Position numbers and translations under genes: made by a program
Shown: positions 1 to 33,809 of the stretch, piece by piece
Layout of the letters: each line of letters begins with the position of its first letter
Position numbering within the stretch: the first letter of the stretch is position 1
Notes under the pieces: model-generated
Database searches by the model: none
What the model was told of the DNA's origin: nothing
What the model saw: the letters and a program-made list of their open reading frames with translations, nothing else
Assembly: GCA_910575585.1 (NCBI GenBank)
Contig: CAJTGF010000060.1
Coordinates: forward strand, 1-33,809
Direction of reading: 5' to 3'
Length of the DNA: 33,809 nucleotides
DNA from: Clostridiaceae bacterium
GTDB taxonomy: Bacteria; Bacillota; Clostridia; Lachnospirales; Lachnospiraceae

Positions 1-40
1 ATTCTCCTTTCTTCTGTACTCGGCTCTGGCGGGAGCCTGT

Positions 41-247
41 ATGGAAAGTATAGCACAGATAGAGGAAAATTGCCAGACAGGAAAGAGGTGGGGTAAGACA
101 GTGGAGAAAGTGAATGAGACGATCGAAGTGCTTTGCGACTGGATTCAGACGCAGTTGGCCGATGGCAAGTGTGATAACAGTCATCAGGTTTCTGAAATGG
201 TGAAGGCGCTGGCAGAGCTGGTGTCTGTCAGCGCAGAGCCGTTTTAA
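41..247 (+). CDS. hypothetical small phage protein (68 aa), possibly longer at the left edge
   Basis: I do not recognise the family. The protein is soluble-looking, mostly helical and acidic, with no membrane segment. A GGGAG-like ribosome site lies just before the ATG at 41, but the frame is open to the left edge of the window, so the ATG could be internal to a longer gene. Its TAA (245-247) overlaps the stop of the opposite-strand gene at 244-420: the two genes converge and share the palindrome TTAA. Confidence 0.5.
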   Translation: MESIAQIEENCQTGKRWGKTVEKVNETIEVLCDWIQTQLADGKCDNSHQVSEMVKALAELVSVSAEPF

Positions 248-420
248 CTCTTGCTATCGGTTTTTCCGAGAGTGTGGAAGAATGTATCGAAAAAGCGTGT
301 TACTTCTTCAGCAGTTCGAGAAGAGTCTTCGTATTTGTCAATGAGATTGTTTTGAAGTGCGAGTTCCGTGAAAGATTTTGCAAGTTGAAGCTTTGCATTA
401 TCAGTAAGTATAGCGATCAT
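244..420 (-). CDS. small hypothetical protein (58 aa), first antisense cassette gene
   Basis: A 58-codon frame on the minus strand starting ATG at 420 and ending TAA at 244-246. It has a strong Shine-Dalgarno sequence (AAAGGAG) on the minus strand just upstream and a TATAAT element in the repeat at 442-492, so it is probably a real, separately transcribed gene. The product is acidic and predicted helical (begins MIAILTDNAKLQLAKS), with no recognisable domain or membrane segment. A second minus-strand gene (818-1240) sits behind a near-identical copy of the same upstream repeat, so the two probably respond to the same regulator (inference). Confidence 0.6.
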   Translation of the reverse strand: MIAILTDNAKLQLAKSFTELALQNNLIDKYEDSSRTAEEVTRFFDTFFHTLGKTDSKS

Positions 421-441
421 AATTTAATCTCCTTTCCTTGG

Positions 442-492
442 TATTTCAGCATGGCAGTGCTGATAAGGGGATTATATCATGATATGGATGAA
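442..492. repeat. 51-bp regulatory repeat, copy 1 (minus-strand promoter and palindrome)
   Basis: Matches 1260-1310 at 49 of 51 positions. On the minus strand it carries TATAAT (plus 471-476) with a weak -35 (TGGAAA) 17 bp away, pointing to the 58-aa gene. A perfect 12-bp palindrome ATATCATGATAT (474-485) overlaps the -10, as expected of an operator. CAGCA/TGCTG arms would form a hairpin in the minus-strand leader. Similarity to copy 2 continues more weakly into the 5' leader of the plus-strand gene. Confidence 0.65.
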
Positions 493-570
493 GTTTCCAG
501 ATGCAAAGGAGGTGAGAGGGACGGAGACAGAACCACAGCACATTGACAAGGAAATAGGAGGTGAGGAAAG

Positions 571-864
571 ATGAAAAAAAGGGTTCCCATTCCAGGTATG
601 GTCAAAAGATTTCTGGAACGGACAGGAGGATATGTCAATTATCTGTATGATTCACAAAAACTCCAGAAATCTAAGGAAAATACCCATGAGAGTGTATACA
701 AAGAACGTTTGCATACAGAAGAGGAAGCGGGGCAAATGCTCGAGGATGCAAACTCATTTATACAGAAATATTTCCCATGGACAAAAGATTTTGTGATTTT
801 TCAACTCAGCGATGGAACTATCCGGCTGGATGCGGCTGATCGGGCATTTCTTGACGGAGATTGA
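571..864 (+). CDS. hypothetical protein (97 aa), plus-strand gene of cassette 1
   Basis: Starts at ATG 571 behind GGAGGTGAGGAAAG. The product is basic at the N-terminus and acidic at the C-terminus, probably soluble, with no family I recognise. It lies downstream of the 51-bp repeat and ends inside the minus-strand gene 818-1240 (47-bp convergent overlap). It may be read through from upstream early transcription, since no good plus-strand promoter is visible in the repeat. Confidence 0.55.
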   Translation: MKKRVPIPGMVKRFLERTGGYVNYLYDSQKLQKSKENTHESVYKERLHTEEEAGQMLEDANSFIQKYFPWTKDFVIFQLSDGTIRLDAADRAFLDGD

Positions 865-1240
865 GCAATGTTTCCATCGGCGTATCTAGAAGCAGGAGTC
901 CTTTTTCTAGCATAGGGATTCTGCGAGCACTGTTTGGGTATATATTTCGATCACGTAGTGTTGTCAATAGTAAACAGTAACTTCCTTCGTCAATGTCCAC
1001 AAATACAATGTATTCAGAAGAAGTGTCGTGCGGATAGATACAGCAATAGCAACGAAAATGTTCATATTTTATTTTTGCAATTAAAATTAGAAAAGTTTGT
1101 ATTCTGCTAGAAATATCTTCATTGGCTTTTTGCCAGGAGACACGTTCTTTTTTACAGTCATCAATAAAATTTGGAAAATAGTCAATCAAATTAATTGATT
1201 GAATTCCGTGCTTTTTTTGCCTTGTTTCTATTATGGCCAT
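818..1240 (-). CDS. hypothetical protein (140 aa), second antisense cassette gene
   Basis: Minus-strand frame starting ATG at 1240 after an A/G-rich leader (AAGAAAGAAG) and the second copy of the 51-bp repeat, which supplies a TATAAT. The coding DNA is AT-richer than the replication genes. The protein has a cysteine-rich stretch in its middle (CYCC) and no recognised domain. Its end overlaps the plus-strand 97-aa gene. The antisense position and dedicated promoter suggest an accessory gene expressed in the lysogen; function unknown. Confidence 0.55.
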   Translation of the reverse strand: MAIIETRQKKHGIQSINLIDYFPNFIDDCKKERVSWQKANEDISSRIQTFLILIAKIKYEHFRCYCCIYPHDTSSEYIVFVDIDEGSYCLLLTTLRDRNIYPNSARRIPMLEKGLLLLDTPMETLLNLRQEMPDQPHPAG

Positions 1241-1259
1241 ATAATTTCTTCTTTCTTTT

Positions 1260-1310
1260 TATTTCAGCATGGCGGTGCTGATAAGGGGATTATATCATGA
1301 TGTGGATGAA
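1260..1310. repeat. 51-bp regulatory repeat, copy 2
   Basis: Near-identical to 442-492 (two substitutions). Minus-strand TATAAT at plus 1289-1294 with TAGAAA as a weak -35 at 17 bp. The central palindrome (1292-1303) has one mismatch here, so copy 2 may bind a regulator less well than copy 1 (inference). Confidence 0.65.
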
Positions 1311-1394
1311 TTTTCTAGTAGAAGGAGGGTAATCAGAACAGCAACACAGAACATTGATAAGAGAAAGAATGTAAGGAAAGGTGGGAGTGGAATA

Positions 1395-1811
1395 GTGGAA
1401 AGTCCTCAATTTACAGAAATGGACTTGCATTGTATCGCACGACTGGTTCAAAGTTCATTTCAGGCTCCCGAGCAAGAAGAGATAAAAACCGTCAGGAGCC
1501 TTTATGGGTGTATGTACTGTAAATATGCATTTGAATGTGGTAATGCAGTGGAGCAAAGGGGGGAATTATTCCATTATCGTAAAATACTTAGAAAGCTGGA
1601 GGAACTAACTGGTGTCCGTGAACCGTACACCCCAAGCACTCTTGAACCTGACGATATTGGGCGGAGATTTTTTCCAGGTTCATACTATATGGAGCATCCG
1701 GAAGCCCTTTACAAACTTAAAATGGTTCATCCCGAACATATGATGGGTGATTTTGGGATATGTCTGGGAAAGCTTATAGCTCATTCCAAAGAAAAGTCTG
1801 ATCAAAAATAG
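1395..1811 (+). CDS. hypothetical protein with cysteine cluster (138 aa), plus-strand gene of cassette 2
   Basis: The frame is open from 1269, but only the GTG at 1395 has a good ribosome site (GGGAG at 1383-1387); the upstream in-frame part is the regulatory repeat read by chance. The protein contains YGCMYCKYAFECGN (C-x2-C-x6-C), which could hold a metal, followed by a helical region. Family not recognised. It occupies the same position relative to copy 2 of the repeat as the 97-aa gene does to copy 1. Confidence 0.6.
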   Translation: MESPQFTEMDLHCIARLVQSSFQAPEQEEIKTVRSLYGCMYCKYAFECGNAVEQRGELFHYRKILRKLEELTGVREPYTPSTLEPDDIGRRFFPGSYYMEHPEALYKLKMVHPEHMMGDFGICLGKLIAHSKEKSDQK

Positions 1812-1871
1812 GGCAGTTATCAGGATTTGTGCCGTGTCCACAGCGGATTAATCAGAGAGAGGTGAAAAGTT

Positions 1872-2078
1872 ATACGTAAAAGCTATGCAATCGTATATCA
1901 GAATCAAAGGTCCGGTAAGGTCGGAATGGATGTATTTACAGGAAGTTCACCAGTAGAAGTGGAAGAACGCTTTTCTGACCGTTATTGGTATAAAAGATAT
2001 AAAATATTGAATGTAATAGAGATACCGGAAATAGATAAAGGGAAAGGGGATGGGAAATCTGATTCTAAGAGGATGTAA
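1872..2078 (+). CDS. small hypothetical protein (68 aa) with apparent ATA start codon
   Basis: A well-formed protein frame (RKSYAIVYQNQRSGKVG..., ending DSKRM) runs to TAA at 2076-2078, but the frame has no ATG, GTG or TTG near its beginning. A ribosome site (GAGAGGTG) lies 6-7 nt before an ATA codon at 1872, exactly where a start is expected, and a TGA closes the frame just upstream. Either ATA is used as a weak start or an ATG has mutated. The end overlaps the next gene by 29 nt, typical of packed phage operons. Function unknown. Confidence 0.55.
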   Translation: MRKSYAIVYQNQRSGKVGMDVFTGSSPVEVEERFSDRYWYKRYKILNVIEIPEIDKGKGDGKSDSKRM

Positions 2079-2247
2079 AACCATAGCGGAGTATGCTTTC
2101 CGTAGATGGATGGCGGAGAACGGATTCGTAGATGGGTATTTTACCCTGGAGATAAGCGGAAATGATGCCATTATTAGAGACAAAGTCGGCAACACGCTGA
2201 ATCTGACTTATGACAAAGTGGAAAAGTGTGTGAAGGCAGAGGAGTAG
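2050..2247 (+). CDS. hypothetical small phage protein (65 aa)
   Basis: Starts ATG 2050 after an A/G-rich stretch (AAAGGGAAAGGGG) inside the end of the preceding gene. The product alternates short beta-like and helical segments and has no domain I recognise. It belongs to the early operon with its neighbours on both sides. Confidence 0.55.
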   Translation: MGNLILRGCKTIAEYAFRRWMAENGFVDGYFTLEISGNDAIIRDKVGNTLNLTYDKVEKCVKAEE

Positions 2248-2260
2248 GGGGTGATATTGG

Positions 2261-2509
2261 TTGAAGAAAACTCCATATCAGCAGGAACATGAGGATATAG
2301 CGGCTATTATCGTTGAAGCCAAAAGCAGAAAAGGGTGGACAGATAAAGATATAGGAAAGCTGATAGGACCTAACGGAATAGAAGAAAGAACTGTCCGGAA
2401 CAATCGTTCCATGAAGGCTTTCCCCAATATGAGATTTTGTGACGTTTCTGTTTTAGCAGATGCTGCTGGATATGATATCAAGTTTGTAAAACGGGAGATG
2501 TACAGATGA
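2261..2509 (+). CDS. small helix-turn-helix-like phage protein (82 aa)
   Basis: TTG start at 2261 preceded by AGGGGGTGA. Residues about 13-50 resemble a helix-turn-helix ('W-T-D-K-D-I-G-K-L-I-G...R-T-V-R'), followed by a segment 'VSVLADAAGYDIKFV' of the kind that closes Cro/XRE-like folds. It may be a small DNA-binding protein of the early region. Its stop overlaps the next start (ATGA at 2506-2509), indicating translational coupling. Exact family uncertain. Confidence 0.55.
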   Translation: MKKTPYQQEHEDIAAIIVEAKSRKGWTDKDIGKLIGPNGIEERTVRNNRSMKAFPNMRFCDVSVLADAAGYDIKFVKREMYR

Positions 2510-2670
2510 AACAGTATAATTACATCCCCTTCCCAAAACTACGCCAGCAGTACAGGCGTCGCCAGAGGCTCCTAAGGGCGTTCATTGACATTACCATAGC
2601 CGTAACCATTTTGGCGTCATATGGCATTATGGCGGGGCTTATGCTGGCAGGGCTGTGGATTACATTTTAA
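2506..2670 (+). CDS. small membrane protein (54 aa)
   Basis: ATG at 2506 overlaps the TGA of the preceding gene. The N-terminal half is strongly basic (QQYRRRQRLLR) and residues about 26-53 form one long or two short hydrophobic helices (ITIAVTILASYG...LMLAGLWITF). The basic N-terminus next to the helix suggests that end stays in the cytoplasm. Small membrane proteins at this place in prophages are often of unknown role; no function is claimed. Confidence 0.55.
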   Translation: MKQYNYIPFPKLRQQYRRRQRLLRAFIDITIAVTILASYGIMAGLMLAGLWITF

Positions 2671-2683
2671 GGAGGTGGATCAG

Positions 2684-2935
2684 TTGTTGACGAAGACGCA
2701 GCGCCTGGAGGTTGAGAACAAAGTGTTGCGGGAATCAATAGACCGTATTAAGAAGAAATTAGAGGAACGGGACCAGATGCCCCTAAGAGAGCGGTTTGAT
2801 GAGTCTGTAATGAGTTCATGTCTGGCGTACATTGGATCCGCGGTAAATTACGATCGCTGCCTGAAAAATGAATTGGAATTTACGGAGTATCTGCAAAGAA
2901 AAATCCCCGGCAGTAACCAAGAGCCGGGGAAATAA
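2684..2935 (+). CDS. small coiled-coil phage protein (83 aa)
   Basis: The frame is open from 2621, but GGAGGTG at 2671-2677 places the start at TTG 2684 (or TTG 2687). The N-terminal 40 residues are heptad-rich (LEVENKVLRESIDRIKKKLEE), consistent with a short coiled coil. No family recognised. The last codons contain a G+C-rich inverted repeat. Confidence 0.55.
   Translation: MLTKTQRLEVENKVLRESIDRIKKKLEERDQMPLRERFDESVMSSCLAYIGSAVNYDRCLKNELEFTEYLQRKIPGSNQEPGK
2904..2930. other. G+C-rich hairpin at the end of the 83-aa gene
   Basis: TCCCCGGC (2904-2911) and GCCGGGGA (2923-2930) pair across an 11-nt loop. No T-run follows on the plus strand; on the minus strand ATTTTTCTTT follows, so it reads better as a minus-strand terminator, or as a plus-strand RNA stability or translation element before the ATPase operon. 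Confidence 0.4.
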
Positions 2936-2986
2936 AAAAGCTAAGCACATCCTCATTATAACATGAGGAGGAAAGGATGGCAAGTA

Positions 2987-4255
2987 TTGAAGATCAATAA
3001 ATTGGAGATTGAGAATATAAAGAGGATCAAAGCGGTCAAAGTTGAACCGACAGCCAACGGCCTTACCATAATCGGAGGGAAGAACAATCAGGGAAAGACA
3101 TCCGTTCTGGATTCCATCGCCTGGGCATTGGGTGGGGACCGGTACCGGCCTTCCCAGGCCCAGCGGGAGGGTTCCATGATCCCTCCCAATCTGCGCGTTA
3201 CTATGGATAACGGACTTATGGTGGAGCGCAAGGGCAAAAACAGCGATCTGAAGGTCACGGATCCTAATGGAAAGAAAGCTGGACAGCAGCTCCTCAATGA
3301 GTTTGTGGAGCAGCTGGCTCTGGATCTGCCCAAGTTTATGGAGGCCAGCAGCAAGGAAAAGGCCAACACGCTTTTGGAAGTGATCGGTGTCGGAGATAGG
3401 CTGACACAGATAGATAAAGAAGAGCAGGAGCTGTATAACCGTCGTCTGACCATAGGACAGATTGCGGACCGAAAAGAGAAGTTCGCGAAAGAACAGGTTT
3501 ATTACGCGGATGCCCCAAAAGAATTGGTATCTCCTATGGACCTGATCCAGAAGCAGCAGGATATACTTGCCCAAAACGGGGAAAATCAGAGAAAACGGAG
3601 CAGACTCCACCAGCTGGAACAGGATTACCAGAAAACAGTTGAGGAGATGGAGGATCTGCTCAAAAGGCAAAAGGCCCTGGAAAGCGACCTTATGATCGCC
3701 AGAACCGCCACGGCGGACTTGGTTGATCGATCCACGAAAGAGCTGGAGGAGAGCATCGCCAACATCGAAGAAATCAACCGAAAGGTCAGGGCGAACCTGG
3801 ACAAGGATAAGGCCGAAGAGGATGCCCAGGAATACAGAAGACAATATAATGAACTGTCAAAGCAGATTGATGATGTGAGAAAGTCACGAACAGAGTTGAT
3901 GGACAATGCCGCCTTGCCACTTACCGGACTTTCCGTTAAAGACGGGGAATTGATCTACAATGGTTTTCAGTGGGACAGCATGTCCGGGTCAGATCAGCTT
4001 AAGGTAGCCACAGCCATTGTCCGGAAGTTGAATCCTAAATGTGGTTTCGTCTTGTTGGACAAATTAGAGCAGATGGATACCGATACCCTGAACGAGTTCG
4101 GTCAGTGGCTGGAGGCGGAGGGCCTGCAGGCCATTGCCACCAGAGTCTCCACCGGAGGGGAATGTACCATCATCATCGAGGACGGATATGTGGCGGGGCA
4201 GGAGCATCCGGTCATGGGAGATAAGAAGACGGAATGGAAGGCAGGTGTGTTTTAA
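2987..4255 (+). CDS. SMC/Rad50-like AAA ATPase (422 aa), recombination module
   Basis: A P-loop ATPase of the RecF/SbcC/SMC type. From TTG 2987 the Walker A motif is GGKNNQGKTS (residues 30-39), the middle (about 125-290) is a charged coiled coil, the ABC signature-like MSGSDQLK is at about 332-339 and Walker B is GFVLLDK ending at about 359. The residue after the Walker B aspartate is Lys rather than Glu, so hydrolysis may be slow or use another residue. An ATG at 2963 is in frame but lacks a ribosome site; the best Shine-Dalgarno (AGGAGG, 2966-2971) instead fits an out-of-frame ATG at 2977 that encodes only seven residues and ends at 2998-3000, across the TTG start. Such ATPases sit beside single-strand annealing genes in phages, matching the next two genes. 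Confidence 0.8.
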   Translation: MKINKLEIENIKRIKAVKVEPTANGLTIIGGKNNQGKTSVLDSIAWALGGDRYRPSQAQREGSMIPPNLRVTMDNGLMVERKGKNSDLKVTDPNGKKAGQQLLNEFVEQLALDLPKFMEASSKEKANTLLEVIGVGDRLTQIDKEEQELYNRRLTIGQIADRKEKFAKEQVYYADAPKELVSPMDLIQKQQDILAQNGENQRKRSRLHQLEQDYQKTVEEMEDLLKRQKALESDLMIARTATADLVDRSTKELEESIANIEEINRKVRANLDKDKAEEDAQEYRRQYNELSKQIDDVRKSRTELMDNAALPLTGLSVKDGELIYNGFQWDSMSGSDQLKVATAIVRKLNPKCGFVLLDKLEQMDTDTLNEFGQWLEAEGLQAIATRVSTGGECTIIIEDGYVAGQEHPVMGDKKTEWKAGVF

Positions 4256-5394
4256 TGAAGATCATCAGAGGGAAGATTCCGGGAGCTAAAAAAGTAGTCA
4301 TTTATGGACCAGAAGGTATCGGAAAATCTACATTTGCCGCCTGTTTCCCTGCCCCGGTGTTCATTGATACCGAGGGAAGCACCAAAGACATGGATGTGGA
4401 CAGATTTGAAAAGGCCAGCAGCTGGACCATGCTTTTGGAGCAGGTAAGATATGTGAGACAAAACCCGTCTGCCTGCCGCACCCTGGTCGTTGACACGGCA
4501 GACTGGGCGGAACAGATGTGCGTGGCGGATCTATGCGCCAGATATGGAAAAAAGGGCGTGGAAGATTTCGGGTATGGCAATGGATACGTATATGTGAAAG
4601 AGGAATGGGGACGCTTCCTCAATGCCCTGGAGGAAGCCGTGGAAGCCGGGATCAATGTGGTCCTGACGGCCCATGCCCATATGAGAAAGTTTGAACAGCC
4701 AGACGAGATGGGAGCTTATGACCGATGGGAGTTAAAGATTGGAAAGAAAACCTCTTCCCAGACCGCCCCACTCTTGAAAGAATGGGCTGACATGGTGCTG
4801 TTCGCCAATTACAAAACCTGGTCCGTGGCCGTGGATGATAAAGGCAAGAAGCGGAAAGCCCAGGGCGGTGGCCGTGTCATGTACACGTCCCACAACCCAT
4901 GCTGGGACGCCAAGAATCGGTACGGCCTGCCGGAGGAGGTGCCGTTTGAGTATGAGTCCATCCGGCATATCATAGAGCCGGATGGAGCGTCCCGGGCGAC
5001 GGAGGTTAAGTCACCGATAATCCAGAAAACAGCTTCTCCGGTAAAAACTGTGGCGCAGGAACCGAAAGAAACATCAATAGCTAAAGAAGAGCCGGTCCAG
5101 CAGGAGATGGATCTGCAGCAGCCTCCGGCATCCATGACAGCGGAGACAACGGAAGGCCCTTCCTGGGTTCCGGATGGGCGGATACCAAAGGCGCTACGAG
5201 ACCTGATGATCGCTAATAACGTATGTGAGTGGGATATCCAGGGCGTATGTGAGGCAAAAGGTTATTTCCCCGGTGATATGCAGATATGGGAGTATCCAAG
5301 GGATTTTATAGAGGGATGTCTGGTGGGAGCCTGGGAGCAGGTCTATGGAGCTATTCAGGAAATGAAGGAAAAGGAAGCGATACCATTTAATTGA
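4255..5394 (+). CDS. RecA-fold ATPase of the AAA_24/Sak4 kind (379 aa)
   Basis: Walker A GPEGIGKS at residues 18-25 and Walker B-like LVVDT at 77-81, followed by 'VVLTAHAHMRKFE', a pattern of phage RecA-core ATPases (AAA_24, Sak4-like) that help single-strand annealing. Start ATG 4255 overlaps the previous stop (TAATG), so translation is coupled. After about residue 250 there is a Pro/Glu/Gln-rich linker and a separate C-terminal domain (about 305-379). The extreme C-terminus is EAIPFN, reminiscent of the acidic IPF tail of bacterial SSB proteins. The role in recombination or replication is inferred from family and neighbours. Confidence 0.75.
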   Translation: MKIIRGKIPGAKKVVIYGPEGIGKSTFAACFPAPVFIDTEGSTKDMDVDRFEKASSWTMLLEQVRYVRQNPSACRTLVVDTADWAEQMCVADLCARYGKKGVEDFGYGNGYVYVKEEWGRFLNALEEAVEAGINVVLTAHAHMRKFEQPDEMGAYDRWELKIGKKTSSQTAPLLKEWADMVLFANYKTWSVAVDDKGKKRKAQGGGRVMYTSHNPCWDAKNRYGLPEEVPFEYESIRHIIEPDGASRATEVKSPIIQKTASPVKTVAQEPKETSIAKEEPVQQEMDLQQPPASMTAETTEGPSWVPDGRIPKALRDLMIANNVCEWDIQGVCEAKGYFPGDMQIWEYPRDFIEGCLVGAWEQVYGAIQEMKEKEAIPFN

Positions 5395-5414
5395 TCCGTA
5401 GGAGGTAATACGAT

Positions 5415-5858
5415 ATGAGTACACAAAACACAGTAGAGAGGGAGTTAAACTGGGACGACACGATTGAAAAGGATAATCAGTTTGTCCTTCTTCCAGAAGG
5501 GGATTATAACTTTACGGTGGAAAGCTTTGACCGGGCGCGTCATCCAGGGAGCGAAAAGATACCGGCATGCAATAAAGCGATACTGAAGATAAGGATCGAC
5601 GCGGCGGAAGGGGAAGCGATCATAACCCATAACCTGTTTCTCCATTCCAGGGCGGAGTGGAGGCTGTCGGAGTTTTTCGCGTCCATCGGACAGAAAAAGA
5701 AAGGCGAGACATTGCGTATGAACTGGGGTACAGTGCCAGGGTCAACGGGCCGGCTGAAATTAGGCACACGGATCCATGAAGGAAATACATACAACGATAT
5801 TAAGAAGTTTTATCCCAAGGAAAACACGTCATCCGGTTTCACACCAGGGAAGTTTTAA
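5415..5858 (+). CDS. DUF669-like phage protein, probable ssDNA-binding partner (147 aa)
   Basis: Starts ATG 5415 with AGGAGGTAATACGAT. Features of the DUF669 family are visible: 'LLPEGDYNFTVESFDRARHPGSEKIPACN', a beta-rich core and 'LFLHSRAEWRLSEFFASIGQKKKGE' followed by a conserved-looking small C-terminal domain. DUF669 genes regularly stand next to Sak4-like ATPases in Firmicutes phages and are thought to be single-strand DNA binding or annealing helpers; that role is inference here. The gene is 3 nt from the helicase start. Confidence 0.7.
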   Translation: MSTQNTVERELNWDDTIEKDNQFVLLPEGDYNFTVESFDRARHPGSEKIPACNKAILKIRIDAAEGEAIITHNLFLHSRAEWRLSEFFASIGQKKKGETLRMNWGTVPGSTGRLKLGTRIHEGNTYNDIKKFYPKENTSSGFTPGKF

Positions 5859-5861
5859 GCT

Positions 5862-7454
5862 ATGGCAGGGATGGAGCTGCGGCCGTATCAGAGCGAGGCA
5901 AAAGCGGCGGTTTTTGAGCAGTGGGAGACAATAGACAGGACGCTTCTGGTGCTCCCGACAGGATGCGGAAAGACCATCGTGTTTGCTAAGGTGGCGGAGG
6001 AGTGTGTCAGGAGAGGGAGAAGGGTCCTGATCCTGGCCCACCGGGGAGAGCTGCTGGAACAGGCCGCGGATAAGATCGCAAAGAGCACAGGGCTCATGAG
6101 CGCTGTAGAGAAAGCGGAGAATACCTGCCTTGGCAGCTGGTACCGGATCGTTGTCGGGTCAGTGCAGTCCATGCAGAGAGAAAAGAGGCTGTCCCAATTT
6201 CCAGAGGATCATTTCGACACGATCATCATTGATGAGGCGCATCATTGTATATCAGACGGATACCAGAAGGTGCTGGGGCATTTTCCAGAGGCGAAAGTGT
6301 TGGGAGTCACGGCCACGCCGGACAGAGGCGATATGAGGAATCTTGGGGAATATTTTCAAAGCCTGGCTTATGAGTATACGCTGCCCAAAGCGATAAAGGA
6401 AGGATACCTGTCCCCGATCAAAGCATTGACTCTGCCATTAACATTGGATCTTTCAGGCGTCGGGGTGCAGGCCGGGGACTTTAAGAGCGGAGACCTGGCT
6501 ACGGCCCTGGATCCGTACCTGCGCCAGATAGCGGAGGAGATGGAAAATTACTGCGCGGATAGAAAGACGGTGGTTTTCCTCCCGCTTGTAAAGACAAGCC
6601 AGAAGTTCCGGGATATTTTGAATGAGAAAGGCTTCCGGGCAGCGGAAGTGAATGGGGAGAGCAGGGACAGGGCGGAGGTGCTGGAAGCGTTTGAGAAGGG
6701 GGAGTACAACGTGTTGTGCAATTCCATGCTGCTGACGGAAGGCTGGGACTGCCCGTCTGTGGACTGTATTGTGGTGCTGCGCCCTACCAAGGTGCGGAGC
6801 CTTTACAGTCAGATGGTAGGGCGGGGGACAAGGCTGCACCCGGGCAAGGACCACCTTCTCCTGCTGGATTTCCTGTGGCACACAGAGCGCCATGAGCTGT
6901 GCCATCCGGCGCATCTGATCTGCGACAATGAAGAGGTCATGAGGAAGATGACGGCAAATCTGGAAGAGGCGGCGGGATACTCGGTGGATATCGAAGAGGC
7001 TGAAAAACAGGCTTCGGAGGATGTAGTAGCACAGAGGGAAGAGGCGCTTGCGAAACAGTTGGAAGAGATGAAACACCGAAAAGGGAGACTTGTGGATCCG
7101 CTGCAGTTTGAAATGAGTATTCAGGCGGAAGATTTATCTGGGTATGTACCGTCTTTTGGTTATCAGATGGGCCCTCCAAGTGACAAACAATTGAAAGCGC
7201 TGGAAAAGTTTGGTATAAACCCGAATGCTGTTGATAACATGGGAAAAGCAGAGCTGCTTCTGGATCGCCTGATAAAACGTCAGAAAGAGGGATTGGCAAG
7301 GCCAAGACAGATCAAACAGCTAGAGGACAGGGGATTCCAGCACGTAGGTACATGGACGTTTGAACAGGCAGATAAGATGATCAGCAGGATCGCGGCACTA
7401 GGATGGAGAGGTGTCCCGCCTGGAGTAAATCCCCAGGAATATGTGCCGGAGTAA
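5862..7454 (+). CDS. superfamily 2 DEAD/DEAH-box helicase (530 aa)
   Basis: A complete SF2 helicase: Q-motif-like RPYQ at 7-10, Walker A PTGCGKT at 32-38, DEAH at 124-127, TATP at 150-153, the second RecA lobe with TEGWDCP at 292-298 and motif VI GRGTR at 320-324. The layout is like the Rad25/UvsW-type phage helicases, which unwind or anneal branched DNA during replication and recombination. Beyond about residue 380 a phage-type C-terminal extension contains two short repeated helical segments ('SDKQLKALEKFGINP' and 'RPRQIKQLEDRGFQ') that look like DNA-binding add-ons. Start ATG 5862 follows the previous stop after 3 nt. Confidence 0.88.
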   Translation: MAGMELRPYQSEAKAAVFEQWETIDRTLLVLPTGCGKTIVFAKVAEECVRRGRRVLILAHRGELLEQAADKIAKSTGLMSAVEKAENTCLGSWYRIVVGSVQSMQREKRLSQFPEDHFDTIIIDEAHHCISDGYQKVLGHFPEAKVLGVTATPDRGDMRNLGEYFQSLAYEYTLPKAIKEGYLSPIKALTLPLTLDLSGVGVQAGDFKSGDLATALDPYLRQIAEEMENYCADRKTVVFLPLVKTSQKFRDILNEKGFRAAEVNGESRDRAEVLEAFEKGEYNVLCNSMLLTEGWDCPSVDCIVVLRPTKVRSLYSQMVGRGTRLHPGKDHLLLLDFLWHTERHELCHPAHLICDNEEVMRKMTANLEEAAGYSVDIEEAEKQASEDVVAQREEALAKQLEEMKHRKGRLVDPLQFEMSIQAEDLSGYVPSFGYQMGPPSDKQLKALEKFGINPNAVDNMGKAELLLDRLIKRQKEGLARPRQIKQLEDRGFQHVGTWTFEQADKMISRIAALGWRGVPPGVNPQEYVPE

Positions 7455-7468
7455 AGAGAGGATGACCT

Positions 7469-9745
7469 ATGGAAAACAACCAGTTTGATCTGCTGGAGGT
7501 CATCAGGCATATAGAACCTGCCGAACTGGATTACCAGGATTGGGTCAACATCGGGATGGCGCTGCGGCATGAGGGATACAATGTCAGCGTATGGGATGAA
7601 TGGAGCAAACGGGATCCCGCCCGATATCATTCCGGGGAGTGCCAGCGAAAATGGAGATCATTCCATGGGGCAGGTTCCCCCGTGACCGGAGGCACGATCG
7701 TTCAGATAGCAAAGGACCATGGGTGGGCGCCTGACCGTGGGCATGAACTTAATTGGGATGATGTCATTGAGAGGGATCCAGCTATAATCGTAAACAGTCA
7801 TTACATTGAAAACCTGGAGATCCATGAACCAAAAGAATGGTGTCCAGAAAAAGAACTGATCACTTACATAGAAACACTATTTGGCACCGACGATATTGTC
7901 GGCTATGTGACCCGGAGCTGGAGTAAGCCGGACAATGATAAAAAGTATCCGGATAAAGGCTGCTGGGATAGGACTGCGCGGCAGTTAATCCAAAGTTTGA
8001 GTAAATGTAAGGGAGATATTGGTTCCGTTCTTGGAGACTATGATCCGGAGGTGGGCGCATGGATCCGGTTTAATCCCCTGGATGGGAAGGGCTGCAGAGA
8101 TGAGAATGTGACGGATTTCCGGTACACTCTGGTGGAATCGGACAGCATGGATCTGGAACAGCAGAACGCCATCATCCGCGAACTGGAGCTGCCTGTGGCG
8201 TGTCTGGTCCATTCCGGGAATAAGAGTCTGCATGCCATTGTAAGGGTGGACGCGGCTGATTATAGAGAGTATAGGAAACGGGTGGATTATCTATATAATG
8301 TCTGCCAGAAGAACGGCCTTAAGACGGATAATCAGAATCGGAACCCTTCCAGGCTTTCCAGGATGCCGGGAGTCATACGGAACGGGCGTAAGCAGTTTTT
8401 GATAGCCACAAATATCGGAAAAACTTCCTGGGATGAATGGCACGAATGGATTGAGAGTATCAATGACGACCTTCCGGAACCGGAGAACATGGCGGACGTA
8501 TGGGACTGCCTTCCAAAGCTGGCAGACCCGCTCATTGACGGAGTCCTCCGCCAGGGCCATAAAATGCTGATAGCAGGCCCGTCTAAGGCGGGAAAATCCT
8601 TTGCTTTGATAGAGTTGTCCATTGCCATATCGGAAGGCAGGAAATGGATGGGATGGCAGTGCGCGAAGGGCAGGGTGCTGTATGTGAACCTGGAGCTTGA
8701 CGAAGCCAGTTGCTTCCATCGTTTCAGGGATGTCTATACTTCATTGGGATGGAGACCTGACAACCTGAAAAACATCGATGTATGGAATCTTAGGGGGAAG
8801 TCTGTTCCAATGGATAAGCTGGCTCCCAAACTGATCAGGAGGGCGGTCAAAAAGAATTACATAGCGGTTATCATTGACCCGATCTACAAGGTCATAACAG
8901 GAGATGAGAACAGCGCCGATCAGATGGCAAATTTCTGTAATCAATTTGACCTGGTCTGTACGGAACTTGGCTGCGCGGTGATTTACTGCCATCACCACTC
9001 AAAAGGCGGGCAGGGCGGCAAGAAGTCTATGGACCGGGCCAGCGGTTCCGGAGTGTTCGCCAGAGACCCGGACGCGCTGCTGGATATGATTGAGCTGGAA
9101 CTATCAGAGGACGTGTTAAAGCAAGAGGAGAATAAGGCCGTATGCGCTGCCTGCAGGCAGTTTCTGGATGCCCATTTTGAGTGGCAGGAAGACGTGTCAC
9201 AGGATGATCTGTGCAGCAGCTATCAGATGCTCAATTACTGCGAGAATAAGCTGTCTAAGGGGCAATGGGAAAACCTGAAGGCGATCGTGGAGACGGTACG
9301 AGAACGGGTGAGGACTATCACTGCCTGGAGGATCGAGGGGACGCTGCGGGAGTTTCCGAAGTTTGAGCCCGTGAACCTGTGGTTTCGGTATCCGGTGCAT
9401 CAAATAGACGATATAGGAATCTTAAATGATATACAGCCGGATGCGGAAAAGCCATATTGGCAAAAGGGCAAAGAGGCCAGAAAGAAACAGGGAGAAGCCC
9501 AGCGAAAAAACAAGCAGGAAAAATACAATATAGCCATCGAAAATTTCCGTTTTGGCAATAATGGTGTATATCCGACAGTAAAGGAATTGTATGAGCAGAT
9601 GAAAAGTGACGCCGAGGCGATAGGAGAAAAGTATCCTGCGGAAAAAACGATCTGGAACTCCTTGAAAAAGCTTGGATACACAACGGATAAGGATACAAAA
9701 AGGATTGTCTTATTACCAAGTGATTCTGGTGACGGGAATGAATGA
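7469..9745 (+). CDS. primase-helicase type replication protein (758 aa)
   Basis: Three parts. Residues about 1-85 resemble PriCT-2 ('LDYQDWVNIGMALRHEG...WDEWSK'). Residues about 130-330 look like a primase-like core ('GCWDRTARQ', 'LVESDSMDLEQQNAII', 'VHSGNKSLHAIVRVDA', 'NRNPSRLSRMPGV'). Residues about 345-560 are a RepA-like (AAA_25) hexameric helicase core with Walker A GPSKAGKS at 370-377 and 'AVIIDPIYKV' as the Walker B region, then 'VIYCHHHSKGG'. The C-terminal 100 residues are basic and include a winged-helix-like end. It should prime and unwind at the phage origin; the candidate origin begins inside its last codons. Start ATG 7469 has AGAGGATG. Confidence 0.82.
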   Translation: MENNQFDLLEVIRHIEPAELDYQDWVNIGMALRHEGYNVSVWDEWSKRDPARYHSGECQRKWRSFHGAGSPVTGGTIVQIAKDHGWAPDRGHELNWDDVIERDPAIIVNSHYIENLEIHEPKEWCPEKELITYIETLFGTDDIVGYVTRSWSKPDNDKKYPDKGCWDRTARQLIQSLSKCKGDIGSVLGDYDPEVGAWIRFNPLDGKGCRDENVTDFRYTLVESDSMDLEQQNAIIRELELPVACLVHSGNKSLHAIVRVDAADYREYRKRVDYLYNVCQKNGLKTDNQNRNPSRLSRMPGVIRNGRKQFLIATNIGKTSWDEWHEWIESINDDLPEPENMADVWDCLPKLADPLIDGVLRQGHKMLIAGPSKAGKSFALIELSIAISEGRKWMGWQCAKGRVLYVNLELDEASCFHRFRDVYTSLGWRPDNLKNIDVWNLRGKSVPMDKLAPKLIRRAVKKNYIAVIIDPIYKVITGDENSADQMANFCNQFDLVCTELGCAVIYCHHHSKGGQGGKKSMDRASGSGVFARDPDALLDMIELELSEDVLKQEENKAVCAACRQFLDAHFEWQEDVSQDDLCSSYQMLNYCENKLSKGQWENLKAIVETVRERVRTITAWRIEGTLREFPKFEPVNLWFRYPVHQIDDIGILNDIQPDAEKPYWQKGKEARKKQGEAQRKNKQEKYNIAIENFRFGNNGVYPTVKELYEQMKSDAEAIGEKYPAEKTIWNSLKKLGYTTDKDTKRIVLLPSDSGDGNE

Positions 9746-9938
9746 TCCTTCTTTCCCATAACCAGGGAAACGCGAGCGCGGGAAATGTGATGACTTGATT
9801 CCCGTGACCAGGTATTTTTGGTACTGGGAAGATTCCCGTTTTTATTCCCGTAACCAGGAGTTTTAGGTGGCGGGAACATTCCCTCCCGGCACCTATATAT
9901 ATTATATATATATCCCTTTCGGGAACGGGAATCGGGAA
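9726..9938. other. candidate phage replication origin: iterons and AT-only tract
   Basis: A 13-bp element TTCCCRTRACCAG occurs at 9753-9765, 9799-9811 and 9845-9857 (spacing 46 bp each time) and once inverted at 9726-9738 inside the end of the primase-helicase gene (revcomp TTCCCGTCACCAG). After a hairpin (9865-9894, arms AGGTG/CACCT and CGGGA/TCCCG) comes a 20-bp tract of only A and T (9894-9913), then three CGGGAA half-sites (9920, 9926, 9933). Iterons next to an easily melted tract beside the initiator gene is the standard design of phage and plasmid origins. No gene is visible between 9746 and 10039. Confidence 0.65.
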
Positions 9939-9959
9939 TGTGCGGGCTCCCACCCTTAC

Positions 9960-9988
9960 GTGTGGGGTGACATAGGCACACCCCACAC
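9960..9988. other. 10-bp perfect inverted repeat downstream of the candidate origin
   Basis: GTGTGGGGTG (9960-9969) and CACCCCACAC (9979-9988) pair perfectly over a 9-nt loop. No T-run follows, so it is not an ordinary terminator; it could be part of the origin or a protein site. Confidence 0.5.
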
Positions 9989-10039
9989 ACGGGAGGGAAC
10001 CCACCCAGCACAACCGCGCGGGAAAGGAAAACATGAAAA

Positions 10040-10444
10040 ATGATAATTGAATTTTTTATGCCAATGACACCCCCTACCTGTACCCACCAAGAGAAGCAGG
10101 TCAAGGTGGCGAATGGCAAGCCGGTATTTTATGAGCCGCAGGAAGTGAAAGTAGCCAGGAGGAAACTGCAGGCACATTTGGGAAGGCATGTACCGGAGCA
10201 GGAATTTAAGGGAGCGGTGAGGCTGACGACCTGGTGGTGTTTCCCGATGAAGGGCAAACACTATGATGGGGAATATCGGACTAGCCGACCTGACACGGAC
10301 AATCTGGTAAAGATGCTAAAAGATGTGATGACAGAGCTTCACTTTTGGAAAGATGATGCCCAAGTGGCCAGCGAGGTGATTGAAAAGTATTGGGCGTATG
10401 TACCTGGGATCTACGTGAAAGTGGAGAGCTTAGATGACGAATGA
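10040..10444 (+). CDS. rusA: RusA-family Holliday junction endonuclease (134 aa)
   Basis: Cuts Holliday junctions made during phage replication and recombination. The RusA signature is present: 'RPDTDNLVKMLKDVM' with D85, D87 and K91, and 'FWKDDAQV' with D105/D106, matching the acidic and lysine catalytic residues of the family; length is typical. ATG 10040 is chosen because it opens the conserved 'MIIEFFMPM' start; a closer ATG at 10033 after AAAGGAAA gives only a five-residue frame. Confidence 0.88.
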   Translation: MIIEFFMPMTPPTCTHQEKQVKVANGKPVFYEPQEVKVARRKLQAHLGRHVPEQEFKGAVRLTTWWCFPMKGKHYDGEYRTSRPDTDNLVKMLKDVMTELHFWKDDAQVASEVIEKYWAYVPGIYVKVESLDDE

Positions 10445-10661
10445 GCAGGTAAGGGATGGATTTAACGAAGTCCATAACGAGTTTTGGAACCGGTATAAAA
10501 ATCACGTACCTAAAAAAGATTCGGAGGAATGGGATCGGCTCCTTACATGGGCTTCTGTCCTGAAGAGGAGATACCCATTTTTGAAAGAGACGGTTATTGC
10601 TCTGGTGGAGGAGCTTGACCAGAGAATGAGGAGGAAGGATGAAGCTAAAAGAGATTTATGA
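10434..10661 (+). CDS. hypothetical phage protein (75 aa)
   Basis: Overlaps the rusA end by 11 nt and the next gene by 23 nt, as in a tightly coupled operon. Charged, helical and soluble; includes 'EVHNEFWNRYKNHVP'. No family identified with confidence. Confidence 0.6.
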   Translation: MTNEQVRDGFNEVHNEFWNRYKNHVPKKDSEEWDRLLTWASVLKRRYPFLKETVIALVEELDQRMRRKDEAKRDL

Positions 10662-10827
10662 GCCATTGAGACCATTGATTGAGGACATGGACCTGGTAGA
10701 CGTGAAGATCTATCCGGGGATGGACGGGGAGGTCAAGGAGGTGCTGCTGAAATACGTGCCTGGCCAGGGGAAAGAAAAGGCGGTTTGGGAGAAATATACA
10801 GGCCTGTTTGAGGAGGGAGGAAAGTGA
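10639..10827 (+). CDS. hypothetical phage protein (62 aa)
   Basis: Starts ATG 10639 behind AGGAGGAAGG. Small acidic protein with an alternating beta pattern ('DMDLVDVKIYPGMDGEVKEVLLKYV'). Its TGA overlaps the next start (TGATG at 10825-10829). Function unknown. Confidence 0.6.
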   Translation: MKLKEIYEPLRPLIEDMDLVDVKIYPGMDGEVKEVLLKYVPGQGKEKAVWEKYTGLFEEGGK

Positions 10828-11408
10828 TGAAAAAATATGAGCTGACGGAGGAAGTTGTCAACTTTTGCGGGATCGATCTGTTCCGGATTCGGGCATTAAA
10901 GGCATTCGGGGATGTTGGAGATGGGGAATTGGGTGGATTTGTAGAGACGGAGGATAATTTGAGCCATGAGGACAATGCGTGGATCAGTGGAGATGCGTGG
11001 GTCAGCGGCAATGCGTGGGTCAGTGGCAATGCGTGGGTCTACGGCGATGCGAAGGTCTGTGGCAATGCGTGGGTCTACGGCGATGCGAAGGTCAGTGGCA
11101 ATGCGTGGGTCTACGGCGATGCGAAGGTCTGTGGCAATGCGTGGGTCAGCGGCAATGCGAAGGTCAGTGGAGATGCGGACTACGCCACAGCGAAAGGCTT
11201 TGGTTCCCAATTCAGGAATACCACATTTTTCCGGTTGAAAAATGGTGGCGTCGGAGTTCAATGTGGCTGCTTTTACGGTACGCTGGCAGAGTTCAGGGAA
11301 AAGGTCAAGGATACATATCCGACAAACAAAAAAGGGAAAGAATATCTGATGCTGGCAGATCTGATGAAGTGTCACTTTTGGGATGGAGAGAATGAGGGCG
11401 ATGCTTAA
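10827..11408 (+). CDS. hexapeptide-repeat (left-handed beta-helix) phage protein (193 aa)
   Basis: Residues about 50-115 are eleven consecutive six-residue units of the form [ND]A[WK]V[SYC]G, the periodicity of left-handed beta-helices; Ala and Val at fixed positions would face the core. An N-terminal domain (about 1-48) and a C-terminal domain (about 120-193, with 'YGTLAEFREKVKDTYP') flank it, an arrangement common in prophage proteins of unknown role. ATG 10827 overlaps the previous TGA; GTG 10824 is an alternative start. Confidence 0.75.
   Translation: MKKYELTEEVVNFCGIDLFRIRALKAFGDVGDGELGGFVETEDNLSHEDNAWISGDAWVSGNAWVSGNAWVYGDAKVCGNAWVYGDAKVSGNAWVYGDAKVCGNAWVSGNAKVSGDADYATAKGFGSQFRNTTFFRLKNGGVGVQCGCFYGTLAEFREKVKDTYPTNKKGKEYLMLADLMKCHFWDGENEGDA
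10974..11171 (+). repeat. 18-bp tandem coding repeat, eleven units
   Basis: Eleven 18-bp units encode the hexapeptides of the beta-helix protein. Units 4-9 (11028-11135) form three nearly identical 36-bp super-repeats (a NAWVYG unit followed by a DAKV[CS]G unit), differing by two bases in the middle copy. The near identity at DNA level points to recent duplication by slippage. Confidence 0.85.
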
Positions 11409-12192
11409 ATACCCTGGTAGCAAATGGTCCCTTGCGAAGTGGATCATCAGCCATTTCCCGGAACACCACAGTTACCTGGAGCCGTTCTTTGGTTCAGGGG
11501 CTGTCCTGTTCAACAAGCCAAGGAGCAATATCGAGACAGTGAATGACCTGGATGGGAATGTGGTGAATCTGTTTGAGTGGATTAAGCATGATCCGGAACG
11601 TCTGGCAAGAGAGATCTATTACACGCCGTACTCACGGCAGGTATACGAAGATGCATTTTCGACGGTACCAGAGGACAGCCTGCAGAAAGCGGTTAACTTT
11701 TATGTTCGGCTGCAGATGGGACATGGTTTCCGAACCAATGGAGAGAAAGTAGGCTGGAAAAATGATGTGCAAGGTAGGGAGAGAGCCTATGCGGCAAAGG
11801 ATTGGTGTGAGCTTCCGGAGAAGATTATGCAGGCGGCAGAGCGGCTTAGGGGAGTACAGATCGAGTGCAGGCCGGCAGTGGATGTGATCCAGCGTTTTAA
11901 TTCCCCAAAGGTGCTTATTTATGTGGATCCACCTTATGTACTCAGTACCAGGCACGGGAAACAGTATCGGTGTGAGATGGATGACAAAGATCATGAGGAG
12001 CTTATAGATGTGCTGCTGGATCACAAGGGGCCGGTGCTGCTTTCCGGGTACGACAGCCCTCTGTATCTGGAGCGGCTTCGGCATTGGCACCGTGAGGAAG
12101 CGGTAAGCTATTCCCAGACAGCATCCAGGAAAACAGAGGTTCTGTGGATGAATTTTGAGCCAGAGGAGCAGATGAGGATGGCGGGGATTTAG
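11392..12192 (+). CDS. Dam-type DNA adenine N6-methyltransferase (266 aa)
   Basis: Transfers a methyl group from S-adenosylmethionine to adenine in DNA. Family D12 motifs: KYPGSKW at 6-12, the SAM loop PFFGSGA at 31-37, 'VNDLDGNVVN' at 50-59 and the catalytic DPPY at 179-182. ATG 11392 has GGAGAGA in front; 11383 and 11401 are alternatives. It is unpaired with a restriction enzyme, as is usual for phage methylases that protect DNA or control packaging and expression. The start overlaps the preceding gene. Confidence 0.85.
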   Translation: MRAMLKYPGSKWSLAKWIISHFPEHHSYLEPFFGSGAVLFNKPRSNIETVNDLDGNVVNLFEWIKHDPERLAREIYYTPYSRQVYEDAFSTVPEDSLQKAVNFYVRLQMGHGFRTNGEKVGWKNDVQGRERAYAAKDWCELPEKIMQAAERLRGVQIECRPAVDVIQRFNSPKVLIYVDPPYVLSTRHGKQYRCEMDDKDHEELIDVLLDHKGPVLLSGYDSPLYLERLRHWHREEAVSYSQTASRKTEVLWMNFEPEEQMRMAGI

Positions 12193-12201
12193 GAGGACAG
12201 A

Positions 12202-12350
12202 ATGGCAGATATTAAGATTATTAAGGGCGTGGACTGATTTATGAATGCCCGGAGTGCGAAGCAGAGGTGGAACTGGGTCAGACCTACTGTCAGGAGTGCG
12301 GGGAAGGGCTAAACTGGAAAGAAAATTATGAGGATATTGATAGCTTGTGA
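12202..12350 (+). pseudogene. frameshifted zinc-ribbon protein
   Basis: An ATG at 12202 with a perfect ribosome site (AGGAGGACAGA) reads MADIKIIKGVD and stops at 12235-12237. In another frame, 12231-12350 encodes 'GLIYECPECEAEVELGQTYC' then 'QECGEGLNWKENYEDIDSL' with two CxxC pairs, a clear zinc ribbon without its own standard start (only a CTG at 12234). One inserted base or two deleted bases would join them, so the gene is probably broken; CTG initiation is the alternative. Confidence 0.6.
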
Positions 12351-12438
12351 GGAATCTCGGGCGGTGACGAAGGAACTTAGGCGGCTGGGGTATGAGGCTT
12401 ATTTGTGTGACATTGAGACGAGAAAGGAGAACTTATGA
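12328..12438 (+). pseudogene. N-terminal stub of a phage DNA methylase-like protein (36 aa)
   Basis: ATG 12328 begins MRILIACEESRAVTKELRRL and continues to 'EAYLCDIETRKENL' before TGA. 'M-R-[IV]-L-[IV]-A-C-E-E-S' followed by 'LG-EAY-CDI' is the typical beginning of a much longer phage methylase-like protein (often followed by SGGHPEWH). Here the frame leaves the family after CDI and stops where the next gene begins, so the rest was lost, probably when the regulatory genes downstream were exchanged. It might instead be translated only to couple the next gene. Confidence 0.6.
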
Positions 12439-12656
12439 GGCAGAACTTAAAAGAAGCCCGCCAGAAGGCAGGCGTGACACAGCAGCAGATGGCAGACAAG
12501 CTGGAAATCAGTTTAAGGTACTACCAGAATATTGAGGCGGGAAGCCGAACGGGCGATTTTGGTATCTGGGATGCTTTGGAAGATATCACTGGTATTCATC
12601 AACGGACACTCCGAGAGATTTCAAAAACTCATCCCGTCCAAGGAGATAGTCCGTAG
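12435..12656 (+). CDS. XRE-family (Cro-like) DNA-binding protein (73 aa)
   Basis: A single helix-turn-helix domain: 'LKEARQKAGVTQQQMADKLEISLRYYQNIEAGSRTG' at about 5-40 is a textbook XRE motif. No second domain. ATG 12435 has AAAGGAG and overlaps the preceding stop (ATGA). Its last 71 nt overlap, in the opposite direction, the end of the XRE gene 12586-12822. Likely a regulator of the phage switch, but it is far from the two visible operators and may act elsewhere. Confidence 0.8.
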   Translation: MRQNLKEARQKAGVTQQQMADKLEISLRYYQNIEAGSRTGDFGIWDALEDITGIHQRTLREISKTHPVQGDSP

Positions 12657-12822
12657 GGACATTCAACACATCTGCTATGTGTACCAGTAGAGCATATGAG
12701 GGGGTTCGGGTTCCGGTTTCATAGCACTGATAGGAGCGTAAAGCAACATGAATGGAATCGGCCATAGTCTGTTGAGTAAGATTGCGATTCATGCGCATTT
12801 GGCGAAGTCGTTTATTGAACAT
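12586..12822 (-). CDS. XRE-family repressor-like protein (78 aa)
   Basis: Minus-strand gene starting ATG 12822 behind AGGAGGACTTTT. Residues about 5-62 form an XRE domain ('LRQMRMNRNLTQQTMADSI...VALRSYQCYETGTRTPS', 'VLNVPTDYLLGR'). It is short and has no cleavage or multimerisation domain, so it is not a classic CI. It faces away from the promoter/operator block at 12846-12903, which makes it the natural repressor of the genes starting at 12921. Convergent 71-nt overlap with the other XRE gene could allow antisense interference. Confidence 0.8.
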   Translation of the reverse strand: MFNKRLRQMRMNRNLTQQTMADSIHVALRSYQCYETGTRTPSYALLVHIADVLNVPTDYLLGRDEFLKSLGVSVDEYQ

Positions 12823-12845
12823 AAAAGTCCTCCTGAAAAAAATAC

Positions 12846-12903
12846 TTGACTACGTGCATATTGTACGCTATTATATATCAAAAAACAGCGTGCATATCGC
12901 ACG
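12846..12903. promoter_or_regulatory. divergent promoter with two repressor operators
   Basis: Plus promoter TTGACT (12846-12851), 17-bp spacer, TATTAT (12869-12874). Two related 15-bp dyads: CGTGCATATTGTACG (12853-12867, inside the spacer) and CGTGCATATCGCACG (12889-12903, just past the start point), 36 bp centre to centre. A TATAAT on the minus strand (plus 12870-12875) overlaps the plus -10 and could serve the XRE gene at 12822, though its -35 is poor. The layout is that of a small lysogeny-type switch. Confidence 0.75.
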
Positions 12904-12920
12904 TAAAAAGGAGGGCAATT

Positions 12921-13157
12921 ATGACAGTAAAAGAAATTGCATTTAAGTTGGAGGATTTACAGGTAAAATCATGGGCGCTTAACAGTTTGACGCTGGCAGT
13001 CCGTGACGCCATTGTGGAGGGGCCGAACGCTACAAGTAATTTTGATGGCGCTCTTCATGTGTTGACCTGCATGACAAGCGAACTGGAGGGAGAGATGAAG
13101 GAATTAAGTGATGCCCTGTTTGAAGTGATAAGGGCAGAAAAGAAGGGAGCGGCGTAA
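12921..13157 (+). CDS. hypothetical phage protein (78 aa), first gene after the switch
   Basis: ATG 12921 with AAAGGAGGG; the frame is open further left but through the promoter. Helical and acidic ('SNFDGALHVLTCMTSELEGEMKELSDALFEVI'). Such short proteins often lie before antirepressors in Clostridia prophages; function unknown. Expression should be under the two-operator promoter. Confidence 0.65.
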   Translation: MTVKEIAFKLEDLQVKSWALNSLTLAVRDAIVEGPNATSNFDGALHVLTCMTSELEGEMKELSDALFEVIRAEKKGAA

Positions 13158-13183
13158 AAGCGTTAGAAGAAAGAGAGGATAAT

Positions 13184-13750
13184 ATGCAGGAAAAGATAGT
13201 AAGTGTCAATGAGCAGAATATAACGGTCAAGGAGTTTAGAGGCAAAAGAGTAGTCACTTTTAAAGATATTGATACTGTCCATGAGAGAGCAGATGGAACG
13301 GCAAGAAGAAACTTCAACAGTAATAAACAACATTTTATCGAGGGGGAGGATTTTTTCGTACGAAATTCGTACGAAGCCCAAGCAGAATACGGTATTACTG
13401 CCCCTAATGGTTTGACACTTATTACCGAATCAGGATATCTTATGTTGGTAAAGTCTTTCACGGATGATTTGGCTTGGGACGTTCAGCGGCAGTTGGTCAA
13501 GAGATACTTCGCCCAAAAACCAGTAGATACAATGGTTACATATCAATACCCGCTTTCCGCAGCGACTTTTGAGAGTGTTGCGAATCTGGGAAGACTGATT
13601 GAGCGCGTAATGAGAACAGAGGGTGCTTGTCCTCATGAAATTGCTATGGTACTTAAGCCCATTTTCCAGCAGGCAGGGATAGAGATTAATGAACGCTTTA
13701 TCAAGGTTCCGGCATATGAACAGTTGGTATTTGATGTTGTAGCGCGATAG
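13184..13750 (+). CDS. ORF6N-domain phage antirepressor-like protein (188 aa)
   Basis: Residues about 5-95 match the ORF6N domain ('VKEFRGKRVVTFKDIDTVH', 'ARRNFNSNKQHFIEGEDFF', 'GLTLITESGYLMLVKSF'), found in phage antirepressors related to KilA-N/BRO proteins. The C-terminal half carries a separate helical domain with 'AMVLKPIFQQAGIEINERF'. It probably binds DNA or repressor and lifts repression; that is family inference. It lies in the operon behind the two-operator switch and is followed by the LexA-like winged helix gene. Confidence 0.78.
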   Translation: MQEKIVSVNEQNITVKEFRGKRVVTFKDIDTVHERADGTARRNFNSNKQHFIEGEDFFVRNSYEAQAEYGITAPNGLTLITESGYLMLVKSFTDDLAWDVQRQLVKRYFAQKPVDTMVTYQYPLSAATFESVANLGRLIERVMRTEGACPHEIAMVLKPIFQQAGIEINERFIKVPAYEQLVFDVVAR

Positions 13751-13760
13751 GAGGCAGCAG

Positions 13761-13991
13761 ATAACACACACAGATAAACGAATCGTTAGCTTTATCGTTG
13801 ACTATTACAGAGAAAATCAATTTTATCCCAATTATGATGAGATTGCGGAGGCGATAAATCGGACAAAATCAACCGTGCATACTCACATGAGAAGGCTGGA
13901 GGATGAGGGCGTTATTATTCGAAAGGCGGACCATTCATCACAATACAGGTTGATAAATATGGGTTTTATCTGTAAAAATGAGGGAGGATGA
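13761..13991 (+). CDS. LexA-like winged-helix protein (76 aa) with apparent ATA start
   Basis: The frame reads THTDKRIVSFIVDYYRENQF, then 'YPNYDEIAEAINRTKSTVH' and 'THMRRLEDEGVIIRKADHS', an unmistakable LexA-type DNA-binding domain (winged helix, wing at the end) without the peptidase half. There is no ATG, GTG or TTG near the start; a strong site AGGAGG (13749-13754) stands 6 nt before ATA at 13761. A TAG at 13740-13742 closes the frame upstream. The stop overlaps the next ATG (ATGA, 13988-13991), so the gene is in an active operon layout. ATA initiation or a mutated start are the options. Confidence 0.65.
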   Translation: MTHTDKRIVSFIVDYYRENQFYPNYDEIAEAINRTKSTVHTHMRRLEDEGVIIRKADHSSQYRLINMGFICKNEGG

Positions 13992-14371
13992 TCGATACGG
14001 CAGAAAAAATAAGGACCCCGGCGCAACAGTTAGAGGAGTTCCTGAACTTCGTTGACCAGTGCTACGCGGATTACCGGTATGCCTACGAGGCGGTCAACGA
14101 GGAGGACAAACGGCTCCAGGATCTCCTTCATGAGATGGAGTTTGCATCAGATAAGGCGGAACGCAACCGGGTGGCCACAAAGCTGCAGAACAGCCGGAAA
14201 GAGCGCAGACGGAACAAAGATATTGTGAAGCTGAACGAGCAGGTGGTAAAGTTCTTTGACGAGAAGGGCCATCGGGATACCCTGAATAAAATGCGTCAGC
14301 TCCTGGGGCGCCAGAGGAAGGAGGAGGAATACCTGTTCGGGGAGCGGGTGTACAAGCCGAGGGCGAAATAG
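13988..14371 (+). CDS. hypothetical coiled-coil phage protein (127 aa)
   Basis: Starts ATG 13988 inside the previous stop, with GGGAGG ahead. Almost wholly helical and highly charged (for example 'RVATKLQNSRKERRRNKDIVKLNEQVVKFF'), consistent with an alpha-helical bundle or coiled coil. Such proteins often precede the late regulator in Firmicutes prophages. Function unknown. Confidence 0.65.
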   Translation: MIDTAEKIRTPAQQLEEFLNFVDQCYADYRYAYEAVNEEDKRLQDLLHEMEFASDKAERNRVATKLQNSRKERRRNKDIVKLNEQVVKFFDEKGHRDTLNKMRQLLGRQRKEEEYLFGERVYKPRAK

Positions 14372-14388
14372 TTGAGAGAGAGGAGGAG

Positions 14389-14892
14389 ATGCATGTGCAG
14401 CGTTCAACAGCGGAAGAGATTGCGGTAGCGGCAGCCACGGAGGCGCTGAACCGCCATGAAAAGCAGAATCAGAGAAACAAGCGGGTGAAGATATTTCAGA
14501 ACACCAAGAAGCTGATGGAGAATTATAACCGTATCTGTCAGAGCGTGGAGGAGGGGATTTCCGACATATCAGAAGTAGAGACGGAGGAAGATATCAGCGA
14601 ATACACGGAAGAGGAGATCCTTATTAACAGCATATTGAAGAGTAAGCTGCGGAGTATTGTTATGATCGCGCACATTGATAAATGTCTAAAACTGTTGGAG
14701 AATGAGCAGATACGGAAGAATACCCATGAGAAATATCTGGCGTTTACATGCTTCTATCTGGACGGGATGACCCATGAGAGCATAGCGGAGGTGTTGGGCT
14801 GCGCGGAAAAAACGTCACGACGGTGGATAACGGAATTAACGTCTATACTTGGTGTTTATCTGTTCGGCTCTGACGCGCTTATGCTGGATTAG
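14389..14892 (+). CDS. ArpU/RinA-like late transcription regulator (167 aa)
   Basis: The C-terminal 60 residues ('EKYLAFTCFYLDGMTHESIAEVLGCAEKTSRRWITELTSILGVYLFG') form a sigma-70 region 4-like helix-turn-helix, as in ArpU/RinA late regulators of Firmicutes phages. The N-terminal half is helical and charged. ATG 14389 has GAGAGGAGGAG. It is the last gene before the TGTCC-repeat promoter at 14909-14953 and the packaging genes, the usual place for the activator of late transcription. Confidence 0.75.
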   Translation: MHVQRSTAEEIAVAAATEALNRHEKQNQRNKRVKIFQNTKKLMENYNRICQSVEEGISDISEVETEEDISEYTEEEILINSILKSKLRSIVMIAHIDKCLKLLENEQIRKNTHEKYLAFTCFYLDGMTHESIAEVLGCAEKTSRRWITELTSILGVYLFGSDALMLD

Positions 14893-14908
14893 GAGAGTGA
14901 CAGAAACA

Positions 14909-14953
14909 TGTCCAAAACGTGTCCTTGCAATGTCCGTTTAAATGATTTATAAT
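14909..14953 (+). promoter_or_regulatory. late-type promoter with three in-phase TGTCC repeats
   Basis: TGTCC occurs at 14909-14913, 14920-14924 and 14931-14935, exactly 11 bp apart, so all three lie on one face of the helix. They surround TTGCAA (14925-14930), followed by a 17-bp spacer and consensus TATAAT (14948-14953). This is the look of an activator-dependent promoter with an imperfect -35; the ArpU-like protein encoded just upstream is the obvious candidate activator (inference). Confidence 0.7.
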
Positions 14954-14959
14954 GATATC

Positions 14960-15133
14960 GTGCATAATTGGATACAGAAAAAATGCATGATTCTCCCTCT
15001 TTACATATACAGCCATTAGGTGTTACAGCCTGGTGGCTGATTTAGACGGTATACCGTCAATAGACCTGGTTTTGGACTCTCCATCCAGACATTCCAGGCG
15101 GAGAAAGGCACCCTAGAGATAGGGTGTCTTTTT
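14960..15133 (+). ncRNA. candidate structured RNA of about 170 nt between late promoter and terminator
   Basis: No protein frame is evident, but the stretch begins just after the TATAAT at 14948 and ends in a strong terminator at 15107-15133, forming a complete short transcription unit. It contains a hairpin CAGCC-TGGT-GGCTG (15026-15039), a palindrome GACGGTATACCGTC (15045-15058), and nested arms CCTGG/CCAGG (15065-15069 with 15094-15098) and TCTCC/GGAGA (15078-15082 with 15100-15104), which cannot all form at once. It could be a phage small RNA, or a leader where the late activator or an antiterminator lets polymerase pass the terminator, like pR'-tR' of lambda. The 5' end is inferred. Confidence 0.5.
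15107..15133 (+). terminator. intrinsic terminator ending the candidate RNA
   Basis: GGCACCCTA (15107-15115) pairs with TAGGGTGTC (15120-15128) over a GAGA loop, followed by five T. Confidence 0.85.
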
Positions 15134-15143
15134 CATGTATACA

Positions 15144-15172
15144 TTGACAAATGCGAACATATGTTCTATAAT
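15144..15172 (+). promoter_or_regulatory. consensus promoter with LexA (SOS) box in the spacer
   Basis: TTGACA (15144-15149), 17-bp spacer and TATAAT (15167-15172), a perfect sigma-A promoter. The spacer and first -10 base hold CGAACATATGTTCT (15154-15167) with the perfect palindrome GAACATATGTTC, matching the Gram-positive LexA box (GAAC-N4-GTTC). LexA bound here would block polymerase, so the genes from 15303 should be silent until DNA damage. Confidence 0.8.
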
Positions 15173-15263
15173 TTCAATATGGTGAATAGGACAGTAAGCT
15201 ATTGAGTATCATAATAAACAAATCCCAATAAGCATATTTGGTAAGATTTTCCAGTACGGCATA

Positions 15264-15272
15264 TGCTATAAT
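15264..15272 (+). promoter_or_regulatory. possible second promoter, extended -10
   Basis: TGCTATAAT (15264-15272) is an extended -10 element (TGnTATAAT) 30 nt before the ATG at 15303. No -35 is visible at 17 bp, which extended -10 promoters can do without. It would give basal expression independent of the SOS promoter. Confidence 0.5.
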
Positions 15273-15302
15273 GTAGAAAAATGTCGGATTGGAGAGTACG
15301 AT

Positions 15303-16202
15303 ATGAATACAAGAAACATAAAATTTCAATATTTTGGAATGGTAAGACAGAAAAGAGAAGGAGATAGCTGGAAAGGACTCGGGAAATTTGATGTAATTAC
15401 ATGGGTTAATAATATAAAAATTAAAGATTTATTAAGACAGCCATTAAACTTAGGGGATACAAAGGGACAAGTAGAAAAAATAGAATATTCAGAGAAAGAA
15501 GACGTTTGGGTAATACGTTTTATGAAGTTGAGAGAAGATAACATCCCATCCATAGCAAAAAGAAATCAAGAAGCTAAAGGAATTGAATTGGCAGATGATG
15601 AATATATTGGAGAAGATATTTACATGTTATATGATAATCGGGTTGGGGTAGCAATGATTCAATCTAATCGTTTTTCACTTGGTATAAAAAGATTATCCGA
15701 ACTTATTTCTCATGTTTGGGGAAAAGATGAGGAAAGGATAGCAATCAAGCCTATTTCACAGGATATAAATTTAAAAAGTAAACGGAGAAAATATCGGACG
15801 ATAGAACTTTCGTTTGCGAATATACAAAAAGAAGAATTGGATGAAAGGAGTTCTTTAAGTCGTCTTAAAAGCTTTTACCAGAAGTTTTATGGTATTTCCG
15901 GAACAATAAAAATAGGAATTGGAAGAACAAAAAATGGTACACTAAATATCGATGAAGTCGAGCATTTAATAGAAGAAGTGAAGACAGATCCATCTATAGT
16001 AGGAGCCCGAATTAAGGTAAAGGATGATGATAAGGCATATATTGAAACAGTTGATTTGTTTGATAATATATATAATGATATTATAGAATTTAAAACCCAA
16101 GAAAAGACAGTATTGAATCCAGAATATGTGGCACGAAATATGATAAAATATTACAAAGATAGAAAAAACGAATTGGCCGGTAAAATGATTCAAGCAAAAT
16201 GA
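15303..16202 (+). CDS. unknown soluble accessory protein (299 aa), SOS-controlled cassette gene 1
   Basis: I do not recognise the family with certainty; the start 'MNTRNIKFQYFGMV' and size recall uncharacterised phage/defence-island proteins (DUF6731-like is a guess). No signal peptide or membrane helix. The N-terminal 170 residues are beta-rich ('FMKLREDNIPSIA', 'EDIYMLYDNRVGVAMIQSNR'), the rest mixed, with 'IVGARIKVKDDDKAYIETVDLFDN' near the C-terminus. ATG 15303 has TTGGAGAG. The DNA is much more AT-rich than flanking phage genes, by inspection about one third G+C, which points to recent acquisition. The next gene (membrane protein) starts 16 nt after the stop, so the two form one operon behind the LexA-box promoter. 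Confidence 0.75.
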   Translation: MNTRNIKFQYFGMVRQKREGDSWKGLGKFDVITWVNNIKIKDLLRQPLNLGDTKGQVEKIEYSEKEDVWVIRFMKLREDNIPSIAKRNQEAKGIELADDEYIGEDIYMLYDNRVGVAMIQSNRFSLGIKRLSELISHVWGKDEERIAIKPISQDINLKSKRRKYRTIELSFANIQKEELDERSSLSRLKSFYQKFYGISGTIKIGIGRTKNGTLNIDEVEHLIEEVKTDPSIVGARIKVKDDDKAYIETVDLFDNIYNDIIEFKTQEKTVLNPEYVARNMIKYYKDRKNELAGKMIQAK

Positions 16203-16218
16203 AAAAAGGGGGCTTGAG

Positions 16219-16758
16219 ATGGCGCTAATAGGGTATTATATTGAAAGATGCTATCCTTATGTAATTTCAGCCATAATTTCAGCAATACTTTTTCATCTGA
16301 AAATTGATATTAGGATGGATGTTAATTATACGGAATTACTTAATGGGTTAGTAAATTTGGAATCAATTGTTATTGGATTTATTGGCGCAATTATGCCAGT
16401 TGTTTTGAGCATGAGAAATGAATCAAAATTTGTTAGGTATATTTTTGAAAAGGATAAAAAGGGTCTGTTTGGAAAATATGTAAAATCAACTATTTTTGTT
16501 GGATTAGTTGGTACATCCGTTTCATTAATGATGCATGTTCGAAACAGTATGAGTGTTAGAATATCAAGTTTTATATACTATTTTTGGATATTTACAACTT
16601 TATTATTTTTGTTTTCCACTTATAGAAGTATGTCACATATGGTAGATTTGATTTTTTCTAAAGATACTACAGATGAAAAAGATTTAGACCAAAAAGGAAT
16701 ATCCAGTACCCATGCAGAGATAGAAATAAAAGAAGAATTTAAGAACCCTAATTTATAG
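16219..16758 (+). CDS. four-helix membrane protein (179 aa), SOS-controlled cassette gene 2
   Basis: ATG 16219 with AAAAAAGGGGG. Hydrophobic segments at about 12-27, 47-64, 90-106 and 117-134 predict four membrane helices; residues 66-90 and the last 40 are charged and probably cytoplasmic (C-terminus 'HAEIEIKEEFKNPNL'). No family recognised. The same AT-rich composition and tight linkage to the preceding gene suggest they were acquired together. A soluble protein paired with a small membrane protein is the pattern of sensor-plus-membrane-effector defence or abortive infection modules; that is a hypothesis. Confidence 0.75.
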   Translation: MALIGYYIERCYPYVISAIISAILFHLKIDIRMDVNYTELLNGLVNLESIVIGFIGAIMPVVLSMRNESKFVRYIFEKDKKGLFGKYVKSTIFVGLVGTSVSLMMHVRNSMSVRISSFIYYFWIFTTLLFLFSTYRSMSHMVDLIFSKDTTDEKDLDQKGISSTHAEIEIKEEFKNPNL

Positions 16759-16812
16759 TAGTTTTTATTTTGGACTACAGTATAGAGAATTTAATAGCAG
16801 AAAATGAGTATC

Positions 16813-16834
16813 CATCTATCCAGATGTCTTTTTT
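16813..16834 (+). terminator. intrinsic terminator after the two-gene cassette
   Basis: CATCT (16813-16817) and AGATG (16822-16826) pair over a 4-nt loop, followed by TCTTTTTTTA. The stem is short but the T-run is long. It would close the cassette transcript. Confidence 0.55.
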
Positions 16835-16913
16835 TATCAAAACAAAAATGAAATGGATGAAAGATGGATGTGGATGTCTCTTTTCTTTTCCCAAAAACAA
16901 ATACAGACCGATT

Positions 16914-16944
16914 AAGAGGTAGCCTCGCCGCCTCTTTTAATTTT
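16914..16944 (+). terminator. weak hairpin before the terminase gene
   Basis: AAGAGG (16914-16919) and CCTCTT (16931-16936) followed by TTAATTTT. GAGG/CCTC at 16916-16925 offers an alternative small stem. It could be a second terminator or an attenuator. The surrounding 16835-16975 holds no gene and no clear promoter; TTTTCCCAAAA occurs twice (about 16887 and 16942). Confidence 0.4.
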
Positions 16945-16975
16945 CCCAAAACCGACGAACAGGAGGTGACCCCAC

Positions 16976-17746
16976 ATGGCCAGAGCGCCAGATCCAAGAA
17001 TAGAACAAGCAAAGGCCATGTACCTGAAAGGCATGAAATTAGTGGAAATCGCAAGCCGACTAAATCTCCCGGAAGGCACGATCCGCCGCTGGAAGTGTAC
17101 CCATGGATGGGGCAAGGAAGGAGGCGAACGTTCGGATAAAGAAAGCGAACGTTCGGAAAAGAAGAGAAAGAGGAAGCAAGGCGCACAGCCGGGGAACAAG
17201 AATAGTTCCGGTGGTCCGCCAAAGAATAGAAAGGCAGAAAAATACGGCTTCTTCTCTAAGTATCTCCCGGATGAAACCCGGGAGATTTTTTCTGCCGTTG
17301 ATCAGGCCAATCCTCTGGACCTGTTGTGGCATCAGATACAGATCGCCTATGCTGCTATCATCCGGGCGCAGAGAATCGCCTATGTAAAAGACCAGGACGA
17401 TAAGACCATAGAGAAGGTTGGCCATAAAGATGGAGAGCAGGTGACAGAAGAGCGTTGGGAAGTACAGCAGGCCTGGGACAAACAAAACGAGTTTATGAAA
17501 GCACAAGCCCGCGCCCAGGCAGAGTTGCGGGCTATGATCAAACAGTACGATGAAATGCTCCACAAGGATTGGGAGTCTGTCAGCCAGGAGCAGAGGGCGA
17601 GGCTTTCAAAGCTTAAGGCTGAAACCGAAAGGATCAAAAAAGAAAACGACAATGACAACGGAGACGGAGTGGTGTACGACTGGATAGCAAGCGTTACCGG
17701 GGAGGTATCAGAGGCATCAAAAGAGAAAGGGGACAGCGATGAATGA
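16976..17746 (+). CDS. terminase small subunit (256 aa)
   Basis: Binds the packaging site and feeds DNA to the large subunit. N-terminal helix-turn-helix at about 7-42 ('IEQAKAMYLKGMKLVEIASR...EGTIRRWKC') is the PBSX/YqaS-type TerS DNA-binding domain, followed by a basic linker with 'GAQPGNKNSSGGPPKNRKAEKYGFF' and a helical oligomerisation region. The C-terminus is acidic. Start ATG 16976 has AGGAGGTGACC. It overlaps TerL by 4 nt. Confidence 0.85.
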   Translation: MARAPDPRIEQAKAMYLKGMKLVEIASRLNLPEGTIRRWKCTHGWGKEGGERSDKESERSEKKRKRKQGAQPGNKNSSGGPPKNRKAEKYGFFSKYLPDETREIFSAVDQANPLDLLWHQIQIAYAAIIRAQRIAYVKDQDDKTIEKVGHKDGEQVTEERWEVQQAWDKQNEFMKAQARAQAELRAMIKQYDEMLHKDWESVSQEQRARLSKLKAETERIKKENDNDNGDGVVYDWIASVTGEVSEASKEKGDSDE

Positions 17747-19227
17747 GCACGAACAATGCCATGTTGCGCCGCCGCTTTTTTGCGGAGCGGATACCCTTAT
17801 ACCGCAAGGATCCGGTCCTATTCGCAAATGAAGTCCTGCGGTTTAAGCCTGACAACTGGCAGCAGAAAGCCCTTATGGATTTGGCAGGGAATCCCAAGGT
17901 TGCTATCAAATCCGGCCAGGGCGTGGGAAAGACCGGAATGGAGGCAGTGGCGCTTTTATGGTTCCTGTCCTGTTTCCCGTATCCCCGTGTTGTGGCCACC
18001 GCCCCTACAAAGCAGCAGCTCCATGACGTGCTTTGGTCAGAGATCAGCAAATGGATGAGTCGTTCGCCGCTGCTCTCATCAATCCTTAAATGGACAAAGA
18101 CCTATATTTATATGATAGGCAATGAAAAGCGTTGGTTCGCAGTAGCCAGGACCGCCACCAAGCCGGAAAACATGCAGGGATTCCACGAGGACAACATGCT
18201 CTTTATCGTGGATGAAGCCTCTGGCGTTGCGGATCCAATCATGGAAGCGATACTCGGCACTCTGACCGGAGAAAATAACAAATTGCTCATGTGCGGGAAT
18301 CCCACAAGGACTTCCAGCACATTTTTTGACGCTTTCAACGGAGACAGAGCCCTTTATCAATGCCATACCGTGTCCTCCGCAGACAGCCCCAGAACAAATA
18401 AGCAGAACATCCGGTCGCTTATACGCAAATACGGCAAGGACAGCAATGTGGTGCTTGTCAGGGTTTACGGGGAGTTTCCTAAGCAGGAAGATGATGTGTT
18501 TATCATACTCTCTGTTATTGAACAATGTGGAAGCCGAATATATGAACTTCCAGAAGATAAAGGCATGCCGTACATCATATTTGGAGTGGATGTTGCGAGA
18601 TTTGGAGACGATGAGACAGTCATATACAGGAATGTCAAGGGGAAACTGAAAATGGTTGCGCGCAGGCGGGGACAGGATCTAATGGCTACCGTTGGGGATA
18701 TTGTTGCCCAATACAGGAAAGTGATCCGGGAGTTTCCGGAATATGGCGGAAGAATTTATGTCAATATTGATGATACAGGGGTGGGAGGCGGAGTAACAGA
18801 CCGTCTAAGAGAGGTAAAGCGCGAGGAGAAATTGAATCGCCTTTTTGTCATACCAATCAATGCGGCGGAAAAGATCGAGACGGATACAAAGGAGGGCAAG
18901 GAGGCGGCAGAGCGCTATAATAATCTTACTACGCATATGTGGGCCGTTCTGCGGGACTTGTTGGAGAACAGACAGATCGAGATTGAAGACGACGCGGAAA
19001 CTTTTGCCCAGATATCTGTCAGGAAATATTTTATGGCGTCAAATGGGAAGCTGGAACTTGAAAGCAAAAAAGAGATGAAAAAGCGGGGGGTAAGATCACC
19101 GGACAGAGGAGATGCGGCGGCCCTTTCCGTTTATCTTGGAAAAGTTAAGAAATACACGGGAAGCGCGCCTGGTAAAGAAGTGATCAGCAGACTTAACAAA
19201 TCCAGCTATTGGCAAAATGGAAGGTGA
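17743..19227 (+). CDS. terminase large subunit (494 aa)
   Basis: ATP-driven DNA packaging motor and nuclease. Walker A SGQGVGKT at 57-64; Walker B LFIVDEAS with D157/E158; RNase H-like nuclease with D283 ('FGVDVARFGDDE'), D343/D344 ('NIDDTGVGGG') and D457 ('DRGDAAALS'). All catalytic acids are present and the length is normal. Start ATG 17743 overlaps the TerS stop (ATGA). Confidence 0.93.
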   Translation: MSTNNAMLRRRFFAERIPLYRKDPVLFANEVLRFKPDNWQQKALMDLAGNPKVAIKSGQGVGKTGMEAVALLWFLSCFPYPRVVATAPTKQQLHDVLWSEISKWMSRSPLLSSILKWTKTYIYMIGNEKRWFAVARTATKPENMQGFHEDNMLFIVDEASGVADPIMEAILGTLTGENNKLLMCGNPTRTSSTFFDAFNGDRALYQCHTVSSADSPRTNKQNIRSLIRKYGKDSNVVLVRVYGEFPKQEDDVFIILSVIEQCGSRIYELPEDKGMPYIIFGVDVARFGDDETVIYRNVKGKLKMVARRRGQDLMATVGDIVAQYRKVIREFPEYGGRIYVNIDDTGVGGGVTDRLREVKREEKLNRLFVIPINAAEKIETDTKEGKEAAERYNNLTTHMWAVLRDLLENRQIEIEDDAETFAQISVRKYFMASNGKLELESKKEMKKRGVRSPDRGDAAALSVYLGKVKKYTGSAPGKEVISRLNKSSYWQNGR

Positions 19228-19241
19228 GGTGAGGCAGCAGG

Positions 19242-20639
19242 ATGTCAGGTAAGGAAATTGGCCGGATAGGTCAGAGACGATATGGCGGAACTATTTATGA
19301 GGAGTTTTTACATGAATTAAGAGGGAAAAGAGGGATAGAAGTCTACAGAGAAATGTCTGAAAACGACGATGTAGTAGGCGCTATCCTCTTTGCGATTGAA
19401 ATGCTGGTGAGACAGTGTAAGTGGAATGTTGAACCTGGAGGAAACACCGCAAAGGATAAAGAAGCCGCTGAATTTGTGAAAAGCTGTATGAACGATATGC
19501 AGGACACATGGATAGATACGATATCCGAGATACTGTCTTTCCTTACCTATGGATGGAGCTTTCATGAGATTGTATATAAGCGCCGCATGGGGAATACAAA
19601 CGATTCCCGGACCAGAAGCAAATATGATGATGGCCTGATCGGGTGGAAGAAACTGCCGATCAGGGCGCAGGAGACGCTTTATCAGTGGGAATATGATAAT
19701 GAGGACAACCTTTTGGGAATGACGCAGATGCCTCCTCCGGATTTCGGAATCTTCACGATCCCATTAGAAAAGGCGCTGCTCTTTCGGACAAAAAGCCGTA
19801 AAAACAATCCGGAAGGAAGGAGTATTTTAAGGAACTCTTACCGCTCCTGGTATTTTAAACGAAGGATTCAGGAGATTGAAGGAATTGGTATTGAGAGGGA
19901 CTTGGCCGGACTTCCGGTGATCTATGCCCCGGGGGATTTGGATATATGGGACAGCACTGTGGAAGAAAACGTCAGAGTCAGGCTGTGGTTGGAGGATATG
20001 GTGAGACATATCCGGAGAGACGAAATGGAGGGGATTGTTCTCCCCCATGGCTATGAGTTAAAGCTGTTGAGTTCTGCAGGCACCAGGCAATTTGATACTA
20101 ATACGATCATCAACCGTTACGATACCAGAATCGCTATGACAGTATTGGCGGATTTCATTTTCCTGGGACATGATAAAACAGGGAGCTGGGCGTTAAGCTC
20201 CGATAAAACGCAGTTATTCGCTGTTGCCATAGGAGCGTTCCTGGATATCATCTGTGAGACATTTAACAGTCAAGGGATACCGGCTCTCATAGACCTTAAC
20301 AGAGAGCATTTTGCGGGTATTATGGAATATCCTAAGATGACGCATGGGGATATTGAGGATGTGGATATTACAAAGGTTTCAGCGTTCATAAAAGATATGG
20401 TGGGGATTGGCGTTTTGATTCCGGATGACGGTCTGGAGGACTACATCCGTCAGGCGGGGCATCTTCCGGGAAAGACCTATGAGATGATGAGGGAGGAACG
20501 AAAACAGCAGCAGGAGTCGAACCAGCCCCCAGAGTCCGGACCATTTGGCGATGTTGGTTCAGACGCTGAAGGAGACGGGGGACCGGATGAAAAGACTGAC
20601 GCGGCCAAAAGACGCCTGGGAAGGGAGACCGGCATATGA
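19242..20639 (+). CDS. portal protein, DUF935/Mu gp29-like (465 aa)
   Basis: Forms the dodecameric ring at the capsid vertex through which DNA passes. The start 'GRIGQRRYGGTIYEEFLHEL' and 'YREMSENDDVVGAILFAIEMLVRQCKWNVEP', then 'LTYGWSFHEIVYKRR', match DUF935 portals. The C-terminal tail is Pro/Gly/Asp-rich. ATG 19242 has GAGGTGAGGCAGCAGG. Its position between TerL and the MuF protein is standard. Confidence 0.85.
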   Translation: MSGKEIGRIGQRRYGGTIYEEFLHELRGKRGIEVYREMSENDDVVGAILFAIEMLVRQCKWNVEPGGNTAKDKEAAEFVKSCMNDMQDTWIDTISEILSFLTYGWSFHEIVYKRRMGNTNDSRTRSKYDDGLIGWKKLPIRAQETLYQWEYDNEDNLLGMTQMPPPDFGIFTIPLEKALLFRTKSRKNNPEGRSILRNSYRSWYFKRRIQEIEGIGIERDLAGLPVIYAPGDLDIWDSTVEENVRVRLWLEDMVRHIRRDEMEGIVLPHGYELKLLSSAGTRQFDTNTIINRYDTRIAMTVLADFIFLGHDKTGSWALSSDKTQLFAVAIGAFLDIICETFNSQGIPALIDLNREHFAGIMEYPKMTHGDIEDVDITKVSAFIKDMVGIGVLIPDDGLEDYIRQAGHLPGKTYEMMREERKQQQESNQPPESGPFGDVGSDAEGDGGPDEKTDAAKRRLGRETGI

Positions 20640-22108
20640 GATTCCGGATGCTTGCTCCATCACGGGTAAAAAAGGCAAAAACAGAAGGAAGCCAGGAAGT
20701 GCTGCGCCGTCTTGAAGAGTTTTTGGAAAATAATTGTGATGAGCCGGTTAAAATCTTATACGGCTTTTGGGAGGATCAGCAAAACGCGGTCACCTACCAA
20801 GAATTAAGACAAGCGGTCATTGATGGAATGATAGATCAGGAAACATTGCGTTTGTGGTCCCAGGATTATTCCGTTTTGATGGCGAACAGACTTAGGAGTC
20901 TGTGGACAGAAGCGATTGCGGCGGGGGCAGCAGGACAACCGATTCTTGACCGAGAGACATTTGCGTTTCAAACCCAGACTCCAGGCATATTGAACTGGAT
21001 CGATAAACATGGCGCGGAGTTTGTTACAGCCAGTACACAGGAGCAGAAAGACGCCATTGCGGCGCTTTTGACAAAGAAGATGAAAGACAGTCATACGGTT
21101 GATGAACTTGCGCGGCTCATAAGGCCCTGTATCGGGTTGACAGAACGTGATGCCAAAGCGGCAGTCAATCTTTATGATACCATTGTGGCGACCCTGACAA
21201 AGGATCATCCGAGAATGAAACCGGAAAATATTCGGAAGAAGGCGCTGGATGCCACCATGAAGTATGCAGAGAAAAAACACCGACAGCGGGCCATGACAAT
21301 TGCCCAGACAGAAAGCGCTTTTGCGTATAATCGGGGAGCTGATGAGGGGGTCCGGCAGGCCCAGTCAGAGAACCTGATCGGAAAGGTGATAAAACGATGG
21401 AGCACGTCTGGCGATGATCAGGTGTGCGGCGTATGCCGGGGCTTTGAGGGGATGGAGGTGGAAATGGACGAAGGGTTCCCATTTAAAGGCAGGAGTCTGT
21501 TTCCCGGACAGAATCTTTTACCTCCGGCACACCCAAGATGCGCATGCGCGGTGGAGTATATTGAGGCAGAACCACCGCGGATGCCATATGAGACCCAAGG
21601 TCCTCAAAAAGCTGATGAAGAAAATGAGGGTGAGCACCGCGGACCGCAGTATCTGGGATCGCTTGACGATACTTCGGATGCTATGGTAAAATCAAGTTTA
21701 GAAAAGCATGAATCTGAAATTGTGAAGAGCAATATTGAGAACGCTATTGTGGTAACTATGTCGGGGCTTATTTTTCAGTGTTATGGAAATAAAAACGGGG
21801 TGTATCCAAACGTAGATTTGGGGGATGAACTGATGAATGCCAGCGTTACGCACAACCATCCGTCAGGCTCTTTGAATGAGTATTCATTCAGCCAGGATGA
21901 TATTGATCTTTTTGTTGAATATAACCTTAAGCTGCTCCGTGGAATTGATGAAAAATATATCTATGAGCTTTCAAGAGAAAGAACTGACCTTGACAGCCAT
22001 GCTGCTTTGGAAGAATTGATAAATTCGAATGGCGATTTGGCAAGACATGAAGAAGTGATCGAAATTGCCAGAGGGTTAGGTATCGGATACCGGAGGTGGA
22101 AACGGTGA
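20636..22108 (+). CDS. MuF-like minor head protein fused to a JAMM-like C-terminal domain (490 aa)
   Basis: Residues about 1-310 are a phage Mu F/SPP1 gp7-type head morphogenesis protein ('MTIAQTESAFAYNRGADEG', 'DDQVCGVCRGFEG', 'PPAHPRCACAVEY'). After a linker, residues about 345-450 carry 'VTHNHPSGSLNEYSFSQDD' with H406, H408 and a downstream S-x2-D, the zinc-binding HxH...SxxD pattern of RadC/JAMM peptidases. MuF proteins often bear such variable C-terminal enzymes or toxins, which are thought to be packaged and injected. ATG 20636 overlaps the portal stop. Confidence 0.82.
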   Translation: MRFRMLAPSRVKKAKTEGSQEVLRRLEEFLENNCDEPVKILYGFWEDQQNAVTYQELRQAVIDGMIDQETLRLWSQDYSVLMANRLRSLWTEAIAAGAAGQPILDRETFAFQTQTPGILNWIDKHGAEFVTASTQEQKDAIAALLTKKMKDSHTVDELARLIRPCIGLTERDAKAAVNLYDTIVATLTKDHPRMKPENIRKKALDATMKYAEKKHRQRAMTIAQTESAFAYNRGADEGVRQAQSENLIGKVIKRWSTSGDDQVCGVCRGFEGMEVEMDEGFPFKGRSLFPGQNLLPPAHPRCACAVEYIEAEPPRMPYETQGPQKADEENEGEHRGPQYLGSLDDTSDAMVKSSLEKHESEIVKSNIENAIVVTMSGLIFQCYGNKNGVYPNVDLGDELMNASVTHNHPSGSLNEYSFSQDDIDLFVEYNLKLLRGIDEKYIYELSRERTDLDSHAALEELINSNGDLARHEEVIEIARGLGIGYRRWKR

Positions 22109-22392
22109 CAAAGGAAGAAATTCGTACGATCTTTAATGGATTGGAGGATACACAAAAAAAAGAAGTCGAAAAAACATTTCAAAGAAAGAGAAACCAGCTT
22201 TTTGAATGGAATAACGCGGAGCGGGAAAAAATCTGTGAGAAGCTGAAAAAAGAAGGAAGGTACAGAACAGGGCTGGATGCGACTAATACCCAGCCAGAAG
22301 TGAGGAAACTCTCGGAGGAGTACAACCGCCGGTTTGACGCGCTTTTGGAAGAATGTGTTTGTGAGATAATTGAACAAAGTAAATTGAAGTGA
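22105..22392 (+). CDS. small coiled-coil protein coupled to the MuF fusion (95 aa)
   Basis: GTG 22105 overlaps the TGA of the MuF gene (GTGA) and has GGAGG at 22092-22096; GTG 22096 is the other option. The product is wholly helical and charged ('KKEVEKTFQRKRNQLFEWNN'). It is followed directly by a terminator. Because it comes coupled to the MuF fusion, it could be a chaperone or immunity protein for the C-terminal domain (inference). Family unknown. Confidence 0.65.
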   Translation: MTKEEIRTIFNGLEDTQKKEVEKTFQRKRNQLFEWNNAEREKICEKLKKEGRYRTGLDATNTQPEVRKLSEEYNRRFDALLEECVCEIIEQSKLK

Positions 22393-22425
22393 AAAATACC
22401 ACCTGCCTGCGCAAGTGGTATTTTT
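22392..22425 (+). terminator. strong intrinsic terminator inside the head operon
   Basis: AAAAATACCAC (22392-22402) pairs perfectly with GTGGTATTTTT (22415-22425); the loop also pairs TGC/GCA. T- and A-rich arms make it work on both strands. It would separate the packaging genes from the capsid genes unless antitermination occurs. Confidence 0.85.
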
Positions 22426-22446
22426 ATGCGGAAAGAAGGTGATAAG

Positions 22447-22908
22447 ATGAAAAGCTTTTCAGATATGATCAGTAAATCGGCCAAGCCAAGACAGAGGCAG
22501 ACGGAAGATGTTTTAAAAGGGCACTTTAAGATCATGAAATCGGATGATGAAAAGATGCTTGCTTTCGGCTGGGCAAGCGTCTCCATGCGGGTAAATGGAG
22601 AGGTGATCGAGGACTGGCAGAAGGATATTGTGGAGCCGGAAGAATTGGAGAGGGCAGCGTATGAGTTTGTTTTGTTATATCGGGAGGGCGGTGAAATGCA
22701 TGAGAAAAGTGGCGCCGCTGTTCTCATAGAGAGCGTTGTGTTTACAGAGGAGAAGATGCGGGCTATGGGGATTCCCGTAGGTACACTCCCGATTGGATGG
22801 TGGATTGGGTTTAAGGTTCTGGATAAAGATGTATGGGAAAAGGTTAAAGATGGCACTTATCCCATGTTCTCTATTGAAGGGGAAGCAGAGAGGGTGGAGG
22901 CAGAGTAG
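22447..22908 (+). CDS. XkdF-type putative prohead protease (153 aa)
   Basis: The pattern 'KMLAFGWASVSMRVNGEVIEDWQKDIVEPEELERAAYEFVLLYREGGEMHE', then 'IPVGTLPIGWWIGFKV', matches the XkdF family (proposed serine protease of prohead maturation). ATG 22447 has AAGGTG; the frame is open from 22426, inside the terminator region. The gene ends at the decayed ribbon-helix-helix gene and is separated from the scaffold gene by the HicAB insertion. Confidence 0.78.
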   Translation: MKSFSDMISKSAKPRQRQTEDVLKGHFKIMKSDDEKMLAFGWASVSMRVNGEVIEDWQKDIVEPEELERAAYEFVLLYREGGEMHEKSGAAVLIESVVFTEEKMRAMGIPVGTLPIGWWIGFKVLDKDVWEKVKDGTYPMFSIEGEAERVEAE

Positions 22909-22909
22909 G

Positions 22910-23051
22910 GCAAAAAGAGAACTGATTGACGCTGTGAAATCGTCTTGACACTGAAACAGAGGAAAGATTAAAAGAGTATTGTAAAAGCCTTGAAGTAACG
23001 TGCGGAGAAACGATTAAAAGAGGAATACATCTGCTTTTGAAACAGAAATAA
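22910..23051 (+). pseudogene. decayed ribbon-helix-helix (CopG/Arc-like) gene
   Basis: One frame reads AKRELIDAVKSS then stops at 22946-22948; the other frame, from 22941, reads 'RLDTETEERLKEYCKSLEVT' then 'CGETIKRGIHLLLKQK'. Together they make a normal ribbon-helix-helix protein ('AKRELIDAVKS' plus beta strand 'VRLDTETEERLKEYC'), but there is a frameshift at about 22940 and no start codon (AGG where ATG is expected, after a good GGAGG). Probably a dead DNA-binding antitoxin-like gene. Confidence 0.6.
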
Positions 23052-23086
23052 AACAGCCAAGCATGGACCAAAGCACTGGCTGTTTT
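23050..23086. terminator. terminator upstream of hicAB
   Basis: AAAACAGCCA (23050-23059) and TGGCTGTTTT (23077-23086) form a 10-bp stem with flanking A and T runs, so it can act in both directions. Confidence 0.75.
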
Positions 23087-23130
23087 ACAGTCCTCTGCAA
23101 AATAAGATAAATAGAAAACAAATATAAAAA

Positions 23131-23174
23131 TATGTGTTATACCCATTGACAAATATTATTATATGTGTTATTAT
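23131..23174 (+). promoter_or_regulatory. hicAB promoter with direct-repeat operator candidate
   Basis: TTGACA (23146-23151), 17-bp spacer, TATTAT (23169-23174; a TATAAT begins 3 nt later). TATGTGTTAT occurs at 23131-23140 and again at 23162-23171, 31 bp (about three turns) apart, flanking the -35 and overlapping the -10. HicB has a DNA-binding C-terminus and this repeat is a candidate for its operator. Confidence 0.7.
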
Positions 23175-23196
23175 AATAGTGTCAGGAGGAGAATAC

Positions 23197-23394
23197 ATGA
23201 AAAGTTATTCATCAAGGGAAGTTATCAAAATGCTGAAAGCGGATGGTTGGTATGAGGTAAATGTAACGGGCAGTCATCACCAGTACAAACACCCAACCAA
23301 AAAGGGACGCACAACGGTAAAACATCCTGACAAAGATATCCCTCATAAAACGCTGAAACGCATTGAAGAGCAGTCGGGGCTAGTATTTAAATAG
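23197..23394 (+). CDS. hicA: HicA toxin, mRNA interferase (65 aa)
   Basis: Cleaves mRNA and arrests growth when free of HicB. The double-stranded RNA-binding-like fold is visible: 'SSREVIKMLKADGWYEV', 'GSHHQYKHPTKKGRTTVKHP' (catalytic His within GSHH) and 'DKDIPHKTLKRIEEQSGL'. Full normal length. ATG 23197 has AGGAGGAGAATAC; the frame also runs upstream through the promoter. First gene of a terminator-flanked cassette within the head genes. Confidence 0.9.
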   Translation: MKSYSSREVIKMLKADGWYEVNVTGSHHQYKHPTKKGRTTVKHPDKDIPHKTLKRIEEQSGLVFK

Positions 23395-23399
23395 CCCCG
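23375..23399 (+). other. hairpin across the hicA stop codon
   Basis: CGGGGCTA (23375-23382) and TAGCCCCG (23392-23399) form an 8-bp stem around the stop. No T-run follows, so it is not a plain terminator; it may set mRNA stability or the toxin/antitoxin ratio. Confidence 0.5.
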
Positions 23400-23436
23400 G
23401 CCCTTCCCGGCATACCAGATTAAGGAGGCTATATTC

Positions 23437-23841
23437 ATGAAAAAAGTAGAACGTTACGTTTATCCCGCGGTCTTTACTTATGAGCCGGATCAGGAGATTG
23501 CGGTTGATTTTCCTGATCTAAAGTGTGCAACAAGTGGCACAAATGATGATGACGCGCTTTTATCCGCAAGAGAACTTCTTGGATGTGTCCTTTACGGTAT
23601 GGAGGAGGACGAAGAAGAAATTCCTGACCCTACACCACTGGCAGAAGTAGAGACACAGCCAAATGAGAGGGCAGTCTTAATTGATGTCTATATGCCCTCT
23701 GTTCGAATGGCACAGATAAATCGTTCCGTCAACAGAACCGTCACCCTGCCGGCATGGCTTAATGCAGCAGCGCTGGAGAGAAATATTAATTTTTCCCAGG
23801 TGTTGCAGGACGCTTTAAAAACTCAGCTTCACATGGGATAA
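23437..23841 (+). CDS. hicB: HicB antitoxin (134 aa)
   Basis: Neutralises HicA and represses the operon. N-terminal partially degraded RNase H-like domain ('YPAVFTYEPDQEIAVDFPDL', 'NDDDALLSARELLGCVLYGM') and a C-terminal ribbon-helix-helix ('VNRTVTLPAWLNAAALERN', 'INFSQVLQDALKTQL'). ATG 23437 has AAGGAGG. The toxin-first order is typical for hicAB. A terminator follows. Confidence 0.88.
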   Translation: MKKVERYVYPAVFTYEPDQEIAVDFPDLKCATSGTNDDDALLSARELLGCVLYGMEEDEEEIPDPTPLAEVETQPNERAVLIDVYMPSVRMAQINRSVNRTVTLPAWLNAAALERNINFSQVLQDALKTQLHMG

Positions 23842-23862
23842 AACAACATAACTAAGATAATC

Positions 23863-23895
23863 AGAACACCTTTCATACAAGAGGTGTTCTTTTTA
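23863..23895 (+). terminator. terminator after hicB
   Basis: AGAACACCT (23863-23871) and AGGTGTTCT (23882-23890) form a 9-bp perfect stem, followed by five T. Confidence 0.88.
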
Positions 23896-23924
23896 TACCC
23901 AAAAACAGGAAAGGAGGCGGCAAA

Positions 23925-25187
23925 GTGGCAACAAAACTTAAAAATCTCAAGATCAAGAAAGTAGATTTTGTGGATGAGGGCGCTAATCCGGATGCCCACA
24001 TCAAAATGATAAAACGGAAGGAGGGGGAAGGGCAGAATACGGGGGAGGGAGGCAAAAAGGAGTCTGGAAACATACTGAACAGGCTGCTTAACTTTATAGG
24101 TAAAGCTGCCGGCATGGATCAGAGCGAGATCGACAGCGCAGTGGATGAGATCAAAAAGAGCGATTCCGTGAGTTTTCGTGAGCAAATAGATGAAGTCAAT
24201 AACCGGAAGATAGCGGATGAAATGTGGGATGTTTGCTATGCGCTGCAGTATTCTCTCTGTTCGATCTTAAACGACAGGAAGATGGACGGCACTGACGCGG
24301 CAGCAGCTATGCAGGAAAGCCTTGATGAGTTTTATGCGGCGGTACAGGAATCGATCCAGGAATGGTCCGGCGGAAAAGAGGCCGGCATTGTCAGGAAAAA
24401 GGAAGAGGTGTCTAAGGCAGACTTGGAGATTATGAAAGCGGCGGCAGAAAGGTTGAACCTGTCAATCCAAAAGGCAGGTATGGGTGACAGACCAAACGAA
24501 AAAACAAATCAACAGGGATCCAATGATCAGAAAAACAACTCGAAAGGAGAAGAGGCGGAAATGAAGATTGATAAGAGCAAACTGACGGATGCGGAGAAGG
24601 CTTTCCTGGAAAGCATCGAAAAACGCTGTGGGACAGAGGAGGATAGCGCTGACGGGAATGGAGGCGGAGCGGAAGCGACGTCCTTGGAAAAGTCAGTGCA
24701 TGAGTCTGCCGCACAGGCAGAAAACGACACTGTTTCTATGCGGCAGGACCAAGGAGGAGATGATATTTATAAGGGCCTTCACCCTGCGGTAAAAGCGCAG
24801 CTGGAGGAACTGCGGAAGTTTCGGGACGGCGCGGAGACCAGGGAACTTACAGAGATTGCGAAGAGATATGTAATCATTGGAAAGAAAGAAGAGGAGCTGG
24901 TTCCTCTGCTGAAGAGCTTGAAGGCAGCAGGCGGTACCGCTTATCATGACATGATTGCCTTACTTGACCAGGCAGTGGATACCGTTGAGAAATCCGGATT
25001 TTTTTCAGAGATTGGAAGGTCTGGCCATGGGAGCCCTGGAGGGAATTGCGCGGAAATGAAGATCAATGGGATCGCCAAAGGATACATGGAAAAAAATCCG
25101 GCCTTAAGTTACAGCCAGGCCATAGCTAAGGCTTGGGAGGATAATCCGGATGTTTTGGCGGAGTACGATGAAGAGGCTGGGTTTTAA
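23925..25187 (+). CDS. phage scaffold/capsid-assembly protein (420 aa)
   Basis: GTG 23925 with AAAGGAGGCGGC. The N-terminus 'LKNLKIKKVDFVDEGANPDAHIKMI' is the hallmark start of phage prohead protease/scaffold-associated proteins. Then come helical regions, a hydrophilic linker ('NEKTNQQGSNDQKNNSKG') and a C-terminal half rich in charged helices, ending 'YSQAIAKAWEDNPDVLAEYDEE', as in Mu-type scaffolds. It sits between the protease and the cement and capsid genes. See the nested start at 24561. Confidence 0.7.
   Translation: MATKLKNLKIKKVDFVDEGANPDAHIKMIKRKEGEGQNTGEGGKKESGNILNRLLNFIGKAAGMDQSEIDSAVDEIKKSDSVSFREQIDEVNNRKIADEMWDVCYALQYSLCSILNDRKMDGTDAAAAMQESLDEFYAAVQESIQEWSGGKEAGIVRKKEEVSKADLEIMKAAAERLNLSIQKAGMGDRPNEKTNQQGSNDQKNNSKGEEAEMKIDKSKLTDAEKAFLESIEKRCGTEEDSADGNGGGAEATSLEKSVHESAAQAENDTVSMRQDQGGDDIYKGLHPAVKAQLEELRKFRDGAETRELTEIAKRYVIIGKKEEELVPLLKSLKAAGGTAYHDMIALLDQAVDTVEKSGFFSEIGRSGHGSPGGNCAEMKINGIAKGYMEKNPALSYSQAIAKAWEDNPDVLAEYDEEAGF
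24561..25187 (+). CDS. possible nested in-frame scaffold product (208 aa)
   Basis: An in-frame ATG at 24561 follows AAAGGAGAAGAGGCGGAA and comes exactly after the low-complexity linker, so a shorter protein starting MKIDKSKLTDAEKAF could be made from the 3' half. Lambda Nu3 inside gene C is the known precedent for such nested scaffolds. Spacing from the best AAGGAG is longer than ideal, so this is tentative. Confidence 0.4.
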   Translation: MKIDKSKLTDAEKAFLESIEKRCGTEEDSADGNGGGAEATSLEKSVHESAAQAENDTVSMRQDQGGDDIYKGLHPAVKAQLEELRKFRDGAETRELTEIAKRYVIIGKKEEELVPLLKSLKAAGGTAYHDMIALLDQAVDTVEKSGFFSEIGRSGHGSPGGNCAEMKINGIAKGYMEKNPALSYSQAIAKAWEDNPDVLAEYDEEAGF

Positions 25188-25201
25188 GAAAGGAGAAGAA
25201 C

Positions 25202-25705
25202 ATGACAAACAGAAATTTCAACGGAGTACAGATTAACCAGAGCGTAACCATAGTGGAGACAGCTGGCAAAGATATGGAGGACTGCCGGAACAGGATCCTG
25301 GTTTACGATGAGGGGGGAGATGTGGTTCTGGCAGAAAACGGCACAAAGCCTATTATCGGCGTTGCGCTCATAGAGGCTGGCGTGAATGATATTTCCGGTG
25401 CGGCTTCCGGAAAAGTGGCTGCGGGTGCGGATGTTGATGTACAGATCAAGGACATCGGGTATGTTCTTGCCGGAACCGATATTGCCAAGGGCGTTGAAGT
25501 AACAGCGGGAACGGAAGGTTTGGCCGTGCTGGCGGCAGCAGGCGATTATATTGTGGGCATTGCCCTTGGTTCGGCAGAAAAAGGCGAGTATTGCAGGCTC
25601 CAGATCCTTAAGTATCAGAAAGGCAGCGGTTCTGGGGAGAACAAAGAAAATAGCAATGGCGGTAATGAAAATCAGGGAGAACAGGAGGAACAGATAAATG
25701 GCTAA
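25202..25705 (+). CDS. capsid cement/decoration protein, DUF2190-like (167 aa)
   Basis: Gly/Ala/Val-rich beta protein ('IIGVALIEAGVNDISGAASGKVAAGADVDVQIKDIGYVLAGTDIAKGVEVTAG') with the pattern of DUF2190 head-decoration proteins, plus a Gly/Asn/Gln-rich C-terminal tail. AAAGGAG precedes ATG 25202. It overlaps the capsid gene start by 8 nt. Confidence 0.72.
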   Translation: MTNRNFNGVQINQSVTIVETAGKDMEDCRNRILVYDEGGDVVLAENGTKPIIGVALIEAGVNDISGAASGKVAAGADVDVQIKDIGYVLAGTDIAKGVEVTAGTEGLAVLAAAGDYIVGIALGSAEKGEYCRLQILKYQKGSGSGENKENSNGGNENQGEQEEQING

Positions 25706-26726
25706 GAAGACAGCAGCAAGCATTCAGGCAGATATTGCCAAGGGCGCTTTCAGACCACACACGGCGTTGTCCAACATGGCGCTGGCGTATTTTCAGAGTG
25801 ATACGAAGGCTTTCGCGAAGACAATTTTTCCGATCTGTCCGGTGACCTTATCCTCTGACAATTACTATGTTTTTGACAAGGAGGATCTGCTTCGGGACAA
25901 TTGGCAGAGGAAACCTGCCTATGGAAAGGTTGATCCGGCGGTATTGTCCGAGCACACAGAGAGTTATGCCTGTGTGGTAGATCAGATGATCATGGGTATT
26001 GACAGGATCCGTCAGACGGACTTAACGCGCCGACAGGGGCCTGGAGCAGCGGACCCAAGGACGCAGCGGGCAAGGACAATGGCAGGGCAGGCGAATATCC
26101 ATCAGGACGTGCTGTTTGCAAAGGCTTTTTTCAGAACCGGGGTGTGGGGACACGAGGAAGCAGGCGTTGACTCAACGACTCCCACAAGCGGCCAGTTTAT
26201 CAAATTCTCTAATGGGAATTCGGATCCGGTGGCTCTTGTTGATGACAGGAAAACGGTTATGGAGCAGAATACGGGACGTATGCCTAACAGAATGGCCATA
26301 GGAGTAAATGTGTTTAACGCTCTCAAAAAGCATCCGGCAATCCTGGAAAGGGTGAAGTATGGCGGAACTACGGCAAATCCGGCGACCATTACCGAGAATG
26401 TCCTGTCCCAGCTGTTCGGTGTAGAAAGACTTACGGTTCAGCGTTCCATCATGAACCGGGCAAAACTTGGGCAGAAGGCAGACATGGGATACATCGGCGA
26501 TCCTAACGGGTTTCTGCTGGCGTACGCTACGGATACGCCATCCATTGATGAACCTTCTGCCGGTTACATATTTACATGGGATATGTTAGGAAATGGAAAT
26601 ATTATGCCCGTTCTGAATTATGACGGCGAGCCTGGAACCCATTCGGAGTTTATCGAGGGTCTTATGGCAACTGACATGAAAAAGACGGCGGATGATCTGG
26701 GGATGTTCTTTGCGGACGCGGTGTAG
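25698..26726 (+). CDS. major capsid protein (342 aa)
   Basis: The main shell protein. Position after scaffold and cement, size, and 'ALSNMALAYFQSDTKAFAKTIFPICPV' near the N-terminus, 'RMPNRMAIGVNVFNALKKHPAILERVKY' and 'ITENVLSQLFGVERLTVQ' in the middle match HK97-fold capsids of Mu-like head modules. ATG 25698 has AGGAGGAACAGATAA. Confidence 0.85.
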   Translation: MAKKTAASIQADIAKGAFRPHTALSNMALAYFQSDTKAFAKTIFPICPVTLSSDNYYVFDKEDLLRDNWQRKPAYGKVDPAVLSEHTESYACVVDQMIMGIDRIRQTDLTRRQGPGAADPRTQRARTMAGQANIHQDVLFAKAFFRTGVWGHEEAGVDSTTPTSGQFIKFSNGNSDPVALVDDRKTVMEQNTGRMPNRMAIGVNVFNALKKHPAILERVKYGGTTANPATITENVLSQLFGVERLTVQRSIMNRAKLGQKADMGYIGDPNGFLLAYATDTPSIDEPSAGYIFTWDMLGNGNIMPVLNYDGEPGTHSEFIEGLMATDMKKTADDLGMFFADAV

Positions 26727-26738
26727 GGGAGGAGCGTT

Positions 26739-27344
26739 ATGAGACTGATTGCGAATAGGCCCTGCAGTTTTTGTGGCCGGCAGTTCTATATTGGTGATGA
26801 GATACCCGCAGACTTTGTGGCTGATCCCAGGACCCAAGAAAGAATGGGCGTGCTGACCATTGTAGATGACGGTATGGGGATACCGGGCGGACAGTCCGGT
26901 CCTCTTTTTACGCAGGGGCAGGTTGAGGCAATGATTGCGGAGGCCGTAATAGAGGCAGAAAAGAAAAGAGCGGATCAGCAGGCAAAGCTGCAGGAGTATG
27001 CTGCGGAACTGAAAGAAACGGAACCAGGCGCATATGAAGGAGTGGTTCAGATTGGTGTAAAAGGCGCTGAGGATGGGCAGTATACTGCAATCCCCGCAAC
27101 TCCAGAGGAAATTCAGCAGGTATTCAGCATTATGCAGATGAACGCCACAGATGGAGCTGAGGTAATCGCCGGGGTAAAATCCGAGAATATTCTGATACTC
27201 CTTCATGCGGCAGATACTCGAAAAACAATCAAGGATGCCGCCAAAAAGCAGGCAGACAACATTTTCTCCACTTCCAGCAGTCCAAACGAACCTGCAGGCA
27301 GTAACCCAACCACAGGGGGTAATACGGAGGGAGATGATACCTAA
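26739..27344 (+). CDS. hypothetical head protein (201 aa)
   Basis: ATG 26739 with GGGAGGAGCGTT. It has an N-terminal CxxC (CSFCGR) after 'MRLIANRP', a coiled-coil centre (about 70-95) and a Ser/Asn/Gly-rich tail. Such proteins follow the capsid gene in many Clostridia phages; role unknown, possibly head completion. Its end overlaps the next start (TAATG). Confidence 0.65.
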   Translation: MRLIANRPCSFCGRQFYIGDEIPADFVADPRTQERMGVLTIVDDGMGIPGGQSGPLFTQGQVEAMIAEAVIEAEKKRADQQAKLQEYAAELKETEPGAYEGVVQIGVKGAEDGQYTAIPATPEEIQQVFSIMQMNATDGAEVIAGVKSENILILLHAADTRKTIKDAAKKQADNIFSTSSSPNEPAGSNPTTGGNTEGDDT

Positions 27345-27757
27345 TGGCAAAAGGGGCGTATACGTACGATCCGGCAAAGATCGGGGAACCTGGAAAGGAC
27401 CGCATGAGGTTTGAGTTGGGAGACACGATGGTAGAAGGTCTTTCTGACACCACAGCACTGACTGACGAGGAAATCCAGGCGGCAATCGGGGCATATCCGA
27501 AATCATGGAAAAGAGCAAAGCTTTTACTGCTGGAAAGCTTATGCCGCCGTTTTGCTTACGAGGTGGATACCAAGACCGGTCCTCTATGGCTGTATATGCA
27601 GGAGAGGGCAAAATTGTGGCGGGCAGATTATGACAAACTGAAAAAAGAGGTGTCCGCGCAGTCCTGCGGCATACTACGGTCTGGAGCCGGAACACACCAA
27701 AAGCCGCCATATTTTTATACTGGCATGCAGCAGAATGAAAGGGCAGGTGGCAGATGA
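27344..27757 (+). CDS. head-tail adaptor/connector-like protein (137 aa)
   Basis: 'RMRFELGDTMVEG...LTDEEIQAAIGAYPKSWKRAKLLLLESLCRRFAYEVDT' is the helical pattern of the gp6-type connector that docks under the portal. Position immediately after the head genes agrees. Starts and ends overlap its neighbours, so it is translated from a single operon. Confidence 0.68.
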   Translation: MAKGAYTYDPAKIGEPGKDRMRFELGDTMVEGLSDTTALTDEEIQAAIGAYPKSWKRAKLLLLESLCRRFAYEVDTKTGPLWLYMQERAKLWRADYDKLKKEVSAQSCGILRSGAGTHQKPPYFYTGMQQNERAGGR

Positions 27758-28110
27758 TAAATACGAGGATGATGTATGTACGTCCGGGAAACCTGATCAA
27801 AGAGTTTACCATTGAAAGCAATAAGCAGGTAGTGACAAGCACAGGGAGGGTGGCGAATCGTCATACCGGAGACGGGACCGAGACTTTGAAGGGGTGCTTT
27901 GCGGAAGCTTCTGACGAGGACAGGACGAACCATAGCCAGAAAGACCATGTTGTTACTCATACCATCGTCCAGGCAGGGGCTCCAAAAGTAAAAAGGGGGG
28001 ATAAGCTGGTCCTTGGAGAGCGAGTGTTTTACATTGTTGATATGGATGATTGCGGTTCTCTGGGGATATCTACGATCTATTACGCGGAGGAAAGGCAGGA
28101 TATAAAGTGA
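27754..28110 (+). CDS. head closure/stopper-like protein (118 aa)
   Basis: A small beta-rich protein ('KEFTIESNKQVVTSTGRVANR', 'VKRGDKLVLGERVFYIVDMDD') of the size and position of SPP1 gp16-like head completion proteins. ATG 27754 overlaps the previous TGA. Assignment is by position and pattern. Confidence 0.6.
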   Translation: MINTRMMYVRPGNLIKEFTIESNKQVVTSTGRVANRHTGDGTETLKGCFAEASDEDRTNHSQKDHVVTHTIVQAGAPKVKRGDKLVLGERVFYIVDMDDCGSLGISTIYYAEERQDIK

Positions 28111-28565
28111 AGCTATGGGCAGATGGCAAAGCGACAAGCGCGGGGAGCGCTATCCGTGCGGCGATAAAGGAGCAGGTGGCGGACATTAACCGGAAAGTTC
28201 TGTCCAGGGGTGTGCGGGCAGTCAATGCGATTAGGAACGCGGAGCTGGAGGTACTGAAGGGCCAGAGAAGCGGAAGAGTTTACAGAAAGCCTTTTACCAA
28301 AAGAGCCAGGTATACCGCATCCGCTCCCGGGGAACCGCCGGCAAGGCGAACGGGAAATCTCCGCATGCACTGGAACGGCCAGGTAAAAAGTGAGAATACC
28401 TCCAATGGCGGTGTTGCCATTGCGGCGGAGCTGGAAAGCCAGGAACGGTACGCGCCGTTTCTGGAAAACGGCACGCCAAAGATGAAACCACGGCCATTTG
28501 TGGAGCGTATCAAGGAAAAGGCGGCTCCTGAGATCAAGAAGATCTATAGCGAGCCCTATAGATAG
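28107..28565 (+). CDS. HK97 gp10-like tail completion protein (152 aa)
   Basis: GTG 28107 overlaps the previous TGA (GTGA); the frame is open from 28050 without a ribosome site. 'RYTASAPGEPPARRTGNLRMHW' and 'RYAPFLENGTPKMKPRPFVERI' are the characteristic patches of HK97 gp10 proteins (P-G-x-P-P...R-T-G-N-L and E-x-G-T-x-x-M-x-x-R-P-F), which help join tail to head. Confidence 0.82.
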   Translation: MKLWADGKATSAGSAIRAAIKEQVADINRKVLSRGVRAVNAIRNAELEVLKGQRSGRVYRKPFTKRARYTASAPGEPPARRTGNLRMHWNGQVKSENTSNGGVAIAAELESQERYAPFLENGTPKMKPRPFVERIKEKAAPEIKKIYSEPYR

Positions 28566-28578
28566 GAGATAGGATGGC

Positions 28579-28911
28579 ATGGCGTTGGTGACGGAAAGGC
28601 CGAGAGCGGCTTATGACTTAACGCAGATCAGGCGGGGATACCTGCTTTGGGGCAGGCACCGCACATGGAATGAGGGTAAAGCCGGATTTGTGACAACGGC
28701 GACGGAGGATCAGCTGATTATTCAGTATTACCCCGGCGTTGGCAATGTGACGAATCATTTCATCATTCCTGTGTCCGAGGCGGCAGAGGGTCAGTGGGAG
28801 ATCCGCTGGTCCGCTGATATGGCAGAGATACAGGAACATGGCATGAAAGCGGATAACGGGCAGCAGGAGGGAGATGGTAAGGAGGATGATGTTGGAGGAA
28901 TTGATTCATAA
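28579..28911 (+). CDS. hypothetical tail-region protein (110 aa)
   Basis: ATG 28579 with AGGAGATAGG. Beta-rich ('GFVTTATEDQLIIQYYPGVGNVTNHFIIPVSE') with an acidic tail; family not recognised. Overlaps the following gene. Confidence 0.6.
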   Translation: MALVTERPRAAYDLTQIRRGYLLWGRHRTWNEGKAGFVTTATEDQLIIQYYPGVGNVTNHFIIPVSEAAEGQWEIRWSADMAEIQEHGMKADNGQQEGDGKEDDVGGIDS

Positions 28912-29761
28912 AAGGTTTTCCGGTTCAGAGAGCCTTGCAAAGCATTTGGCTCTATTCTGCGGAACGCCTGCCGTATTCAGTCCGGAACCGCCAGATGAAA
29001 GTCAGGAAGGGTGGGGCGGAAACATACAGTACCCACAGATCATCTATAATTTTGACCTGCAGGCTAATGAGGAAAGGCACAGCGCTGGTACATTGTCGGT
29101 ATCTCTGCTCTGTCAGAATACAACAGAGATTACGCCGGAGGCCATTGAGCCGCTGGTGAGGGACTGCCTGCGGGACGTGATCTTGAAGCCGGCAGAGGGT
29201 ACGCCTTACTGTTTCGCGTGGGCAAGGACAGATGCTTTTACCATAGATGAAAAGAAGGGGAGCGTGACAATCGGAAGTGAAGTGCGGTTTGACATTCTGG
29301 AATATCCTTCCCAGGAAACGTCTGATCCGGATCCGGTAATGGCGGTTAATAAGTACGTAAAGGAACTGTATCCGGAGTGTCTGATTATGGGATACGACCA
29401 GATGGAAGAGGTAACAGAGGCAACGGCACAGCGGCCGGTGATCTACTGCCGGCTGATGTCCGCAGATAAGGCCCGGGAAACCAATACGGTTGCGTGGATG
29501 GATGGCAGAATAGCCGTCCATATCTTGTGTCCGGAGAGTGGGACCAGGATGAAGATGGCGGCTGCCATTGCGAACAGGATGTCATTGGACGGAGAGATCA
29601 TTATGCTGGACCACTCTCCTATGTACATCAAACGGCTGCAGGCAAACTACAGATCCGATTATCTGAAAGACGGTCAGATCTTTGTAACAGGTCGCTACGG
29701 GCTTTTGAGGTATCGCCCAAAGGGGCATACCTTAAGGTCTGTAAGATACGAAAAAATATAA
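28889..29761 (+). CDS. tail terminator-like protein (about 290 aa)
   Basis: Large for a tail terminator; two similar halves are suggested, the first (about 1-145) with 'QYPQIIYNFDLQANEERHSAGTLSVSLLC' and the second (about 146-290) with 'QRPVIYCRLMSADKARETNTVAWMDGRIAVHILCP', each a beta-strand set followed by helices, as if duplicated. Start is uncertain: ATG 28874, 28886, 28889 or TTG 28892; AAGGAGG at 28879-28885 favours 28889/28892. Role inferred from position before the sheath. Confidence 0.6.
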   Translation: MLEELIHKRFSGSESLAKHLALFCGTPAVFSPEPPDESQEGWGGNIQYPQIIYNFDLQANEERHSAGTLSVSLLCQNTTEITPEAIEPLVRDCLRDVILKPAEGTPYCFAWARTDAFTIDEKKGSVTIGSEVRFDILEYPSQETSDPDPVMAVNKYVKELYPECLIMGYDQMEEVTEATAQRPVIYCRLMSADKARETNTVAWMDGRIAVHILCPESGTRMKMAAAIANRMSLDGEIIMLDHSPMYIKRLQANYRSDYLKDGQIFVTGRYGLLRYRPKGHTLRSVRYEKI

Positions 29762-29773
29762 AAGGAGATGGAC

Positions 29774-30013
29774 ATGGCTGCTAAAAATACAGAACAAACA
29801 AAAGCGGAGCTCCGGGAGAACGCAGTCAGGATTCCCCCAAAACAGAAGGAATCCATGTACACACTTGAAGAGTTTGTTGCAAACGCGGACGAGTTATTCG
29901 GTGTCAGGCCAGAGTGCGTATTTGCCGCGCTGAAACAGATTGGGATCCAGGAATGTACGAAAGCGAAGGCGGCGGAGATCGTAAAGGCATTCCGGGGAAG
30001 GGAGGTTAAATAG
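29774..30013 (+). CDS. hypothetical small tail protein (79 aa)
   Basis: AAAAGGAG stands 7 nt before ATG 29774; ATG 29768 is closer to the site and less likely. Contains 'MYTLEEFVANADELFGVRPECVFAALKQIG' , a helical domain common before sheath genes in PBSX-like phages. Its stop touches the sheath start (TAGTG). Confidence 0.65.
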   Translation: MAAKNTEQTKAELRENAVRIPPKQKESMYTLEEFVANADELFGVRPECVFAALKQIGIQECTKAKAAEIVKAFRGREVK

Positions 30014-31419
30014 TGGCAGGGATATTCAGGTTAGGAGAGGAAAAGGTCAGGCCGGGGACATATTTCCGCATCACCACAAATGATAAGCTGGAGGCGGAGA
30101 TCATCAACGGCATTACAGCGGTTATCTTCCGCTCGGATTTCGGTCCTCTTGGACAGGTGACAGAACTGAGTAAGGATGAGGATTATGCGGATGTGTTCGG
30201 CGCCGGAGGGACCGCGGACGCGGTCAGGGAGGCGTTCAATGGCGGCGCTTTAACAGTCTTGGCTTTCCGCCTTGGCTCCGGAGGAAATTGTTCAGAGATT
30301 ACGCTCCAGGATAAGGACGGGGAGACATGCGTGACGCTTGGCACAAAATATCCGGGGGCCAGGCCGTTTTCTGTTACGATTCGTGAAAAGATTACAGACG
30401 ATACATTAAAGGAATGTGTGATCTATTCCGGGACCAAAGAGATTGAGAAAGTCACATTTGTGGCAGGAGAAGGGGAGGCGGCGTCACTTGCGGCGGCGAT
30501 CGCCGGAACGGAAAGCTTTGTGGCTAAAACGGCAGAGGGAAAAGAACAGGCTGAGATTGCCAACGTTTTGCAGAAAAGTCTTACATCAGGTGAGGATCCG
30601 GCAGTGACAATGGATTCTTACTCGGATGCTTTCGCTGCGCTTGAACCGTACATATACAATACCATCTGTGTGGATACGGAAGATTACGCGGTACATCTTA
30701 TGGTCCAGTCCTATATTAACAAGCTTTTCGAAAACGGGTCGTTTGTCCAGGCGGTGGTTGCGGAGACCAACAAAACGGACATTAAGACCAGGCAGAAGCA
30801 CGCAATGGAATATGATGATGAAAAAATGAACTATGTCCTGAACCCTAAGCTGGGTATTCACGGGACAGTCATTGACGGTTATCAGACTGCGGCCAGGATT
30901 GCGGGAATGATCGGGGCCGTGCCGTGCAACCAGTCCCTGACCCACACGGTCATTGAGAACGCCACGGAACTGCTGGAAGAGTTAACGCCTGTGCAGATGA
31001 CCAAAGCGGAAACTATGGGATGTCTTGTTCTGTCAAGGAATACCAGGAAGCAAATCTGGATTGACAATGCCATCAACACTATGACTAATCCTACGGAAGA
31101 CAAGGATAAAGGATGGAAGAAGATCCGAAGGGTTAAGACACGTTTTGAATTCCTTAGACGGGTCAACACCATTGTGGACGACCTTGTGGGAAGGGTTGAT
31201 AACGACATGAACGGAAGGGCGACCGTTATGAGCCAAATGCAGGGCGTCGGGGATTCCATGATAGGGGAAGGCAAACTGATGGCGTGTACCGTATCCGAGA
31301 GCAGCGGTTATAAGGCGGATGGGGACAGCGCGTGGTTTGATATTGACGTGATCGACAAGGATTCGATGGAACATATCTATTTGACGTTTTTGTTCCGGTT
31401 CAGCACAAACATGGAGTAA
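30013..31419 (+). CDS. tail sheath protein (468 aa)
   Basis: Contractile sheath around the tail tube, showing a myovirus. The start 'GIFRLGEEKVRPGTYFRI' and the C-terminal 'WFDIDVIDKDSMEHIYLTFLFR' match XkdK-type sheaths; the domain boundary near 'GAVPCNQSLTHTVIENATEL' also fits. GTG 30013. The length is normal. Confidence 0.9.
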   Translation: MAGIFRLGEEKVRPGTYFRITTNDKLEAEIINGITAVIFRSDFGPLGQVTELSKDEDYADVFGAGGTADAVREAFNGGALTVLAFRLGSGGNCSEITLQDKDGETCVTLGTKYPGARPFSVTIREKITDDTLKECVIYSGTKEIEKVTFVAGEGEAASLAAAIAGTESFVAKTAEGKEQAEIANVLQKSLTSGEDPAVTMDSYSDAFAALEPYIYNTICVDTEDYAVHLMVQSYINKLFENGSFVQAVVAETNKTDIKTRQKHAMEYDDEKMNYVLNPKLGIHGTVIDGYQTAARIAGMIGAVPCNQSLTHTVIENATELLEELTPVQMTKAETMGCLVLSRNTRKQIWIDNAINTMTNPTEDKDKGWKKIRRVKTRFEFLRRVNTIVDDLVGRVDNDMNGRATVMSQMQGVGDSMIGEGKLMACTVSESSGYKADGDSAWFDIDVIDKDSMEHIYLTFLFRFSTNME

Positions 31420-31433
31420 AGGAGGAGTAGCAT

Positions 31434-31889
31434 ATGAGAAATGTGAGGGCAGCAGGCGATTCCCGACATGGCAGGACAGGAAAGGATGGGGCGTTTTACA
31501 GTAAGGATGGCGTCCTGCTTGCGTTAGTAGAGCAGTTCACGTCAAATGTCAGCTGGAATAACGCAAAGTACAGCGTGTTAGGTGACGCGCAGGAACATGA
31601 GACGACCAATACCTTTGCCGTCAGCCTTACCATGTCACAGATCGTCGTGGAGGATGATGAGTTCATTATTGAGCTGATGGAAGCGTTGGAAACACAGATT
31701 ATGCCCGTATGGGATTTCCAGGGTTCGCTTCTGGGGAGAAACGGTTCGGAGGAGCGGGTGATCTACCGGGACTGCATCCCTTCCGGGCAGGTGGATATTC
31801 AGAATATTTCTGTAGGGGACGTGATCAAGCGCAACTGGAATTTCTTTGTCAACAGGGCGCCTAAGCTGCAGTCGCTGCTTGGGATTTGA
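31434..31889 (+). CDS. tail tube protein, XkdM-like (151 aa)
   Basis: Inner tail tube. 'RNVRAAGDSRHGRTGKDGAFYSKDGVLLALVEQFTSNVSWNNAKYSVLGD' and 'RVIYRDCIPSGQVDIQNISVGDVIKRNWNFFVN' match XkdM. ATG 31434 with AGGAGGAGTAGCAT. A hairpin with short T-run follows. Confidence 0.88.
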   Translation: MRNVRAAGDSRHGRTGKDGAFYSKDGVLLALVEQFTSNVSWNNAKYSVLGDAQEHETTNTFAVSLTMSQIVVEDDEFIIELMEALETQIMPVWDFQGSLLGRNGSEERVIYRDCIPSGQVDIQNISVGDVIKRNWNFFVNRAPKLQSLLGI

Positions 31890-31914
31890 CAGGCAATAAA
31901 TGAGTTACTATAAC

Positions 31915-31941
31915 AGAGGGCGGCAGGCAGCTGCCCTCTTT
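31915..31941 (+). terminator. attenuator-like hairpin after the tube gene
   Basis: AGAGGGC (31915-31921) pairs with GCCCTCT (31933-31939), and the loop can pair GGCAG/CTGCC alternatively. Only three T follow. It would lower transcription of chaperone and tape-measure genes relative to sheath and tube, which are needed in large amounts. Confidence 0.6.
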
Positions 31942-31968
31942 CAGTACGAGAAAATGGAGGAAAGGCAG

Positions 31969-32538
31969 ATGTCAAAGGAATATGTAAGAGGAGTAACTGT
32001 GGGGAAGGGAAAAGCAATAGAGGAGATCCCGCAGTCAGAAGTGATGGAGTATGAGACTGACCAGGAAGACACCAAGGCACTGATCCGGGCTAATGAGGAA
32101 GATTTCATCCAGGGCCTTATTGACGCGGCAAAGTTCGCGTCGGAAGAAACACAGCGTATTGAGATCATCCGGGAAGGCAGGTTGTACTTTGCGTTTAACA
32201 TCCGCCCCTTAAGCTCCCAGGAGTATGAGAAGTGCAAGAAAAAGCATACCAAGTATGTGCGGAACAAGCAGCTGGGCATGAAGCTTCCGGAGGACACGGA
32301 CCGCGTTAAATATCAGTCAGCCATCATTTATGAGGCGACCGTAGACGAGGACAAAGCAAAGCTGTGGGATAACCGTAAGGTATGGGATGCGCTCAATGCT
32401 AAGAAAGATCGCATTATGAACGGCTTGGATGTAATCGAGTATTCGCTGAAAGCAGGCGAGAAAGATAAGGTCCTGGAGGCGATTGATAAGCTTAGCGGCT
32501 ACGACTCCGACAATCTGGAGGAAGTGGCAAAAAACTGA
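31969..32538 (+). CDS. XkdN-like tail assembly chaperone, short form (189 aa)
   Basis: Assists tape-measure and tube assembly. ATG 31969 with GGAGGAAAGGCAG; the frame is open from 31900 through the hairpin. 'LIRANEEDFIQGLIDAAKFASEETQRIEIIREGRLYFAFNIRPLSSQEYEKCKKKHTKYV' and 'KDRIMNGLDVIEYSLKAGEKDKVLEAIDKLSGY' fit XkdN. It ends in A AAA AAC followed directly by TGA TAA, and a second frame continues it. Confidence 0.85.
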   Translation: MSKEYVRGVTVGKGKAIEEIPQSEVMEYETDQEDTKALIRANEEDFIQGLIDAAKFASEETQRIEIIREGRLYFAFNIRPLSSQEYEKCKKKHTKYVRNKQLGMKLPEDTDRVKYQSAIIYEATVDEDKAKLWDNRKVWDALNAKKDRIMNGLDVIEYSLKAGEKDKVLEAIDKLSGYDSDNLEEVAKN

Positions 32539-32601
32539 TAAGCGCCGGGGGAAAGACCTGTCTGCTGCATCACATCTTCCAGACAACAGGCATCACCCCG
32601 G
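32529..32601 (+). promoter_or_regulatory. programmed -1 frameshift signal
   Basis: Slippery heptamer A AAA AAC (32529-32535) in the correct phase, just before the TGA. After 9 nt comes a stem CCGGGG (32545-32550) with CCCCGG (32596-32601), enclosing CCTGTCTG (32557-32564) paired with CAGACAACAGG (32580-32590). Heptamer, spacer and structure all match the lambda G-GT type signal. Confidence 0.85.
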
Positions 32602-32717
32602 ATGAATTTTATCAGAAGCCCATAGGAGTACAGTATTTTATGCTTGCCTCTATGCGGATAACCCTGGAATCACGGATGAAAGGAGGCGAGGACAGTGGCG
32701 GAGACGGTCAGGATTGA
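32535..32717 (+). CDS. -1 frame extension of the tail chaperone (60 codons)
   Basis: Reached only by frameshift; it has no suitable start of its own. It reads LISAGGKTCLLHHIFQTTGI, then 'TPDEFYQKPIGVQYFMLASM', 'RITLESRMKGGEDSGGDGQD' and ends TGA 32715-32717, overlapping the tape-measure start. The long form would be about 249 aa, made as a minor product as with lambda gpGT, which bridges tape measure and tube. Confidence 0.82.
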   Translation: MISAGGKTCLLHHIFQTTGITPDEFYQKPIGVQYFMLASMRITLESRMKGGEDSGGDGQD

Positions 32718-33690
32718 GATACCGATCGAGACCATAGACAATACGGATCCGGAGCTTTCCAACGTCACCCGGAACTTTGAGAAAATGGAAGAGGCTGCCC
32801 AAAGCGCTAATGGGGCGGCGAAAAAGGCGAACAATACGGTTTCCCAGTTTGACAGGCAGGCGGGGAAGACACAGAAACGTCTGGCCAGCTGGGCAAAAGA
32901 AAAGTATGAGATCCTTTTGGAGGCAAAGGACAGGATTGGTCCGGTCCTCTCCCACCTTGGAAATGGGTTAAGAGGTGTTGCAGGCAAGACCTGGAGTGTT
33001 ACGATGAGGGTAGTTGACCTGGTTACGTCGCCTGTGAGAGGGATTATCAATCTGCTGAAAAATCCGGTCTTTCAAGTGGGAACGGTTCTTGGGGTCAGCA
33101 TAGGCATAAAAGATTCCATAGAGACGTTCAAGGACTTTGAGGCTGCCATGTCACAGGTACAGGCCATAAGCAGCGCTACCGGTTCGGAAGTGGCAAAGCT
33201 TACGGACAAAGCGAAAGAGATGGGCGCGAATACGAAATTTACGGCAGAGCAATCTGCGGAGGCGTTCAATTATATGGCCATGGCAGGCTGGAAAACAGGT
33301 GATATGCTTGGGGGTATAGAGGGAATCTTAAACCTCGCGGCTGCATCCGGAGAGGACCTGGCTACCACGTCCGATATCGTTACGGACGCCTTGACGGCGT
33401 TTAACATGAAAGCGTCGGACGCGGGAAGGTTCTCTGATGTTTTGGCGGCAGCGGCGTCAAACGCCAACACAACCGTGTCCGGAATGGGGGAAACGTTCAA
33501 GTATGCCGGCTCCATGGCCGGGGCGCTGGGATACTCCATAGAAGACGTGGCGTTAATGACCGGACTCATGGCAAATACCGGTATAAAGGGGACCATGGCA
33601 GGCACGGCCTTAAACATGATCCTTACCAGGTTATCTACAAATACCGGCGGGGCCGCGGACGCTATTTCAAAACTAGTAGTCTGTCCTTAA
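32695..33690 (+). pseudogene. tail tape-measure protein, truncated by an insertion sequence
   Basis: GTG 32695 with AAAGGAGGCGAGGACA. Residues about 140-325 are the TP901-type tape-measure core ('AAMSQVQAISSATGSEVAKL', 'GANTKFTAEQSAEAFNYMAM', 'LAAASGEDLATTSDIVTDALTAFN'). Native sequence ends about 33675 at 'GGAADAISKL'; the next codons (VVCP, stop at 33688-33690) come from the insertion. Normal tape measures run to many hundreds of residues, so this one is dead unless the element excises precisely. Confidence 0.88.
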
Positions 33691-33809
33691 AATGCTTGTG
33701 TGTATAATTGACGTATAGTATAATGGTTGTATCAATATTATTCAGGAGTACACAACCATGGGCAGAAATAAAAAATACGGCAATATAACATTAACAGACG
33801 AAGACAGGG
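33676..33809 (+). mobile_element. IS630-like insertion sequence, left end
   Basis: Begins about 33676 right after a TA (33674-33675) in the tape-measure gene, the target preferred by IS630/Tc1 elements; the end reads GTAGTCTGTCC. A short AT-rich leader precedes the transposase start at 33758. The right end is outside the window, so terminal repeat and target duplication cannot be checked. Confidence 0.7.
33758..33809 (+). CDS. transposase N-terminus, IS630 type (partial)
   Basis: ATG 33758 with AGGAG nearby reads MGRNKKYGNITLTDEDR to the window edge. 'LT-[DE]-E-[DE]-R' near the start is typical of IS630-family transposases (usually LTDEER), but only 17 residues are visible, so the family is provisional. 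Confidence 0.6.
   Translation, partial: MGRNKKYGNITLTDEDR

Follow-up and report, generated by a model that had tools for sequence, protein, structure and literature searches.

The cassette and its surroundings

The window, by which we mean the whole 33,809-nt stretch of DNA analysed here, is one entire contig (G000:C60) from a genome of 6.1 Mb and 253 contigs. Its prophage content comprises HTH regulators, an ORF6N antirepressor, a late regulator (phrog_1558), the small and large terminase subunits and a portal protein. Between the late regulator, which has a sigma-70 region 4 match, and the two terminase genes lie a gene for a RexA-like soluble protein and, 16 nt further on, a gene for a four-helix membrane protein (Table 1). 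The repressor-like HTH genes of the window are found at 12435-12822, and the pair is not directly behind an immunity repressor gene. The G+C contents of the two genes (30.9% and 28.1%) are far below that of the rest of the window (48.4%); among 589 other windows of equal length the lowest value is 38.7%.

P1 is the only exact consensus promoter with a spacer of 15 to 19 nt in the window, against 0.01 expected. Promoter-like sites in general occur in the region at chance level (10 found, 11.1 expected), and P1 is the only one that fits at all 12 positions. By itself, a GAAC-N4-GTTC motif is not unusual in the window (two matches versus 0.44 expected, with at least two in 6 of 100 shuffles); the weight of the putative LexA box comes from its position in the promoter, from the host's own LexA sites and from its recurrence upstream of relatives, as described below. 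A preliminary description, made from the sequence alone, had recorded the consensus promoter with a palindrome in its spacer, two tightly linked genes for proteins of 299 and 179 residues, their AT-richness, the slot between late regulator and terminase, and a four-helix membrane topology for the second product, and all of these observations stand.

Table 1. Features of the cassette (coordinates in the window)
Feature	Coordinates	Strand	Basis or remark
Strong intrinsic terminator ahead of the cassette	about 15107..15133	+	RNA fold of 15095-15140
Promoter P1, exact TTGACA-N17-TATAAT	15144..15172	+	12/12 consensus positions
Putative LexA box CGAACATATGTTCT, palindrome core GAACATATGTTC at 15155-15166	15154..15167	+	In P1 spacer, abuts -10
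Second conserved block TGCTATAATGTAGAAAAATGTCGGATTGGAG	15264..15294	+	Extended -10-like element, leader, ribosome-binding site
RexA-like protein, 299 aa, DUF6731	15303..16202	+	Pfam PF20505, E 7.7e-58
RexB-like four-helix membrane protein, 179 aa	16219..16758	+	Model and position directly 3' of DUF6731
Possible downstream terminator hairpin, moderate	16914..16936	+	z -2.3

The same description had the cassette preceded by one terminator and closed by another. The upstream one is confirmed by a very stable fold (-24.9 kcal/mol, z -8.3, with none of 200 shuffles as good), but the closing one is not: the hairpin just 3' of the cassette (16813-16835) has a 5-bp stem that is no better than shuffles (z -0.22), and a better candidate lies about 90 nt further on (Table 1). 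A pattern scan for terminators listed neither of the flanking ones. Within the leader, the second conserved block is near-identical in the window and in two related loci, L002 and L016, while the DNA from the block to P1 is less conserved. Its 26-nt core occurs once in the genome, even with 3 mismatches allowed, and the block could be a LexA-independent promoter, P2.

The soluble protein is related to RexA

The 299-aa protein is a member of Pfam family DUF6731, for which the entry (PF20505) states that the function is unknown; our literature search found no paper on DUF6731. When a model of the protein was searched against the PDB, the best fold match was lambda RexA, of which RdgC is a structural relative. 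The DUF6731 profile also matches RexA in a profile comparison that includes the L-x-D-D-E-x-(I/L)-G motif. Judged by predicted fold and profile, the protein is a RexA homologue, and its model has the two-domain, RdgC-like fold of RexA. Superposition of the whole chain on RexA is poor (TM 0.41-0.44, rmsd 15-17), which we tentatively put down to domain orientation. In a fold alignment of the window protein with sequences from related loci (30 of 35 different proteins, L017 being represented by its open part), the equivalent of K221 is basic in 27 of 30 rows and that of R219 in 9 of 30, a slight hint of the predicted DNA binding. A search of alignment A1 against PDB sequences with hmmsearch gave no match, and scanning 30 DUF6731 members with the PADLOC library, which may include no such model, gave no hit to a RexA model at E ≤ 1. 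RexA and RdgC have other DNA-linked roles, so that homology to RexA is by itself not proof of phage exclusion.

The membrane partner

The model of the 179-aa protein has four long helices (pLDDT 84). Family profile searches gave no match at a meaningful level, and a profile comparison with RexB scored 14.6, within the range of shuffles, against a shallow RexB alignment (5 rows, Neff 1.6). The membrane partner in the Pseudomonas putida RexAB system is likewise described as lacking detectable sequence homology to RexB (PMC12894663). Basic residues mark the loop that joins helices 2 and 3, with K or R at positions 66, 73 and 81 in 24, 26 and 24 of 31 rows, respectively.

Fold searches of the membrane model against the PDB and BFVD gave no match at E ≤ 0.001. 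The BFVD matches include a 165-aa protein of mycobacteriophage Sbash (TM 0.50/0.53, Foldseek E 2.0, rank 18), with the third-best TM-score among the best 50 rows; we take it to be gp31, since gp31 has 165 residues and no other protein in the 12-kb stretch fetched has this length. Among 31 membrane proteins, one matched the PADLOC RexB model (E 0.029) and one a holin model (E 0.086). Searching alignment A2 against PDB sequences with hmmsearch returned 14 weak matches, for the most part to ion-channel chains (best E 0.0024), to which we give no weight. The same applies to PADLOC models PDC-M18B (7 of 31 membrane proteins), PDC-M53B (6 of 31) and PDC-M67A (one DUF6731 member), which are unproven candidates.

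The two genes travel together

Related loci were drawn from whole-genome, genome-contig and viral-contig searches, and a DUF6731 gene was counted as near-full with more than 200 aligned positions. The membrane gene lies downstream of DUF6731 in all 51 near-full loci, at most 27 nt away or overlapping. These loci represent 35 different proteins by C-terminal sequence, some places having been fetched twice; split DUF6731 genes (L010/L013, L011/L014, L057 and L070) were kept in pieces, outside the near-full count. The profile of the membrane partner was built iteratively from these loci (the partner in L021 was missed in round one and found in round two). Loci fetched by the membrane profile alone have DUF6731 upstream in 11 of 11 cases, once in two pieces, and 6 of the 11 contigs were new. 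Listeria and Streptococcus phages, found by tblastn, carry the pair as well, with the partner recognised by eye. The preliminary description would have been contradicted by genes that never co-occur elsewhere or that match structural or housekeeping phage families; what we find is a constant pair, with a soluble protein that is by fold and profile a RexA homologue.

The pair is sporadic. DUF6731 is present in 7 of 299 genomes in a family sample and in 5 of 398 in a phylum sample, with the window's genome included in both, and the membrane profile had no match in 25 other genomes of the same genus. Among 35 loci (duplicates such as L002/L015 included), a terminase relative lies downstream in 21, a late-regulator relative upstream in 15, and at least one of the two in 26; these counts are lower bounds, with seeds from four phages only. 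By eye, the pair is also found at the lysis end of prophages and at chromosomal sites.

A membrane-profile search of 61 genomes gave two weak matches outside known pairs. The one in genome G009 disappeared on rescoring. The other is in a sister prophage of the same genome (L095, G000:C18), where the C-terminal part of a RexB-like gene directly precedes a terminase small subunit near-identical to that of the window, and no DUF6731 match is present in the 3.2 kb seen; the same slot seems to hold the remnant of another pair there. Two genomes have a broken DUF6731 gene that the membrane gene still adjoins, one interrupted by an ORF that looks TnpB-like by eye (L010/L013, G618:C1) and one in two frames (L011/L014, G474:C1).

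A putative LexA box in the promoter recurs upstream of divergent relatives

The strict box pattern has 10 sites in the host genome and 10 for a backwards control, so the count itself is not enriched. The ten include the fronts of recA (TIGR02012) and uvrA (NF001503), only some of the sites being tied to SOS genes, and three boxes with one mismatch lie upstream of lexA (TIGR00498). Based on these boxes, GAAC-N4-GTTC is very likely the SOS operator of this host, as the preliminary description had assumed in calling it the LexA box. A box of the host pattern thus overlaps the cassette promoter, as a predicted operator that would place the pair in the LexA regulon.

Of 44 loci, 8 have a perfect box within 300 bp upstream of the pair: the window, L002 and L015 (the same phage sequence), L018 (in Diplocloster agilis, a natural lysogen with several prophages), L044, L048, L063 and the Listeria phage L074. 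In dinucleotide shuffles, the mean was 0.068 loci with a box, and never more than one in 500 rounds; inside the genes themselves the box is absent from 63,671 nt. Several of the box-bearing relatives are divergent, with protein identities of 33% (L018), 24% (L044), 44% (L048) and 30% (L063). The box runs directly into the -10 hexamer in the window, L018, L044 and L048; the same promoter is found in L016, where the box deviates at one position. The remaining 36 of 44 loci have no perfect box upstream of the pair, so that not all such pairs would be under SOS control. Mapped onto a tree of 37 DUF6731 proteins, presence of the box takes at least 6 changes to explain and shows no clustering (188 of 500 shuffles gave a count as low), and the starred branches force at least 3, indicating that the box was gained or lost repeatedly. 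No literature tying LexA to superinfection exclusion was found.

A proposed RexAB-type exclusion pair under LexA control

The constant linkage of a RexA homologue to a four-helix partner, the box of host LexA pattern in its promoter and the recurrence of that box lead us to propose, with a probability of about 0.7, that the cassette of this Bacillota prophage encodes a RexAB-type pair for phage exclusion, controlled by the host LexA repressor. By homology, the soluble protein probably binds DNA and acts as the sensor, with the four-helix protein as effector. The evidence supports the earlier suggestion that damage induces a module made of a soluble sensor and a membrane effector, perhaps for abortive infection or superinfection exclusion. 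Induction, trigger, channel activity and exclusion we infer as follows. LexA on the P1 spacer would keep the pair low in an undamaged lysogen, and the second element by the start codon may supply a basal level. DNA damage, from an outside source, the waking of a co-resident prophage or the replication of an invader, would bring about LexA cleavage and, with it, a surge of both proteins. By analogy with lambda, Sbash and P. putida, a RexA-like dimer would bind DNA non-specifically and be switched either by a phage protein or by complexes that replicate or recombine phage DNA. The switched protein would then activate the RexB-like protein, which would depolarise the membrane, so that ATP drops and the cell stops before foreign progeny form. 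According to the P. putida paper, an excess of RexA alone can trigger RexB in uninfected cells (PMC12894663); a burst released by LexA cleavage could thus prime the system or even set it off. Possible benefits are the abortion of cells taken over by a rival prophage roused by damage, the use of phage-induced SOS as an infection alarm, or a bias of the prophage's own switch, as for RexA in lambda.

Other arrangements of the same parts were weighed. The roles might be reversed, as described for gp30/gp31 of phage Butters (PMC12894663), so that the RexA-like DNA-binding protein is toxic, the membrane protein restrains it until infection and LexA sets the dose of the effector. Constant linkage would be expected for a toxin and its restraint no less than for a sensor and its channel. 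We nevertheless consider this unlikely: the membrane protein is described as the effector in the lambda, Sbash, CarolAnn and P. putida systems, where it is thought to impair the membrane once activated (PMC12894663), and the helix 2-helix 3 loop that is conserved as basic here is the one in which substitutions in Sbash gp31 are reported to kill defence (PMC6426596). A little less probable still is a role in the prophage's own switch, in which the SOS-made RexA-like protein binds DNA and pushes lytic growth or, like RdgC, damps RecA, with exclusion secondary. RexA alone is described as biasing lambda to the lytic state, and RdgC as reducing RecA activity and LexA cleavage (PMC11077077), and LexA control would turn the RexA-like protein on at induction. 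A function on DNA only, however, would not need a membrane gene adjoining in every row counted, and some loci with the pair, L017, L019 and L020 among them, yielded no relative of the late regulator or terminase.

Two further readings are far less probable. Kiwa shares the two-gene design of a membrane protein with a DNA-binding one (PMC12904381), and a convergent defence of this sort, in which incoming DNA is stopped at the membrane by the soluble protein, would account for both components; we regard it as very improbable, given that the best fold is RexA and that no KwaA or KwaB model is among the PADLOC matches of 30 DUF6731 and 31 membrane proteins (E ≤ 1). For these reasons Kiwa was dropped as the identity of the pair; the absence of KwaB from the PDB fold lists excludes nothing. 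Least probable is a holin-like, damage-induced membrane protein that sets lysis timing or release, with the soluble protein as its regulator. Damage control, a small multi-helix membrane protein and the single holin-model match would suit such a function, but the RexA homology of the partner and the frequent position before terminase speak against it.

Relation to known RexAB-like systems

According to a January 2026 paper, only five RexAB-like systems have been described (PMC12894663). Our literature search for RexAB-type exclusion in prophages of Firmicutes returned a single review. With lambda RexA/RexB, which acts in T4rII exclusion, the window pair shares the gene order rexA-rexB, the RexA fold and profile homology, a small membrane partner and carriage by a prophage. 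It differs in that sequence homology of the membrane protein to RexB is not detected, and in location: lambda rexAB follows cI, whereas the window pair has its own LexA-box promoter between late regulator and terminase and is not part of a cI-rexA-rexB operon of the narrow lambda type. In lambda, rexB also has a separate, later promoter. Sbash gp30/gp31, a proven Rex-like defence pair (PMC6426596), and CarolAnn gp44/gp43, both of actinobacteriophages, likewise combine a soluble with a four-helix membrane protein. The Sbash pair is, as described, also displaced from the repressor gene, and its 165-aa protein gives the weak fold match noted above; no profile match was obtained between DUF6731 and gp30 or between the membrane protein and gp31, both taken as single sequences. 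The Sbash genes differ in being described as lysogenically expressed (PMC6426596). P. putida RexABpp (PP_5643-5644) differs in being described within the operon of its prophage's putative repressor gene, and LexA control is not mentioned in the accessible part of that description.

The predicted expression of the window pair is opposite to that in lambda. Lambda rexAB is transcribed with cI from PRM (PMC11077077) and should fall when cI transcription is shut off after induction, whereas LexA cleavage should turn the window pair on. This contrast makes the purpose of Rex systems directly testable in Gram-positive prophages. What is new here is the link between DUF6731 and RexA, the occurrence of the pair across Bacillota phages and a LexA promoter that recurs. 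A functional hypothesis is now available for a Pfam family whose entry states none, RexAB-type pairs would extend to phages or genomes of Lachnospiraceae, Clostridiaceae, Oscillospiraceae, Listeria and Streptococcus, and LexA control, in several divergent lineages, would be a new regulatory logic for such pairs. Tentatively, and with more doubt than belief, we also consider an SOS-inducible RexAB as a weapon between prophages in one damaged polylysogenic cell: once damage has roused every resident, release of LexA would arm the pair, and the sensor would abort rival-dominated cells or hold rivals back, the carrier being immune. If true, Rex would have a role beyond that of superinfection guard, with LexA as a built-in alarm for infection and damage.

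Other features of the prophage and its relatives

A small winged-helix ORF at 13743-13988 matches the LexA DNA-binding domain (PF01726, E 4.4e-8), with higher scores for HTH_24 and HTH_36, and its helix closely resembles that of host LexA in an alignment. We keep it as a lead only for a phage-encoded, LexA-like regulator of the box, given those higher-scoring domains and matches in just 2 of 26 loci scanned, the window and L051. A copy in L041 begins with ATG, a start that the window frame lacks there. L041 (G000:C134:1-6757) is a prophage fragment of the same genome whose late regulators and leader DNA are near-identical up to the slot, where, in place of the cassette, there are an ORF of 794 aa that resembles a tail-fibre gene by eye and another that is integrase-like. 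HicA-like and HicB-like ORFs were recognised by eye at 23134-23841 of the window; L044 has similar small ORFs directly 5' of its pair, and in L066 a HicB-like ORF is found there. Finally, a 194-aa ORF at 10824-11408 encodes a repeat protein consisting mostly of a short repeat (GNAWVYGDAKVSGNA...), with other frames open too.
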